NCBI GenBank assembly: GCA_023252195.1
Contig: JAHEXI010000002.1
Span: 1-64,000, forward strand
Origin: Pseudonocardiales bacterium
Lineage (GTDB): Bacteria; Actinomycetota; Actinomycetes; Mycobacteriales; Pseudonocardiaceae
DNA length: 64,000 bases
Direction of reading: 5' to 3'
The position numbers were made by a program, and so were the translations under genes. This document shows, one piece after another, positions 1 through 64,000 of this stretch. Within the stretch, counting starts at the first letter, position 1. Each line of letters starts with the position of its first letter. The notes below the pieces were generated by a model that saw only the letters and a program-made list of their open reading frames with translations, was not told the origin of the DNA and did not search any database.

Positions 1-1
1 C

Positions 2-112
2 GACTGCGTAGCCGCCGAACTCAACAACCGACCACGCCGTATCCTGGACTACCGAACCCCAGCAGAAGTCTTCGCCGACCTCCTGGCCAGCTCAATTGCT
101 TCCACCGGCTGA
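2..112 (+). mobile_element. IS30-family transposase, C-terminal end only (cut by window edge)
   Basis: The open frame entering from the left edge encodes 36 residues and stops at 110-112. It contains the typical IS30 C-terminus: an LNNRPRR stretch, then a TPAEVF motif shortly before the end. This part of the integrase-like transposase closes the catalytic domain. The rest of the element lies outside the window, so intactness cannot be judged. Its 3' end overlaps the 3' end of the convergent nuclease-like gene, so the insertion probably fixed that gene's present terminus. The IS right inverted repeat should lie just after 112 but could not be recognised without the other end. Confidence 0.75.
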
Positions 113-1302
113 CACCGCCCCCCCGAGAACGCTTCCATCCGCTGTGAACCAAATCGGAAGACGTGGTCTGTCCCTACAAATGGCAGGTCGGCCAGTCGTA
201 CTTCTGCGTCAAATACGGCATCAGTGCCTGGGAGTGTATAAACGGAGCCGATTCGTGTCTGCTGTCGTGGAGTGAGCAATTCGCGCGCGGAACGACGATC
301 ACCTACAAATGCCAATAGGCCAGCCGCTGACGTCCTGGCAAGAACGCGCGAGAACCACTCTGAGCGTTCCGGTGGGATGTAGAATCCTGGACGGGCGCCG
401 TGCTTGCCGCTGCGCCTTGGTATAGGTATGCCGGCGGATTCGCTTAGTTGCTCAACGGGCCCATTAAGTGACACTGACCGTCCTTCGGGTACGGCCAGGA
501 TCCCACTCCCTTCTGGATCAAGTATGCGCATCTCTATTCCGGCATCCCCAGCCAACGCTGTGGCCACAAGCAGGCCCGGAGGAGGTGCGGCATCTTCGTT
601 GACATCGCCAATAACAACCGCATTAACCTGAGCTGAGGCTTTTGCTAGCTGAGTGTGTTGCGCCTCCGGTCGACCATGGGAACCTTTGCATTCAACTGTC
701 ACAATACGAGCTGCTTCGTCACCTCGAAAGCCGACAAGGAAGTAGTCTGGTCGCAGTCGCGTATTCTCTCTGGATCGAACCCCCGCTCCGCGCAGCTTCC
801 AGCCAGCCTCTAAGGCGACGTCTGCATCAACGACGTCAAATCGATAGTCGGGGTGACGTTTGTTAACTATCCGAAGTGTCAGAGCAAGCGCAAAAGCTAT
901 GCCGAGATCCTCGGCTTGTATTGATTTGCGATGGTAACGCGGATCGCGCCCGTCCTGAGTGAGTTCCATTCGCCCGCGCGGGTTTGATTGCAGAGTGGTG
1001 ATGTACTTTAGGCAGCTCCAGTGTTGTGCGAGTGCGCGAGATGAACCTTGACCTGACAGAATTGTTGCTCGTCCCAACGTATGAAGCAATTCCCACGGGG
1101 TAATTATCATTCTCCCTTGATGCTCCTCTTTGGGTAGAGGAGTAAGTTGCGGTTTCCGTGCATGAGCCCGTTGAAATGTCGATCGACGGTCCGCGTCAAT
1201 CCTTTTCGCGCTGGCCTTGACCTTTCCTGCGAGGTATGGACTAGACTGAATGATGACGTGCGAAGGTTTAAATAGTTTGACCAAGGCCTCATTTAGATCC
1301 AT
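49..1302 (-). CDS. hypothetical protein with PD-(D/E)XK nuclease-like motif
   Basis: A 417-residue protein of unrecognised family. Residues 185-186 (PD in RPDYF) and 204-206 (ECK) match the spacing of a PD-(D/E)XK nuclease core, Pro-Asp then Glu-x-Lys about 17 residues later. That suggests a metal-dependent DNA or RNA nuclease, but this is inference from a short motif. The ATG at 1302 was chosen because GGAG lies 7 nt upstream; the frame is open further upstream but that part looks random. The last residues overlap the IS30 end, so the C-terminus may be foreign or truncated. Composition is poorer in GC than the core genes, which suggests transfer. It faces away from the DUF5677 gene; the two may form an accessory pair. 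Confidence 0.6.
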   Translation of the reverse strand: MDLNEALVKLFKPSHVIIQSSPYLAGKVKASAKRIDADRRSTFQRAHARKPQLTPLPKEEHQGRMIITPWELLHTLGRATILSGQGSSRALAQHWSCLKYITTLQSNPRGRMELTQDGRDPRYHRKSIQAEDLGIAFALALTLRIVNKRHPDYRFDVVDADVALEAGWKLRGAGVRSRENTRLRPDYFLVGFRGDEAARIVTVECKGSHGRPEAQHTQLAKASAQVNAVVIGDVNEDAAPPPGLLVATALAGDAGIEMRILDPEGSGILAVPEGRSVSLNGPVEQLSESAGIPIPRRSGKHGARPGFYIPPERSEWFSRVLARTSAAGLLAFVGDRRSARELLTPRQQTRIGSVYTLPGTDAVFDAEVRLADLPFVGTDHVFRFGSQRMEAFSGGRCQPVEAIELARRSAKTSAGVR

Positions 1303-1612
1303 CGTCCCACTCCGTTGAGTCCGCCGATCTCGTCCTATAGATCTACTGGCCCTACGGCAGTATGTCTGTACGCCAACTGGCGAAACCAGAGAGCACCCTG
1401 CGCGGGTGGGTAGTGACTTAAGGTGCTGTCTATCGTGACCAGGTGACGGCGTACACGGCAGCGCTGCACGGTACTGGGTAGCGTCTGGAAGCGGCCTTGA
1501 CACGGTAGAGGCCACTGGTTCGCTGGCAGCGAGGCAATACAGCAGCGAAGTACCGCAACCGTGCGACCCGCATCGCACCTGATCCAACCCCACCAGACTG
1601 CTTGACCAGCGC
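1303..1612. other. intergenic region between two divergent accessory genes, no gene recognised
   Basis: About 310 bases separate the two divergent starts. Short open frames on both strands have no recognisable domain and no good ribosome site. It must hold the promoters of the flanking genes, but I cannot point to clear -10 or -35 boxes. Confidence 0.5.
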
Positions 1613-3421
1613 ATGCACCCCCATCGCACCGCGCTGCCCCCAGTTGCGGCCCGGATGGGGTGCTGCTCAATCATCGGTGCGGCTCCGAATGCGGGTGGAG
1701 GCCAGGGAAGTGTCGGCGTCAAGTCCTACGGTGGTCACGTGTCGCTTCCACGCCCCAACCAGAGGCCCGGTCCGCTCGCTGGCCACGTCAGGAAGGGCCG
1801 CACCTATCGGTCGCCGCTCGCTGCGACCGGCGTCTTGCAGATCGGAGATTGGGTGCGGGACGACTTGCCAGATCTGCTGTGGCCGGTGCTCACGTTGTCC
1901 GAGCTCGGGACTGCAGAAGCCGTCCGATTCGTCCGCTGGCAGAAGGCTGTCCAGGAAGACCTCTCAGGGAAGGCTGAGCCACGCTTCATCGCCGAGTGCC
2001 TTGATGGCCGACTTACCAGCCTCGACCGGCTCGGTGCCCAAGTTCCGGACGCGAAGGCCGTGGCCAAGGCCCGGGCTGAGGAACGTGGATTGCTCCCGGA
2101 ATCCGTCGCGAGCGCCTTGGCTTCCTACCCGCTTCGCCCGGCTGAGTGGCTTGTAGATCGTGAAATGACACCTCCGGTCCGGGAAGAGATCGATCTGCTC
2201 GCACGGGCTGTACTCGGCGTACTCAAGGATGGGCACCGCGAAGCCGTTATCAAGTGTCTCTACATCTGGAGCGCCGTCCAAGCTGGCACCTTCAGGACGA
2301 GTGCCGAGACGATCGAATTGCTGCGACCCTATCCGAATGACCCCAAGACACGCGGCAAGGCTGACTCGGCTGTGCGGTCGATGTGGGAGGCGCACAAGGG
2401 GCTGCTGGTCCACGAAGACAAGAGCCACTTCGCGAACGCCATCAAGTGGGCCAAGGTCTTCTGGGGCGCGAACTCCATGACCTCACGCTGTATCCGGCGC
2501 CGCGACTTCGATACGGACGAGTCCGAGATCGAGGAGGGCACCGTGGACCTACCGACGGACACAGCATCCAATGGCGAGGAACCTGCCCCTGCTGCGGTGC
2601 CGGGCGAGGGCGCTCATCTTCGCCGGCTGGCGATGGACCTGCTCTCCAGTTATGTGGAGGCGCTCGAGACGTCGCCTGCGCGCCTCTACGCCCGGGAACA
2701 GCAGGAGGTTCACTCGGGGCTTGTCGCCCGTGCCGGACGCGATGTGATCACAGCGTTCGGCGCTCCGGACTTGTGGTGTATGGAGCACGGCGCCCACATC
2801 ATCCGGGTGCTGGTGGAGATCCGCATCTACATCCAGTGGATGGCGCGGCAGGACCCGTCGATCTACCGCGCCTTCCAAGAGTATGGAGCTGGCAAGGCGA
2901 AGCTGTACGCACGAATCATGGACGAACTCCCTGAGGAGGCGAGACGGCCTGACTTCGAGGAGGCCATCAAGGACCTGGAGACGCTAAGTCACAACGACGG
3001 GGTCATCGATCACCGAGTCGTGGATACCCGCGACTCATTCGCCGAGGGCATGTCCATACGGGCCATGGCTGAAGAATGCGGCCTTCTGGATCTCTACCGC
3101 CAGGCGTACTACATGGCGAGCGGGGTGGCGCACTCCGAATGGTGGTCGATTGAGACTCATGCGATGGAGCGCTGCCTGAACGTGCTTCATGGAGGGCACC
3201 TCATTCCAAGTCTTTCTCTTAACTCAGGCGGGAATGTCACCCTCGCGAGATCATGGGTTGATCAGCTCTACACGCTCATCCGGATCAGCCTGCAGATCCT
3301 CGGGACCGACGAGAACGCGGTAGAGAACGCATTCGCCTGGCTCGGCGCAGAAGCAGAAGAGGGACCGTCGGGGGGCGGGCCCACGGACGAGGGAGGAGTG
3401 GGCACCACCGGTCCTGCATGA
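1613..3421 (+). CDS. DUF5677-type hypothetical protein
   Basis: Up to 602 residues. The C-terminal half (roughly 340-550) resembles DUF5677: an aromatic, helix-rich stretch with RIYIQWMARQ, then YYMASGVAHSEWW, the conserved S-x2-AH region of this family. The function of DUF5677 is unknown. The N-terminal half is helical and unrecognised, with an acidic linker around 300-325. The start is uncertain. The ATG at 1613 has no ribosome site and the first 40-60 residues look non-coding; a GTG at 1739 is a reasonable alternative. It faces away from the nuclease-like gene and may belong with it in an accessory, perhaps defensive, unit. Confidence 0.6.
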   Translation: MHPHRTALPPVAARMGCCSIIGAAPNAGGGQGSVGVKSYGGHVSLPRPNQRPGPLAGHVRKGRTYRSPLAATGVLQIGDWVRDDLPDLLWPVLTLSELGTAEAVRFVRWQKAVQEDLSGKAEPRFIAECLDGRLTSLDRLGAQVPDAKAVAKARAEERGLLPESVASALASYPLRPAEWLVDREMTPPVREEIDLLARAVLGVLKDGHREAVIKCLYIWSAVQAGTFRTSAETIELLRPYPNDPKTRGKADSAVRSMWEAHKGLLVHEDKSHFANAIKWAKVFWGANSMTSRCIRRRDFDTDESEIEEGTVDLPTDTASNGEEPAPAAVPGEGAHLRRLAMDLLSSYVEALETSPARLYAREQQEVHSGLVARAGRDVITAFGAPDLWCMEHGAHIIRVLVEIRIYIQWMARQDPSIYRAFQEYGAGKAKLYARIMDELPEEARRPDFEEAIKDLETLSHNDGVIDHRVVDTRDSFAEGMSIRAMAEECGLLDLYRQAYYMASGVAHSEWWSIETHAMERCLNVLHGGHLIPSLSLNSGGNVTLARSWVDQLYTLIRISLQILGTDENAVENAFAWLGAEAEEGPSGGGPTDEGGVGTTGPA

Positions 3422-4522
<1,101 letters not shown>

Positions 4523-4606
4523 CTGTGCGCGGGTGCCGACGCACGCTGTGGCGTGTTGGCCGAGAGGATCTAACTGAAGATCACAGCGCTGGGGAGCTTG
4601 GTCGGG

Positions 4607-5554
4607 TCAGTTCAAGTGCAGGGTGGCTACTACTGGCCGGTGGTCGGATCCTGGTTCGTCGCGGCGGGTGGTGGGTGTGTCGGTGATGGAGGGAATGTCG
4701 AGATCACCGGTGGTCAGGTCACCGTCGCGCACACCGCGCTCTACAGCGTGACTGACCAGGATGTGATCGATCAGCTCGCGCTGGCCATGGTAAATGCGGG
4801 TGAAGCGCTGTGCCGGTGGGATTCGGGGTGCGAGGTTCCACAGCCGCGATCCGTCGCCGTGGTCAGGGTGGTCATGGCCGGGGGTGCCGATCTCCGAGCC
4901 GGGTGGGCCGAGCAGGATCTGGGTGGTCGCGGCTTGTGGTTCGTCGTTGAGATCACCCAGGACGATCACCGCGCGGTTTTGGCCCTGGCCGCCCAACAGC
5001 TCGGTGGCATAGGCCCGGACGGTGGCGGCTTCGGCGGATCGTCGGTTGAGTGCGTACACCGCGAAGCGGGCCCGCTGGTCCTCATCGCGGGGCGAGAACC
5101 GGCCGCCGGAGAAGGTGAGCAGCTTGGACTTCAGATGGCACGAAACCAGATCCAGCGTTCGCCCGGCCAGCTCGACCTGGACATGCAGTGCTGGGCGACC
5201 CATCAGGCTGATGGTGGTGTCGGTGTCGTCGACCTGGATAGGGCGCAGCTGGGGGAGGAACTCGCGGACCTGGTTCACCCGATCTAGGGGGAGCTGGGAG
5301 AGGAACCCGACTCGGATACCGCGTCCATCAGGATCGGCCAGCTCGCTGCGCCAACCCGGACCCAGTCGGTCGATCAGATCCTTGAGCGCCTCGGGCTCGC
5401 CCACTTCCTGTACGGCCAAGACGTCGGGGGCCAGCTTGGTGATCGTTTTGGCCAGCGCAGTCAGCGTTGCCTCGTAGGCCTGCTCGGATTTCGGCCCGGC
5501 CTCGCTACCGGGCCGGAAAAGGTTTTCCAAATTCCAGGTACCAACCTTGACCAC
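4607..5554 (-). CDS. endonuclease/exonuclease/phosphatase family protein
   Basis: A 315-residue hydrolase of the EEP fold. All family motifs are visible: WNLEN (7-11), metal-binding Glu50 in VQEVG, HLKSK from His140, GDLND (200-204), IDHI around 262-265 and SDHRP from 303. The fold cleaves phosphodiester or phosphomonoester bonds with a divalent metal; the substrate here is unknown. The GTG start at 5554 has an AGGCGG-like ribosome site. There is no signal peptide, so it is probably cytoplasmic. It converges on the rox fragment and seems to be one of the few intact genes of this decayed stretch. Confidence 0.85.
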   Translation of the reverse strand: MVKVGTWNLENLFRPGSEAGPKSEQAYEATLTALAKTITKLAPDVLAVQEVGEPEALKDLIDRLGPGWRSELADPDGRGIRVGFLSQLPLDRVNQVREFLPQLRPIQVDDTDTTISLMGRPALHVQVELAGRTLDLVSCHLKSKLLTFSGGRFSPRDEDQRARFAVYALNRRSAEAATVRAYATELLGGQGQNRAVIVLGDLNDEPQAATTQILLGPPGSEIGTPGHDHPDHGDGSRLWNLAPRIPPAQRFTRIYHGQRELIDHILVSHAVERGVRDGDLTTGDLDIPSITDTPTTRRDEPGSDHRPVVATLHLN

Positions 5555-6010
5555 GATTCACCGCCTGTCCGGTTCAGTCCGGGCAAGCCTGGCGGAGCCC
5601 CGGAGAGCACAGAAGAGCCACCCGGGCGACATTTGCCTCTGAAGCCACTGCGGGTCGAGCAGGAGCAGCTATTACGATCGAAAGTCAGTCCGGCCGAACC
5701 CGGCCAGTTGCGATCAACATTGCAATGACTACCGGCACAGGCCGGAACTGAGCAAACCTGTGGAAACCACTCCTCGACAGTTTCGGCCCCGTTCTCGGTG
5801 AGCATGTAGGTCACCCGTTCCACCCATACGACGATCGCATCGTCAGCCTTGGCCTGCACCACAGTGTCGACACCGGTATCGGTCATGACGTGATCATCGC
5901 GGCATGGTGGAATAACGCCAAGGCAACATACTGCCATGCCGCTGAGCGCGACGTGGTGTTGAGCCGGCGATCCACAGTTGATGGAGCCGCGTGGCCGTAC
6001 CCTTGGCGGC
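5555..6010. other. 456-base gap, no convincing gene
   Basis: A frame on the minus strand starting at an ATG at 5886 (MTDTGVD) gives about 50 plausible residues and then runs, poor in codon pattern, into the EEP gene. I do not call it. The region must also contain the promoter of the EEP gene. Confidence 0.4.
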
Positions 6011-6468
6011 ATGTTGGAGGCCAAAAAGGTCAACCTGTGGCGTAACCGCTACGAAATCGTTGCCGACGGCCAGTCACTTGCGATGTGGGAGGGTCGTGTC
6101 TGGCGCAGTGGTGGGGCCTGCGAGCTGGCGGGACGCCGCTATGACGTGAAGTCCAACGTGTGGGTACGCGATTCGAGATGACCGACGAGGCATCGATGAT
6201 CGTCGCAACGGCCGATCGGGTCGGCCGTAAGCGGTGGACGGTGGAGGCGAGCGGTCGAACATACCGCTTTCAGCGAGTGTCATGGTGGCGATCCGAGGAG
6301 TTACTCGTCGCCGATGGCCGGCCGGTGGGTTCCGTTCGGCGGGTGAGCCGCTGGCGAAGCGACGCTGTGGCCGACCTGCCTGACCTGCCGCTGCCGTTGC
6401 AGGTCTTCGTCGTTGTTGTCGTTATGACCATGTGGGACGCGCAGGCTGCAGCCGCCGCTGGCGGGTGA
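6011..6468 (+). pseudogene. conserved actinobacterial hypothetical protein, one frameshift
   Basis: Two frames joined by an ATGA overlap look like one protein of about 150 residues. The first encodes MLEAKKVNLWRNRYEIVADG and ends ...YDVKSNVW; the second continues GTRFEMTDEAS, then WTVEASGRTYRF and a hydrophobic tail near LPLQVFVVVVVMTMWDAQ. From recollection of the family, the join should read VWGTRF. Restoring one G in the TGGG run at about 6160 would do this. The C-terminal segment could be a single membrane helix. The function is unknown. Either a real frameshift or a homopolymer sequencing error explains the break. Confidence 0.55.
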
Positions 6469-6675
6469 GGACCCAGGTCTTCCCCCAATCACGAGCCGCG
6501 TACTCGGCGGCGGCACGCCGAGCGGCACACTCTCATGCCGCTGACCGTGCGATGCTCGCACAGGGTGCGTCGAGGGCCCGGGACGAACCGCAACATGGCA
6601 GGTGGGACGGCCCTCTGAAATGCGAAGCTTGGGCAGCCAGCGCATTCCCGCAAGACACGCCCGCAGTAGCGCCCC

Positions 6676-6790
6676 CGGTGCGGGTAGTCAACACCATACG
6701 GCTCCACCGAAGCCCGGCATCGGTCACGCCCTAGATCGACGCGCTACGCGGCAGTCCATACGGCTGAAGGTACCTCTAGCAAGGTGTCTT
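6676..6790. repeat. diverged copy 1 of a ~110-base repeat, DUF222-HNH 3' relic
   Basis: The stretch around GCGGGTAGTCAACACCATA, through ATCGACGCGCTA, to GGTACCTCTAGCAAG recurs with scattered differences and one insertion at 17941-18068. In the second place it directly follows the remains of a DUF222-HNH gene read on the minus strand. The simplest explanation is that both are leftovers of the 3' ends of related HNH genes. Confidence 0.6.
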
Positions 6791-6837
6791 GTTGCGCTGT
6801 TTCCTTTGATTGGAACCCTCTCCAATCCCGGCGGCAC

Positions 6838-7010
6838 TGCGAGCTGCGCGGGCTGACCGACCAGGAGCTGGTGGTCCTCGGGCTGCTCATCGAGGGCTGG
6901 TCCAACGCGCGCATCGCCGCCGCGTTGGTCATCGCGCCACGGACGGTGGCCGCCCATGTGGAGCACATCCTGGCCAAGCCCGGCGCCGGGACCGCCCTCC
7001 GGCCGGGTGT
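6838..7010 (+). pseudogene. LuxR-type (GerE) helix-turn-helix fragment
   Basis: The frame carries LTDQELVVLGLLIEGWSNAR, then IAAALVIAPRTVAAHVEHIL, a complete GerE DNA-binding helix-turn-helix as found at the C-terminus of LuxR regulators. No sensor domain precedes it. Shortly after the recognition helix the expected C-terminal residues are lost by frameshift near 7000. This is a remnant, probably of a large LuxR-family or AfsR/LAL-type regulator. Confidence 0.6.
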
Positions 7011-7156
7011 ACGCCGGCCCAGGTGCCACTGTGTTGATGCGGACCGGAGTTGCGTGCCGACCAACCGTCGGTGTACGGATCACGAACTCACTGGACACCG
7101 TGAGCCGAGCTGTTGCTCCAAGTCAGGACGGCGAGCAGACGGCAGACTATCTGGGC

Positions 7157-7626
7157 ATGCAAGGTTTGCTCGCGAGTGTGATTGCCGTCGTGGGGATGCT
7201 GTTGGGCTCCACCGTCACCTTCGTGTTCCAGCGCGTTAACGCAGGGCGCGTCGAGAGATTCGCTCGCGACGAGCGGCTGCGCCAGGAGCGAATAGCGGCC
7301 TACAGCGGTTTTGCCGGGCGATCACCGAACTCCGGCGAGGAGTCATCAGCCTCTGGTTCGTCCGCCAACGCGATGATGCCGCACGCCTTGAGCTCTACGC
7401 TGCACGTGCAGCGTCTGATCGCCCAGGGGCAGCTGCCGATCATGCACGGTTTCGGGTGCAGCTGCTTGCCGAAAACCCTGATCTCCTGGCGCTGGCCGAC
7501 GCCACGTTCGAACCGATCGGTGCGATACACCATGCCGCAGATCGGGCTGAGCTGGTGGAGCATGAGAACCGGTGCCAGGATCTGCTAAGGCGTTCATCAC
7601 GGCGGCAGGCGCCCCAGGTTCGATGA
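7157..7626 (+). pseudogene. conserved hypothetical membrane-anchored protein, frameshifted
   Basis: The ATG at 7157 begins MQGLLASVIAVVGMLLGSTV, an N-terminal membrane helix, then a basic ERFARDERLRQERIAAYS segment. At about 7316 the frame is lost; in the next frame the protein continues ITELRRGVISLWF, then VQLLAENPDLLALADATFEP and VEHENRCQDLL. A second single-base loss (AAGG for AAAGG, about 7588) probably precedes the end, where the expected KAFITAA is out of frame. The intact family, seen in many actinomycetes, has about 155 residues and no known function. Two indels make it a likely pseudogene. Confidence 0.55.
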
Positions 7627-8012
7627 CCGCTCACATTTTCGTACGCCGTGCCGATCCGGGTGAGCCGGCCGCCATCCACCAGAACAACCGCGCAGCACAA
7701 TCGCGGCATCGTCGCTGACGAATTTAGACCGGCCTTGGAAACGCACGCTCATGCCGACGACCGTGAGTTCACCCCCTGCATCGTGATGCTGCTCGACGCA
7801 TCACCGTGCAACTCCCGTCGAGGTGGATCGTTCCTTGTGGTTGAGCCACGCCATGCCGTGCCAGAGTCCAAGCTCGGCCGTGAACAGCACAGGATGGCGC
7901 CGTTGATGTCCCGGTTGCCGTACCCTTGCGGGAATCTTTACCGGACGGGTCTTATGGGACACCCTCATCCACGCAACCCGTCTGGCCTGCATCGTTCCCG
8001 TAGAGGGTTCGG
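7627..8012. other. 386-base gap, nothing recognised
   Basis: Only short frames without domain or ribosome site. It follows the 3' end of a pseudogene and the 3' end of the XRE regulator, so a terminator would be expected, but no strong hairpin with a T-run was seen. Confidence 0.4.
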
Positions 8013-8927
8013 CTACTGAGACGGTGTTTCGGCGGCGTTGGAGGCGGGTGTGGTGTCGGCGAGGTGGGTGGTGGCCCAGGTGGCGAGGAGGGTCATGGCG
8101 TCGGCGGAGGGGGTACCGGGTTCGGGGGTGTAGATGGTCAGGACCAGGCCGGGGTCGGCGGGAAGTGGCATCGTCTCGTAGGCGACCTCGATGTCGCCGA
8201 CGACGGGGTGGTGAAAGCTCTTGGTGCCGGTGTAGTGCAGGCGCACGTTGTGCTTGGCCCACCGCACCCGGAACTCCTCGCTGCGGGTGGACAGCTCCCC
8301 GACCAGATCCGAGATGCCCCGGTCGTAGGGGTCGCGTCCGGCGTCAGTGCGCAGCAGGTTGACCGCGCTATTGGCCATCCATTCCCAGTCTGGGTAGAAC
8401 TCCCGCGCTCGGGGATCGAGGAAGCAGAACCGGACGAAGTTGACCGGGCGGCTGGGGTCGGGACGCAGCGGGTCGGGGTAGAGCGGGGAGTAGAAGGCGT
8501 AGGCCAGCTGGTTGCCGCAGACGAAGTCTTGGCGGGCGTTGCGCACGAAGGCGGGCACGGTCGTGGCGTCGAGCATGCGCTGCACCATCGGCCGGATGGT
8601 CTTGGTGCGGCGGGGCCGAGACCGCCGGGGGCTGGTGGTGGCGCTGCGGTGTAGGTCGAACAGGTGGGAGCGTTCGGCCTCGTCGAGCTGCAGGGCACGG
8701 GCGAGGGCGTCGAGTACGGATTCGGAGACGCCGTGGACTTTTCCGCGCTCGATCTGGGTGTAGTAGTCGACCGAGAGCCCGGCCAGGGTGGCGACGTCTT
8801 GGCGGCGCAGCCCGGGTACGCGGCGCTTGGCGGCGTCATAGATCGGCAGCCCGACCTGGTCGGGGGTGATCCGGGCGCGCCGCGAGGCCAGGAACGCACC
8901 GATCTCCGCATGGTTCTGCGTGCCCAT
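8013..8927 (-). CDS. XRE-family regulator with MmyB-like ligand-binding domain
   Basis: A 304-residue regulator. Residues about 15-90 form an XRE helix-turn-helix (RRQDVATLAGLSVDYYTQIE, then a basic segment). The rest matches the MmyB-like ligand-binding domain of actinobacteria: VQRMLDATTVPAFVRNARQD, then LDPRAREFYPDWE and FHHPVVGDIEVAYE. Such proteins usually repress an adjacent oxidoreductase operon and are thought to bind a small hydrophobic ligand. The neighbour here is exactly that: a divergent operon of lipoprotein, SDR, zinc dehydrogenase and cupin starting at 9070. The shared intergenic region holds a perfect palindrome. Confidence 0.88.
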   Translation of the reverse strand: MGTQNHAEIGAFLASRRARITPDQVGLPIYDAAKRRVPGLRRQDVATLAGLSVDYYTQIERGKVHGVSESVLDALARALQLDEAERSHLFDLHRSATTSPRRSRPRRTKTIRPMVQRMLDATTVPAFVRNARQDFVCGNQLAYAFYSPLYPDPLRPDPSRPVNFVRFCFLDPRAREFYPDWEWMANSAVNLLRTDAGRDPYDRGISDLVGELSTRSEEFRVRWAKHNVRLHYTGTKSFHHPVVGDIEVAYETMPLPADPGLVLTIYTPEPGTPSADAMTLLATWATTHLADTTPASNAAETPSQ

Positions 8928-8971
8928 ACCGCCGACGCTACGACGCCCAGGCCACCGCAGCCAGGTTCTGT

Positions 8972-8998
8972 GAGGGGGGTGCTGCCAGCACCCCCCTC
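8972..8998. promoter_or_regulatory. perfect palindrome, candidate operator of the divergent XRE/oxidoreductase locus
   Basis: Two 12-base arms, GAGGGGGGTGCT and its exact complement, flank the 3-base centre GCC. It lies between the divergent starts at 8927 and 9070, about 45 bases from the first and 72 from the second. This position and the lack of a T-run favour an operator over a terminator. Confidence 0.55.
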
Positions 8999-9069
8999 AT
9001 CGTCGCCTCCCACGTGCGCGACATGCGGCGTTGCATGGGTGTCGGACATCGAGGAAGCAAGGGAGAACC

Positions 9070-9602
9070 GTGAGCGCCAAGCAACTGCGTCCCGTGGTTA
9101 CCGGGGTTCTGGTGGTCGCGGCCGTCACGTTGACCGCAACCGGCGTGGCCGCGTGCGGGTCGTCCTCGACCGGGCCCGCAGACCACACAGCGACCACGAG
9201 TTCACAGCCCACCACATCGCGGCCCGGCCAGAAGGATTCCATCATGCGTATTCGACTCACTGTCGGCGAGGCCAGCGCCACCGCTCGCCTGTATGACAAC
9301 GATACGGCCCGCGGTTTCGCGTCCCTGCTGCCGGTGACGATCACGGTGGACGACCTGGGCGGCCGGGAGAAAGCGGGGGCGCTGCCGCGCGAACTCACCG
9401 GCGGGCGTGGGCAGAGCGAGTACCGAGCCGGTCAGCTCGGCTACTGGCCGCCCAGCAAGGACCTGGCCCTTTACCACCTGAGGAGGGCTTCCGGATTCCG
9501 GGCCCCGGGATCGTGATGATCGGCGAGATCGAGTCCGGACTCGACGCCATCACCGGCGCCAGCGACAACGACACGCTGACCATCACCGTCGCCGACGACT
9601 GA
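9070..9602 (+). pseudogene. cyclophilin-like fold lipoprotein, one frameshift
   Basis: The GTG at 9070 follows AGGGAGAA. The N-terminus is a lipoprotein signal: a basic start, the hydrophobic run VVTGVLVVAAVTLTATGVAA, then Cys as lipobox residue. A small cyclophilin-like beta-barrel domain follows (MRIRLTVGEASATARLYDN, then SLLPVTITVDDLGGREKAG and GYWPPSKDLALY). The frame breaks at about 9481; one base later it resumes EEGFRIPGPGIVMIGEIESG and ends properly at 9602. One missing G in CTGAGGAGG explains it. It is first gene of the SDR/ADH/cupin operon. Without a sequencing check I call it broken. Confidence 0.6.
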
Positions 9603-9630
9603 CCCGAACACACCGAAAAGGAGCATTCTT

Positions 9631-10398
9631 GTGAACCCGACCTACGAATTCTCCGGCCGCGTCGCGTTCGTCACCGGCGCCAGTTCCGGGATGGGCCTGG
9701 CCACCGCCTGGGCCTTCGCCGAAGCCGGTGCCGCGGTGACCCTCGTCGACGTCGACGACCAGGCGCTGCACGCGGCGGACACCCAGCTTCGCGACGCCGG
9801 GCACCGGATATTGGCCGTGCACTGCGACGTCGCCGACGAAGCCCAGGTCGCGGCTGCGGTCGGCGCGACTGTCGAGGCGTTCGGCAGCCTCGACATGGCC
9901 TACAACAATGCCGGTATCCAAGCCCCGGTCACTGATGCCGCCGACGAGCCCGCCGAGATGTTCGATCGCGTCAATGCCATCAATCTGCGCGGTATCTGGG
10001 CCAGCATGAAACACGAACTCGCCCACATGCGTACTCAGGGCTCCGGGGCCATCGTGAACTGCTCGTCGCTCGGCGGCCTGGTGGGCCTGCCGGGCCGCGC
10101 TGCCTACCACGCTTCCAAACATGGTGTCATCGGACTCACCCGATCCGCTGCGCTTGAGTACGCCCCACGCGGGATCCGCATCAACGCCATCTGCCCCGGC
10201 ACCATCGAGACGCCGATGGTCGCCCGGATGATCGCCGCCGGCGACCTCGACGCCGACGAAGCCGCCGCCAACCAGCCCATCGGCAGGCTCGGCACCGCCG
10301 AGGAAATGGCCGCCGCCGTGCTCTGGCTGTGCAGCCCCGCCGCCAGCTTCGTCGTCGGTGTCGCCCTGCCAGTCGACGGCGGCTACACCGCCCGCTGA
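9631..10398 (+). CDS. SDR family NAD(P)-dependent oxidoreductase
   Basis: A 255-residue classical short-chain dehydrogenase. The cofactor motif TGASSGMG is at 15-22, NNAG near 92, and the catalytic Ser with YHASK near 155-165. PGTIETPM follows the active site as usual, and the C-terminus ends VDGGYTAR. It oxidises an alcohol or reduces a ketone with NAD(P)(H); the substrate is not predictable. The GTG start has AAAAGGAG upstream. It is 29 bases after the lipoprotein gene and about 100 before the zinc dehydrogenase, hence one operon under the divergent XRE regulator. Confidence 0.9.
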   Translation: MNPTYEFSGRVAFVTGASSGMGLATAWAFAEAGAAVTLVDVDDQALHAADTQLRDAGHRILAVHCDVADEAQVAAAVGATVEAFGSLDMAYNNAGIQAPVTDAADEPAEMFDRVNAINLRGIWASMKHELAHMRTQGSGAIVNCSSLGGLVGLPGRAAYHASKHGVIGLTRSAALEYAPRGIRINAICPGTIETPMVARMIAAGDLDADEAAANQPIGRLGTAEEMAAAVLWLCSPAASFVVGVALPVDGGYTAR

Positions 10399-10494
10399 AC
10401 CCCACCCGTGCACCTACGCAGACCCGACATCCGACACCCCGACCTCACCAATCCGAGCTTGCATCACCGACATCTCGACCAGAAGGAGCGCACC

Positions 10495-11517
10495 ATGCGT
10501 GGTGTAGTCATGCACGCACCCGGCGACGTTCGCGTGGAAGACCGCGACGACCCGACCATCATCGCCCCTACCGACGCGATCATCCGCGTCTCGGCGACCT
10601 GCATCTGCGGTTCAGACCTGTGGCCTTACCGTGGGATCGAGCACGTGCACGAGCCCGCAGCGATGGGGCACGAGTACGTGGGCATCGTCGAAGAAGTCGG
10701 CAGCGAGGTCCAGAACATCACGCCGGGCCAGTTCGTGGTCGGCTCGTTCTTCGCCTCCGACAACACCTGCGAGATCTGCCAAGCTGGCTATCACAGCTCG
10801 TGCATCCACCGGGTGGGCGTGGGCTCTATCGGAACGCAGGCCCAGCTGGCGCGCATTCCTCTTGCCGATGGCACGTTGGTCGCCACCCCCGAGCTGCCGC
10901 CGGCGGATTTGATTCCGACCCTGCTGGCCGCCTCCGATGTGCTCGGCACCGGCTGGTTCGGTGCGGTGGCGGCCGAGGCCGGCCCGGGCAAGACGGTCGC
11001 GGTCGTCGGTGACGGGGCGGTCGGGCTGCTCGCGGTCCTGGCCGCCAAACAGCTCGGCGCGCAGCGGATCATCGCGATGAGCCGTCACGAGCCCCGCCAG
11101 AAGCTCGCCCGCGAGTACGGTGCCACCGACATCGTCGAAGAACGGGGTGACGCGGGCGTAGCCAAGATCAAGGAACTGACCGGCGGGCTCGGAGCCCACA
11201 GCGTCATCGAGGCGGTCGGAACCCAGGAGTCGATGATGCAGGCCATCCGCTCCACCCGCCCGGGCGGGCACGTCGGCTACCTCGGAGTCGCCCACAACGT
11301 GCAGCTGCCCGGCGAGGAGCTGTTCTTCTCCCACGTGCACCTACACGGCGGCCCGGCCCCGGTGCGCCGCTTCCTGCCCGAGCTGATCGACCTGATCTGG
11401 CGCCGCAAGATCAATCCTGGCAAGGTCTTCGATCTCACCCTCCCACTGGAGCAGGCAGCCGAGGGGTACAAAGCGATGGACGAGCGCCGCGCCATCAAGA
11501 CACTGCTCACCCTCTGA
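10495..11517 (+). CDS. zinc-dependent alcohol dehydrogenase (MDR family)
   Basis: A 340-residue medium-chain dehydrogenase. Catalytic-zinc ligands are visible in CICGSD and GHEYVG near the N-terminus, structural-zinc cysteines in TCEICQAGYHSSC, and the Rossmann motif GDGAVGLL near 170. It would oxidise an alcohol or reduce an aldehyde with NAD(P). The ATG at 10495 has AGAAGGAG upstream; an in-frame ATG or GTG further up lacks this. Third gene of the oxidoreductase operon. Substrate unknown; together with the SDR it may act on a xenobiotic or terpenoid alcohol. Confidence 0.9.
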   Translation: MRGVVMHAPGDVRVEDRDDPTIIAPTDAIIRVSATCICGSDLWPYRGIEHVHEPAAMGHEYVGIVEEVGSEVQNITPGQFVVGSFFASDNTCEICQAGYHSSCIHRVGVGSIGTQAQLARIPLADGTLVATPELPPADLIPTLLAASDVLGTGWFGAVAAEAGPGKTVAVVGDGAVGLLAVLAAKQLGAQRIIAMSRHEPRQKLAREYGATDIVEERGDAGVAKIKELTGGLGAHSVIEAVGTQESMMQAIRSTRPGGHVGYLGVAHNVQLPGEELFFSHVHLHGGPAPVRRFLPELIDLIWRRKINPGKVFDLTLPLEQAAEGYKAMDERRAIKTLLTL

Positions 11518-11557
11518 TCACAAGCTGTACGGACGAGAAACGGAAAGCGAGCACCTC

Positions 11558-11971
11558 ATGCAGGTCATCCGAAGCAGCATTGACACCCAGAAGGGCCCCG
11601 ACGACTGGTTCACCGGCGACGTCTACATCGACGCCGTCGCCGCACCCGCCGGTAGCTCAACGTTCGGCGCAGCCGCCGTGCACTTCACGCCCGGGGCGCG
11701 CACCGCCTGGCACACGCACCCGCACGGCCAGACGATCTTCGTCACTGAGGGCGTGGGACTGTGCCAGCGAGAGAGTGATCCGGTCGAGATCATCCGTCCA
11801 GGCGACCGCGTGTTCTTCGAGCCAGAGGAAAACCACTGGCACGGCGCGGCCCCGAACCGGTTCATGACCCACATCGCCATGCAACAGAACGACGAGTCCG
11901 GCAGCCCTGTCACCTGGGGCCGACACGTCACCGACGAGGAATACGGCGCCTCGCCGAAGAACCCCGGCTGA
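11558..11971 (+). CDS. small cupin-domain protein
   Basis: A 137-residue single-domain cupin. Metal ligands follow the pattern HTHPHGQ in motif 1 and NHWHGA in motif 2, with GDRVFFEPEE between. Close relatives are annotated as quercetinase-like or mandelonitrile-lyase-like cupins, often beside SDR and alcohol dehydrogenase genes as here. It could bind a divalent metal and act on a small organic molecule. Last gene of the operon, 40 bases after the dehydrogenase, with its own ATG start. Confidence 0.85.
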   Translation: MQVIRSSIDTQKGPDDWFTGDVYIDAVAAPAGSSTFGAAAVHFTPGARTAWHTHPHGQTIFVTEGVGLCQRESDPVEIIRPGDRVFFEPEENHWHGAAPNRFMTHIAMQQNDESGSPVTWGRHVTDEEYGASPKNPG

Positions 11972-12104
11972 CGACGCTATCGCCGTGTCCATGGAGGCAG
12001 CAGCGACACACCTCGGAGTGTCCGCAGGACGATCGGCTATCGGCACCGTGCTGGTGTTCGAAACTCGGTTGCTAGCCCAGGCCTGGTTCTGGTCTGGTGG
12101 CGGC

Positions 12105-12891
12105 TTGGACCAAGAAGCGGTACTGGCCGCCTTCGATGAGCAGATCCGCCGACATCGTGGACCTGACGTGGTGAGCGGACCCGTCGAGCATGACGAGTGC
12201 GTGATTCGGAGCGCGCCCGTCCCGGGCGGCTGGACCGGGGGTGACCTGGTCGGATCTGGATCCTTTGAGCGCTGACGGTGTCATTGCCGAGCAGGTCAAC
12301 CGGTTCGCGGGACTGGCTCGCCCATGGGAATGGAAGCACTACTCATACGACCAACCTGTAGACCTACCTGAGCGGCTCGTCGCTGCCGGATTCACACCCG
12401 GCCCGGCGGAGGCCTTGTTGGTCGCTGAGATCGCCGAACTTGACCTCTCTGTGCCCCCACCGGTGGGTGTGGAACTGCGCGCGGTCCTCGACCAACACGG
12501 TGTCGAGGCGCTGGTGGCAGTCCATGACGAGGTGTTCGGCGGCGACCACTTCGCGGCGGGCCAAAGGTTGCTGGCCGATCTCGGACTCCGACCAAGCACA
12601 GCTGCGGCGGTGGTCGCTGTGGTCGGGGCGGTCCCAGTCGGGGCGGGGCGGGTGGAGTTCCACTTGGGCACCGACTTCGCCAGCCTGTGGGGTGGCGGCA
12701 CGCTGTCTGCCTGGCGGGGCCACGGCGTGTTCTGCTCGCTGGTTGCCCACCGGGCCGCAGCTGCGGCGACCAGGGGCTTTCGCTACCTGCAGGTCGACGC
12801 CTCCCCCGACAGCCGACCGATCCTGCAACGTCTCGGCTTCGTTGAGTTGGCGACCACGACCCCGTTTGCGCACCCGGGCGCGCCTGGCTGA
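12105..12891 (+). pseudogene. GNAT-family acetyltransferase, one frameshift
   Basis: The N-terminal part (LDQEAVLAAFDEQIRRH, then VEHDECVIRS) lies in one frame, and the rest (VTWSDLDPLSADG, then WEWKHYSYDQP, GGGTLSAWRGHGVF and YLQVDASPDSRPILQRLGF) in another. The switch is in a run of five G near 12236: GGCTGGACC is followed by one G too many. Without it the protein would be about 260 residues with a C-terminal GNAT fold. A TTG at 12105 is the likely start by alignment with memory of the family. GNAT enzymes transfer acetyl from acetyl-CoA; the target is unknown. A sequencing error is a fair alternative. Confidence 0.6.
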
Positions 12892-12945
12892 CATCGTGCA
12901 AGTCGATCGGATCCGTGGGGGCACAATGACTACTCATCGCACGGG

Positions 12946-13100
12946 CCCGGCCGGTTTTCTTTCGTAGCCACTTCGGCGGCGGCGGCCAACGAGGTGGCGG
13001 CCCTGCTCACCGAGGCTGGGTTCGAGCTCCTCCGAACCGACCTGCTCAACCTCGCCCCACCGGCGGTGTGCGTCCTCGGGCACGTGGCACCTCCAGCCTG
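12946..13100 (+). pseudogene. possible C-terminal fragment of a methyltransferase
   Basis: About 35 residues around EVAALLTEAGFELLRTDLLN, then LAPPAVCVLGHV, read like the last strand and helix of a class I SAM-dependent methyltransferase. No N-terminal part precedes it and it abuts the Tn3 remnant, which may have removed the rest. Identification is weak. Confidence 0.3.
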
Positions 13101-13105
13101 GGTCG

Positions 13106-14387
13106 CTATAGCAATAGGCTCAGGTCAGCGGCGGCCGAGCGCAGTGGGCGCCAGCCGGCCGAGTCGAGTTTGGCGAGTTCGGCCTCGACGTCCACGTTGA
13201 TGACCCCGAAGAAGTTGACGTTCTCGCTGTGCACCGGCGAGATATGGACCAACAGCTCGTCGGGTATAGCCCGGCCTTGGGCGCGTAGCTGCTGCACGGC
13301 TAGCTGCGCAGGCCAGCAGCTCGTCGGGGGTCTCGGGCAGGCCCAGCGAGGTCAGCACATCGGCCTTGACCGCCTCCCACGCGACACCGTCGAGCAGCCG
13401 CGCCTGCGGGTTGCGCCACCGCGTCGAGCCTTCGGCGTAGATCTCCCGCCGCTTCAGGTAGCGATGAAACTGCTCCAGCACGCAGAAGGTGTAGGAGCCG
13501 CGGTCCACGCTCCCATCACCGCGGGCGGGGTGGCCGAACACCCGGTGGCGCCACGGTCCGGTCACCACCTGCGGGTGGATCCGCGGGTTCCGGGTGCTCC
13601 ATTTGGCCTCGGAAGCCAACTGCTCACCCAAGGCGGTCATCGCGGCCAGCACCGGGGCGCCCTCGGTGGTGGCGCCGAAGGTGATCGTGGTGGTGAGCAT
13701 CTTGACAAACCCCACCACGGTGGCGGTCTTGTTGGCCAGTTCCGCCCGCCAGTCACCCTCGGGCACCGCCTCGGGTGGCGGCAGCATCCCGGTCACGGTG
13801 GCCACCGCCGCCCGCACCTCCGCCCGGGGGATTCGCATCTCGATCGCCTCCCACACCTCCGAGACGCGCACCTCCTGCTCGTCGCCCCATTCCCGGGCAT
13901 CCAGCAGCGCCTGGGCCACCACCGCCAGGACCGCCGAGGACTTGGCCAGCTTCGGATGCCTCTTGATCGTCTGCTTGTCGGCCTCGGTCCGGGCCTTGCC
14001 GATCAGCTCGGTCGTCATGAGCAGATCCAGCAACTCCAGGGCGTCGTCGGTCGCCGTGGCCTCCAGCTGCGCCACCGTCGCCACTAGCGTCGCCATCCGC
14101 CGCGCAGCACCGTGGCGCTTGAGCTGGGCCACGTCGGCGCCCATCCCGTAGGGGGCCAGCTCGGCCAGCCGCCGCGGCGTCACCGTCGCCTCCAGCTCCA
14201 TCTGCGACAGCCCCGAACCGATGATCTCCGCGACCCGGTGCAGTGCCTTGACCAGCTGCGGGCCCGACGCCCGCGCCGGCACGGCCCACACCGTAGGACC
14301 AGCCCCCCAGTTCTGGTCCAGCGTGGGCCGCGAGCCATTGGTGATCCCGGACCGATTCATGTGCCTGTTAAGGCCCTGCAGGATCAC
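13106..14387 (-). mobile_element. Tn3-family transposase remnant with internal deletion
   Basis: The 14387-13330 part encodes the N-terminal and middle region of a Tn3-type TnpA (LKRHGAARRMATLVATVAQL, then DDALELLDLLMTTELI, later RYLKRREIYAEGSTRWRNPQ and LDGVAWEAVKADVLTSLGLP). The last 190 bases, in another frame, encode the family's C-terminus (QQLRAQGRAIPDELLVHISP, VNFFGVINVDVEAELAKLD). The DDE catalytic core between them, normally about 1.3 kb, is missing, and the start is also degraded. CAGCTCGTCGGG occurs twice near the junction (about 13250 and 13317), so deletion by short-repeat recombination is plausible. The element is dead. Confidence 0.8.
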
Positions 14388-14549
14388 CGCACCACCCCTA
14401 CGTCACAGCCCTGCGAAAGCACAGCTGCCGCCGCCGGCCAACAGCCCGATGCGGCGGCAGTCGAACGGGAATGAGCGGGATACGACGAAAAGGGGACGTG
14501 GAGACGTGGCCTCACCGAGCTCGATGGAGCAGCGGTCGGCGCAGGGGGG

Positions 14550-14945
14550 TCAGAGTCTGGTGAGTCGGTGGACGGCGGTGAGGCCGGCGGGGGTGCCGGG
14601 CCAGTGCCTGGCGAGCGCGTCGGGGCCGGCGCGGCGGACCACGGAGCGCAGTGTGAACGCGACGATGATGGCGTCGTCGGCGTAGCCCAGGACGGGGATG
14701 AAGTCGGGGATAAGGTCGATGGTCAGCGCTAGGTAGCCGAGCAGCAGCCAGAGCCGGATTCGGACTCCGCGAGGCAGGGTCGGGTCGGTGGCCAGGCGGC
14801 CCAGCAGCCGGATCACATCGGGCAGCAGCCGCAGCGCGTCCCGCAGCCGGGTCAGGTCGGGGGTGGCCCGCCAGAGCACGAACAGCAGGACCAGCCAGAG
14901 CAGCAGGAGCCCGGCCGCGACGCCGAGCAGGGTCTGCCACCACAT
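14550..14945 (-). CDS. DUF1232 (YkvA-like) membrane protein
   Basis: A 131-residue protein with an N-terminal membrane helix (LLGVAAGLLLLWLVLLFVLW) and the DUF1232 signature YLALTIDLIPDFIPVLGYAD, followed by DAIIVAF. The family's role is unknown; it is membrane-bound. It starts 2 bases before the end of the second efflux gene, so it is the last gene of the ArsR-efflux-efflux-DUF1232 operon and may help metal handling. Confidence 0.85.
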   Translation of the reverse strand: MWWQTLLGVAAGLLLLWLVLLFVLWRATPDLTRLRDALRLLPDVIRLLGRLATDPTLPRGVRIRLWLLLGYLALTIDLIPDFIPVLGYADDAIIVAFTLRSVVRRAGPDALARHWPGTPAGLTAVHRLTRL

Positions 14946-14946
14946 G

Positions 14947-16324
<1,378 letters not shown>

Positions 16325-16328
<4 letters not shown>

Positions 16329-16705
16329 GAATCCGTCCCCACCTGAATGTCGCCGGGTACGGGCCGACCGTAGGTCGGGCAGAGCGCGACCGCGTTACCG
16401 GTCGCCGCGAGCAGCTGCTCGGCGGCGGCGAGGAGCTCGCTCAGCGCCGGTTGGGCCAGGGAGAACATCGAGGCCCGCCCGACCGGCCGGGAGCCGACCA
16501 GCCCGCAGCCCGACAGACACGCCAGGTGCTTGGATACCGTCGACTGCGCCAACTCCAACTCCGCGACCAGATCGACCACCCGCGCCGGCCCTGCGACCGC
16601 GAGCCGGCGCAGGATCGCCAACCGGGTCGGATCAGCCAACGAACGGAACAACGCCGCCGCCGGGAGCAGCTGCACCCGTTCCCCCTCACCGAGCTCCATC
16701 GTCAT
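16325..16705 (-). CDS. ArsR/SmtB-family metal sensor, CmtR-like
   Basis: A 126-residue winged-helix repressor (LADPTRLAILRRL, then LELAQSTVSKHLACLSGCGL). The two cysteines in ACLSGCG and a third in ALCPTYG match the layout of the Cd/Pb sensor CmtR of Mycobacterium, which uses a Cys pair in the recognition region and one C-terminal Cys. It would leave DNA when Cd(II) or Pb(II) binds and so induce the efflux genes that overlap its end. A small palindrome lies just upstream of its start. The start ATG pair (MTM) has no good ribosome site, so the transcript may be leaderless. Confidence 0.85.
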
Positions 16706-16708
16706 GCG

Positions 16709-16721
16709 GCGATGTTATCGC
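16709..16721. promoter_or_regulatory. small palindrome before the CmtR-like gene, candidate operator
   Basis: GCGAT and its complement ATCGC flank GTT, 4 bases upstream of the start codon on the minus strand. ArsR-family repressors bind such short dyads over their own promoters. The arms are short, so chance is possible. Confidence 0.4.
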
Positions 16722-17082
16722 GGTGAATCGTTCCCGCGCGAACACAAGGCTGATCGGGACTGCTCCGTAAGAGGATCGGGCTTACAGCACTGTTGAGCGG
16801 GGGTCGGACGACACTCAGCTCCTTGAGTGTTGCGAGCGCTGGGGCCACGGCGGCGGAAGCCCAGCCGACCACATTCGATCTTGTCCGCTACTGAGGAGTT
16901 CCGGACACCAAGATCACGGTTACCGAACGCGCCACCACCAGGCGATCTCTGCCCTCAAACAAGATCACAAGCGGGCTGCGACCGAACCGGAACGCACGCT
17001 AACGACCCGCCTGGCCCCTCTCCGAGCACCTACTCTGACCTCCCTGAACCGGCTAATCGTGCGTTCCGGTTCCATTGCAGGT
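16722..17082. other. 360-base gap with inverted repeats, no gene
   Basis: No gene is supported. ACACTCA and TGAGTGT (16811-16830) form a short hairpin. A longer inverted repeat at 16984-17072 is listed separately. The right end leads directly into an integrase fragment, so this may be the scar of a mobile element. Confidence 0.5.
16984..17072. repeat. 15-base perfect inverted repeat with 59-base spacer
   Basis: GAACCGGAACGCACG at 16984-16998 is matched by its exact complement at 17058-17072. It lies beside the integrase fragment. It could be a recombination site, an element end or a cruciform; no direct target repeat was recognised. Confidence 0.6.
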
Positions 17083-17303
17083 CCACCCCCTACGCCAAAC
17101 ACGCCGGCCTGACCCACACCATGCCACCGCACCGGCTGCGGCACTTCCTGTTCACCTGGCTTAAGACCCAAGGCATCGACGACGCCCTGATCCAGCCCTA
17201 CTCCGGCCACGCCTCACGGACCTCGCTGGAGATCTACTCCAAAATCGCCCTCGGCCCCGCCCAGGACACCTATGACCAGGTCATCGACCAGTTCCCCGCG
17301 TAG
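17083..17303 (+). pseudogene. tyrosine recombinase (integrase), C-terminal fragment
   Basis: About 73 residues of a phage-type integrase. The catalytic HRLRH box, then [15 protein letters not shown] with the second His and the nucleophilic Tyr, are intact. The first catalytic Arg and the whole core-binding domain are missing, and the sequence before 17083 is not homologous. The end ([12 protein letters not shown], then stop at 17301-17303) looks natural. It marks the former presence of an integrative element. Confidence 0.7.
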
Positions 17304-17383
17304 CGGCAGTACCCGGCGACAGCCCCCGCCGGCGAGGTACGTGCAGTCGTGCCGAATGGAGGATGCTGTCGGAAACTTCCCAG

Positions 17384-17824
17384 TTAGTCGAGGCAGAACT
17401 CGTTGCCCTCCGGATCGTGCATCGTGATGAACCCGGACTCCATCGTCGCCTTGTCAGGCTCGACCCGATAGGCGCGAGTCGCTCCGAGCGCCTTCAGGCG
17501 GTTGGCCTCGGTCTCGAGGGCGCTCATCCGTTCGTCACCCTCGAGGCCCAGCGCCACACGTACATCGAGGTGGAGCCGGTTCTTGATGGTCTTGCCCTCG
17601 GGCACGCGCTGGAAGAAGACGCGGGGATGTGGGCCCTCGATGGGAAGGATCGCGGAGCGTGAGCTCCACTGGTCGCGCGGCACGCCGAACGCTTCGAGGG
17701 CCGCATCCCACGAATCGAATCCGTCGGGTGGCGGTTGCACCTGATAGCCGAGCACCTCGGCCCAGAAGGCCGCCAGCCCAGCGGGATCGGCGCAGTCGAA
17801 CGTGATCTGCACTTCTTTGGTCAT
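17384..17824 (-). CDS. VOC family protein (glyoxalase-like)
   Basis: A 146-residue single protein with the glyoxalase-like betaalphabetabetabeta fold: ITFDCADPAGLAAFWAEVLG at the N-terminus, LHLDVRV in the middle and MHDPEGNEFCLD at the end, the usual metal-ligand Glu being in the last motif. The family includes dioxygenases, glyoxalases and antibiotic-binding proteins; the substrate is unknown. It is a lone gene with an ATG start. Confidence 0.85.
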   Translation of the reverse strand: MTKEVQITFDCADPAGLAAFWAEVLGYQVQPPPDGFDSWDAALEAFGVPRDQWSSRSAILPIEGPHPRVFFQRVPEGKTIKNRLHLDVRVALGLEGDERMSALETEANRLKALGATRAYRVEPDKATMESGFITMHDPEGNEFCLD

Positions 17825-17940
17825 CGGTCCACTCTCGCAGGGATCACCGACAGACGAGAGTGGCAGCAGGATCGTCGCATGACTGTCCTGGGTGTCGATC
17901 CTCTACTGGTACACGGCGATCGGCACCCAAGACGCGGCGG

Positions 17941-18068
17941 GAGTGCGGGTAGTCAACGCCATATGGCTCGACCGAAGCCCAGCATCGGTCCACGCCCCAG
18001 ATCGACGCGCTAGTCCCGCTGGGTCTGGTACGCGGCAGTCCATGCGGCCTGAAGGTACACCTAGCAAT
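17941..18068. repeat. diverged copy 2 of the ~110-base DUF222-HNH relic repeat
   Basis: Matches 6676-6790 in the same orientation, sharing GCGGGTAGTCAAC, CGAAGCCC, ATCGACGCGCTA, CGCGGCAGTCCAT and GAAGGTAC blocks, with an extra stretch near 18013-18030. It directly follows, on the minus strand, the HNH remnant at 18100-18358. Confidence 0.65.
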
Positions 18069-18099
18069 GGGTCTTGTTGTCGATACTGGTGTCACCATC

Positions 18100-18358
18100 A
18101 GCGATCCCGTGCCGGCAATGGTGTGCCTGACATATTCCCGGGGCCGATCACAGCCGGGGAACGCACACCCTCGGTCTTGGGCGACGAGTGCTCGGCGGAT
18201 GGCTAGTGGGACGGTGCGCAAAGCGCGGCCGACGTCGAGTGGTTCGGATTTCCCACCCAGCACCACGGGAAATGATTTTCGCGTCACAGGGAGCACACGG
18301 GCGTCGTACCCGACCTGGCGGACAGGAGCTGGATCCAGCGGTAGCGCGGTCACGATCC
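18100..18358 (-). pseudogene. DUF222/HNH endonuclease, C-terminal relic
   Basis: The frame reads VLGGKSEPLDVGRALRTVP, then LAIRRALVAQDRGCAFPGCD, which is the approach and first half of the HNH motif in actinobacterial DUF222 proteins. After the second Cys the frame changes; in another frame QAHHC, then DGDTSIDN, is still visible as the second half of the HNH box. The N-terminal DUF222 domain is missing. An intact member of this family lies at 61136-63034. Confidence 0.65.
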
Positions 18359-18427
18359 TGCATTCAACCAGGCACTCCCGACGCCGGGACCGCGTCGAGT
18401 ACGGCGGCGGCCCGGCCACGCCGACGG

Positions 18428-18757
18428 CTACCGGCCGCGCAGGCCGATCGGGTTGCCGTCGGCGTCGGCGAGCACACATACCCGCGCCTCGGGTGCGACT
18501 TGACGCGGGGCGCTGCGCTCGGTCACACCAGCCGCAAGCAGGGTTGCGCGGGTCGCGTCAAGATCCTCGACGTCGGCGTAGGCCACCGGTCCGCCGGCCA
18601 CGTCGCCTGGAGCCAGGCCGACCTCGAAGCCGTCGACGTTGTACCCGACGTAGTACGGCTGGTCGGTGTGCGGCGCGCCGAGCAGCGCGGTGTAGACGGC
18701 CTTGGCGGCGTCCAGGTCGGACACCGGGATCACCAGGCTGCGGATCGTGGGACTCAT
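18428..18757 (-). CDS. VOC family protein
   Basis: A 109-residue protein with the VOC fold: IRSLVIPVSDLDAAKAVYTA, LLGAPHTDQPYYVGY, and the terminal VLADADGNPIGLRG. Proteins of this type often sit next to ECF41-type sigma factor genes in actinomycetes, as here, where a broken sigma gene is divergent. The substrate is not predictable. Confidence 0.85.
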   Translation of the reverse strand: MSPTIRSLVIPVSDLDAAKAVYTALLGAPHTDQPYYVGYNVDGFEVGLAPGDVAGGPVAYADVEDLDATRATLLAAGVTERSAPRQVAPEARVCVLADADGNPIGLRGR

Positions 18758-18845
18758 GTTCGTCTCCTCAGGGGTACGGCGGTCCCATCGGCGACCGCTC
18801 CTTCGTCGATGGGATGACGGATCAACCGAGCAGAATGTGACAGTG

Positions 18846-19330
18846 ATGGACGACCTGATTGTGATCTTCGAGGAGCAGCGTACCCACCTGCGCGCGGTGG
18901 CCTACCGGCTGCTGGGGTCGGTGCACGAGGCCGACGACGCCGTCCAGGAGGTCTGGCTGCGCCTGGAGCGCAGCGACGTCTCCGATGTCGACAACTTGCC
19001 CGCCTGGCTCACCACCATGGTCTCGCGGATCTGTCTCGACCAGCTGCGCTCGCGAGCCTCCCGGCGCGAGGATCTCGGCGCGGAGCCGACCGGCGTACCC
19101 GACGACCTGGTGACCGACCCGGCGAGGCCGAACACGCCGACGCGGTCGGGCGCGCGCTGATGGTCGTGCTCGACACCCTCGCGCCCGCCGAGCGGCTGGC
19201 CTTCTGCCTGCAAGACCTCTTCGGGCTGTCGTTCGACGAGATCGCCCCACGCTCGGCCGCAGCAGCGCCGCCTGCCGACAGCTGGCCAGTCGGGCCCGGC
19301 GGATGCCGGCTACGGCAGCACCAGGACCCG
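18846..19330 (+). pseudogene. ECF sigma factor (SigJ/ECF41-like), two frameshifts, truncated
   Basis: Region 2 is in the first frame (VAYRLLGSVHEADDAVQEVW, then NLPAWLTTMVSRICLDQLRS). At about 19117 one base is lost and the next frame carries on EAEHADAVGRALMVVLDTLA, then LQDLFGLSFDEIAP of region 4. At about 19248 a second shift is needed to read GRSSAACRQLASRARR. The SnoaL-like C-terminal domain of ECF41 sigma factors is absent. It cannot give a working sigma factor unless the read is wrong at two places. Confidence 0.7.
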
Positions 19331-19431
19331 CGGCCGTACCTCCCCGTCTGCGAACCACCACGGATGCATCTGCACGTTCGGCGCGGACGCCCGTACCCTC
19401 CGGTATAGGCCGAGGCGGGGAGAGGACGACG

Positions 19432-20937
19432 ATGGCTCAGACCGCGGACACCGGCCAGCCGCAGACCCGCAATGAGGACCACCGCTTCGCCTCGATTGAC
19501 CCGCGAACCGGCGAGGTCGTCGCCTATCACCGGGTGGATGACGAGGTTGCGGTGCGGGCGGCCGTCGTGCGCGCCCGCGAGGCGGCCGCGTGGTGGGGCG
19601 GCCTCGGGTTCGCCGAACGCCGCCGCCGGCTGCTGTCCTGGCGCTCGGCGCTGACCCGGCGGATCGACGAGTTGGCCGGGCTGATCACTGAAGAGACCGG
19701 CAAGCCGCGCGACGATGCCCGGCTGGAATGCGTGCTCGTGGTCGCCCACCTGAATTGGGCTGCGCGCCACGCCGAGAAGGTGCTGCGTCGCCGCCGGGTG
19801 GCCTCGGGCCTGTTGATGCTCCAAGAGGCATCGACGGTGGAGTACCAACCCTGTGGCGTGATCGGTGTGATCGGACCGTGGAATTATCCCGCCCACACCC
19901 CGATGGGGTCGATCAGTTACGCGCTGGCCGCCGGCAACGCCGTGGTGTTCAAGCCCAGCGAGCTGACCCCCGGAGTGGGCCGCGCGCTGGCCGAGAGCCT
20001 CGCTCGGGTGGTGCCCGAGCACCCACTGCTGCAGGTAGTCACGGGTTTCGGCGAGACCGGTGCGGCGCTGTGCCGCTCCGGTGTGGACAAGCTGGCGTTC
20101 ACCGGATCCGCGGCGACTGCGAAGAAGGTGATGGCGACCTGCGCCGAAACGCTCACGCCGGTCGTACTGGAATGTGGCGGTAAGGACGCGCTGTTGGTCG
20201 ACGCCGACGCCGACCTCGCCGCGGCCGCCGACGCCGCGGTCTGGGGTGCGATGGCCAATGCCGGGCAGACCTGCGTCGGGGTGGAGCGGGTGTACGTCGT
20301 CGTCGACGTCGCCCAGGAGCTCACCGATCGGATCGTTGCCCAGACGCGGCGGTTGCGGACCGGTGGCGAGCCGAGTGCTGATCTCGGTCCGATCACCAGG
20401 CCGGACCAGGTCGAGGTGATTCGTGGTCACCTCGCCGACGCGCTGGCTCGTGGTGGCACGGCGCTGGTCGGCGGTGCCGAATCAGTTCGCGCGCCCTACG
20501 TGGAGCCGGTCGTGCTGGCTGACGTACCAGATACCTCCACCGCCGTGACCGACGAGACCTTCGGTCCGACTGTCACCCTGCATCGGGTCGCGAATCTCGA
20601 CGACGCTGTCGGGTTGGTCAACGCCGGGCGCTACGGGCTGGGCGCCGCGGTCTTCTCCGGTCGCCGCGGTATGGAGATCGCCGGCCGGTTGCGGTGCGGA
20701 ATGGTCGCGGTCAACAGCGTCATCTCCTATGCCGCGGTACCGGCGTTGCCCTTCGGTGGGGTCGGCGATTCGGGATTCGGACGCGTCCACGGTGCCGACG
20801 GTCTGCGCGAGTTCACCCGGGTCCAAGCGGTCACCCGGCGCCGATTCCGTCCTCCAGTGCAGGTGCTCACCTTCGCGCGGCCAGCTTGGGCGATCCGGTT
20901 CTTACTGCGGATCGTCCGGGTGCTCTACGGTCGTTGA
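19432..20937 (+). CDS. aldehyde dehydrogenase family protein
   Basis: A 501-residue NAD(P)-dependent aldehyde dehydrogenase. The conserved GVIGPWNYP, FTGSAATAKK, LECGGKD with general-base Glu and NAGQTCVGVERV with catalytic Cys are all present. It oxidises an aldehyde to an acid; similarity in the cofactor loop to succinate-semialdehyde dehydrogenases is loose, so the substrate is open. The C-terminus is unusual: a hydrophobic, basic tail (AWAIRFLLRIVRVLYGR) that could attach to membrane. The ATG at 19432 follows GGGGAGAGG. It is 36 bases before the next gene, probably one transcript. Confidence 0.9.
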   Translation: MAQTADTGQPQTRNEDHRFASIDPRTGEVVAYHRVDDEVAVRAAVVRAREAAAWWGGLGFAERRRRLLSWRSALTRRIDELAGLITEETGKPRDDARLECVLVVAHLNWAARHAEKVLRRRRVASGLLMLQEASTVEYQPCGVIGVIGPWNYPAHTPMGSISYALAAGNAVVFKPSELTPGVGRALAESLARVVPEHPLLQVVTGFGETGAALCRSGVDKLAFTGSAATAKKVMATCAETLTPVVLECGGKDALLVDADADLAAAADAAVWGAMANAGQTCVGVERVYVVVDVAQELTDRIVAQTRRLRTGGEPSADLGPITRPDQVEVIRGHLADALARGGTALVGGAESVRAPYVEPVVLADVPDTSTAVTDETFGPTVTLHRVANLDDAVGLVNAGRYGLGAAVFSGRRGMEIAGRLRCGMVAVNSVISYAAVPALPFGGVGDSGFGRVHGADGLREFTRVQAVTRRRFRPPVQVLTFARPAWAIRFLLRIVRVLYGR

Positions 20938-20973
20938 GTACGGCGCCCTGGGCAACGTCGCGGGAGGCAAAAG

Positions 20974-22749
20974 ATGGCAGGACAGGTCAAGACGGTCGGC
21001 GTAGTGGGTATGGGCACGATGGGTGCCGGAATCGCCGAGGTGCTCTCCCGCACCGGGCTTGAGGTGGTGGCGGTCGAAGTCGACGCCGACGGCGTGACTC
21101 GGGGTCGTGGGCATCTCGAACACTCCACCGGACGAGCCCTGGAGCGCGGCAAGCTCGACGCGTCGAGCCGCCGCGAACTGCTGGACCGGATCCGCTTCAC
21201 CACGAAGTTGGCGGATCTGGCCGAGGTAGACCTTGTTGTGGAGGCCGTACCCGAGCGCCTGGACCTCAAGAGCCAGATCTTCACCGAGTTGGACGGGATC
21301 GTGCGCAGCGATGTCGTGCTGGCCTCCAACACGTCCAGCCTGTCGATCACCCAGCTCGCGGTGCAGACCAAGCGGCCGGACCGGGTGATCGGGTTGCATT
21401 TCTTCAACCCGGCACCGGTATTGAAGCTGGTCGAGGTGGTGCGCACGGTGGTCACCGATCCGGAGGTGATCAGCGACGTCACGGCGCTCGCGGAGATGCT
21501 GGGCAAGACCCCGGTGGTGGCCGGCGATCGGGCCGGGTTCATCGCCAACGGATTGCTGTTCGGCTATCTCAACCACGCCGCACGGATGTTCGAGCAGCAC
21601 TACGCGACGCGGGAGGATCTCGATGCCGCGATGCGCTACGGCTGCGGGTACCCGATGGGTCCGCTGGCGCTGCTTGACCTGATCGGACTGGACACCGCCT
21701 ACGAGATTCTCGACGCGCTGTACCGGCAGTCCCGGGATCGGCTGCACGCCCCGGTACCGGTGCTCAAGCAGATGATCACCGCCGGGTTGCTCGGTCGCAA
21801 GTCGGGCCGCGGCTTCTACACCTACGCGGGGCAGGACTCCTCGACGGTGGTACCCGACGCCGCTAACCCGTCCGGCGAAGAGTCCGGCGTCCAGACTCGT
21901 CCGATCGGCACGGTGGGCGTGGTGGGCACCGGGACGATGGCCACCGGCATCGTCGAGGTGCTGGTCAAGGGCGGGCACGAGGTGATCGTCCGCGGTCGCA
22001 GCGACAGTCGCACCAAGGATGCAGTCGCGGCGATCACCCGCTCGCTGGACAAGGCCGTCAACCGCGGCAAGCTCTCCGAGTCTGATCGTGACGCCGCACT
22101 GGGCCGGATCACCACCACCACGTCGTTGGACGACTTCGCCAGCGTCGACCTGGTGGTGGAGGCGGTAGCCGAGGAGTTGGACGTCAAGCGCGGGATCTTC
22201 GCCACCCTGGACGACGTGTGCAAGCCGGGCGCGATCCTGGCGACCACCACCTCGTCGCTACCGGTGGTCGAGTGCGCGGCCGCCACCTCCCGGCCGGGCG
22301 ACGTGGTGGGAATGCACTTTTTCAACCCCGCACCGGTGATGAAGCTGGTTGAGGTGGTATCGACCATCGCCACCACCGCTGATGTCGCCGCCACCGCCCG
22401 TAATCTGGCCCGTTCATTGGGCAAGGTGCCGGTGTCCTGCGGCGACCGTGCCGGGTTCATCGTCAACGCGTTGCTGTTCCCCTACCTCAATGACGCGGTG
22501 CGGATGTTGGAGGCGCATTACGCGTCAGCCGACGACATCGACACCGCGATGAAGGTCGGCGCCGCGCTACCGATGGGCCCCTTCGCGCTGCTCGACGTAG
22601 TCGGCCTGGACGTTTCGCTGGCCATCCAGCGCAGCCTCTACCAGGAGTTCCGCGAGCCCGGATTCGCCCCGGCCCCGCTGTTGGAACACCTGGTCACAGC
22701 CGGCCTACTAGGCCGCAAAACCCGCAAGGGCTTCCGCGACTACTCGTGA
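20974..22749 (+). CDS. tandem-fused 3-hydroxyacyl-CoA dehydrogenase
   Basis: A 591-residue protein made of two full 3-hydroxybutyryl-CoA dehydrogenase copies (about 1-290 and 308-591), each with an NAD-binding and a C-terminal helical domain. Copy 1 has GMGTMG, SNTSS, HFFNPAP and RAGFIAN; copy 2 has GTGTMA, TTTSS, HFFNPAP and RAGFIVN. So the catalytic His and Asn are kept in both, while the Gly-rich loop and the Asn of the SNTSS box have changed in copy 2. Single-domain enzymes are about 285 residues. It would oxidise or form 3-hydroxybutyryl-CoA, fitting the thiolase and crotonyl-CoA reductase nearby. Its stop lies inside a palindromic element. Confidence 0.9.
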   Translation: MAGQVKTVGVVGMGTMGAGIAEVLSRTGLEVVAVEVDADGVTRGRGHLEHSTGRALERGKLDASSRRELLDRIRFTTKLADLAEVDLVVEAVPERLDLKSQIFTELDGIVRSDVVLASNTSSLSITQLAVQTKRPDRVIGLHFFNPAPVLKLVEVVRTVVTDPEVISDVTALAEMLGKTPVVAGDRAGFIANGLLFGYLNHAARMFEQHYATREDLDAAMRYGCGYPMGPLALLDLIGLDTAYEILDALYRQSRDRLHAPVPVLKQMITAGLLGRKSGRGFYTYAGQDSSTVVPDAANPSGEESGVQTRPIGTVGVVGTGTMATGIVEVLVKGGHEVIVRGRSDSRTKDAVAAITRSLDKAVNRGKLSESDRDAALGRITTTTSLDDFASVDLVVEAVAEELDVKRGIFATLDDVCKPGAILATTTSSLPVVECAAATSRPGDVVGMHFFNPAPVMKLVEVVSTIATTADVAATARNLARSLGKVPVSCGDRAGFIVNALLFPYLNDAVRMLEAHYASADDIDTAMKVGAALPMGPFALLDVVGLDVSLAIQRSLYQEFREPGFAPAPLLEHLVTAGLLGRKTRKGFRDYS

Positions 22750-22788
22750 GTGGCAAACAGTGTTATAGCACTCAACGCCACTCACGAG
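22743..22788. repeat. palindromic element family A, copy 1
   Basis: CTCGTGAGTGGC and its exact complement GCCACTCACGAG enclose a 22-base centre with AGTGTTATAGCACT as a nested hairpin. The stop codon of the preceding gene lies in the left arm. Near-identical copies are at 29998-30043 and, reversed, at 47991-48036. It may end transcription. Confidence 0.9.
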
Positions 22789-22816
22789 CATCCGGTGCAT
22801 CATGATGCACCGGATG
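22789..22816. promoter_or_regulatory. 28-base perfect palindrome before vapBC, candidate operator
   Basis: CATCCGGTGCATCA is followed directly by its exact complement, with no spacer. It ends 13 bases before the GTG of the antitoxin gene and adjoins the family A element. VapB proteins bind such dyads as dimers, alone or with toxin, to repress their own operon. Confidence 0.75.
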
Positions 22817-22829
22817 CTAGACTAGCTCG

Positions 22830-23060
22830 GTGCGCACCACTATAGACTTGCCGGACGATCTACATCGCATCACGATGTCGCTGGCTCGCGATACTGCTCA
22901 GACGCTGAGTCAGACCGTGGCCGCGCTGCTCCGGCGGGCTCTGGAACGGCCAGAGCCGGTCGAGTGCTATACCGATTCGCGCACTGGTTTCCCGGTGATG
23001 CGACTTGGCGGCACGCCGATCACGGTCGAGGACGTCCGGGCGTTGGACGACGAGGAGTGA
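22830..23060 (+). CDS. vapB: VapB-type antitoxin (ribbon-helix-helix)
   Basis: A 76-residue protein starting MRTTIDLPDDLHRITMSLAR, a ribbon-helix-helix DNA-binding strand and helix. The rest (YTDSRTGFPVMRLGGTPITV, then EDVRALDDEE) is the flexible part that wraps the toxin. It neutralises the VapC encoded next, whose start overlaps its stop (GTGA), and represses the operon through the palindrome just upstream. GTG start. Confidence 0.85.
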   Translation: MRTTIDLPDDLHRITMSLARDTAQTLSQTVAALLRRALERPEPVECYTDSRTGFPVMRLGGTPITVEDVRALDDEE

Positions 23061-23455
23061 TCACGCTACTCGACAGCAATGTCCTCATCGCGCTGGCGGT
23101 GAACGAGCATGTTCATCATGATGCAGCCATCGCTTGGCTGGCCTGCACCGATGGTCTGGTCGCCACCTGCCCGATCACTCAAGGCGCACTGATCAGGCTG
23201 CTGGTCCGTCGAGGAGTGCGTCCTGATCAGGCTCTTCGCCAGCTGGGGATCATCGCCGCGCAGCCGCGGCACGAGTTCTGGCCCGACGAGGTGCCGTTCA
23301 CTGACGTTGCCCTGACCGGTGTGCTCGGTCATCGGCAGGTCACCGATGCCTACCTCGCTGCGCTCGCTCGTTCCCGCACGGGTCGGCTAGCCACCTTCGA
23401 CCAGGGCCTCGCACAGCTACACACCGACGTGGCGCACCTTGTGCCCACGGGCTGA
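23057..23455 (+). CDS. vapC: VapC-type PIN-domain toxin
   Basis: A 132-residue PIN ribonuclease. Acidic metal-site residues are visible in LLDSNVLIAL, in TQGALIRLL (Gln replacing the commonest Glu position; nearby acids may substitute), in VTDAYLAALA and in ATFDQGL. Activated VapC cuts RNA, often tRNA or rRNA, and halts growth. The GTG at 23057 overlaps the vapB stop and is the coupled start. Confidence 0.85.
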   Translation: MITLLDSNVLIALAVNEHVHHDAAIAWLACTDGLVATCPITQGALIRLLVRRGVRPDQALRQLGIIAAQPRHEFWPDEVPFTDVALTGVLGHRQVTDAYLAALARSRTGRLATFDQGLAQLHTDVAHLVPTG

Positions 23456-23466
23456 TCGCACCTCGC

Positions 23467-23691
23467 TCAGCCGCAACAACCGCCGCCGCAGCAGCCGCCC
23501 GATGGGGGCGCAGCGCGTCGGGGTTGGCTGGTGGGGGAGGGTGCCGCACTTGACAACGCGACGGTGGAGAGCAGCCGGACGGTGTCGTCGTGCCCATCGG
23601 GGCACCGGGCGGGGTCTCGCGAGGCGGTCATCGGCCGGCTGAGCTCAAAGGTCGTCGAGCACTCTCGGCACCGGAACTCGTAGCGCGGCAT
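23467..23691 (-). CDS. FmdB-family zinc ribbon protein
   Basis: A 74-residue protein. MPRYEFRCRECSTTFELSRP and ARCPDGH form the FmdB/CxxC zinc ribbon, here with the second pair read as C-P-x-x-H. The C-terminus is a Gly-Cys tail (GGCCGGGCCG) typical of the family. FmdB proteins are small regulators or chaperones of unknown target. It converges with vapC, the gap being 11 bases, and its start region overlaps the upstream region of the next + gene. Confidence 0.85.
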   Translation of the reverse strand: MPRYEFRCRECSTTFELSRPMTASRDPARCPDGHDDTVRLLSTVALSSAAPSPTSQPRRAAPPSGGCCGGGCCG

Positions 23692-23725
23692 GAGTGTCAC
23701 CGTACCGGTACTACCGTGGGTTGTT

Positions 23726-24028
23726 ATGCCTCGCCGTAACGTCCCGCGCCGCGCTCGCGTCGCCGTCCCACCTCCGGTGGTGGGCGGGACCGGTTGGGCG
23801 CACCGAGAGAGCGGCCCAGACGGGGAGTGGGTGGTCCGGTCGGTCCCGGGTGAGCAGGCGGTCAAGAACTACCGCTGCCCCGGTTGTGACCACGAGGTCC
23901 GGGCCGGCACTGTGCACGTGGTCGCCTGGCCGGCGCACGAGCATGGCTCTTCGGCCGACCGGCGGCACTGGCACACCGGTTGCTGGACTGCTCGGACCCG
24001 CCGGGCCCCCACTCGCAAACACTGGTGA
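23726..24028 (+). CDS. conserved hypothetical zinc-finger-like protein
   Basis: A 100-residue basic protein beginning MPRRNVPRRAR. In the middle NYRCPGCDHEV gives a CxxC pair and HWHTGCW a His/Cys pair, so one zinc is likely bound. Such proteins are often annotated ATP/GTP-binding protein in actinobacteria without support. It is divergent from the FmdB gene and converges with the coiled-coil gene (2-base gap). The upstream ATG at 23690 would add 12 residues but lies opposite the FmdB start, so the ATG at 23726 is preferred. Confidence 0.7.
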   Translation: MPRRNVPRRARVAVPPPVVGGTGWAHRESGPDGEWVVRSVPGEQAVKNYRCPGCDHEVRAGTVHVVAWPAHEHGSSADRRHWHTGCWTARTRRAPTRKHW

Positions 24029-24030
24029 GG

Positions 24031-24915
24031 TCAGCCCCGCGCAGACGGCTCACCAGCAAGCGCATCATCTTCGATCGGATCGGGCTCCAGCCGCTGCATC
24101 GCCTCGTCCAGCTTCGAGCTCACAGACTGTAACTGGCCGGTGAGCTGCCGGCGCACGGTGCGCAGCGCCGTCACCCGCCGAGTGGCCTCCTGCACCCGAG
24201 CGACCGCTGTCTGGTCGGCCTCGGTCACCAGCCGCCGGGCCACATCGGTGGCCTCGTCGACGCGCCGCTTCGCCTCGGCCTTGCTGCTTGCCTCCTCCTG
24301 CGCCAGCTCGCGGTTGGCGTCCCGACGCCGGGTTGACATGGTGATGTCGAAGTCCTCTTCGGCCTGCCGCCGACGGGCCGCGGACTCGGCGTCGAGCTGC
24401 TCGGCTCGCCGCTTCGCCAGCGCCTGGATCTCTTCGGCCCGACGATGGGCGTCGGCGATGGCCCGCTGGTGCTCGGCCTCCATCACGGTGCGCCGCCGCT
24501 GCGCTTCCGCGATCATCTGTTCGTAGCGGGCGCGCAGCTTGTCGGCTTCACGCTCCGCCTCGGCCCTGGTCGCGGCGGCGGCAGCGGTGGCTTTGGCGTG
24601 GATCTCCGCGACCTCGCTCTGGGCCGTCCGCAGCATCCGCACTACGCGTTCGCTCATGCCCTCGACGGTGGTGGGCGGCGCGGCGAGCCGCTTGATCTGG
24701 GCGCAGAGGTCATCGATTTCCCCGCGAGCCGCCTCGAGTGTGCGGGCGAGTTCCGCAGCCTGCGCGGCACCGGCGTTGCGATCGGCCACCGCGATCTGCA
24801 GATCGGCCCGCAGCTGTTCAAGCTGGTAATTTACCTGCGCGCAGTCGTATCCACGGCGGACGATATCGAACGTAGATCTCATCGGAAGCAGATCACGATC
24901 GTCGACTGAGCCCAT
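24031..24915 (-). CDS. DivIVA-like coiled-coil protein
   Basis: A 294-residue, almost wholly helical protein. STFDIVRRGYDCAQVNYQLE near residue 14 matches the DivIVA N-terminal motif, and long coiled coils with many Ala, Glu and Arg follow (to about 285). DivIVA and Scy-like proteins organise the cell pole and apical growth in actinobacteria. There is no membrane helix. It is a lone gene between the zinc-finger-like protein and crotonyl-CoA reductase. Which polar process it serves cannot be told from sequence. Confidence 0.8.
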   Translation of the reverse strand: MGSVDDRDLLPMRSTFDIVRRGYDCAQVNYQLEQLRADLQIAVADRNAGAAQAAELARTLEAARGEIDDLCAQIKRLAAPPTTVEGMSERVVRMLRTAQSEVAEIHAKATAAAAATRAEAEREADKLRARYEQMIAEAQRRRTVMEAEHQRAIADAHRRAEEIQALAKRRAEQLDAESAARRRQAEEDFDITMSTRRRDANRELAQEEASSKAEAKRRVDEATDVARRLVTEADQTAVARVQEATRRVTALRTVRRQLTGQLQSVSSKLDEAMQRLEPDPIEDDALAGEPSARG

Positions 24916-24965
24916 GGGGCCAGGTTACTCGGGTGCTGGTGAGTAGCGGTAAGCCGTTCCGGCGG

Positions 24966-26297
24966 TCACACGCCCCGGAAGCGGTTGATATTTGCCAGGT
25001 GGATCTCGCGGAGTTCCGGGTTCCGTATGCCCAGCCCCTCTTCTGGGGCTAGACACAACACACCGACCTTGCCCTGGTGAATGTTGCAGTGCATGTCGTG
25101 AGCGGCCTGGCCGGTCTCCTTGAGCGGGTAGACGCGGGACAGCGTCGGGTGGACCTTGCCCCTGGCGATCAGTCGGTTGGCCTCCCATGCCTCACGGTAA
25201 TTAGCGAAATGCGAGCCCACAATCCGTTTGAGGTTCATCCAGAGGTAGCGGTTGTCGAACACGTGAAGGAAGCCTGAGGTGGAGGCGCAGGTCACGATCG
25301 TGCCGCCCCTCTTGGCGACGTAGACGCTGGCACCGAAGGTCTCCCGCCCCGGGTGCTCGAACACGATGTCGGGGTCGTCCCCGCCGGTCAACTCGCGAAT
25401 CTTGGAGCCGAACCGCTTCCACTCTTTCGGATCCTGGTTGTGCTCGTCCTTCCAGAACTTGTAGCCCTCGGCGTTACGGTCGATGACCAGTTCGGCGCCC
25501 ATCCGCCGGCAGATCTCGGCTTTTTCGGGGCTGGAGACCACGCAGACCGGGACGCCGCCGCCGCCCAGGGCCATCTGGGTGGCGTAAGAGCCCAGGCCGC
25601 CCGACGCGCCCCAGATGAGTACCGTGTCGCCCTGTTTGAGGTCGGCGCCGTTGCGGGAGACCAACTGCCGGTACGCGGTGGAGTTGACCAACCCGGGGCT
25701 TGCCGCCTCCTCCCAGGTGAGGTGGGCCGGCTTGGGCATCAGCTGGTTGGACTTGACCAGGGCGAGCTCGGCGAGGCCGCCGAAGTTCGTCTCGAAACCC
25801 CAGATGCGCTGCTCGGGGTCGAGCATCGTGTCGTTGTGCCCGTCAGGATGCTCCAGCTCGACGGACAGGCAGTGCGCCACGACCTCATCGCCCGCTCGCC
25901 AGGCGTTGACCCCGGCGCCGGTACGCAGCACCACGCCGGCGAGGTCCGAGCCGACCACGTGGTAGGGCAGGTCGTGCCGGGAGGCCAATGGGGAGGTGCG
26001 GCCGTAGCGCTTGAGGAATCCGAAGGTGGGCAACGGTTCGAAGATCGACGTCCAGACGGTGTTGTAGTTGATAGCGCTGGCCATCACCGCGACCAGCGCC
26101 TCGCCCGGCCCCAGTTCTGGGACCGGTACCTCATCGAGGTGCAACGACAGCCGCGGATCCTTGTCCCGGCTGGGCACTTCGGCGAACATGTCGGCCTCAT
26201 CAGCGTGGACCGTGATTCCCCGGTAACTCTCCGGTACTGGCAGTGAGCCGATGGCGTCGACGTCGTCGCTGAGAATGGCATCGAGGATCTGTTGCAC
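24966..26297 (-). CDS. ccrA: crotonyl-CoA carboxylase/reductase
   Basis: A 443-residue medium-chain reductase that reductively carboxylates crotonyl-CoA to ethylmalonyl-CoA with NADPH and CO2. The CO2-pocket residues known from the Kitasatospora enzyme, Asn81, Phe170, Glu171 and His365, appear here shifted by two as Asn79 (AINYNTVW), Phe168-Glu169 (GFETNFGG) and His363 (VGSHFANY). The NADPH motif GASGGLGSYA is near 230. Full conservation supports true carboxylase activity. It works with the thiolase, hydroxyacyl-CoA dehydrogenase, epimerase and mutase of this block. An imperfect palindrome lies about 60 bases upstream of the start. Confidence 0.95.
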   Translation of the reverse strand: MQQILDAILSDDVDAIGSLPVPESYRGITVHADEADMFAEVPSRDKDPRLSLHLDEVPVPELGPGEALVAVMASAINYNTVWTSIFEPLPTFGFLKRYGRTSPLASRHDLPYHVVGSDLAGVVLRTGAGVNAWRAGDEVVAHCLSVELEHPDGHNDTMLDPEQRIWGFETNFGGLAELALVKSNQLMPKPAHLTWEEAASPGLVNSTAYRQLVSRNGADLKQGDTVLIWGASGGLGSYATQMALGGGGVPVCVVSSPEKAEICRRMGAELVIDRNAEGYKFWKDEHNQDPKEWKRFGSKIRELTGGDDPDIVFEHPGRETFGASVYVAKRGGTIVTCASTSGFLHVFDNRYLWMNLKRIVGSHFANYREAWEANRLIARGKVHPTLSRVYPLKETGQAAHDMHCNIHQGKVGVLCLAPEEGLGIRNPELREIHLANINRFRGV

Positions 26298-26356
26298 TGT
26301 CGTCCCTTCGCTGTGCCCGCTTCCCGCTCGGGTCTAGCCGGCTACGCTGAGGCTAG

Positions 26357-26376
26357 GCGATAAGTATATCAATCGC
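26357..26376. promoter_or_regulatory. 20-base imperfect palindrome upstream of ccrA
   Basis: GCGAT and ATCGC arms with 7 of 10 base pairs matching, in an AT-richer stretch, 60 bases before the ccrA start and about 64 before vapB. It could be an operator for a TetR- or MarR-type regulator of either divergent unit. Confidence 0.35.
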
Positions 26377-26439
26377 TATGGCCCCGACTGAGTGAGCGCG
26401 ATTGCCCCACTTCTCAGGTTCTGATGTATAGTGCGGTGT

Positions 26440-26700
26440 ATGCGTCGGACCAATATCTATCTCACCGACGAACAGCGGGCTGCCCTCGCCGCTCGCGCGG
26501 CTGCCGAGGGCACCTCGGCAGCTGAACTGGTCCGTCGGCTCATCGATCAAGCGCTGCTGGGAGCGAGTGACGACCTCACCGACGACCTGGCTGCGATCGA
26601 CGTGTCCTTCGGGGCCTTGCGGGGCGACGAGTTGGACATCGACGTGGATTGGGCGGACGGTCGGCGAGGAGAGCACCTGCGGCGGATCAGTCAGCTGTGA
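26440..26700 (+). CDS. vapB: VapB-type antitoxin, second module
   Basis: An 86-residue protein beginning MRRTNIYLTDEQRAALAARA, a ribbon-helix-helix, then AEGTSAAELVRRLIDQAL. Its acidic C-terminal half (LDIDVDWADG) should block the toxin. TATAGT at 26426-26431 with TTGCCC about 19 bases earlier is a plausible promoter. The ATG at 26440 begins the motif; a GTG three codons earlier is possible. The stop overlaps the toxin start (GTGA). Confidence 0.85.
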   Translation: MRRTNIYLTDEQRAALAARAAAEGTSAAELVRRLIDQALLGASDDLTDDLAAIDVSFGALRGDELDIDVDWADGRRGEHLRRISQL

Positions 26701-27107
26701 TCCTCGTTGACACCGATGTGCTCATCGCGAACTTGCGCGGAATCGACGCCGCGCGGGACTGGCTTCAGCACACCCGCATCCGGGCTGGCCGGCTCGCGGT
26801 CAGCGTCGTCACGAACGCCGAGATCATCGGCGGCATGCGTTCTCCAGAACGACGAGAGGTGATCCGGCTACTCAACTCGGTTCGACCGCTACCCGTGACC
26901 GACATGATCGCTCACCGCGCCGGAGAACTTCGTCGGCACTACCGTCGCTCGCACGCCGCGATCGGACTGGTCGACTACCTGGTCGCCGCCACAGCACTGG
27001 TTAACGGGCTCGAACTCGCGACGCTCAACATCAAACACTTTCCGATGTTCACCGACCTGAAACCGCCCTTCCAGCTCCTCGGTCGGACTGCTCCAACATC
27101 TCAATGA
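26697..27107 (+). CDS. vapC: VapC-type PIN-domain toxin, second module
   Basis: A 136-residue PIN nuclease: ILVDTDVLIANLRG with the first Asp, TNAEIIGGMRS with Glu, LVDYLVAATAL with Asp and ATLNIKHFPMF at the end. All acidic positions are kept. GTG start overlaps the antitoxin stop. It converges with the epimerase gene, and a family B palindrome lies in the gap. Confidence 0.9.
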   Translation: MILVDTDVLIANLRGIDAARDWLQHTRIRAGRLAVSVVTNAEIIGGMRSPERREVIRLLNSVRPLPVTDMIAHRAGELRRHYRRSHAAIGLVDYLVAATALVNGLELATLNIKHFPMFTDLKPPFQLLGRTAPTSQ

Positions 27108-27140
27108 GCCCTGCCAGCGAAGCAATCTTTCGATCTAGGG

Positions 27141-27204
27141 TTCCCGAACTTCACAGCAGCGCTCTTGCGGATTAGCTAAACAGCGCTGCTGTGAAATTCG
27201 GGAA
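27141..27204. repeat. palindromic element family B, copy 1
   Basis: Arms of 23 bases with one mismatch, from TTCCCGAACTTCACAGCAGC to its complement, around an 18-base loop. It sits between the convergent vapC and epimerase genes. A related element sharing TTCCCGAACT and CACAG is at 41253-41305. The outer arms could stop transcription from both sides. Confidence 0.9.
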
Positions 27205-27228
27205 GAGGAGAGTGCCTGGGAGCCCGTC

Positions 27229-27675
27229 CTAAGGCGTGGGCGACGCCGGTTCGACCAGCTCGACGAGCACGCCGCCGGCGTCCTTGGGGTGGATGAAGTT
27301 GATCCGCGAACCGGCGGTGCCGCGGCGGGGGACGTCGTAGAGCAGCCGTACTCCGGCGCTACGCAGCGCAGCCGTCGCCGACTCGATGTCGGTAACACGG
27401 TAGGCCAACTGCTGCAGCCCAGGACCGCTGCGGTCCAGGAACTTGGCGATGGTGGAGTTCGGGCCCAGCGCGGCGAGTAGCTGCACCGCGGCGCCGGTGC
27501 CGGGATCGCCGGGCGCACGCAGCATGCCTTCGCGCACCCCCTGCTCCTCGTTGATCTCCTCATGAACCAGCTCCAACCCGAACGTGGCGCGGTGAAATTC
27601 CACCGCGGCGTCGAAATCGGGCACTGCGATGCCCACGTGGTCGATCGCCGTGATGAATGGTTGGAGTTGCTGCAT
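27229..27675 (-). CDS. mce: methylmalonyl-CoA epimerase
   Basis: A 148-residue VOC-fold enzyme that interconverts (R)- and (S)-methylmalonyl-CoA, and in this pathway probably ethylmalonyl-CoA too. The family motifs are clear: [13 protein letters not shown] with a metal His, [14 protein letters not shown], and [16 protein letters not shown] with the metal-site Glu and the Asp after HPK. The ATG at 27675 was chosen; the frame is open upstream but overlaps the promoter of the divergent thiolase. It faces the thiolase gene across about 150 bases. Confidence 0.92.
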
Positions 27676-27828
27676 GGTTGGCAGCGTACGGCGCCGCGTC
27701 TGGGATTCGATCGTGCTCAGCGTCACCTCCGCGCCGGACTCATCACAGTCTCGTCGTCATCGGGTGCGACGGCTGGTACGCGCGGTAGGGTCGAAGAACA
27801 GCCTGATCAAACGTTCCGGAGGTTAATC

Positions 27829-29031
27829 ATGGCCGGTATGGTCGGTTCTGTCATCGTGGCCGGCGCCCGCACCCCGATGGGTCGCCTGCTCGGCCAGCTC
27901 AAAGACTTCTCGGGCGCACAACTGGGCGGTTTCGCCATCAAGGCCGCGCTCGAACGCGCCGGCGTGGCGCCCGAGCAGGTGCAATACGTGATCATGGGCC
28001 AGGTGCTGACGGCCGGCGCCGGTCAGATCCCGGCCCGGCAGGCGGCGGTCAACGCCGGCATCGGTATGGACGTGCCGGCCCTGACGATCAACAAGGTGTG
28101 CCTGTCCGGGCTCAACGCGATTGCGATGGCCGATCAGCTGATCCGGGCTGGCGAGTTCGACATCATCGTGGCCGGCGGGCAGGAGTCGATGACCCAGGCG
28201 CCGCACCTGCTGGCCAAGTCGCGCGCCGGGTTCAAGTACGGCGACGTCACCATGATCGACCACATGGCCTACGACGGCTTGCATGACGCGTTCGACCAGG
28301 TCTCGATGGGCGCCTCCACCGAGAAGCACAACGGGCGCCACCAGCTGACCCGGGCTGAGCAGGACGAGTTCGCTGCGCAATCGCACCAGCGAGCCGGTCG
28401 CGCGGTGGCCAGCGGTCTGTTTGCCGAGGAGATCACCCCGGTCAGCGTGCCGCAGCGCAAGGGCGACCCGGTCGTGGTCGCGGCCGATGAGGGCATCCGA
28501 CCCGACACCACCGCCGCGGGACTGGGCAAGCTGCGCCCGGCGTTCGCCGCCGACGGCACCATCACCGCCGGGTCCTCGTCGCCGATCACTGACGGCGCCG
28601 CGGCGGTCGTGGTGATGAGCAAGGCCAAAGCCCAGGAACTGGGTTTGAGCTGGCTGGCCGAGATCGGGGCGCACGGCATGGTGGCCGGACCCGACGATTC
28701 CAGCCTGCACGAGCAGCCCGCCAACGCGGTGCTGGCGGCCTGCTCCAAGGAGGGCATCGAGGTGAGCGATCTCGACATCGTTGAGATCAACGAGGCGTTC
28801 GCCGCGGTGGGCGTGGTGTCCACCCGCAAGCTCGGTATCGACCCGGCGAAGGTGAACCCGAATGGCGGGGCGATCGCGCTCGGTCATCCGATCGGCGCGT
28901 CCGGCGCCCGGCTGGCGCTGCACCTGGCGATGGAGCTCAAGCGGCGCGGTGGCGGCGTGGGCGCGGCGTCGTTGTGCGGTGGCGGTGGCCAGGGTGACGC
29001 GCTGATCCTGCGGGTGCCGGCGACCACCTAG
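27829..29031 (+). CDS. acetyl-CoA C-acetyltransferase (thiolase)
   Basis: A 400-residue biosynthetic thiolase condensing two acetyl-CoA into acetoacetyl-CoA. The nucleophile is Cys91 in [21 protein letters not shown] gives the His and the final CGGGGQGDA the second Cys. NEAFA is also present. The ATG at 27829 has CGGAGG upstream; the frame extends earlier but overlaps the epimerase start region. The next gene, meaB, begins after one base, so the two are co-transcribed. Confidence 0.93.
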
Positions 29032-29032
29032 C

Positions 29033-30004
29033 GTGAGCTCTCGCCGCCACGATGTCGGTGACCTGGTCGTTCGTGCCCGGCAAGGCCAGGCACGGGCAGT
29101 TGCCCGGCTGATCTCGCTGGTCGAGGACGGGGCGCCGGAGCTACGCGAGGTCGCCGCTGCGCTGGCCCGTGACACCGGGCGGGCCCAGGTCGTCGGGATC
29201 ACCGGCGCGCCCGGAGTGGGCAAGTCGACCTCCGTCAGCGTGCTGATCACCGCACTGCGGGCGGCCGGCGAGAAGGTGGGAGTGCTCGCTGTCGACCCGT
29301 CCTCGCCGTTCTCCGGCGGGGCGCTGTTGGGCGACCGGGTACGGATGCAGGACCACGCACTTGACGACGGTGTCTTCATCCGCTCGATGGCCACCCGGGG
29401 GCACCTGGGGGGCATTGCCTGGGCGACCCCCCAGGCGCTGCGGGTCCTCGATGCCGCGGGCTGCGATGTAGTGCTGGTGGAGACCGTGGGCGTCGGCCAG
29501 TCCGAGGTGGAGGTAGTCGCGCTGGCGGACACCACCGTGGTGCTGCTGGCACCCGGGATGGGCGATGGGATTCAGGCGGCCAAGGCGGGAATCCTCGAGG
29601 TCGCCGACGTCTTCGTGGTGAACAAGGCCGACCGCGAGGGTGCCGACCAGACGATCCGCGACCTCAAGCACATGATCTCGCTCGGCCGGCAGGGGACGGC
29701 GGGTCCGAGCTGGCGCCCGCCGATCGTCCGCACCGTGGCCACCACGGCCGAGGGCATCGAGGACCTGCTCGCCGCGATCGAGGAGCACCAGGCCTGGATG
29801 CTGAGCCACGGTGAGCTCGACGCCCGCCGCCAGCGCCGCGCGGAGGCCGAGATCGAGGCCATCGCCTTGGCGCAGCTACGCGGCAGGCTCGGCGACGTCA
29901 TACGGGGCAGTGCCCTGCCCGGGCTGGCCAAGCGGGTGGTCGTGGGCGAGTTGGACGTCTACCGCGCCGCCGACGATCTGATCGCCGTCTTCTCCGGCTC
30001 GTGA
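29033..30004 (+). CDS. meaB: MeaB-type GTPase of acyl-CoA mutase
   Basis: A 323-residue G3E-type GTPase. The P-loop GAPGVGKS is at 58-65, VDPSSPFSGGALLGDR follows as switch I, ETVGVGQSE as switch II and NKAD as the base-specificity motif. MeaB protects and reloads the cobalamin cofactor of methylmalonyl-CoA-type mutases; the mutase gene is 700 bases downstream. It starts at a GTG one base after the thiolase stop. Its stop is within palindromic element A2. Confidence 0.95.
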   Translation: MSSRRHDVGDLVVRARQGQARAVARLISLVEDGAPELREVAAALARDTGRAQVVGITGAPGVGKSTSVSVLITALRAAGEKVGVLAVDPSSPFSGGALLGDRVRMQDHALDDGVFIRSMATRGHLGGIAWATPQALRVLDAAGCDVVLVETVGVGQSEVEVVALADTTVVLLAPGMGDGIQAAKAGILEVADVFVVNKADREGADQTIRDLKHMISLGRQGTAGPSWRPPIVRTVATTAEGIEDLLAAIEEHQAWMLSHGELDARRQRRAEAEIEAIALAQLRGRLGDVIRGSALPGLAKRVVVGELDVYRAADDLIAVFSGS

Positions 30005-30043
30005 GTGGGAAACAGTGTTATAGCACTCAATGCCACTCACGAG
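29998..30043. repeat. palindromic element family A, copy 2
   Basis: Same layout as 22743-22788 with three base changes (arms CTCGTGAGTGG and CCACTCACGAG, same central hairpin). It overlaps the stop codons of the convergent meaB and marR genes, which is the position of a two-way terminator. Confidence 0.92.
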
Positions 30044-30540
30044 AAATCGCCGGCGGCCCGGCGCACCTCGGTGAGCAGCGCGGTGAGCTGTGCGATCTGA
30101 GCATCGTCGAGCCCGACGAGGCCGAAGTCGATGTCGGTGAGCGCCCCGGTGGCGATTTTCTGCCGCTGCCGGCCCGCTTCGGTGATCGTCACCACGGTGG
30201 TGCGCCGATCGGTGGGGTGGCCGTTGCGCTCCACGAGATGATCGGCCTGCAACCGGTCCACGATGTTGGTCACGCTGGTGGGGTGCAGCTGAAGCCGTTG
30301 CCCCATCACGTTCATCGGCAGGCTGCCCTGGCGCGAGAACACCAGTAGCACCAGCGCCTCATACCGGGCGAAAGTCAGACCGTGTGGGCGCAGCGCGGCA
30401 TCCACTGAGGACTGCAAGATCTGCTGCACGCGCATGATGTTGGTGACCGCCGCCATCGTCGCGGCTGGTCCGATGCGGTCTTGCCATAACTGTGCGGCCC
30501 GATCGATCGGATCGAACGGCAACGGGTGATGCGACGGCAT
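30037..30540 (-). CDS. MarR-family regulator
   Basis: A 167-residue winged-helix regulator. NIMRVQQILQSSVDAALRPH leads into the DNA-binding part (LQLHPTSVTNIVDRLQADHL, then NGHPTDRRTTVVTITEAGR, the wing). It probably controls the divergent mutase gene or the acyl-CoA block; the effector may be an acyl-CoA or phenolic acid. The ATG at 30540 is chosen over an upstream ATG inside the palindrome. Its stop is shared with palindromic element A2. Confidence 0.88.
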   Translation of the reverse strand: MPSHHPLPFDPIDRAAQLWQDRIGPAATMAAVTNIMRVQQILQSSVDAALRPHGLTFARYEALVLLVFSRQGSLPMNVMGQRLQLHPTSVTNIVDRLQADHLVERNGHPTDRRTTVVTITEAGRQRQKIATGALTDIDFGLVGLDDAQIAQLTALLTEVRRAAGDFS

Positions 30541-30569
30541 GGGTGCACAGTAGGCCACGCCCGCACGTC

Positions 30570-30633
30570 CGCAGTCTGGATGCAGAACGTGCCTCAGCGG
30601 GCCTGTTTTAGCGCGTTCTGCATCCAGACTGCG
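30570..30633. repeat. 20-base-arm palindrome between marR and mutase (family D)
   Basis: CGCAGTCTGGATGCAGAACG at 30570-30589 and its exact complement at 30614-30633 flank a 24-base loop. Unlike the other palindromes it lies between divergent starts, 30 bases from marR and 72 from the mutase ATG, so an operator or RNA leader hairpin is as likely as a mobile palindrome. No second copy was seen. Confidence 0.85.
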
Positions 30634-30705
30634 CATTAATGGGGAGGCGACAAGTGGTTGGACGTCCTACTATTGGGAGGGCGACCAACGCAGGGGGTGG
30701 TTCGG

Positions 30706-32433
30706 ATGGCGGGTTACGACGGGCGGCATGCGGATCCGCACGCCGGCCGGACACGCTGGCAGCGTCGTTACGCACAGGAGCAGGCGGCCGGACGGCTCCG
30801 GGACGCGGACTTCACCACCCTGTCGGGGGCCGAGGTGGACCCGGTGTATGGGCCGCGGGAGGGAGACACCGTCGAGGGGTTCCAGCGGATCGGCTGGCCG
30901 GGTGAGTATCCGTTCACCCGAGGTGTGCACTCCAGCGGCTACCGGGGACGCACCTGGACGATCCGTCAATTCGCCGGATTCGGTACTGCCGAGCAGACCA
31001 ACGAGCGCTATCACCAGATATTGCGCAACGGCGGGGGCGGGCTGTCAGTCGCCTTCGACATGCCTACCCTGATGGGCCGCGACTCCGACGATCCGCACAG
31101 CCTCGGTGAGGTCGGGCACTGCGGCGTGGCGATCGACAGCGCCGCCGATCTGGGTGTCCTGTTCGAGGGTATCCCCTTAGGACAGGTCACCACGTCGATG
31201 ACGATCTCGGGCCCCGCGGTGCCGATGTTCTGCATGTACCTGGTCGCCGCTGAAAGACAGGGCGCCGATATCGGCAAGCTCAACGGCACCCTGCAGACCG
31301 ACATCTTCAAGGAGTACATCGCCCAGAAGGAGTGGTTGTTCCCCCCGCAACCGCACTTACGTCTCATTGGGGACCTGATGGAGTACTGTACGGAACAGAT
31401 TCCGGCCTACAAGCCGTTATCGATCTCCGGGTACCACATCAGGGAAGCCGGCGCGACCGCCGCGCAGGAGTTGGCCTTCACTCTCGCCGATGGCTTCGGG
31501 TACGTCGAACTGGGCCGCTCCCGCGGGCTCGACGTCGACCGTTTCGCCAGCGGCCTGACCTTCTTCTTCGACGCCCACGTGGATTTCTTCGAAGAGATCG
31601 CAAAGCTGCGCGCTGCCCGCCGGATCTGGGCTCGCTGGATGCGCGACTGCTACGGCGCCACCAGCGACAAGGCGCAATGGATGCGTTTTCACACTCAGAC
31701 CGCAGGCGTCTCGCTCACCGCCCAGCAGCCCTACAACAACGTCGTGCGTACCACGATCGAGGCGCTCGCCGGGGTGCTCGGCGGAACGAACTCGATGCAC
31801 ACCAACGCTCTGGACGAGACTCTCGCACTGCCATCGGAGCGGGCCGCGGAGATCGCCCTGCGCACCCAGCAGGTGATCATGGAGGAGTCCGGGGTGGCCA
31901 ACGTGGCCGACCCGCTGGGCGGCTCCTGGTATGTCGAGGCACTGACCGACCGGATCGAGGCCGACGCCGAGCGTATCTTCGACCGGATCAAGGACATGGC
32001 TGTGGCCACGGTGCCCTCGGGCCAGCACCCGATCGGGGAGATGACGTCCGGCATCCTGCGCGGCATTGAGGACGGTTGGTTCACCGGCGAGATCGCCGAC
32101 GCGGCGTTTGCCTACCAGCACGCGCTGGAGAAGGGCGACAAGAAGATCGTCGGGGTGAACACTGCCACCCAGTCGGTCACTGATGAGCTGGAAATCCTTC
32201 GGGTCAGCCCGGAGGTGGAACGCCGACAGACCCAGTTGCTGGCCCGGCGCCGCGCGCAGCGTGATCAGACCGCCGTCGACCGGGCTCTGGCGGCCATGAT
32301 GATGGTAGCCAGCGGAGGCGGCAACCTCATCGAGCCGATGCTCGACGCGGCGCGAGTTGAGGCCACGCTCGGTGAGATCTGCAGTGCGCTGAAGGCTCAG
32401 TGGGGTGAGTACCGGGAGCCGGCCCGGTTCTGA
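30706..32433 (+). CDS. B12-dependent acyl-CoA mutase, large subunit (methylmalonyl-CoA mutase family)
   Basis: A 575-residue catalytic subunit with the TIM-barrel of the family: [65 protein letters not shown]. There is no C-terminal cobalamin-binding domain, so a separate small subunit must exist elsewhere. GTLQTD rather than GTIQND, and RGVH rather than RGPY, resemble isobutyryl-CoA or hydroxyacyl-CoA mutases more than methylmalonyl- or ethylmalonyl-CoA mutase. Specificity is not settled. MeaB just upstream should be its chaperone. ATG at 30706 follows a GGGGGTGG-like site. Confidence 0.88.
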
Positions 32434-32479
32434 GCCTGGCCCTGGATACCCAGGATGGGATCCATGCCAGGATAGGGGC

Positions 32480-33442
32480 GTGAGCAGGCCTAATCCCCAG
32501 CAAACCAAGCAGACCCCAGCCCTGTCCGGCGCCGTCGATCTGTCGGTGCTCAAGGCGCGGACCGATCCGGCGGGACCCCGTGGTGCCCCGGGCGGTGCGC
32601 CGCAGGCGAGCCCGGACGGCACGTGGGTGCTCGATGTCACCGAGCAGAGCTTTCAGACCGATGTCGTCGACCGTTCCATGCAGGTACCGGTGTTAGTCGA
32701 CCTGTGGGCGACGTGGTGCGGTCCCTGTAAGCAGCTGTCGCCGATGCTCGAACGGCTCGCCGAAGCGGCCGGCGGGGTGTGGCTGCTGGCCAAAATCGAC
32801 GTCGACGCCAACCCGCGGATAGCCGAGCTCTTCGGCGTCCAGTCCATCCCCACCGTCATCGCTATCGCTGGCGGTCAGCCGGTCGACGCCTTCGCCGGCG
32901 TCCAGCCGGAGCCGCAATTGCGGCAGTGGATCGCTTCGCTGCTCGACGCACTACGTGACAAACTGCCCGGTATCGGGGCCGCCGAGCGGGCCGTGCTGGG
33001 CGCTGCCGCTGGGCAGGCCGAAACCGAGCACGAGGATCCCCGGTTCACCGCCGCGGAAGCCGCAGTGACGGCTGGTGACTACGCCGCGGCCGAGGCCGCC
33101 TACCAGCAGATACTCGATGCTGAGCCGGCTGACGTGTCGGCCAGGGCCGCGCTGATCCAGGTTCGCTTCCTGGCGCGGGCCGAATCCGCGGATCCCGCGG
33201 CAGTGGCCAGAGCCGACGCCGCACCCGATGACGTCGACGCGCAGATTGCCGCAGCCGACGTGCAGGTGGCTGCCGGGGCGCCGGAACAAGCATTCGAGCG
33301 GCTGGTCGGCGCCGTGCGGCGGTTGACCGGAGACGACTGCGACCGGGCCAGAGCGCACCTGGTGGAGCTGTTCGAGCTCTTCGCCCCCGACGACCCCCGG
33401 GTCACCTCAGCGCGCCGCGCCCTGGCGCGGGCGTTGTTCTGA
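32480..33442 (+). CDS. thioredoxin-fold tetratricopeptide protein (CnoX/YbbN-like)
   Basis: A 320-residue protein. An N-terminal low-complexity stretch precedes a thioredoxin domain with the intact active site WCGPC (Cys80, Cys83) and SIPTVIAI. From about 180 the sequence is Ala-rich helical TPR repeats ([20 protein letters not shown]). The Escherichia counterpart is a redox-regulated holdase working with GroEL. Here the retained CxxC suggests thiol exchange too. GTG at 32480 follows AGGGGC. It is 46 bases after the mutase gene. Confidence 0.88.
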
Positions 33443-33443
33443 C

Positions 33444-35591
33444 TCACGACCCCGCGTCGAGCCACGGCTCGACGCGGGGCCATAGCGCGCCGACTGCCCA
33501 GTTCGCGCCGATCCAGGGCCAGCACGCGGCCTGCTCGGTGCTGTCAACCGGGAAGGCGACCACGTCGATCCCGGCGCCACGGACAATGTGCACCAACGCC
33601 TGCGCCGCTTGGGACAGGATCCGGGATGGATCAGCGGTGACCTGGTCGGATATCGGCTGGGCGATCCGCACCACGCACACCGAGAGGTCTGCCAGGCAGC
33701 GCAGCGCGCCGATACCACCACCGAAGTCGTAAAGTCCGGCTCGCACGCCGAGCTTGGTCAACTCCCGGATGTTGTCTTCAGCGCGTGCGCCACCAACGCC
33801 GGCGAGTTCACCGCTGACCGTGCGAATCGCTGCCGCCGGCGCCCGCAGCTCCAGCTCAGCCGGCGCCAGGCCGGTCTCATCCAGAACTGCTGTGATACGC
33901 GGCACCAAGTCGGGGTGCTGCGCCTGGGACGGCGTGAGATTGACCGCCATCGGCGGCATGCTCGGGTTGCTGCGCTGCCACGAGATGGCCTGCTCGGCAG
34001 CAGTGCGCAGTAACCACTGGCCCACGTCGTGCCCGACACCGGTCTGCTCCGCAGCCTGCATGCACTGTGCGTGAGACAGCGCGCCAAGCTGGGGATGCCG
34101 CCAGCTCAGTGCCGCTTCGATGCCCACCAGCCGTTCGCCATCCAGGGTGACCACCGGCTGGTATGTCACTCGCAGCTCGCCGGTCTCCCAAGCGCCGGGC
34201 ATCGCGGCGGCCAGTCGGAGCTCGGCGCGGTCCGCGGCGTCGGCGTCGGCGTCGAACAGGGCCCACTGCCGCTTGCCTGCGCCACGCATCCGGCGCAGCG
34301 TGGCACTGGCGGCCCGCATCAGCTCGTCGGCCGTCGTTGTGGCGACTTGGTGCTGCACGACCCCGATGCTTGCGGTGGCCGCCACCCCGATGTCATCGAT
34401 GTAGAACGGTTCGGCCAGCTCGGTGTTGATGATCTCGGCGAAGGCTCCGACGTCCAGAGCTGAATCCTCGGGTTCGATGAGGATCGCGTACTCGTCTGCG
34501 CCGAGTCGGGCGAGCATCGCCGGCCGTCCGGCGACCACGGCTTCCAGCCGCCTGGCCACCACATCCAGCAGCTGATCACCAGCCAGCTGCCCGAGGCCGT
34601 CATTGATCGTGGAGAAGCCGTCTAGATCGAGGTGCATCAGCGTGACCACGGCCTGAGGCTCGAGCCGCGCGAGCACCTTTTCCAGGTGGGTGACGAAGTA
34701 CTGCCGATTCGGCAGACCGGTCTGCAGGTCATGCAGCGTCTGGTGGTGCAGCCGCTGCTCGAGAAGGTGCTGGTCGGTGATGTCCTCGACCATTGTGACG
34801 ACGTGCTGGGGTGCCTGCTTGGTTTTGAGCTGCGCCGAGCCGGCGAGGTAGACCCAGGCGGTGTCGCCATCCACCCGGCGCAGCGGGAGGCGGACCCGGA
34901 ACCGCGATTCCCGACCCCCTGCCAGGTCCCGGTAGTGCTCTTCCACGATGGGCTGGTGGCTGGCTACGGGCAGATCGCTGAGCTGACGTCCGAGTAGTTC
35001 GCCACGCGAGTAGCCGAGGATCTTCTCCAGCGACCGGTTGGCTTGAATGATTCGGCCGTCGTCCTCGGTGATCGCGATACCCACCGGGGAGAAGTCGAAG
35101 ACTTCTAGGAACCGGGCTTCGCTGACCCGCAGGTCTCCCTCGAGGTCCTGCCATGCCAACGACAGCGCGCGCTTGACCTCTTCCTGCTGGTCGCAGACGA
35201 GGTTGCGCAGCGCCCACGTGTAGCCGGCAGCCAGCGCCCCGAGGAGTTGGATGATCTGGTCACAGCTCGGCTGTATCCCGGCACCGCGCGCGGCGGCGGG
35301 CAGGGCCTCCCTGAGCACCTCGAACGTTCGAGACAGGCTCTGCGCACCGGTGAAGCCACCGGCGACGAGTCGCGCACCTACATCGGAAGCAGCCTGGGTG
35401 TCCACCGAAGCGCCGGATAGTCCGGCAACGAGCCGCTCGGCGAGATCCCCGAGGTAGTCCCGAATCTCGGCGAGCGACATCGGCGCGGAAGACGTCGCGC
35501 TGATTGCGCGGGCCCACTCGCGACCGAGATCAGCCGATGACGGGAAGGTGCGACCCTGATCACCGGATCTCGCTGTGTGGTCCTGTCCCAA
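33444..35591 (-). CDS. PAS-GGDEF-EAL protein with degenerate active sites
   Basis: A 715-residue protein. A helical N-terminal region (1-150) leads into a PAS domain (about 155-275), a GGDEF domain (about 285-445) and an EAL domain (about 455-705). The cyclase motif reads RLGADEYAIL (GADEY at 364-368 instead of GGDEF). The phosphodiesterase motif reads IEAALSW (EAA for EAL at 492-494), and the downstream ELRAPA replaces the usual E-T-E metal site. So it probably neither makes nor breaks cyclic di-GMP and may bind it or another partner as a sensor. No membrane helix or signal peptide. It converges with the CnoX-like gene with a one-base gap. Confidence 0.9.
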   Translation of the reverse strand: MGQDHTARSGDQGRTFPSSADLGREWARAISATSSAPMSLAEIRDYLGDLAERLVAGLSGASVDTQAASDVGARLVAGGFTGAQSLSRTFEVLREALPAAARGAGIQPSCDQIIQLLGALAAGYTWALRNLVCDQQEEVKRALSLAWQDLEGDLRVSEARFLEVFDFSPVGIAITEDDGRIIQANRSLEKILGYSRGELLGRQLSDLPVASHQPIVEEHYRDLAGGRESRFRVRLPLRRVDGDTAWVYLAGSAQLKTKQAPQHVVTMVEDITDQHLLEQRLHHQTLHDLQTGLPNRQYFVTHLEKVLARLEPQAVVTLMHLDLDGFSTINDGLGQLAGDQLLDVVARRLEAVVAGRPAMLARLGADEYAILIEPEDSALDVGAFAEIINTELAEPFYIDDIGVAATASIGVVQHQVATTTADELMRAASATLRRMRGAGKRQWALFDADADAADRAELRLAAAMPGAWETGELRVTYQPVVTLDGERLVGIEAALSWRHPQLGALSHAQCMQAAEQTGVGHDVGQWLLRTAAEQAISWQRSNPSMPPMAVNLTPSQAQHPDLVPRITAVLDETGLAPAELELRAPAAAIRTVSGELAGVGGARAEDNIRELTKLGVRAGLYDFGGGIGALRCLADLSVCVVRIAQPISDQVTADPSRILSQAAQALVHIVRGAGIDVVAFPVDSTEQAACWPWIGANWAVGALWPRVEPWLDAGS

Positions 35592-35662
35592 GTCGTTGAC
35601 CCACCGATCACTACCCCACGGCAGGCATCACCCTACCGCCCCGTGAGCCACATGCGCGACAG

Positions 35663-37876
35663 TCAGCTCTCTTCGGCGGGGGCAAGCCAGAGCGCTCCGG
35701 CTGGTGGCAGACGGAGCACCGCGGAGTAGGGCAGTCCGTGGCATGGCGTCTCGCTGGCGATCACCTCTCCGAGGTTCCCCACACCCGAGCCGCCGTAGCC
35801 TTCGGCGTCGGTGTTGAGCACCTCGCGCCAGCGTCCTGGACGGGGTAGGCCGACTCGGTACTTCTCGTGCGGGTTTCCGGCGAAATTCGCCAGGCAGGCC
35901 AGGACCGTGCCGTCGTCGCCCATGCGCAGGAAGCTCAACACGTTGCCCCAGGCATCGTTGGCGTCGATCCACTCGAAACCGGCTGGGTTGGTGTCCTGGC
36001 TGAACAGCGCGCGGTGTGATCGGTAGGCGGCGTTGAGGTCCCCGACCAGCCGCAGCACGCCGCCGTGCAGCGGATGGTGGCACAGATTCCAGTCCAGCGA
36101 CCGGTTCTCCGCCCACTCTGCGGGCTGCCCGAGTTCACCGCCCATGAACAGCAGCTGCTTGCCGGGGTGCGCCCACATGTAGGCCAACAGGCACCGCAGG
36201 TTGGCGGCCTTGTTCCAGTCGTCGCCGGGCATCCGGTTCCACAGCGAGCCCTTGCCGTGCACCACCTCATCGTGCGAAAGCGGTAGCACGTAGTTCTCGC
36301 TCCAGGCGTACATCAGCGAGAAGGTCATCGAATTATGGTGATAACCACGGTGCACCGGATCGTGGCCGACGTAGCCCAGCGTGTCGTGCATCCAGCCCAT
36401 ATTCCATTTGAAGCCGAATCCCAGGCCGCCCACATGCGTTGGTCGGGTGACGCCGGGCCAGGCGGTGGACTCCTCGGCAATCGTCACCACCCCTGGGTGT
36501 CGCTTGTATACCGTGGCATTCATCTCCTGCAGGAAGGCGACGGCGTCCAGGTTCTCCCGTCCACCGTGCTCGTTGGGCGACCATTCGCCCGCCTTGCGGG
36601 AATAGTCAAGATAGAGCATCGACGCCACCGCATCGACACGGAGCCCGTCGAGATGGAACTCCTCGAGCCAGTACAGTGCATTGGCCACCAGGAAATTGCG
36701 CACCTCGTTGCGCCCGTAGTCGAAGATCAGGGTGCCCCATTCCGGGTGCGCCGCACGCTGTGGATCGGGGTGTTCGTAGCACGGTGCACCATCGAATTGC
36801 GCTAGTGCCCATTCATCGCGCGGGAAATGCGCGGGCACCCAGTCCATGAGCACGCCGATCCCGGCCGCATGCAGCGTGTCGACGAAGTAGCGGAAGTCGT
36901 CCGGGCTGCCGTACCGCGACGTCGGCGCGTAGTAGGAGGTGACCTGGTAGCCCCAGGACCCCCCGAAGGGGTGCTCGGACACCGGGAGCAGCTCGACGTG
37001 GGTGAACCCGGTCGTGCCTAAATACTCGACCAGTTCAAGGGCCATCTCGCGATACCCGAGCCCCTGCTTCCATGAACCCAGATGTATTTCGTAGACGCTC
37101 ATCGGCTTGGTCACCGGCTGGCCCTGCGCCCGATCGGCGAGCCACTGGTCGTCGCTCCACTCGTGGGTCGACGGGCTGGCCACCACGGACGCTGTTTTCG
37201 GCGGGACTTCGGTGGCGCGGGCCATCGGGTCGGCCTTCTCATGCCATCTTCCGTCGGGGCCTAACAGGCGGAACTTGTAGCAGGTGCCGGCACCGACGCC
37301 GGGCAGGAAGATTTCCCACACTCCGCTGGAACCGAGCGAGCGCAGCGGCGTGGCCACCCCGGACCAGCCGTCGAAATCCCCGCACACCCGGACCCCACGG
37401 GCGTGCGGCGCCCACACCGCGAACGAGGTTCCCTGCACCACTCCACCCGGTGTGGAGTAGGTCCGCAGGTGCGCGCCGAGCACATCCCACAGCCGTTCGT
37501 GGCGGCCTTCCCGGACGAGGTGCAGATCGACCTCGCCCAGCGTGGGCAACCAGCGGTACGGGTCATCGCTGATCACGCTGTGGTCGCCGTAACGCACCCG
37601 CAGCCGGTAGTCGCCAGGCGCAGGCATGAGGCCATGGAAAAGGCCCCCGGCGCTGTGCTCCAACGGGTACTCTGCGCCGTCGGCGAGCACCGTCACCTCA
37701 TCGGCATGCGGGCGAAGCACCCGCACCGCGGTGCCGTCAGGATTCGTATGAGCGCCGAGCACCGAATGCGGATCGTGGTGCTCACCGGCCAGCAGCCGGC
37801 GCAGCTCGTCGGCCGGTGGTGCCGAGCTGGCGCGGTCCGGCGCGTGCACGGTCACGTCCTTCCCCCGGTTTGTCAT
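35663..37876 (-). CDS. glgB: 1,4-alpha-glucan branching enzyme
   Basis: A 737-residue GH13 enzyme that makes alpha-1,6 branches in glycogen or capsular glucan. The N-terminal carbohydrate-binding modules (to about 220) precede the barrel with [16 protein letters not shown] (catalytic Asp), IAEESTAW (catalytic Glu) and [12 protein letters not shown] (third acid). Length is normal for the actinobacterial form with extra N-terminal module. It works with GlgE, whose linear product it branches. It lies apart from glgE here. Start at the ATG of MTNRGKD; a GTG seven codons later is possible. Confidence 0.95.
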
Positions 37877-37941
37877 GCTCCTAGTGTGTCGGTTTACGGG
37901 CGCATCTGCTGGGTGACCCTCGCCATGTGACCCCAGGCGTT

Positions 37942-38337
37942 TCAGACCGTCAGCAGGCGGACCGGGTATTCGGCGGCGCTGGCGAGCTTCGCGAGGTCCT
38001 TCGGATCGGAGGTGAGCACGGCGGCATTGTGCTCGATCGCGGCCACGATCACGGCTGCGTCGACGACATCAGCGGTCCGGCTGCGAGTGAGTAGACGTCC
38101 GACGTCATCAGCCGTCTTTGAGGTGAAGGTAATGATCCGACACATCTGCCGGATCTTGGACAGTGCGTGCTGCCGGGGGCTTGCCCGCCAGACCTGAGCG
38201 AAGACCACTGCAGGCAGCAAGGCGGGACGTCGTGCGAGCAACGCAAGCTGGCACTCTGCGATGACCTTGCCGTGCGGATGTGCCTCCGCATTGATCAGGG
38301 CTCCGGCGTCGAGCAGCAGCTGTGGGCGGCCGTTCAT
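37942..38337 (-). CDS. vapC: PIN-domain toxin, third TA module
   Basis: A 131-residue PIN protein. The first acid is in [12 protein letters not shown], others in [10 protein letters not shown] (Asp) and VLTSDPKDL (Asp). It has the usual length of VapC ribonucleases. Its ATG overlaps the antitoxin stop by 4 bases. A type II toxin-antitoxin role is inferred from fold and pairing. Confidence 0.85.
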
Positions 38338-38660
38338 CCGGCCCGACGCGTCTGGTCAGGTACCTCGCCGCGTAGACGCGCGAGCGCCGCAAGCCGAGCA
38401 TCCCTCTCCTGAGCCGTCTCTGGCTTCCAGAACCCGATCGCCTCAAGCTCCGCCCTGGCTTGTGCCATGGCCTCCTCGTCCGGCTCGCCGTACACCTCGT
38501 TGTACTCCGCGAGCGCGGCCTGGGCTGCCGCAAGATCGGCGGCTTCGCTCGCGGCTCGCGAGAGCCACGCCGACAGCGCAATGCCCTCGGCTTCAGCGGC
38601 GTGCTTCGCTTGTTCGAAAACGCCGGAGTCGAGCGAGATACTGATCTTCTTTACAGTCAC
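38334..38660 (-). CDS. antitoxin of the third TA module (ribbon-helix-helix)
   Basis: A 108-residue protein. VTVKKISISLDSGVFEQAKH, then AAEAEGIALSAWLSRAA is an RHH fold like that of CopG-type antitoxins. The longer acidic C-terminus (EVYGEPDEEAMAQARAEL) would contact the toxin. GTG at 38660 was chosen since it directly begins the motif and the upstream frame runs through a palindrome that looks like its operator. Confidence 0.8.
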   Translation of the reverse strand: MTVKKISISLDSGVFEQAKHAAEAEGIALSAWLSRAASEAADLAAAQAALAEYNEVYGEPDEEAMAQARAELEAIGFWKPETAQERDARLAALARLRGEVPDQTRRAG

Positions 38661-38668
38661 GCGCAGAT

Positions 38669-38696
38669 CATACCAGTGAGGTAGCACCTCAGTATG
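38669..38696. promoter_or_regulatory. palindrome before the third TA module, candidate operator
   Basis: TGAGGT and ACCTCA flank AGC, and outer CATAC and GTATG arms extend the dyad with a 3-base asymmetry. It ends 8 bases before the antitoxin start codon, the usual autoregulation site. Confidence 0.6.
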
Positions 38697-38807
38697 ACCA
38701 AATTGCATCCGCTTCGACCATCCGAACCTCGAGTAGCCCCCGTCGCGCTTGCCCGATTTTGTCGGTGCGGGTGGATACCCTGCGGTGTCGCCGTCGAGGA
38801 GGTGTGA

Positions 38808-39839
38808 GTGTTCGTGATGTACGAGCCACCGGACTGGCTGGCCCGCGCCGTAAGCATCTTTGGTCGGTCTGCGCGGGAGCAGCTGAGCACGGGCGCCGGT
38901 GAGCCACAGTAAGCGCTTCGCGCACCCTTGGTCGGTTTGGTGAAGGAGATTGGATCGCTCCGGGTATTAAGGCCAACCGCGTATGGGTGTTCTCCGCGCA
39001 ACGTGACGTGTTGCGGGAGCGCTGGCGTCGGCTGCTAACCGAGCCTAATCCGGCCGTACAGTCGGGGTTGTTGAAGGCGACCCGGGATCGCACCATGGCG
39101 AGCCGGCTCATCGCGCTATCTGGTGGCGACCGTCTCGACGCCTTATCTGATGAGACCGACCTCGACCCAACCGATTCGCCGAGTGCTGCATCGCAGCTTC
39201 GACCGCAAGTGGCTGGTGGCTGACCCCCGGGTCATCGATTTCCCGCGCCGGGACCTCTGGCGAGCCGCGATCCATCCGGACCAGATCTTCCTTTGTCGAG
39301 CAGCACTCGCATGTGATCTCCACGGGTCCTGGGTCCTCGTGAGTAGCTTGCTGCACGATCAACATTGTTTCGACAACCGGGGCGGGCGAGTCCTGCCCGT
39401 GTATCAGCCCGACGGCCGGCCAGTGGCACGAAGCTGCTCAGTGCTTTGGCGAAGCGTCTCGGCGTCGAGATCAGCGCGTCAGCCGGTTCCGGCCGGTGCC
39501 TGCCGCAGTGTGGCGGTACGAGGTGGGCGGCAAGCCCGTGCTGCGGCAGTGGTTCGCCTACCGCAAGCGGGAACCAGGCAGGCGGGTCACCAGCCCGCTG
39601 GATCTGATTGTGGCGGACCGGTGGTCGCACGAGGACTGCGCGAGCTGCTATCAGTTCTGCGCCGGCTCACGGACCTCGCACCCGCACAGGCCGAGTTGCT
39701 GGACCAGGTGTGCGACGGGCCGCTCGTCACCGTCGATGAGCTGACGTTGGCCAGGGTGCTGTCGGTGCCGGATTCGCGGCGGGTGCTGACCTCGGGTCCG
39801 CCGGCTGCGGAACAAGGCGAGATCCCCTACACGTCGTAA
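38808..39839 (+). pseudogene. type ISP restriction-modification enzyme, internally deleted and frameshifted
   Basis: The GTG at 38808 has GAGGAGG upstream. The N-terminus (YEPPDWLARAVSIFGRSARE, then ALRAPLVGLVKEIG after a TAA stop in frame) and the C-terminal part (IKANRVWVFSAQRDVLRERW, then RSFDRKWLVADPRVIDFPRR, EQHSHVISTGPG in a shifted frame, DNRGGRVLPVYQPDG, and VGGKPVLRQWFAYRKREPG) match single-chain type ISP enzymes that carry nuclease, helicase, methylase and target-recognition domains. The intact protein has over 1000 residues; here the helicase and methylase are gone and several frames are needed. It is a dead defence gene. Its end overlaps the convergent DUF397 gene by 13 bases. Confidence 0.75.
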
Positions 39840-40021
39840 TCGCCGTCTTTGACGCTGGCGACAAACACGGCCCACTCGAAATGATCGAATACGGCGGTTC
39901 CCGCATCCGGTTGCCTGTTGTTGCGCACGTAGACTACGTTGTCTGCGAACTTGGTCTGCACGCAGGTGGCGTTGTTGTCCGACCGTCCCGGCAGGAACCA
40001 CTCGCCGACGATACGGGGCAT
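39827..40021 (-). CDS. DUF397 protein
   Basis: A 64-residue protein: SDNNATCVQTKFADNVVYVR, then FDHFEWAVFVASVKDGDYD, the DUF397 pattern of Cys then VxVR then a terminal W-x2-F. DUF397 proteins accompany XRE-DUF5753 regulators in actinomycetes and act as their partners, possibly as antitoxin or anti-activator. The ATG at 40021 lies 4 bases after the XRE stop, so they form one operon. Confidence 0.85.
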   Translation of the reverse strand: MPRIVGEWFLPGRSDNNATCVQTKFADNVVYVRNNRQPDAGTAVFDHFEWAVFVASVKDGDYDV

Positions 40022-40025
40022 GGTG

Positions 40026-40889
40026 CTAGCTCTCCTCCAGCTCGCTAAGGAGGGCCTGGATGAATTCGGTGCTCTCCTCGTGGCCCAGGGCCTTGGCCCG
40101 GAGCAGGTCCATTGTATGCGTGGCGTTGGACACCTCGTCCTCCCGGTCTTGCACAGCGCCGCGACCGTAGCCATCGAAGTGCAGCATTCGCGGTGCGGGT
40201 GGCGGGAAGTCGTAGAGCGTCAGGGTCAGACCCATCAGCGCGTGCGCCCCTGAGCCGAGCGGAAGCACCTGAACCACCACATTGTCCTGCAGCGTGGTCA
40301 TGGTGATCAGGTGTTCGAGCTGCTCGTGCATCACCGCCGAGCCGCCGACGCCGGAGCGCAGCGCAGCCTCCCCGAGGACGCACCATAGTCGTAGCGACGG
40401 CCGGTCGGCACGGTTCAACACGGAGCTGCGTCCCATTCGCAGCTTCAGGACCTGCTCCGTCACCTCGGGCGGTTGCAGGTTGTTCCAGCGCAGCATCGCC
40501 TGGGCATAACCTTCGGTCTGGAGTAGGCCGTGGATGATCTCACCGGAGTAGAAGATCGCCGAGGTGGCTTGGCGCTCCAGGTCCAGGAACCGACGGTGGC
40601 TGCTGGGAATCGTGACCCAGTGACCGCCCCGCGGTCGGCGGATCTGCGATTGGCGGGCGAAGTCCATCAGGTCGTTGCGCTCGTCGCCGGTGATGCCGTA
40701 GCGATCCAGCAGCGCGGCCAGCTCGACGGGTTTCGCGCCGGAACGGCCGGTCTCCAGGTCGCCGATCTTCGATGTGGTGCAGTTCAGCACTTCGGCGGCC
40801 CGTTCCCGGGTCAGGCCGGCCTCCGCACGCATCCGACGCAGCGTCGCCGCGACCTGGACGCGCTCGGTGTTCATCTGTCGCTGCGCCAC
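40026..40889 (-). CDS. XRE-family regulator with DUF5753
   Basis: A 287-residue regulator. LRRMRAEAGLTRERAAEVLN, then TTSKIGDLETGRS is the XRE helix-turn-helix; the remainder (GEIIHGLLQTEGYAQAMLR, then VLPLGSGAHALMGLTLTLYD) is DUF5753. The GTG at 40889 is chosen because AAGGAGG lies just before it. With DUF397 it resembles the Scr1-Scr2-like pairs of Streptomyces that affect development and secondary metabolism. A divergent small gene at 40998 is the usual third member. Confidence 0.9.
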   Translation of the reverse strand: MAQRQMNTERVQVAATLRRMRAEAGLTRERAAEVLNCTTSKIGDLETGRSGAKPVELAALLDRYGITGDERNDLMDFARQSQIRRPRGGHWVTIPSSHRRFLDLERQATSAIFYSGEIIHGLLQTEGYAQAMLRWNNLQPPEVTEQVLKLRMGRSSVLNRADRPSLRLWCVLGEAALRSGVGGSAVMHEQLEHLITMTTLQDNVVVQVLPLGSGAHALMGLTLTLYDFPPPAPRMLHFDGYGRGAVQDREDEVSNATHTMDLLRAKALGHEESTEFIQALLSELEES

Positions 40890-40997
40890 GAGACCTCCTT
40901 GCACTTAGTTGCGTACGTAGTTTACGGTCTCGCTGTACGGAACGCATGTAGCGCCGTGATCGTACTCGGCGAAACCGGGCTCGGGGAGCGCAGCGAC

Positions 40998-41312
40998 ATG
41001 ACCTACATCAGCAGCTCGTCGGTGCAGATCGGCGCGTGGGCAACGGTGGGCGCCAACAGTGAGATCACCTACCACGTCCTGCCGGACGCTGACATGATCG
41101 AGTTCACTCTTGGTGGCCGAAACGGGCTGGACCTGGAGATGAGCCGGGACGGCCCACGCCGCTGCGTCGCGACCTTCACCGAGGCGCTCAACGCCTACGA
41201 TGCCGCCAGGGCTGAATATCGCTGTGCGCATGACGCGCTCAATGCTCTGTGGTTCCCGAACTCCACAGGAGAGCTTCTGGAGCAGCTCTGTTGTGGAGTT
41301 CGGGAGGCTTAG
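40998..41312 (+). CDS. small hypothetical protein beside the XRE/DUF397 pair
   Basis: A 104-residue acidic protein of unknown family (ITYHVLPDADMIEFTLGGRN, then VATFTEALNAYDAARAEYR). It is transcribed away from the XRE gene, a common arrangement in these loci. The last 20 residues (FPNSTGELLEQLCCGVREA) are encoded inside palindromic element B2, so the original C-terminus was probably replaced when the element arrived. Function unknown. Confidence 0.6.
   Translation: MTYISSSSVQIGAWATVGANSEITYHVLPDADMIEFTLGGRNGLDLEMSRDGPRRCVATFTEALNAYDAARAEYRCAHDALNALWFPNSTGELLEQLCCGVREA
41253..41305. repeat. palindromic element family B, copy 2
   Basis: TTCCCGAACTCCACAG and the matching CTGTTGTGGAGTTCGGGA arms pair nearly perfectly around an inner GAGAGCT/AGCTCT stem with an 8-base loop. 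It shares its outer arm with 27141-27204. It lies within the 3' end of the + gene and just before the stop of the convergent maltokinase gene. Confidence 0.85.
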
Positions 41313-41335
41313 AGCTGTGGCTGGGCGGGGGTATC

Positions 41336-42754
41336 TCAGGGGTGAGCGGCGGTGAGGCGGGCGATGGCGGCTAGGGGGATGGGTAGCCACAGCGGGCGGT
41401 TGCCATGCTCGTAGGCGACCTCGTAGAGGGCCTTGTCCAGCTCGAAGGCCCGCAGCAGGACGGCCTGCTTGCGAGGGTCGGGGGCGGCTTGGGCGTAGCC
41501 GTCGCAGAAGGCGTCCTGGTTGCGGGTGCTCCAGGCCAGGGCGACCGCGGCGCGCTGCTCGGAGTCGGTCTCGCCCAGCGGCAGATGGTTGGCGGCGTAG
41601 TCCAAGGAGCGCAGCATCGCGGCGACGTCACGGAGTGGAGACGCGGGGGCATCGCGGTCGGCGAGTGGCACCATCGGCTCGCCCTCGAAGTCGATCAGCA
41701 CCCAGCCGGTGACGCTGCGCAGCACTTGACCGAGGTGCAGGTCACCATGCACCTGCTGCACCGGCAAGGGGCCTTCAAAACCGCGCACCGCGTCGAACGC
41801 CGCACGCAGCTCGTCGGAGTGCGGGCTCAGTTCAGGTACCTGCTCCAGGACGCCATCCAGCCTGCGGTGCATACCGTCGGCCAACATGTCGAGGTACCCG
41901 GCCGGGGCCGGGGAGCTGCCCAGCGCGGTGGCCAGGTCGGTGTGCACGGTAGCCACCACGTGGCCCAGCCGGTACGCTTCGGAGGCGAAATCACCACCGA
42001 CGTCCGCCGGGTCGGCATGTTCCACAGAGCCGGGTGCGCCCTCGATGAGCAGGCTCTCCGCCAGCAGATCTCGCACGCTCGCGGTGGCCATCGCCCAGCC
42101 ATCGGCGACATTGCGCAGATACTCGGTGAGCATCCCGAAGGCGGCCGTGTCGGCCTCGCCGGCGGTACCCAGTGGACCTTCGATGCTGCCCAATGGCGCG
42201 GCGATGTGCTGACACCCCACAGCGGCCAACGCACGGTGCATCTCGAGGTCCCGGTTGCGACCTGCGGCCACCTTGCGGAACAGCTTGAGGATGTAGGTCT
42301 GGCCGTAGACCAAGGAGGTGTTGGACTGCTCTGCCCCCACCGGGCGGGAGCGCTGCTCGGTATCCAGCGTGACGCCCGGCTCGGTGGCGAAGCGCAGCCC
42401 TTGGACCTCGGTGCCCCGGGCCATCAGGTCCAGCAGTAGGACGGCGAGCTCAACATCGTTCTCCGCCTGGTAGACCCCTTGATCACCGCTGGCGGCCACC
42501 CAGGCGTGCCCAAGGTTCTCGGGCACGTCGCTGCGGACTCCGAACAGGAACTGGTAGCGGTCCCGGGGAAGCTCGCCCTGGTCGACCTCGACCACGGCAT
42601 GCACCAGCCGCGGATCTGCGCCGGCGAGATCGGTCGCGCGCAGCGGGATGATCGCGTGGATCGGACGACCCTTGCCGCTGAACCAGCGCTGCTCGGGCAA
42701 CACCGCCGCTAGCGCGTCGGCGATGTCGGCGACCAGATCGACAGCACTGATCAC
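41336..42754 (-). CDS. mak: maltokinase (Pep2)
   Basis: A 472-residue kinase that phosphorylates maltose with ATP to give maltose 1-phosphate, the substrate of GlgE. The N-terminal lid has [12 protein letters not shown]; the kinase motifs are [13 protein letters not shown] with catalytic Asp and LIDFEGEP for Mg. The length fits the family. Its ATG overlaps the treS stop (ATGA), so the two are coupled and probably form a complex as in mycobacteria. Confidence 0.95.
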
Positions 42755-44562
42755 GCGTCACGCCCGATGTCTGGCAGGACGATCTGGAACCAGTAGAAGC
42801 CGTGGCCGGGCAACGTGAGCAGATAAGGCAGCTCACCGATCGGCGGGAAACGCACGCCGCCGGTTAGCTCGACCGGGACCCCACCCGCATACTCGGACAG
42901 GTCGAGCTCCACTGGTTGCGGGAAGCGGGACAGATTGTTGATGCAGATGACGAGATCGTCATCGGTGTCGTGGTTGCCGACATGGTGGCGGCGGTAAGCC
43001 AGCACGCTCGGGTTGGACGAGCCGAGCTCGTTGAAGTCGCCCAGTCCGAAGGCCGGGTGTTCGCGGCGCACCTGGATCATCCGCCGCGTCCAGTTCAGCA
43101 GCGACTGCGTTGAGGCCGACTGTGCCTCGACATTGATCGCCTGGTACCCGTACACCGGATCCATGATCACCGGCAGGTATATGCGCCCCGGATCGCAGCA
43201 GGAGAACCCCGCGTTGCGGTCCGGAGTCCACTGCATCGGGGTGCGCACCGCATCCCGATCGCCGAGCCAGATATTGTCCCCCATCCCTATCTCGTCACCG
43301 TAGTACAGCACGGGGGAGCCGGGCAGCGACAGCAGTAACGCAGTGAACAGCTCCAGCTGGTTACGGTCGTTGTCCAGCAGTGGCGCCAGCCGCCGACGGA
43401 TGCCGATATTCGCCCGCATCCGAGGATCCTTGACGTACTCGCTATACATGTAGTCGCGCTCCTCGTCGGTGACCATTTCCAGGGTCAGCTCGTCGTGGTT
43501 GCGCAGGAAGATGCCCCACTGGGCGCCGGACGGGATGGCCGGAGTCTGGGCCAGGATCTCCGAGATCGGGAACCGGGACTCCCGACGGACTGCCATAAAG
43601 ATGCGCGGCATCAGCGGGAAATGAAAGGCCATGTGCGCTTCGTCGCCGCCCACTGCGGGGTCGCCGAAGTACTCCACCACGTCAGCGGGCCATTGGTTGG
43701 CCTCGGCCAGCAGCACCCGGTCGGGGTACTCGTCGTCAACCACCTTGCGGCAGCGCTTGAGGAATCCATGAGTACGGGGCAGGTTCTCGCAGTTGGTGCC
43801 CTCCTCCTCGAACAGGTAGGGCACCGCGTCCAGCCGGAATCCATCGATACCGAGATCCAGCCAGAAGCGCAGCACATCGAGCATCGCCTCGCCGACCTCA
43901 GGGTTGTCGTAGTTGAGGTCGGGCTGGTGCGAGAAGAACCGGTGCCAATAGAACTGGCAGCGCACCGGGTCATAAGTCCAGTTCGATGTCTCAGTATCGA
44001 CGAAGATGACCCGGGCTTCCGGATAGCCGGTGTCCTTGTCACTCCAGACGTAGAAGCCGCCGTAGGGTCCTTGCGGATCACGGCGGGACTCCTGGAACCA
44101 GGGATGCTGGTCAGAAGTATGGTTCATGACCAGATCAGTGATCACCCGGATGCCTCGCTTGTGCGCCTCGTTGAGCAGCTCCACGAAGTCCTCAACGGTG
44201 CCGAACTCGGGTAACACGGCCCGGAAATCGGAGATGTCGTAACCACCGTCGCGCAGTGGGGAGGCGTAGAACGGCGGCAACCACAGGCAGTCGATGCCCA
44301 GCCACTCAAGGTAGTCGAGCTTGCGGGTCAGCCCGATCAGGTCGCCGGTGCCGTTGCCGTCGTGATCGTGAAACGCCCGCACCAGCACCTCGTAGAAGAC
44401 CGCCCGCTTGTACCAGTGCGGGTCGGTAGGAGCGGCCTTCGCGTGGTCGAAGTCGTCGGCTTGCGGTTCTACCAGGTAGCCGTCGGACAGTACGGCCTCC
44501 CCGGTATGCGGGACTCCTTCCAGGTCGGGGTTGGGTTCGGTACGGAGATCGGCAGACGACAT
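42751..44562 (-). CDS. treS: trehalose synthase
   Basis: A 603-residue GH13 enzyme that interconverts trehalose and maltose. [19 protein letters not shown] carries the catalytic Asp, LLAEANQW the Glu, [10 protein letters not shown] the third acid; the family loop with [19 protein letters not shown] is intact. The ATG at 44562 follows GAAGG. Upstream frame (to 44664) is likely untranslated. Together with Mak it feeds trehalose into the GlgE pathway. Confidence 0.96.
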
Positions 44563-44732
44563 CAGCGGTGACCTTCGTGGGAGGGTGAACGAGCGTTGTC
44601 GCGTGGGCCGGAACTGCTTAGCGGGACTCCCACCAGTCGTACCGGTCCGAGCGCGGCAATGCAAAAGGAAGTTCGCTACCGTTTGTCAAACGCCTACGGC
44701 GGCTCGGACGTGATCGGAAAGGCTGGGCGACG

Positions 44733-45716
44733 ATGGTGAGTGACCGGGTGCCGGTGCGGCGGTTGCCGGCTTGGACCTGGGCCGAGCAGCAGCCTACCTG
44801 GCGCGATGCCCGCCCAGGGTTGATCGAGGCAGCGCTGAAACGAGCGCAGGCCAGGCCCTCGGGCAACTGGTATGTGCTCGCCGGGAGCCGGGAGATCCGC
44901 GGCGATCGACCTTTCGGGCGGACCATCGCGGGTGTCGAAGTAGTGGCCTGGCGCACCCCTGACAGCGCGCTGCACGCCGGCCCCGGGGAGTGTCCACACC
45001 TCGGCGCGCCATTGTGCCGGGCCGCGGTGACGGGCGGGGAACTGGTGTGCCGCTGGCACGGCCTGGCGATCGGGTCGCGCGGCGTGCCGGGGTGGGACCC
45101 GTTGCCGGCCCACGACGACGGGGTGCTGGCCTGGGTGCGGTTGGACGCGGTCGGCGGGGAGGATCCGCTGCCCGCACCGGTGCTGCCCCGCCGGCCTGAC
45201 CCGCAGACCAGCCTGGATGCGGTCTTCACCGGGATCGGTCGCTGCGAGCCGGAGGACGTGGTCGCCAACCGGCTCGACCCGTGGCACGGCAGCTGGTTTC
45301 ACCCGTACTCTTTCGTCGGGCTCCGCGTCCTTGAGGAGCCCAGCGAGCAGGCTGATCAGTTCGTGATCGAGGTCGCGTTCCGGCTCACCCGGCGGTTCGG
45401 GGTGCCGGTGCGGGCCGCGTTCAGCTGTCCCGAACCGCGCACCGTGGTGATGGACATCCTGGACGGCGAAGGTGCCGGCAGTGTCGTGGAGACCCACGCC
45501 GTCCCGCTGGGGGTCGACGACGCCGGTCATCCGCGCACCGCGGTGATCGAGGCGACCATCGCCAACTCGCCTCGCCCCGGCTTCGCCGTGGCCCGCCGCG
45601 GCGCGCCGTTGATGCGCCCGGCGATGCGCTGGGCGGCCGCCCGATTGTGGCGTGATGACCTGGCCTACGCGCGACGTCGCTACGAGCTGCGCACCACCGG
45701 ACGGTGGCCAGGCTGA
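44733..45716 (+). CDS. Rieske [2Fe-2S] protein (DUF5914), carotenoid-linked
   Basis: A 327-residue protein. The Rieske cluster ligands are in CPHLGAPL and CRWHGLAI (Cys-x-His, then Cys-x2-His) near residues 88-113. The rest fits DUF5914. Such proteins sit next to crtU and crtT-like genes in actinomycete carotenoid clusters and probably oxidise or hydroxylate a carotenoid end group; the exact step is not known to me. It converges with crtU, 10 bases apart. Confidence 0.85.
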   Translation: MVSDRVPVRRLPAWTWAEQQPTWRDARPGLIEAALKRAQARPSGNWYVLAGSREIRGDRPFGRTIAGVEVVAWRTPDSALHAGPGECPHLGAPLCRAAVTGGELVCRWHGLAIGSRGVPGWDPLPAHDDGVLAWVRLDAVGGEDPLPAPVLPRRPDPQTSLDAVFTGIGRCEPEDVVANRLDPWHGSWFHPYSFVGLRVLEEPSEQADQFVIEVAFRLTRRFGVPVRAAFSCPEPRTVVMDILDGEGAGSVVETHAVPLGVDDAGHPRTAVIEATIANSPRPGFAVARRGAPLMRPAMRWAAARLWRDDLAYARRRYELRTTGRWPG

Positions 45717-45726
45717 GCGTGGCCGC

Positions 45727-47274
45727 CTAGCCGAACCGGGCGGCGGCGGCGCGCAGCGGGGCGAGTCGGCCGCGGACCGGCACCGTCCACAGCGGGTGGC
45801 CGCGCAACCCCCACTGTGCTAGCAGCGCGTCGGCCGCGAGGAAGCCGCTGCTCGCCGCGCGTTCCATCAGCGCGACGGGGAGGTCGACCCGGGTCAGGTC
45901 CCCGGCGAGCACCACGTTCGGATCGGGGGTGGTGACGGTGGGCCGGTCGCCGAAGGTCCCCGGTGCGAACAGCGGGCAGTCGGCCCTTACCTCGTGGCGC
46001 TCGTCGATGATCGTGGCGGTGGCCGTCTCCGGGTACACCCGCCGCAGCTCGTCGACGAGCGCCCGCTTGGCTTGCTGCGGGTCTCCGGTCAGCGCATAGG
46101 CGTGTAGTTCCACCACTGAGCCCCCGGTGCGCCGGGCCCATCGGGCCGCCTCACCCTCGAACCGTTCCAGCACGCTGACGTTGTCCAGCGGCCCGAATCC
46201 GCTGGTGCCGAGGAACCCGGGCCGCTCCGGGTTCACCGGTCGATCGAGCCACAGCCGGGACACCAGGAACGGTGGGGCGGTGCGCAACCGCTCTATCAGC
46301 GCCCGCCAGGCCGGCCCTCCAAGCTGTGGTGAGGCCGCGAGCAGCGCCTGCAACCCGGTCACATCGGCGGCGAGCACCACAGCGTCGACTTCCGAGCTGT
46401 TCCCGCCGGCGTGGACGGCGAATCGACGCTCGCGCCCGACAGCTACCTGCTCGACGGTCACCCCGGCGCGCACCGTCACGCCGATCTCGGCCAGGTAACC
46501 GCCCATCGGGTCCCACAATGCCTGCGGGAACGGCTCGGGGGTCACGTCGAACACCAGGCCCTCGGCCGAGCCCAGGAAATAGATGTGGAACATCGTGGCC
46601 AACTCGGCCGCCGACAGCTCCCGGGGATCGGCGAAGAAACTGCGGGAGAACACCGAGAACGCCAGGTGCCGGGCCGCATCCGGGAAGCGCACCCGCTCCA
46701 GAAACGTCATCGCGTCCTGGTTGTCCAACCGCCGGTAGATCTCCGGCACCGACACGTCCACCAGCGGCAGTGCCGCCACGGGATCGATCCGGGTGACCAG
46801 GTCCCGCCACTGGAACGTGGGGCTGAGCAGCGCGAAGGCCAGCGCGTTCCACGGTGGCGTGCGTGGCAGACCCTGGAAGGTGTCGCGGTGGCCGTCGGCG
46901 TCGATCAGCGGATAATCCGTCATCGGCACCAGCGCTCGACCCAACGGATCGGCCCGGCGTAGCAGCGCCCGCAAGTTGTAGTACTGCCGGAAGAAGGCGT
47001 GAAACCCGCGACTCATCGTGGCTGGGGATCCATCGGCCAGCATGATCGGCCAGCCGCGCAACCGGCCGCCGAGCTGCGGCTCCCGCTCCAGCAGCTGCAC
47101 TTCCACGCTGCGTTCGGCCAGCGCCACCGCGGCCGCGATGCCGGCGATCCCACCGCCCACGACGGCGACCCGGGGAGGCTGTCCCTGCGGCCGTAGCCGA
47201 CCAGCACGTGGCGGGTGCAGTACGGCCCGGCGGTCCCGGCCCGGCCGTTTCCCGTTGCCGCCTTGTGACGTCAC
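45727..47274 (-). CDS. crtU: CrtU-like carotenoid desaturase/methyltransferase
   Basis: A 515-residue FAD protein. The FAD motif VAVVGGGIAGIAAAVALAER is at about 30-50; RGFHAFFRQYYNLRALLRR and LAFSVFSRSFFADPRELSAA follow, which mark the CrtU family that aromatises the beta-ring in isorenieratene synthesis. GTG at 47274 overlaps the methyltransferase stop by 4 bases (GTGA). A related desaturase is possible, but the gene set with a Rieske protein and methyltransferase supports CrtU. Confidence 0.88.
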   Translation of the reverse strand: MTSQGGNGKRPGRDRRAVLHPPRAGRLRPQGQPPRVAVVGGGIAGIAAAVALAERSVEVQLLEREPQLGGRLRGWPIMLADGSPATMSRGFHAFFRQYYNLRALLRRADPLGRALVPMTDYPLIDADGHRDTFQGLPRTPPWNALAFALLSPTFQWRDLVTRIDPVAALPLVDVSVPEIYRRLDNQDAMTFLERVRFPDAARHLAFSVFSRSFFADPRELSAAELATMFHIYFLGSAEGLVFDVTPEPFPQALWDPMGGYLAEIGVTVRAGVTVEQVAVGRERRFAVHAGGNSSEVDAVVLAADVTGLQALLAASPQLGGPAWRALIERLRTAPPFLVSRLWLDRPVNPERPGFLGTSGFGPLDNVSVLERFEGEAARWARRTGGSVVELHAYALTGDPQQAKRALVDELRRVYPETATATIIDERHEVRADCPLFAPGTFGDRPTVTTPDPNVVLAGDLTRVDLPVALMERAASSGFLAADALLAQWGLRGHPLWTVPVRGRLAPLRAAAARFG

Positions 47275-47966
47275 GCCGGCCGCCGGGCCACGACGGTGTG
47301 CACGATGCCGCGTTCCCAACCCGGCATCGTCTCGATCCGGGTGTCGACCAGGCCGTGCCCGCGCAACCGCGCAGCCAGCGCGTCGACGGTGTCGAAACGC
47401 AGCACACTGCGCCACAGGTACCGGTACAGCGCAGCCCGGCCGGTGACCACCTTGCCGGCCGGGATGATCACGCTCCAGCACACCGCGGTCCAGATCGCAG
47501 CGCTGCGCGCCCGACCGTCGAGTGCGTAGTCGTGCACCCCCAGCGGCGCCCCTGGCGCCAGCTGATCGCACAGCCGGGCCAACACCGGGTCCGGATCGGG
47601 CAGGTTGCGCACCAGGTATGCGGCGAAGATGCCGTCGAACGGTCCGTGCACCCCGGCGTCGGCGAGCTCCTCGGCCCGGGCGTGGACGAACGACACCCGT
47701 GCTGGCCAGTCGGCCTGCCGGGCCTGAGCGAGCATGCCGGCCGATGCGTCCACCGCGGTGATCCTGGCCTGTGGCGCGGCCGCGAGCAGTGCCAAGGTCG
47801 ACGCCCCGGTGCCGCAACCAAGGTCCAGCAGGTGCAGCCCGGCACCGTTGCCCGGAATCCGCATCCGGCGGGCGGACCGGGACAGGTTGCTGTAGTAGCC
47901 CGGGCTCGCGCCGACCAGCCGGTCGTAGGTGGCCGCGGCAGCGTCGAACTCAGTCGTTACGTTCAC
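47271..47966 (-). CDS. class I SAM-dependent methyltransferase (CrtT-like)
   Basis: A 231-residue methyltransferase with LLDLGCGTGASTLALL, VDASAGMLAQA and the later GIFAAYLVRNLPDPDPVL. It resembles UbiE-type and CrtT enzymes. It is coupled by overlap to crtU, so a carotenoid or related quinone is the expected substrate; direct evidence is absent. Upstream is element A3 and the end of glgE, so this gene has its own promoter or relies on read-through. Confidence 0.85.
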   Translation of the reverse strand: MNVTTEFDAAAATYDRLVGASPGYYSNLSRSARRMRIPGNGAGLHLLDLGCGTGASTLALLAAAPQARITAVDASAGMLAQARQADWPARVSFVHARAEELADAGVHGPFDGIFAAYLVRNLPDPDPVLARLCDQLAPGAPLGVHDYALDGRARSAAIWTAVCWSVIIPAGKVVTGRAALYRYLWRSVLRFDTVDALAARLRGHGLVDTRIETMPGWERGIVHTVVARRPA

Positions 47967-47990
47967 AGTGCCACCCTACGGCTGGCACTG

Positions 47991-48036
47991 CTCGTGAGTG
48001 GCATTAAGTGCTGGAACACTGTTACGCACGCACGAG
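47991..48036. repeat. palindromic element family A, copy 3 (reverse orientation)
   Basis: CTCGTGAGTGGC, AGTGC and AACACTGTT match the complement of copies 1 and 2; the right arm has drifted (CGCACGCACGAG). It holds the glgE stop (48022-48024) and separates glgE from the methyltransferase gene in the same direction, so it may be a one-way terminator here. Confidence 0.8.
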
Positions 48037-49986
48037 GATGTGGGCCACCGCCAGCCAGGGTTGCAGCTGCACGAAGTTGGCCTGCCCCCAGTCGTAGGTC
48101 TCGCCGCTGACCTCGTCGTAGACGCGGAACCGCTCCTGAGCCTTCAGGCCCAGTGCCGGCATGTCCAGCCAGACCATCCCGCTCACGGTGTTGAACGGCT
48201 CCAGGGTGACCACGCAGATCACCGTGTCGCCGGTGGCTGGATCGGTCTTGGAATACGCGAGCAGGGACTCGCTGCTCACTAAATGAAACCGCAGGTTGCG
48301 TAGCTGCTGCAGGGCTGGATGCGCCCGCCGGATTGCGTTGAGCTGGGTTATCCACGGTTCCAGCGATCGTCCTTGAGCTAACGCGCCGGCGAAGTCCCGG
48401 GGGCGCAGCTGGTATTTCTCGCTGTCCAGGTATTCTTCACTGCCCGGCGCCACCGCGGTGTTCTCGAACAGCTCAAAGCCGGAGTAGACACCCCAGGAGG
48501 GAGACAGCGTGGCGGCCAGCGCGGCCCGAATGGCGAACATACCGGGGCCGCCCTGCTGTAGTGACTCGTGCAGGATGTCCGGGGTGTTGACGAAAAAGTT
48601 CGGTCGCATTTCGTCCGCTCGGGAGGCCAGCTCGGTCGCGTACTCGGTGAGCTCCTCTTTATCGGTGCGCCAGGTGAAGTACGTGTAGGACTGGGTAAAC
48701 CCAAGCCGGGCCAGCCCGTAGAGCCGGGCCGGCCGGGTGAATGCCTCGGCTAGGAAAAGCACATCCGGGTGGCGGTCCTTGACTTGCCAGATCAGCCACT
48801 GCCAGAAGTCCGGCGGCTTGGTGTGCGGATTGTCCACCCGGAAGATTCGCACCCCGCGCTCTACCCAGAACAGCAGCACCCGCAGCATCTCCAGATAGCT
48901 GCCGCGAGGGTCGGAATCGAAGTTGAGCGGGTAGATGTCCTGATAGCGCTTTGGTGGGTTCTCCGCGTAGGCGATCGTCCCGTCCGGGCGAGTGGTGAAC
49001 CACTCCTGGTGCTCCTTGGCCCACGGGTGATCCGGCGCACATTGGAGTGCGTAATCCAGAGCGACCTCCATACCGAGCTCGCCGGCCCTGGCGACGAGGG
49101 CCTCGAAGTCCTCGAATGTACCCAGCCGGGGATGCACCGTGTCGTGCCCGCCCTCGACCGAGCCGATCGCCCAGGGCGAACCGACATCGTCGGGTCCGGC
49201 ATGCATGGTGTTGTTGGCGCCCTTGCGGTTCACCTCGCCGATCGGGTGGATCGGCGGCAGGTACACCACGTCGAAGCCCATCTTGGCGATCCGGTCCAGC
49301 TCACCGATGGCGGTCGCGAAGGTTCCGTGTACCGGGTTGTCATGGGAGTCCCAGCCGCCGGTGGATCGGGGGAAGAACTCATACCAGGAGCTGAACAGGG
49401 CGCGAGGGCGATCCACCCACACCTTGTGCGAACCGCCCTTGGTGATCAGATCACGCAGTGGGTCGGCGATGAGAACGTCGATCACCGGCTCGCCGAGTGC
49501 CGGTCCGACCCGCTCGGACAGCGGCAGCTCGACGTCCCGCAACGTCACCGCTGCGGTGCTCATCGTCGTTCGGTGAGCCTGCTGGCCGGGCCGGCGAGCC
49601 GCTCGCTCCAGCAACCGGGCGCCTGTGATCAGGTCATTCTCCAACTCGGATACGGTCTGGCCGGCGCCGATCTTCACCTTGATCGCGTGCCGCCAGGTCT
49701 CCCAGGGATCGGCCCAGCCATCCACCCGGAAATTCCACCAACCCACCTGGTCAGCCACCACGGTCGCGGTGAACTGGTCAAGGCCCGGCGGCCCTGGCTG
49801 CATCCGGGCCTGGCTGCCCGACCCGTTGCCCGGACCGCGCCAGACCACCGTGGCGCCCACCGCGTCGTGGCCCTCGCGCCAGACCGTGGCGCAGATCGGA
49901 ATGTGTTCGCCAACGACCGCTTTGCTAGGATATCTCCCGCACGAGACCGCGGGCGTCACATCATCGATGGCGATCCGACCACTCAC
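48022..49986 (-). CDS. glgE: alpha-1,4-glucan:maltose-1-phosphate maltosyltransferase
   Basis: A 654-residue GH13 enzyme that adds maltose from maltose 1-phosphate to a growing alpha-1,4-glucan. [16 protein letters not shown] gives the nucleophile Asp, [11 protein letters not shown] the acid Glu and VNTPDILHE the third acid. The N-terminal domain with [14 protein letters not shown] is typical. GTG at 49986 was chosen over an upstream open frame. Divergent glgP begins 137 bases away; the two share a promoter region. Confidence 0.96.
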
Positions 49987-50123
49987 CGCTGCCGCCCCTT
50001 TTCCCTCGGTCCTATCCCCGGTCCCTAGTCTGCCGGGATCGGGCCTCCGGTGCGCGCCGGGTGTGACACTCGTGACCACCCACGTCGCCGCCAGCGCGGG
50101 GGACGGCCGGATAAAGTCCGCCC

Positions 50124-52682
50124 ATGAGAGCACTGCGCCGGTTCATCGTCCGGGCCCAGCTGCCGGGACCGCTGGCAGCCCTGGAGACGTTGGCCGCCAA
50201 TCTGCGGTGGAGCTGGCACCCGCCGACCCAGGACTTGTTCGCCTCCCTGGACGAGGGAACGTGGGCCGCCGTCAACGGGGATCCGATGCGGCTGCTCGGT
50301 GAGATTCCGACCCGTCGGCTCACAACGCTGGCCGCCGACGAGACGGTGGTGGCCCGCACCCACGCGCTGGCTGACGATCTGCGCCGTTACCTTGACGATC
50401 CCCGGTGGTACCAGCAGCGCGCGGAAGCACTGCCGGCGGCGATCGCCTACTTCTCCATGGAGTTCGGCGTCTCCGAGGTGCTGCCGTTCTACTCCGGTGG
50501 CCTGGGCGTGCTGGCGGGCGACCACCTCAAGGCGGCCTCAGACCTGGGGGTGCCGCTGATAGGCGTCGGTCTGCTCTACGGCTCGGGCTACTTCCGCCAG
50601 TCGTTGTCGCTGGACGGTTGGCAGCTGGAGCATTACCCAGTCCTGGATCCGCAGGGTCTGCCGCTGCACCTGCTGGTCGACGCCGCCGGCGCGCCGCTGC
50701 TGGTGGGAGTCAACGTGCCCTGCGGACGGGTGCTGAGCGCGCGAATCTGGCGGGCTGACATCGGGCGGGTTCCGTTGCTGCTGCTGGACTCAGATATAGA
50801 GGACAATCCGGATGACCTGCGCGGGGTCACCGACCGGCTCTACGGCGGCGACCAGGACCACCGGATCACCCAGGAGATCCTTGCCGGGATCGGCGGAGTC
50901 CGTGCGGTGCGGATGTTCTGCCAGCTCACCGGCCATCCCGAACCTGAGGTGTTCCACACCAACGAGGGTCACGCAGGCTTTCTCGGCCTGGAACGGATCC
51001 GTGAGCTGATCACCGACGACGGGCTGAATTTTGACGAGGCCTTGGCTGCGGTGCGTGCCGGCACCGTATTCACCACGCACACCCCGGTGCCCGCCGGGAT
51101 CGACCGCTTCCCGGTCGACCTGGTGCGCCACCACTTCGTCGGATCATCCAGCGCTGGGTCCTCGAACGGCGCTGCGCTGCTGCCTGGCGTCGACGTCAAC
51201 CGGGTGCTGGCGTTGGGTGCCGAGGACCACGGCGGGATGTTCAACATGGCGCACATGGGGCTACGTCTGGCCCAGCGCGCCAACGGCGTCTCGCAACTGC
51301 ATGGTGCGGTGTCCCGGGCGATGTTCCGTGGGTTGTGGCCACAGTTCGACGTCGAGGAGGTGCCGATCGGATCGGTCACCAACGGGGTGCACGGCCCGAC
51401 CTGGGCGGCGCGCGAGCTCGCCGGTGTGCTCGGCGAGTCCGACGATGGCAATGCGGCCCTGTCGGCGCCTGACTCAGTTCTGTGGGACCTTCGCTGCGTA
51501 CTGCGCGCCAAACTGGTGGAAGACGTGCGCCGGCGGGTCCGGGCCGCGTGGTTGGAGCGCGGTGCCTCCGCGCCGGAGCTGGGCTGGACATCGCGGATCT
51601 TCGATCCCCAGGTGCTCACGATGGGTTTCGCCCGCCGGGTGCCCACCTACAAGCGGCTCACCTTGATGTTGCGCGACCCCGAACGGCTCCGGGCCTTGCT
51701 GCTGGATCCACAGCGCCCGGTGCAGTTGATCATCGCCGGCAAGTCGCACCCAGCGGACGATGGTGGCAAGGCGCTGATCCAGCAGGTGGTGCAGTTTGCC
51801 GACTCGCCGGACGTGCGGCACCGGATAGCGTTCCTGCCCGACTACGACATGTCGATGGCCCGGTACCTGTACTGGGGCTGCGACGTGTGGCTGAACAACC
51901 CCCTGCGGCCGTTGGAGGCGTGCGGCACCTCGGGGATGAAGTCCGCACTCAACGGTGGGTTGAACCTGTCCATCCGGGACGGCTGGTGGGATGAGCTCTA
52001 CGACGGCCGCAACGGCTGGGCCATCCCGACTGCCGACGGCGTCGAGAATCCGGAGCGGCGTGACACCCTGGAAGCCAACGCGCTTTACGAGCTGATCGCA
52101 ACGCACCTCGTCCCCGAGTTCTACGACCGGGGCGCCGACGGCGTGCCGACCAGCTGGGTGACCATGGTGCGGCACACCCTGGCCACGTTGCGCCCGCAGG
52201 TCCAAGCCTGCCGGATGGTGCAGGAGTACGTAGAGCGGCTCTACGCGCCGGCCGCCGGCTCGGCGGCAGCAGTGCGCGCCGACTCCTTCGCTGGGGCCCG
52301 CGAGCTAGCGCGATACCGGTTGCGGGTCGGCGCGGCCTGGCCTCGGGTCCGGGTGGCGCAGGTGGACATTTCCGGCCTGCCGGACACGCCGGAGCTGGGC
52401 TCGGAGATGACGGTCCGCGCGGCGGTCGTGTTGGCCGGGCTGAAGCCGTGCGACGTCGACGTCCAGGTCGTGGTCGGGCGGGTGGACGACCGGGAGGAGT
52501 TGCAGGACCCGTTGGTGGTGACCATGCAGCCGGCTGGCGAAGCGGATGGCGACAGCGACCGATTCGAGGCGACGTTACGGCTGCCGCACGCCGGATTGGT
52601 CGGATACACGGTACGCGTCCTGCCGCAACACCCGCTGATGGCTGTCCCAGCCGAGTTCGGCCTCCTCCACCTGGCCACCTGA
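50124..52682 (+). CDS. glgP: alpha-glucan phosphorylase
   Basis: An 852-residue phosphorylase that releases glucose 1-phosphate from glucan ends using pyridoxal phosphate. [20 protein letters not shown], the substrate loop NEGHAGFL and [17 protein letters not shown] with the cofactor Lys are all present. This is the actinobacterial short-type enzyme. It counters GlgE, whose gene is divergent. The gene ends 6 bases before palindromic element C1. Confidence 0.95.
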
Positions 52683-52687
52683 GCCCT

Positions 52688-52750
52688 TGATCACGGTTTG
52701 TGTGTCCAGGACGACATGCCGTGTCGTCCGTGACACACAAACCGTGATCA
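52688..52750. repeat. palindromic element family C, copy 1
   Basis: TGATCACGGTTTGTG arms and their complement enclose an inner GACGACA/TGTCGTC hairpin. The element is 63 bases, just after glgP and 79 before the AbiEi/DUF559 gene. Copy 2 is at the other end of that gene. Confidence 0.92.
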
Positions 52751-52828
52751 CTGGGGTGGGCTGTCCACACCCAGGGTGCTGTCCACAGCGCGAGTGCACG
52801 GACGCTTCGGGCGGTCGCTGATTCGGCG

Positions 52829-53719
52829 ATGCTCGCGCTCATGTTGATCGAGGAACTCGCGGATTCGCACGACGGAGTGCTGACCCGGGACCAGGCATTG
52901 CGCGGCGGGCTGACGTTCCCGCAGGTGCAGCATCGGGTCCGCATCGGACGGTGGATCACGCTTCATCCAGGAGTCTATCTGGTCGGGCGTCGCGAACCTG
53001 ACCAGCAGGCTTGCACGCGGGCGGCCGTGGCGTGGGCGGGTTCGGGCGCCGTGGCGAGCGGATTGACGGCAGCCTGGTGGTGGGGCCTACGGGACTGCGC
53101 ACCCGGCGCCGCTGAGGTGACCGTGCCCCGGGCGCGATCTCCTCGCCTCGCGGCCGGGGTGGCGGTGCGCCGCCGGAACCTCGATCCGCCGGATCTGATC
53201 GTGTTGCGCGAGCTGCCGGTGACCGCGCTGCCGCTCACCGTCCTCGACGCGGCGGCGGCACTGGGTAGCGACTCCGGGCGGCCGCTGGTCGATCAGGCGT
53301 TGCAGTGCCGGGTGTCGTTCGCCGAACTGCACGACGCGTACTGCCGATCATCTGGCAGGCACGGATCGCCGTGGCTGGGGAAGGTACTGCGGCAGGCGGC
53401 AGATGGAGCTAGCTCGGATGCCGAACGGATCCTGCACCGGCTGCTCCGAGGTGCTCGGATCGACGGCTGGGTGGCCAACCACCTGGCGGTACTGTCCGGA
53501 GCCGAGTACTGGATCGACGTCGCCTTCGTGGCGCGCCGGCTGGCCGTCGAAGTTGATGGCTGGGCATGGCACTCCGACGTCGACCGGTTCGCCCACGATC
53601 GGCGCCGGCAGAACGCACTGGTGCTGGCGGGGTGGACGGTGTTGCGCTTCACCTGGCACGACCTGATGTCGCGGCCGCAGGCCGTGGTAGCCGAGATTCG
53701 CGAGGCCCTTCGGGACTGA
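52829..53719 (+). CDS. AbiEi-like antitoxin/DUF559 endonuclease-fold protein
   Basis: A 296-residue protein. The N-terminus (GVLTRDQALRGGLTFPQVQH, then GVYLVGR) is the winged helix of type IV antitoxin AbiEi_4. The C-terminal part (YWIDVAFVARRLAVEVDGWA, then HDRRRQNALVLAGWTVLRFT) is DUF559, a Vsr-like nuclease fold with possible acidic site E-V-D. Known relatives are widespread in actinobacteria and of unclear role. It stands alone, without an AbiEii toxin gene. Two palindromes of one family bracket it exactly, the right one overlapping its stop. Confidence 0.85.
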   Translation: MLALMLIEELADSHDGVLTRDQALRGGLTFPQVQHRVRIGRWITLHPGVYLVGRREPDQQACTRAAVAWAGSGAVASGLTAAWWWGLRDCAPGAAEVTVPRARSPRLAAGVAVRRRNLDPPDLIVLRELPVTALPLTVLDAAAALGSDSGRPLVDQALQCRVSFAELHDAYCRSSGRHGSPWLGKVLRQAADGASSDAERILHRLLRGARIDGWVANHLAVLSGAEYWIDVAFVARRLAVEVDGWAWHSDVDRFAHDRRRQNALVLAGWTVLRFTWHDLMSRPQAVVAEIREALRD

Positions 53720-53779
53720 TCACGGTTTGTGCTTCCAGGACGACACGCTGTGTCGCGGAAGTCACACAGATCGTGATCA
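53717..53779. repeat. palindromic element family C, copy 2
   Basis: TGATCACGGTTTGTGCTTCC begins the left arm and the right arm ends GATCGTGATCA; the inner hairpin is GACAC/GTGTC. The element begins with the TGA stop of the AbiEi/DUF559 gene and ends 13 bases before the stop of the convergent glgX. Confidence 0.9.
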
Positions 53780-53792
53780 CGCGGGTTTGGGA

Positions 53793-55865
53793 TTACCCGC
53801 GGACGGCGCGGAAGAGCAGCAGGCTTCGGGCGGGGACTGTCATCCGGGTCCCCGGGCGCCGGCTTCGCGGATGGGTGGGCACGCCGTCCGGGGATCCGGT
53901 GTCCAGCACCGGTTCATACCGCTCGCCGTACTCCCGATCCGGCAGCGTGACCATGATCGGGTGGGCACCGGCGTGCAGCACCAGCAGCCACGAATCAGTG
54001 ACCGGCGGTGGCGGGTGGGACCGCACGTCGGTGCCGTCGATCCACATGCTGAGCGTCCGAAGATCGCCGTCTTGCCAGTCGCCGAGCTCCATGGGGCGCC
54101 CGTCGGGATGCAACCAGACCAGGTCGGGCGTGCCGCCAGGAGTGGTGCGACCCTCGAAGAACTCCGGTTGGCGCAACGCGGGTGTCGTGGTGCGCAGCGC
54201 GATCAGGCGGCGAGTGAAAGCGGTCATCATCTCGCTGTCCGGATCGGCGAACCAGGCCAGCCAGGACGTCTCGTCGTCGAGCCGGTAGGGATTGTTGTTG
54301 CCGCCCTGGGTGCGCCAGCGTTCGTCACCAGCCAGCAACATGGGCGTGCCGGTGGACAGCACCAGGGTGGCCAACAGGTTGCGCGCCTGGCGCGCGCGCA
54401 GCTGGCGCACCGCCGGATCCTCGGTGTGGCCCTCGACGCCGCAGTTCCAGGAACGGTTGTCATCGGTGCCGTCGGCGCCGCACTCACCGTTGGCCTCGTT
54501 GTGCTTGCGGTTGTAGGAGACCAGATCCCGCAGCGTGAACCCGTCGTGCGCGGTGACGAGGTTGATCGATGCCCACGGCCGCCGGCCACTTGCCGCGTAG
54601 AGGTCCGAGCTGCCCGCCAGCCGGGAGGCGAGCTGGCTGACGCCGGGAACGCCACGCCAGAAGTCCCGCACGACGTCGCGGTAGCTGCCGTTCCACTCAC
54701 TGAAATGCACACCGAACCCACCGACCTGGTAGCCGTCGCGAGTGGCGTCCCACGGCTCGGCGATGAGCTTGCGGGTGCGCAGCAGCGGATCAGAGGCGAT
54801 CGCTGTGAGTAGGGGGGCGGCCGGGTCGAACGGTCCGCCCCGGGGGCGCCCCAGCACGCTGGCCAGATCGAGGCGGAACCCGTCGACGCCCAGCTCGCCG
54901 GCCCAGTACCGCAGCGCGTCGGTGACCAGAGCAACCACCATGGGCGAGCCACTGTTGAGGGTGTTGCCGCACCCGGTGAGGTCCTGGCGGAGGTAGTAGG
55001 CGGGCGCGTCCAACCCCCGGTAGGCCAGGGTGGGCCCAGTCACGTCACCCTCACAGGTGTGGTTGGCCACCACGTCGACGATGACCTCCAGGCCCGCGGC
55101 GTGCAGCGCGGCCACCATCGTGCGGAACTCCGCCACCTCCTCGCCGGGCACTGCGGCGTATCCCGGATGCACCGCGAGCAGGGCCAGCGGCGAGTAGCCC
55201 CAGTAGTTCGTCAGCCCTGCGCGCAGCAGCAGCGGCTCTGGGCAGAACGCGGATACCGGCAGCAGTTCCACGGTCGTGATACCCAGATCGGTGAGATAGG
55301 AGGTCACCGCAGGGTGGGCTAGCCCCAGATAGGTGCCACGGTGCTTGGGGGGAACCTCCGGATGGGTACGGGTGAAGCCGCGTACGTGCAGCTCGTAAAG
55401 CACCGTTTGCTCCCACGGCACGTCGGGCCGGGTTCCGGTGTCCGGGCCGCCACGGGCAGTGACCACCGATACCGGGACGCTGCCTCGCGAGTCGATGAGG
55501 CTGCGTGGGCCGGCGGGATCGCCCTGGTAGCCCAGCGCGGCCCGCAGATCAGTCACGCTGCCCTCGATCCGCAGCGTATAGGGGTCGATCAGTAACTTGG
55601 CAGGGTTACACCGGAGCCCACGCGGAGGGTCCCACGCCCCGTGCACCCGGTAGCCGTAGCGCTGCCCGGGGCCCACCCCGGTCAGCAGCCCGTGCCACAC
55701 CCCGAAGGTGTGTTCCGGCAGCGGCACCCGCAGCTCCCCGCCATCCGTGGACAGCAGGCAGACCTCAACCGCCTCGGCGACCGAGGAAGCCACCGCGAAG
55801 CGCACCCCGCCGCCCTCGGCATGTGCGCCGAGCGGGAATGGTCGACCAACTTGCGGGCGGCTCAT
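53793..55865 (-). CDS. glgX: glycogen debranching enzyme
   Basis: A 690-residue GH13 enzyme that hydrolyses alpha-1,6 branch points, mostly after phosphorylase trimming. DGFRLDLASVLGRPRGGPFD carries the catalytic Asp, KLIAEPWDA the Glu and VTAHDGFTLRDLVSYN the third acid. It matches actinobacterial GlgX/TreX. It runs convergent with the AbiEi/DUF559 gene and divergent from the ABC gene, whose start lies 81 bases away. It completes a GlgB-GlgE-GlgP-GlgX set in 20 kb. Confidence 0.95.
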   Translation of the reverse strand: MSRPQVGRPFPLGAHAEGGGVRFAVASSVAEAVEVCLLSTDGGELRVPLPEHTFGVWHGLLTGVGPGQRYGYRVHGAWDPPRGLRCNPAKLLIDPYTLRIEGSVTDLRAALGYQGDPAGPRSLIDSRGSVPVSVVTARGGPDTGTRPDVPWEQTVLYELHVRGFTRTHPEVPPKHRGTYLGLAHPAVTSYLTDLGITTVELLPVSAFCPEPLLLRAGLTNYWGYSPLALLAVHPGYAAVPGEEVAEFRTMVAALHAAGLEVIVDVVANHTCEGDVTGPTLAYRGLDAPAYYLRQDLTGCGNTLNSGSPMVVALVTDALRYWAGELGVDGFRLDLASVLGRPRGGPFDPAAPLLTAIASDPLLRTRKLIAEPWDATRDGYQVGGFGVHFSEWNGSYRDVVRDFWRGVPGVSQLASRLAGSSDLYAASGRRPWASINLVTAHDGFTLRDLVSYNRKHNEANGECGADGTDDNRSWNCGVEGHTEDPAVRQLRARQARNLLATLVLSTGTPMLLAGDERWRTQGGNNNPYRLDDETSWLAWFADPDSEMMTAFTRRLIALRTTTPALRQPEFFEGRTTPGGTPDLVWLHPDGRPMELGDWQDGDLRTLSMWIDGTDVRSHPPPPVTDSWLLVLHAGAHPIMVTLPDREYGERYEPVLDTGSPDGVPTHPRSRRPGTRMTVPARSLLLFRAVRG

Positions 55866-55945
55866 GGACAGTCATCCTGCCTGGCCGGTCCGACAGTGGC
55901 TGGACCAATCGGCAGCCGCACTGTTCCGATCAGCACAATGGCGGG

Positions 55946-56773
55946 GTGAACGCGGGGGATCAGACACCACCTGACAGCGACGCCGATCTCGTCGTCCGGA
56001 TGGACGGCGTAGGCGTTCGGCGCGGCGCTGCCACGCTGCTCCACCGGGTGGACTGGCGGGTAGAGCTGGACGAGAAGTGGGTCGTTCTGGGACCCAACGG
56101 CGCCGGCAAGACCACTCTGCTGCGGTTGGCCGCGACCGAGCTGCACCCGACCTGCGGGCTGGTGCACGTCCTTGGGGAACGGATTGGTCGCACCGATGTG
56201 TTCGGGCTCCGTCCACGGATCGGGTTCTCCTCAGCGGCGCTGGCGTCCCGGATCCCCGGTGACGAGGTGGTGACCGACCTCGTGGTCAGTGCCGGCTACG
56301 CGGTGCTCGGACGGTGGCGCGAACGCTACGAGGACGTCGACAGTGCACGGGCTAGCGGGCTGTTGGCGACTCTCGGGATGGAGGGGATGGCGCAGCGCCG
56401 CTTCGGCACCCTGTCCGAAGGAGAACGCAAGCGGGTGCTGATCGCCAGGGCATTGATGACCGATCCGGAGCTGCTGTTGCTCGACGAGCCCGCAGCTGGG
56501 CTGGACCTGGGCGGGCGGGAGGATTTGCTGAGCCGGCTGGCCACCTTGGCCGCCGATCCGGACGCCCCCGCAACGGTGCTGGTGACCCACCACGTCGAGG
56601 AGATCCCTCCCGGGTTCACCCACGCGATGCTGATGCGCGACGGTGAGGTGGTCGCCCAGGGTCTGCTTGGTGCCGTGCTGACCCGGGACAACCTGTCGAA
56701 GACGTTCGGCGTCGATCTGGTGCTACGCCGTTCCGGGCAGCGCTACTTCGCCTACCGCGCGGCTACTCAGTAG
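55946..56773 (+). CDS. ABC transporter ATP-binding protein
   Basis: A 275-residue ATPase. Walker A GPNGAGKTT, signature LSEGERKRV, Walker B LLLLDEPAAGLDL and the switch His in THHVEEIP are complete. There is no membrane gene next to it, so the partner is elsewhere or it acts as a stand-alone factor. GTG at 55946 follows a GGCGGG site. The long open frame upstream overlaps glgX and is not coding. Confidence 0.88.
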   Translation: MNAGDQTPPDSDADLVVRMDGVGVRRGAATLLHRVDWRVELDEKWVVLGPNGAGKTTLLRLAATELHPTCGLVHVLGERIGRTDVFGLRPRIGFSSAALASRIPGDEVVTDLVVSAGYAVLGRWRERYEDVDSARASGLLATLGMEGMAQRRFGTLSEGERKRVLIARALMTDPELLLLDEPAAGLDLGGREDLLSRLATLAADPDAPATVLVTHHVEEIPPGFTHAMLMRDGEVVAQGLLGAVLTRDNLSKTFGVDLVLRRSGQRYFAYRAATQ

Positions 56774-56863
56774 CCCCCACGGATGTAGTAAAGTGATCGC
56801 TGTGAGTAGCATCACCAGTGAACCGGGCTGCACGCGGCCTGGACCGTGGAGGGGAAGGCCATC

Positions 56864-57013
56864 ATGGTAGGTCTCATCGTCGCGCTGCTCGTCATCTGGC
56901 TGATCGTCGCGTGCATCGGGATCGCCATCAAGGGTCTGTTGTGGCTATTCGTCGTCGGGATCATTCTGTTCGTCGTCACCACCGCCTTCGGGGCCTTCAC
57001 CGCCAATAGGTGA
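56864..57013 (+). CDS. small hydrophobic membrane protein
   Basis: A 49-residue protein, nearly all hydrophobic: MVGLIVALLVIWLIVACIGI, then a Lys-Gly, then WLFVVGIILFVVTTAFGAF, making two membrane helices. GGAGGGG lies before the ATG at 56864. Short proteins of this kind are widespread in actinobacteria and unassigned. The next gene begins with an overlapping GTGA or 45 bases on. Confidence 0.7.
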   Translation: MVGLIVALLVIWLIVACIGIAIKGLLWLFVVGIILFVVTTAFGAFTANR

Positions 57014-57057
57014 GGTGGCCCATCGGGCAGCGCGCCGCCTGGGCTAGCGTGCGCGGG

Positions 57058-57633
57058 GTGTCGGACGGACCGGACCTCAACCCGCACAACCTGCTCAACA
57101 TCCTGTTGCATCATCTCGAGGTGCCCGCCGCTTTCATTCCGGCAGCCATCCTCCTCGGCGGGTTAGCCTGGTGGCTGGCGCCGCGTCGGGGTTGGGCTCA
57201 GGTACCGGCGATGCTTGCTGGCTGCGCTCTGGCGCTGGTATTGGCGCTGACCGTGGTGCGGCCGTTCGGGCACTTCTCCGTGGGCGGCCTCAACCCGTTG
57301 ACGACGTTGCGCGAGTGTTCGGTCGGTAGCCTGTCGTTGGCGCATCTCTACGAGCAGCTCAACGTGGCGATGCTGGTGCCCTTCGCGGTATTCGGAACGC
57401 TGGCGACTCGTCGCCCGGTGCTCATCGTGACATCCAGCGCGCTCGTCAGCGGGTTCGCTGAATTCGTCCAGGGAGCTACCGGCGGTGGCGAGTGTCAGCT
57501 CCGCGATCTCGTGCACAACACGGCGGGCGGCGTCCTCGGGGTGCTGCTAGCCGTGGGGATACTGCGGCTGCGGGCGCGGCGATCGTCCGGCATCACCGCA
57601 GAGCTCGAAGTCGGTGCAGGATCATCGCGTTGA
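57058..57633 (+). CDS. VanZ-family membrane protein
   Basis: A 191-residue protein with about five helices. The VanZ motif appears as FAEFVQGATGGGECQLRDLV, then HNTAGGVLGVLL. VanZ proteins were named for teicoplanin resistance but most have no known role. The GTG at 57058 is chosen; a GTG at 57010 overlapping the previous stop would add 16 residues. Its 3' end overlaps that of the convergent nucleoside hydrolase by 41 bases. Confidence 0.8.
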   Translation: MSDGPDLNPHNLLNILLHHLEVPAAFIPAAILLGGLAWWLAPRRGWAQVPAMLAGCALALVLALTVVRPFGHFSVGGLNPLTTLRECSVGSLSLAHLYEQLNVAMLVPFAVFGTLATRRPVLIVTSSALVSGFAEFVQGATGGGECQLRDLVHNTAGGVLGVLLAVGILRLRARRSSGITAELEVGAGSSR

Positions 57634-58495
57634 TCGACGTCAGGTCGGCGTCGCACGCCACCTGCACGGGGCGTCCGGGACCGTCGCCGGGCTGCACGGC
57701 ACCGCGGTCGGGTCCGTGGTCGCAGACCACCTGAAGGGCCATGGGGTTCGTGGTCAGCGTGCCGGACACGGTGGCTTCCAGCACAGCCAACGGGTCGTGC
57801 AGCGCCACCGGTGTCGAGCGCTGTTGCCGACACTGTCCGATGATGCCGGCCAACGCCGCGCAGCGCGGTCCGGCCGCCGCCAGCTCCGCAAGCCAGCCAC
57901 CGTCGACCGTCGCTCGCTGGGTCAGGTTCCAGGGCACCAGGGTGGTCGCCACGTCCTCCTCGCCGAGCACCCGGTGGGCGGCTTCGGGATCGGAACTGAT
58001 GTTGAACTCGGCTGGTGCACCACCGAGGTTGCCACCCATGATCACGACGCGGCCGATCCGGGGTTTGACCTCGGGATGTACGGCCAGCAGTAGCGCGATG
58101 TTGGTCAGCGGTCCGATGGCCACCAGCGTCACGGGGGCCACCGCGCCACGTAGCAGAGTGGCCATCAGTGGCACCGCGCCGAGAGCATTGACCGGTCCGC
58201 TGGGTTCCGGTAGCAGGTCGGCGTGCCCGCCCAAGCCATCTCGACCGTGCCAGCGATCGGTCCGCCGCGGTGGTGGGTACACCAGCGGCCGGGCGGCACC
58301 GGCGGCCACCGGCAGATTACCGAGCCCGGCCAGGGTCCGCAGCCGCAGCGCGTTGGCGGTGGTGACCTCCACGCCGGCGTTGCCGAACACTGTGGTCACG
58401 GCAAGCAGCTGCACCTCCGGGCTGGCTGCGGCCAGCATCAGCGCCACCGCATCGTCCACCCCTGGGTCGGTATCTATGATCATCGGTACGGTCAC
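57593..58495 (-). CDS. inosine-uridine nucleoside hydrolase family protein
   Basis: A 300-residue hydrolase with the calcium-site motif IIDTDPGVDDAVALML at the N-terminus, VAIGPLTNIALLL, VVIMGGNLG and EFNISSDPEAAHRVL. It splits ribonucleosides into base and ribose. Its partner, ribokinase, overlaps its start by 4 bases, so the unit releases and phosphorylates ribose. The C-terminus overlaps the VanZ gene end. Confidence 0.93.
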   Translation of the reverse strand: MTVPMIIDTDPGVDDAVALMLAAASPEVQLLAVTTVFGNAGVEVTTANALRLRTLAGLGNLPVAAGAARPLVYPPPRRTDRWHGRDGLGGHADLLPEPSGPVNALGAVPLMATLLRGAVAPVTLVAIGPLTNIALLLAVHPEVKPRIGRVVIMGGNLGGAPAEFNISSDPEAAHRVLGEEDVATTLVPWNLTQRATVDGGWLAELAAAGPRCAALAGIIGQCRQQRSTPVALHDPLAVLEATVSGTLTTNPMALQVVCDHGPDRGAVQPGDGPGRPVQVACDADLTSINAMILHRLRALR

Positions 58496-59337
58496 CGGGC
58501 AAGCACCTCGTCGATCTCGGCGGAGGTCGGCAGGGACGGCTGAGCACCGGGCCGGGTCACCGCCAGCGCGCCTGCAGCGCAGGCCCGGGCGAGCAACTCG
58601 GCATCGGGCAGTCCGCGCAGTAGACCTGCTACCGCAGCGCCGATGAACGCATCACCGGCAGCGGTGCCATCCACGGCGTTGACCGACGGAGGGACCGCGG
58701 CCGCGACTTCGATGCCCCCGCGAAGCAGCACCGCACCGCGCGGTCCGTCGGTGATGGCAACGGCTCGGGCAGCGTGCAAAGCGGGTAGCGCGGCGTATTC
58801 GCCACGATTGACCACCACCAAATCGGCACGCCGCAGCACGTCGGTCGGGACCGCGCGGGTTGGCGACGCGTTGAGCACGAACAGCCCGGTGGCGTGTCGG
58901 GCAGCGGCGGTTACTGCCTGTTCGGGCACCTCCAGCACGGTGAGCACCGCTTCGGCGCCGGCCACGTCGTGTGCTCGCACCTGAAGTGCTGCGTTGGCGC
59001 CGGGTACCACGACGATGGTGGTCTCGCCCGCAGCGTCGACGGTGATCAGCGCCAGCCCGGTCGGCTCGGTGACCCTCTGTAGCCGGTCTAAATCCACGCC
59101 TTCGCGGCGTAACACCTCCAGCGCGGTGTCGGCCTCCGGGTCGGCACCCACCGCGGCGATCAGCTGCACTGGTAACCCGAGGCGGTGCACAGCCAGTGCC
59201 TGGTTGGCGCCCTTGCCTCCGGGTACCCGGGTAAACCCGGCAGCGGTGAGGGTCTCACCTGGTCCGGGTAACCGCGGCAGTGCGGCCACCAGATCGAGGT
59301 TGACGCTGCCCACCACCGTCACGCCCACGGGCTTCAT
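58492..59337 (-). CDS. rbsK: ribokinase
   Basis: A 281-residue PfkB-family kinase. GGKGANQALAVHRLG binds ribose, and NAVDGTAAGDAFIGA near 225 carries the catalytic Asp and the anion hole (DGTAAGD in place of the commoner DTTGAGD). It turns D-ribose into ribose 5-phosphate, using ribose made by the nucleoside hydrolase. The start is an ATG at 59337 followed by MKPVGVTVVGSVNLDLV. It is slightly shorter than Escherichia RbsK. Confidence 0.93.
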   Translation of the reverse strand: MKPVGVTVVGSVNLDLVAALPRLPGPGETLTAAGFTRVPGGKGANQALAVHRLGLPVQLIAAVGADPEADTALEVLRREGVDLDRLQRVTEPTGLALITVDAAGETTIVVVPGANAALQVRAHDVAGAEAVLTVLEVPEQAVTAAARHATGLFVLNASPTRAVPTDVLRRADLVVVNRGEYAALPALHAARAVAITDGPRGAVLLRGGIEVAAAVPPSVNAVDGTAAGDAFIGAAVAGLLRGLPDAELLARACAAGALAVTRPGAQPSLPTSAEIDEVLAR

Positions 59338-59394
59338 CCCACCACGCCGCCCGGCCGGCCACCGACGGATGGATGTGCTCGGCGATCTCGGCCG

Positions 59395-59665
59395 GGGTGG
59401 GCCAGTCCGCTATTCAGGTGATTAGCGGCGGCCATGACGAAGCGCATCCGGCCGCGATCGCGCAGAACTTGCCGATCAGCAGCCGTTCCGAGCCGAAGCC
59501 GTAGAGCACGCGCTCATCCTCGAAGCTCCCGGTGTCTTTCGAGGCGTCGTAGTAGGTGTACGCGCCGACGCTGACCTTCGCGGAGGTAATGGTGGGCCGC
59601 AGGAACACGCAGTAGCGTGGGTGGGCAGCCAGCGGGTAGGGATTGGTCGGGTCGGGAACGGTCAA
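59395..59665 (-). pseudogene. CatB/Vat-type acetyltransferase, N-terminal fragment
   Basis: The frame reads TITSAKVSVGAYTYYDASKD, then VLYGFGSERLLIGKFCAIAA, matching the start of xenobiotic acetyltransferases of the left-handed beta-helix type (CatB, VatD). At about 59440 a single-base shift replaces RFVMAAANH, still visible in the next frame, with a short false tail. The hexapeptide-repeat domain with the catalytic His is then missing. So it is a truncated, frameshifted resistance-type gene. It is divergent from the helicase pseudogene and lies only 20 bases from it. Confidence 0.6.
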
Positions 59666-59685
59666 CGGTCCTCCAGGACGAGGCT

Positions 59686-60606
59686 GTCAGGGCAACCGCC
59701 ACTCCGCACAATGGCTATCTGGAGTCGTTCACCGCGCTGTTGGAGCTGCTGGACGATCAGCGCTTCATTCGCGGTGTCAAGCCCCCTGAATACCAGCTGG
59801 CCCGGGTCATGGTGCGCCGGCTCAAGAGGGACCTCCCGCCGCGGTGGGACGGCACGCCCCGGTTCCCGCAGCGCAACCTCGACTACCTGGAGGTCAGCTA
59901 CTCCGAGTCCGAACGCCACGCTCACCAGCTGCTCAACCGCTATGCAGCCAGTCGCCGGTCATCAGCCGACGGCAAGCCGGCCAAGGCCGCTGCCGACTTC
60001 GTCACGCCCCTGCTCAAGCGACGGATGTTCTCCTCGCCCAAGGCGTTTGCCGAGACGCTCTAGGTCCACCTCAAGACGATGACGGACCGGGAGCGGGCAC
60101 CCTCGGCGCCGGTCAGCGAGCGAGTGCTGCGGCCGCTGGTCGAGCGGCTCGACGAGGCCAACGACGACCTGGCAGATGCCGCCGCCTACGCCCAGGCCGA
60201 GCAGGACGCCCTCATCGCTGCCCGCAGCTGCGCGCCCGCACTGTCCACTGCGGAGCACGCGATGCTGACAGAGCTGGGAACCTGGCGCGCGGCGCGCAGG
60301 CCGCCCGGACACCAAGTTCACCGCGCTGCGCCACTGGCTGGATCCGATCGTGCCGCCGACCGGTGAGTCGACCGAACGTGTGATCATCTTCACCGAGTAC
60401 CGGGACACCCAGCGCTGGCTCTGCGAGCGGCTGCTCGCCGCCGGCTATCCGGCGCGTCGGCCGGCCCTGCTCTACGGCGGCCAGGACGAGCAGGACCGGG
60501 AACACGTGAAGAACGTGTTCACCGCCGATCCGGAACTCGATGAGGTGCGCGTGCTGATCGCCACCGATGCCGCCAGCGAGGGCATCAACCTGCAGTGGCA
60601 CCGCCA
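59686..60606 (+). pseudogene. DrmD-like SNF2 helicase, fragmentary (DISARM relic)
   Basis: TATPHNGYLESFTALLELLD, then QLARVMVRRLKRDLPPRWDG and DFVTPLLKRRMFSSPKAF match SNF2 helicase DrmD after motif III. A TAG stands in frame at 60061-60063. The frame continues VHLKTM and later RVIIFTEYRDTQRWLCERLL, then TDAASEGINLQ, helicase motifs IV-V, after a shift near 60305. The N-terminal half with the Walker A site is absent, and after motif V the sequence changes abruptly to XRE/DUF5753 debris. Other SNF2 ATPases are possible, but the nearby DrmA relic favours DISARM. Confidence 0.65.
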
Positions 60607-60690
60607 CCGGGTGCTGCAGCTGATCGAGGCCGCCACCACCCAGCCCAACGTGACGGTGCTGGTGATCCCGCGACACACGCCCAGGCCCGG
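60607..60690 (+). pseudogene. DUF5753 fragment joined to the helicase relic
   Basis: RVLQLIEAATTQPNVTVLVI is typical of the DUF5753 domain of XRE regulators, not of helicases, and it directly precedes a DUF397 frame, as in intact XRE/DUF397 operons. The join with helicase motif V is near 60605. Confidence 0.4.
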
Positions 60691-60692
60691 GC

Positions 60693-60845
60693 GTGGACCC
60701 CGCGCCAGCCGGGTGGCGCAAGAGCAGTCACAGCTCCGCCAACGCCAACTGCGTCGAGATCAACTTCGCCCAACCCGACTTCGTCCAGATCCGGGACAGC
60801 AAGGACCGCGGGACAGGGCCGACGATTGCCGTGACCCGCCGCTAG
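60693..60845 (+). CDS. DUF397 protein, probably shortened by a stop mutation
   Basis: A GTG opens a 50-residue protein: WRKSSHSSANANCVEINFAQ, then FVQIRDSKDRG, the DUF397 pattern. It stops TAG at 60843-60845, but the frame continues WATLVDQI, the usual W-x2-F-like ending, to a second stop at 60885-60887. A GAG-to-TAG change is likely. Its XRE partner is reduced to a fragment, so function is doubtful. Confidence 0.55.
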   Translation: MDPAPAGWRKSSHSSANANCVEINFAQPDFVQIRDSKDRGTGPTIAVTRR

Positions 60846-61135
60846 TGGGCCACGCTTGTTGACCAGATCGCCGCCATCACGTCGTAGCGTCGGACAGGCG
60901 CCCGCCGGAATGCAGGATCGCGGTGCCCAGGCCGTCGATCCGCTTTATGGTGAGCATCACCGGGTTCGTCGCCTCCGGGGAACACTGTTTTTGCTCCTGA
61001 CTAGCGGGTCCCTTATCATTCGGGCCGGTGCTGTGGTGTTTCGCTGGTGGCGTAATCCTCGTCGTGGGATTGTGTCCGGGCTGCTGGGTTGGATGGCCGA
61101 GACTGTCAGACCTGCCTTGTAGCGTTCGGCTTGTG

Positions 61136-63034
61136 ATGGTGCGGCAATTGCTTCCCGTGAGCCTGGCCGAGATAGCGCCGGGTCCGGAGTTGGGTGCACT
61201 GCTGGCCGGAATCGACATTTCTGCACTCACCGGTTCTGACGCTGTAGAGGTATTGCGGGCCCGCGCGCGGCAATTGTCCCATGACCAGGCCCGATTGCTG
61301 GCCACCATGGTGGAAGTCGGCTTGTGCGACCCCGGCGCCTACGGCGATGAGGTGGCCCGGCTTTCGGAGCCGCCGGCGTATGCCGCGGATGAGATCCGCG
61401 CCGCGTTGGCCTGGACCCGCCGCGCTGCCGACCGGGAACTCGGCTTCGCTGAGGCCCTGGTGCTGCGGATGCCGGCGGTGTTCACCGCGCTGGAGACCGG
61501 CCGGATTGATCGGAGCAAGGCGTGGGTGTTCGCCGATCTGTGCGCTGATCTGACTCCTGAGCAGACCGAGGTGGTGTGCACCCGGCTGCTGCTCCATGCC
61601 GAGAGGCTGACCACCGGGGAGCTCGCGGCGCGGATCAAGAAACTGGCCATCGCGCTGGATCCGCAGTGGGCCGCCCGCCGGTACGCCGCTGCGGTGCGCG
61701 AGCGCACGGTGATCGGGTATCTGGGCCCGGAGGGCACCGCGACCATCACCGGCTCCGGATTGCCCGCAGACCAGGCCGCCTCCGCGTGTGCCCGCATTGA
61801 GGAGTTGGCCCGGGCGGCCAAACGCGCTGGCCATCCCGGCCGGATCGGTCCTCTGCGAGCCGACATCTACCTGGGCCTGCTCGATGGTCGCTGGCAACAC
61901 CACACCGGCGAGCAAATCATCACCGACCTGCTCACCGACGCCACCAGCGACACCGAGGATGGCGCTGATCCCCAGCCTGCGGCCGAACCCGACGCTACGA
62001 CCGGCGGCGAGCCCCCAGCTAGCGATGCTTCTGGTGGTGGTGCAACCGCCGACGCCGACGACCCCGCAGCCCACAGCGTCGCCGAGGACAGTGACAGCCG
62101 GGAAACCAGGCCGGACGGGCACCCCACCATGGGCGAGCCCGGCACAGCGCTGCCGGTCCGGCGGGTCGGGGTGGAGGTGCGGGTGGGACTGGCGACCCTG
62201 CTCGACCGCGACCAGCACCCCGGAGAAATTCCCGGCTGGGGACCCATCCCCGCAGAAACCGCGCGCACCATGGTGGCGGCCCAGCGCGCTGCAGAATGGC
62301 GCTTTGCGATCACCGACCCCACGGGACAGCTGCTGCTTGCTGGGATCACCCGCCGCCGTCCCCACCACTCAGCGCCAGATCACACCACGCTCGGTCACAC
62401 CGCGAGCCAGCAGCCGCCGTGTCGGGGCGGAATCGTCGAACTGCAGCTCCCCGCCACCCTGCTCACCGAACTGCTCACCGAACTCGCCACCAACCCCGAC
62501 GCCTGTGGTGAGTGGGCCGGGATCGTGACCGACATCGCAACCCATTACACCCAGCACACCCATCGCGGACCGGGGAAATCGCACACTCAGGACCCGACCA
62601 CCCGGTTCGCCGGGGCGGCGCTACGCCGTCATGTCCAGATTCGGGACCGGTTCTGCGTCTATCCCGGGTGCCGCGCCACAGCCCGCAGCGCCGACCTCGA
62701 CCACACTCGCGACCACGCCCTTGGCGGTCCCACCACCGACACCAACTCAGGACCACTGTGCCGGCACGACCACCAGCTGAAGACCGCTGGTTGGTGGAGG
62801 TTGCACCAACCCCAACCCGGCCACTTCACCTGGATCAGCCCGCTCCGCAGGACATACCACACCCAACCCCCACCCATCATCCACGACCTACCCGAACCTC
62901 GGCCCCGGCCTAGCGACTTCGACTACCTGCCGGTCGCCACCCCCGAGGAAGACACGCCCATCCTGGAACGACCACCACCACAACCCGACCCTCCACCGAC
63001 GCCGCCAGACCCCCACGAGCCACCCCCCTTCTAG
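61136..63034 (+). CDS. DUF222 / HNH endonuclease-domain protein
   Basis: A 632-residue protein. DUF222 covers about 1-250 and again 370-420; a disordered Ala/Asp/Gly-rich linker lies near 300-350. The HNH domain near 510-565 reads FCVYPGCRATARSADLDHT, then GGPTTDTNSGPLCRHDHQ, with Cys pair and H-N-H. The tail is Pro-rich. Such genes are multi-copy in actinobacteria and may be mobile or part of intron-like elements; the nuclease target is unknown. Start at ATG 61136 (a GTG one codon earlier is possible). It separates the two DISARM relics. Confidence 0.88.
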   Translation: MVRQLLPVSLAEIAPGPELGALLAGIDISALTGSDAVEVLRARARQLSHDQARLLATMVEVGLCDPGAYGDEVARLSEPPAYAADEIRAALAWTRRAADRELGFAEALVLRMPAVFTALETGRIDRSKAWVFADLCADLTPEQTEVVCTRLLLHAERLTTGELAARIKKLAIALDPQWAARRYAAAVRERTVIGYLGPEGTATITGSGLPADQAASACARIEELARAAKRAGHPGRIGPLRADIYLGLLDGRWQHHTGEQIITDLLTDATSDTEDGADPQPAAEPDATTGGEPPASDASGGGATADADDPAAHSVAEDSDSRETRPDGHPTMGEPGTALPVRRVGVEVRVGLATLLDRDQHPGEIPGWGPIPAETARTMVAAQRAAEWRFAITDPTGQLLLAGITRRRPHHSAPDHTTLGHTASQQPPCRGGIVELQLPATLLTELLTELATNPDACGEWAGIVTDIATHYTQHTHRGPGKSHTQDPTTRFAGAALRRHVQIRDRFCVYPGCRATARSADLDHTRDHALGGPTTDTNSGPLCRHDHQLKTAGWWRLHQPQPGHFTWISPLRRTYHTQPPPIIHDLPEPRPRPSDFDYLPVATPEEDTPILERPPPQPDPPPTPPDPHEPPPF

Positions 63035-63054
63035 CTGTGGCCTGCTTGCTGTCC

Positions 63055-64000
63055 TCGGACCGCTCGGGATGCCGGGGATCGGCCAGCGCCGCCAGGTTCA
63101 GCAGCACGAAGGCAAGCTGGAACGGCCGCCAGCGCTGGCTACCCGCTGCATCGAGGCTGGCCACGGTGTCGTCCAGGGTGCGTTGCGGGTCCGCCCTTCG
63201 CTGGGCGGCCACCTGAGTGTGCAAACGCTGCAGGTACATCGCACGGTTGGTTGGCGAATCCGAACGCCCGCCGGACGATGTCGTCCCCGGCCAGCAGGTC
63301 GATGCCCGCCTCGATACGGTCGGCTGCGTGGGCCGCGGCGTCAAGGTTGTCGCGGGCCTGGTCGGCGTAGTCGGCCAGGCATTCGCGCGGGTCGTCAATG
63401 TCCACGGTCTTGCACTTGATCCACGCCCGATAACCGGCCACCAGCGGTCGCAACACCGTGACCAGCGACTCGGCCGAGGTTTCAGCGAGCTCGGCCAAGC
63501 GCTTCATGTCCAACTCAAGGTCGGCAAGCTCGGCGAGATCCGGATCGGTGTCGGCGCTGGGCACGTCGGTGGCCGGGATCTCGTAGTCGGGCACCGTCCG
63601 GGTGTGAATCTCATTGGCCCGCGAGGGATTGTCCTGAGTGACGTCGGCATGTACCGCGACTCCGCTGCCGACCGCGAACTCGGGATGGAACCGGTAGGCC
63701 ATGGCCAGCCGTTGCTGCTCGGCCGCGTCGTCGTGGTCTCCGCCGTTGGGCCGTTCCGGCCGCGGGAGGAACACCGCTCGGTCGTCGGTGCCGGTGGTGG
63801 ACAGCTGCACCTGGAAGATCCACGACGGTGCGTGCCGTCTGCGGTCCGGCTCGCTCTGCCGGTTCTCCAGGAACAGGGAGACCAGCCAGTTCCCGTTGTG
63901 CTTGCGGGCGCGGCCGCGGCCGCGGACCACGACGTCCGGCTGATCGGGATCGGGGGCCTGCGGATCAAGAAGCCCTTCGGCGAGCCGTAGCCGGACCGTT
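63055..64000 (-). pseudogene. drmA: DrmA helicase, N-terminal part, frameshifted and truncated (DISARM relic, runs off window)
   Basis: From the right edge the frame reads VRLRLAEGLLDPQ, RGRGRARKHNGNWLVSLFLE, VFLPRPERPNGGDHDD, MAYRFHPEFAVGSGVAVHA, then NLDAAAHAADRIEAGIDLLA. At 63245-63252 GGTT is doubled (AACC twice on this strand), shifting the frame; the next frame carries on NRAMYLQRLHTQVAAQRRAD, then RWRPFQLAFVLLNLAALADP. Homology stops near 63060, before the helicase Walker site expected next. This order matches DrmA, the DUF1998 helicase of DISARM. The protein is inactive as it stands. Confidence 0.7.

Follow-up and report, generated by a model that had tools for sequence, protein, structure and literature searches.

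Between two glycogen genes of a Pseudonocardiales bacterium lies a single gene for an AbiEi-DUF559 protein with a palindrome at either end, and the arrangement raises the question of what joins a nuclease-type gene to two copies of one palindrome. The window, meaning the whole analysed stretch of 64,000 nucleotides, is part of contig C41 of a genome of 4.74 Mb in 48 contigs (G000 below), and the closest named relatives of the gene come from Pseudonocardiales and Pseudonocardiaceae MAGs. The reading that we consider probable is that the gene and its two palindromes belong to a class of small, selfish actinobacterial elements that work in the manner of REP/RAYT elements with an unrelated enzyme.

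The window locus and its protein

The locus is made up of the following features:

50124-52682, forward strand: alpha-glucan phosphorylase (glgP-like), the host gene on the upstream side of the insertion
52688-52750, forward strand: left (5') cognate palindrome of family F1, from repeat, hairpin and DNA-similarity searches
52829-53719, forward strand: AbiEi-DUF559 gene, 296 aa, from Pfam, profile search, structure model and Foldseek
52844-53164, forward strand: residues 6-112, AbiEi_4 winged helix and AbiEi_1 match, from Pfam and from Foldseek to AbiEi 6y8q and Rv2827c 1zel
53411-53710, forward strand: residues 195-294, DUF559/MTES_1575 nuclease domain, from Pfam, alignment and profile search
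53717-53779, forward strand: right (3') cognate palindrome of family F1, overlapping the stop codon of the AbiEi-DUF559 gene
53793-55865, reverse strand: glgX for glycogen debranching enzyme, the convergent host gene on the downstream side of the insertion

The initial annotation had placed both palindromes correctly to the base, and its AbiEi-DUF559 gene between them, in the glgP-glgX interval, is borne out by Pfam and by the annotated neighbours. The palindromes are each 63 bp long, 80% alike and in direct orientation, and belong to a direct-repeat family (D1, 70 nt). The left copy, separated from the glgP stop codon by 5 nt, consists of outer arms (TGATCACGGTTTGTGTG..), a variable bulge, an inner CGACA/TGTCG stem and a 5-nt loop, its 29-nt arms being 93% complementary with 5 nt between them; as a 63-mer query against its own genome it recovered the right copy at E 1.5e-10. 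The sequence TGATCACGGTTTGTG occurs exactly three times within the window, each time at the two bracketing palindromes; with up to 3 mismatches it has 5 matches against 1.04 expected, one of them outside the pair at 4924, a number reached by 1 of 100 shuffles. The window also holds a perfect 32-bp palindrome, AGCATCCGGTGCATCATGATGCACCGGATGCT (22787-22818), present as a single copy in the 444 kb of C41 searched.

Pfam finds AbiEi_4, AbiEi_1, DUF559 (PF04480, E 2.3e-12) and MTES_1575 in the window protein, and residues E199, D230, E241, D243, H248 and D257 are unchanged across all 71 aligned sequences. An AlphaFold2 model built from these 71 sequences has a mean pLDDT of 90 and a pTM of 0.77, with residues 245-248 below 50. 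Foldseek matches its N-terminal part to AbiEi (6y8q, E 9.2e-7) and Rv2827c (1zel, E 8.7e-6) and its nuclease part to I-Bth0305I (3r3p, E 3.5e-4, TM 0.75 over the target), a homing endonuclease that is the nearest solved nuclease apart from a DUF559 protein; in a profile search that DUF559 protein (3hrl) scored 1.5e-12 and 3r3p 4e-6. As modelled, the protein is thus an AbiEi-like N-terminal part joined to a Vsr-fold nuclease akin to I-Bth0305I, and PMC3710099 assigns MTES_1575 to the Vsr REase fold. AbiEi and Rv2827c are described (PMC7319586) as binding inverted repeats in their own promoters. Since relatives of the N-terminal part bind inverted repeats and relatives of the nuclease include a selfish endonuclease, the protein would be an inverted-repeat-binding type of domain fused to a selfish type of nuclease, encoded beside cognate palindromes.

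The protein shares with the AbiE type IV toxin-antitoxin system an AbiEi winged helix and the domain following it (6y8q, 1zel), but differs in that no AbiEii (DUF1814) toxin gene adjoins, the flanking genes being those for alpha-glucan phosphorylase and GlgX, and a nuclease is fused instead. One might suppose a solitary AbiEi-nuclease fusion that defends against phages, with the palindromes as regulatory or decoy sites, and the PADLOC AbiEi models do match the window protein (best 2.7e-24). We hold this to be extremely improbable: both neighbours are glycogen genes without a partner toxin, no homologue was found in 50,697 phage records at 1e-10 and a single one among 72,556 plasmid records searched at 1e-15, and the dispersed palindromes described below would go unexplained. 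Phage or plasmid cargo was rejected on the same record searches. In the window protein and eight relatives (nine proteins scanned), Pfam found no Transposase_17 match and neither a DDE nor a HUH transposase domain; the matches were to AbiEi, DUF559, MTES_1575 or Vsr, with one protein lacking any match. Membership of the RAYT family was rejected for want of a Transposase_17 match.

Palindrome pairs at related genes

The initial annotation had asked whether DUF559 genes elsewhere are flanked by this palindrome. They are flanked by palindromes, though by families of their own, and the idea of one palindrome for all DUF559 genes was rejected. The window protein has nine matches in its own genome, which correspond to eight DUF559-type loci, and alignment of each locus's own 5' and 3' flanks reveals a palindrome pair at six of them, each of another family (F1 to F6), three in direct and three in inverted orientation. 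Local flank scores are 34-52 at the six paired loci and 14 and 12 at the two unpaired ones. For these scores the 5' flanks were longer and the better-scoring orientation of the two was taken, which was not so for the 685-ORF control set used below. The unpaired loci are a second copy of the window gene, frameshifted, and a fragment; the F2 gene carries one in-frame stop. A PF18741 search gave two extra weak matches, on contig C5, both without hairpins at threshold. The frameshifted copy (C31:531856-532739; L018, L020) keeps a 5' F1 palindrome, lacks the 3' one and is syntenic with an uninterrupted copy in genome G008 (L034).

A wider sample was drawn by protein similarity alone, a contig scan yielding 496 relatives of which the best 80 were kept and 78 were usable. 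With a hairpin score of at least 11.5 near the gene end as threshold, 61 of these 78 (best 80 of 496) have a hairpin at either end, compared with 68 of 672 control ORFs of the same loci, and 29 of the 78 have one at both ends, compared with 2 of 672; 17 of the 78 show no palindrome at threshold at either end. In 56 of the 78 relatives the gene's own 5' and 3' flanks are more alike than those of 99% of 685 control ORFs; the top control ORF scored 53, which no DUF559 gene exceeded. Genes of the same length placed at random in 73 loci gave at most 6 in 1000 runs, against 54 of 73 observed (score of at least 13). Chance is ruled out by the window shuffles, the control ORFs and the random placement. 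The palindromes are mostly 40-65 bp long, the 5' copy lies about 25-125 bp ahead of most gene starts, and the two palindromes at the 29 both-end loci are direct in 15, inverted in 11 and tied in 3.

Palindrome and protein diverge together. Across 51 genes, a Mantel comparison of protein identity with palindrome similarity gave r 0.62, the best of 2000 permutations reaching 0.19, a correlation to which shared ancestry contributes. In 18 palindromes of GATTY..RAATC shape (17 mycobacterial, one from locus L059), the ends are constant and positions 6-13 vary by gene and mostly remain complementary, with the qualification that these rows were hand-picked for that shape, which biases the pair counts. 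The length was re-tested free of that choice on 50 mycobacterial loci, searched for GATTY...RAATC in which 10 or more of the 13 outer positions pair, any length of 35-65 being allowed: 44 of 100 flanking zones hold such a palindrome (32 of 50 genes have one, 12 have both), and 44 of 44 are 49 nt long. In F1, of which 22 copies were compared, the bulge is the variable part, and the ends are constant, as is the inner GACA/TGTC stem.

Occupancy, dispersal and siting

The glgP-glgX interval could be read in 10 of 11 genomes of the genus, halves and pieces being judged by eye. It holds the cassette in G000, G001 and G007 and a remnant in G008 (half a palindrome and the gene tail) and G005 (half a palindrome). 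G009 has both an F6-like palindrome and an F1-like piece, G002 has an F1-like end, and G003, G004 and G006 have no palindrome. In G007, glgP takes its stop codon from the palindrome, as judged by eye. Cassettes that lie elsewhere allow the edges of the unit to be placed: BLAST homology between the window and the G010 cassette runs over 52688-53779 and that with the G008 cassette over 52689-53778, in both cases from palindrome edge to palindrome edge, and that with the G003 copy over 52671-53686, with ends that do not match the palindrome edges. The site of the G010 and G003 cassettes, read from the right flank, has neither gene nor full palindrome in G005, G001 and G008. A palindrome-gene-palindrome unit stands at three sites within the genus, occupying some homologous sites and missing from others, and the initial annotation's moveable cassette holds up in this respect, with matching edges in G010 and G008 and not in G003. 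The compared sites, whose flanks are too diverged, showed no clean target-site duplication, and no empty/filled pair among them revealed how insertion proceeds chemically; the direction of each single gain or loss is something we infer. In G051, a genome of another genus (L042), the glgP-glgX interval is occupied by a DUF559 gene, 42% identical, that has another palindrome pair, which would reflect either a hot spot or a very old residence with full palindrome turnover.

An empty site with a single palindrome, which the initial annotation had suggested looking for between glgP and glgX, was not found there and turns up for a sister family, F3: its gene site is palindrome-gene-palindrome in G000, one trimmed palindrome in G008 and, in G005, a reversed gene with a palindrome on each side, as read at two contig ends. 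F8-type palindromes occupy the F3 site in G001 and G006. These three states of the F3 site are compatible with homing, in which the palindromes would spread by some other route and be the target of the DUF559 gene as a homing endonuclease gene, a solo palindrome being cut and the gene copied in by repair to give palindrome-gene-palindrome, in either orientation since the target is symmetrical. The position of I-Bth0305I as the nearest solved nuclease besides a DUF559 protein and the unfixed orientation of the pairs also agree with homing. We nonetheless think homing unlikely as the whole explanation, as it leaves unaccounted for both the joint divergence and the abundance of solo palindromes only with the cognate gene, seen in two lineages below; moreover, the single-palindrome state could also arise by recombinational loss of the gene, and the F3 inversion by recombination between inverted palindromes. 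On the preferred reading of a REP-like element, homing of the gene into its own palindrome may contribute to that element's cycle.

Dispersed palindromes are evident in the window's own genome. As a DNA query, the left F1 palindrome gave 26 strand matches at 16 places, two of them at the window gene, and coordinate comparison puts the remaining 14 more than 5 kb from any of the eight DUF559-type loci. The initial annotation had counted palindromes occurring equally often away from the gene as speaking against it, and by that line, with 14 of 16 F1 copies elsewhere, its idea would have failed; the same distribution is what a REP-like element predicts. A solo F1 palindrome of G000 is also present in 4 of 9 readable relatives (decayed in one) and absent in 5. 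Hairpins scoring at least 14 number 33 in the searched 444 kb of C41, of which 10 are single and 23 recur within the 444 kb, and all 23 were assigned to F1-F6 or to two gene-less families, F7 and F8, for which a cognate gene was looked for in the own genome and not found. The C41 hairpin search places three of these solitary palindromes in the window:

27141-27204, no strand: solitary palindrome of family F7 (TTCCCGAACTYCACAG..)
41254-41305, no strand: second solitary F7 palindrome
30570-30633, no strand: solitary palindrome of family F8 (..TCTGGATGCAGAACG..)

At one intergenic spot (L161:18450-18602), G000 has a short F4 array and G003, G007, G002 and G009 have other palindrome families.

The extent of dispersal varies between lineages. 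The palindrome of a Mycolicibacterium septicum cassette gave 73, 10, 59 and 82 strand matches (two of these counts being "at least") in four genomes with like cassettes, most places being counted once per strand, so that the places number in the tens in three genomes and about five in the fourth; the four were picked for their like flanking palindromes, and the informative part is the copies beyond the flanking pair. None was found in 10 mycobacterial genomes with other DUF559 loci. G099, which belongs to another family and is assembled in a single contig, carries its cognate palindrome at 18 places; it is found in 0 of 13 other genomes, a genus mate included. The second DUF559 gene of G099 has a different palindrome pair. 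Two G099 palindromes 1.03 kb apart enclose no DUF559 gene. Of 61 genomes searched for F1, 8 contain it, and these all belong to its own genus (8 of the 11 there). In G004 and G006 there are F1 palindromes but not the 80%-identical gene; in G003 the gene is present without F1 matches at threshold. The Rhodococcus SMB37 palindrome is confined to its flanking pair, with no dispersed copies and no match in 9 other genomes. Palindrome abundance therefore follows the cognate gene in two lineages, does so more weakly in the own genus and shows no dispersal in one Rhodococcus, dispersed copies being found only in genomes that have the cognate gene or belong to the same genus. Outside the actinobacteria, a 45-bp palindrome overlaps the start side of E. 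coli K-12 ycjD, a DUF559-only gene (L320:5758-5802), on one side only; it is matched in 3365 of 5426 E. coli genomes at a median and a maximum of 2 strand places, with no dispersal and no further chromosomal copies in E. coli.

Many copies sit at the ends of host genes. In the mycobacterial family, 20 of 20 copies (best matches, three genomes) lie within 8 bp of a gene 3' end predicted by a codon-GC heuristic, and the 3' end of the upstream neighbour faces the cassette palindrome at 33 of 47 loci, 31 of these within -12 to +31 bp. F1 copies are sited more loosely: of 35, 14 are no more than 30 bp away from a predicted 3' end and 5 are inside a predicted ORF. This siting bears on the suggestion that the palindromes are regulatory only, an operator and a terminator with autoregulation by the AbiEi domain, the dispersed copies being other sites of the regulator or old relics. 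The promoter binding by AbiEi and Rv2827c (PMC7319586) and the position of the 5' copy ahead of most starts accord with it, but a 3' copy resembling the 5' copy is not predicted, nor is homology of a transferred unit that ends at the palindromes, and the solo mycobacterial copies lie behind stop codons and not in promoters; we therefore regard regulation alone as very unlikely. An ordinary terminator plus operator as the whole story was rejected, the 5' and 3' copies being alike and copies being dispersed.

A probable REP-like element with a Vsr-fold nuclease

The closest known parallel in organisation is the RAYT/REP system, for which PMC2817692 describes a gene between two palindromes, joint divergence, palindrome abundance with the cognate gene and palindromy kept by paired changes (see also PMC3733652). 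The elements studied here are alike in the single gene flanked by two palindromes (not universally at our threshold), in the joint divergence of gene and palindrome, in abundance with the cognate gene and in the palindromy kept, and short arrays occur here too (F4). They differ in their enzyme and hosts, since RAYTs are HUH tyrosine transposases (Transposase_17) found, according to PMC2817692, in gammaproteobacteria, whereas here an AbiEi domain is joined to a Vsr-fold nuclease in actinobacteria. The palindromes here are also longer, mostly 40-65 bp, and their arrangement is not consistently inverted as that of the RAYT pair is.

With Vsr-like or EDxHD homing endonucleases such as I-Bth0305I the likeness lies in the nuclease fold and the selfish lifestyle. 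I-Bth0305I is a mobile-intron protein with a unique target site, whereas here the DNA-binding part resembles AbiEi and the candidate site is the palindrome that belongs to the element itself. In IS200/IS605, MITEs and other small mobile repeats, non-autonomous copies are dispersed with a cognate enzyme. The present elements resemble IS200/IS605 and MITEs in this respect and differ in that the whole repeat is one palindrome and not two terminal repeats.

Beyond the anatomy, cognate pairing, joint divergence, dispersed copies, unit boundaries and presence or absence observed here, we infer the chemistry of binding, cutting and movement. The autonomous form would be palindrome-gene-palindrome and the solo form the same palindrome, dispersed. 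The AbiEi-like N-terminal part would bind the arms of its own palindrome family, by analogy with AbiEi antitoxins on inverted repeats, and the Vsr-fold C-terminal domain would then nick or cut at the palindrome, after which repair or strand transfer could place a copy of the palindrome, or of the entire cassette, at a new intergenic site. With target sites directly after stop codons, as in one mycobacterial family and most cassettes, insertion would do no harm, and the hairpin may terminate the transcript. Solo palindromes would have been moved in trans or would remain after loss of the gene between its two repeats. That the nuclease could act on such palindromes, as the initial annotation proposed, fits the cognate pairing as a candidate activity, and the nuclease is likely to be the driver of the REP-like element class.

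Whether this amounts to a new route of DNA mobility, in which AbiEi-guided Vsr-fold nucleases spread their own palindromes and genes as several independent cognate pairs per actinobacterial genome, with the arms (mycobacterial positions 6-13 of 49) as a fast-changing specificity code for the N-terminal domain, is in our estimation an evenly balanced question. Among the open-access literature matches listed, there is no description of DUF559/AbiEi nucleases tied to palindromic repeats, an absence that is not proof, and the open-access search found no paper on AbiEi together with DUF559; a REP-like element class with an AbiEi-DUF559 nuclease is unnamed and looks undescribed. DUF559/AbiEi genes match models whose names denote an antitoxin or a protein of unknown function, and these genes would now gain a likely role. 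Gene-plus-cognate-palindrome elements would then include a second class of enzyme that is not related to HUH transposases, and the elements described here could explain the origin of dispersed gene-end palindromes in mycobacteria and their kin. The many natural protein-DNA pairs (51 compared here), together with the fixed 49-nt layout in mycobacteria, would make the recognition code readable and testable.
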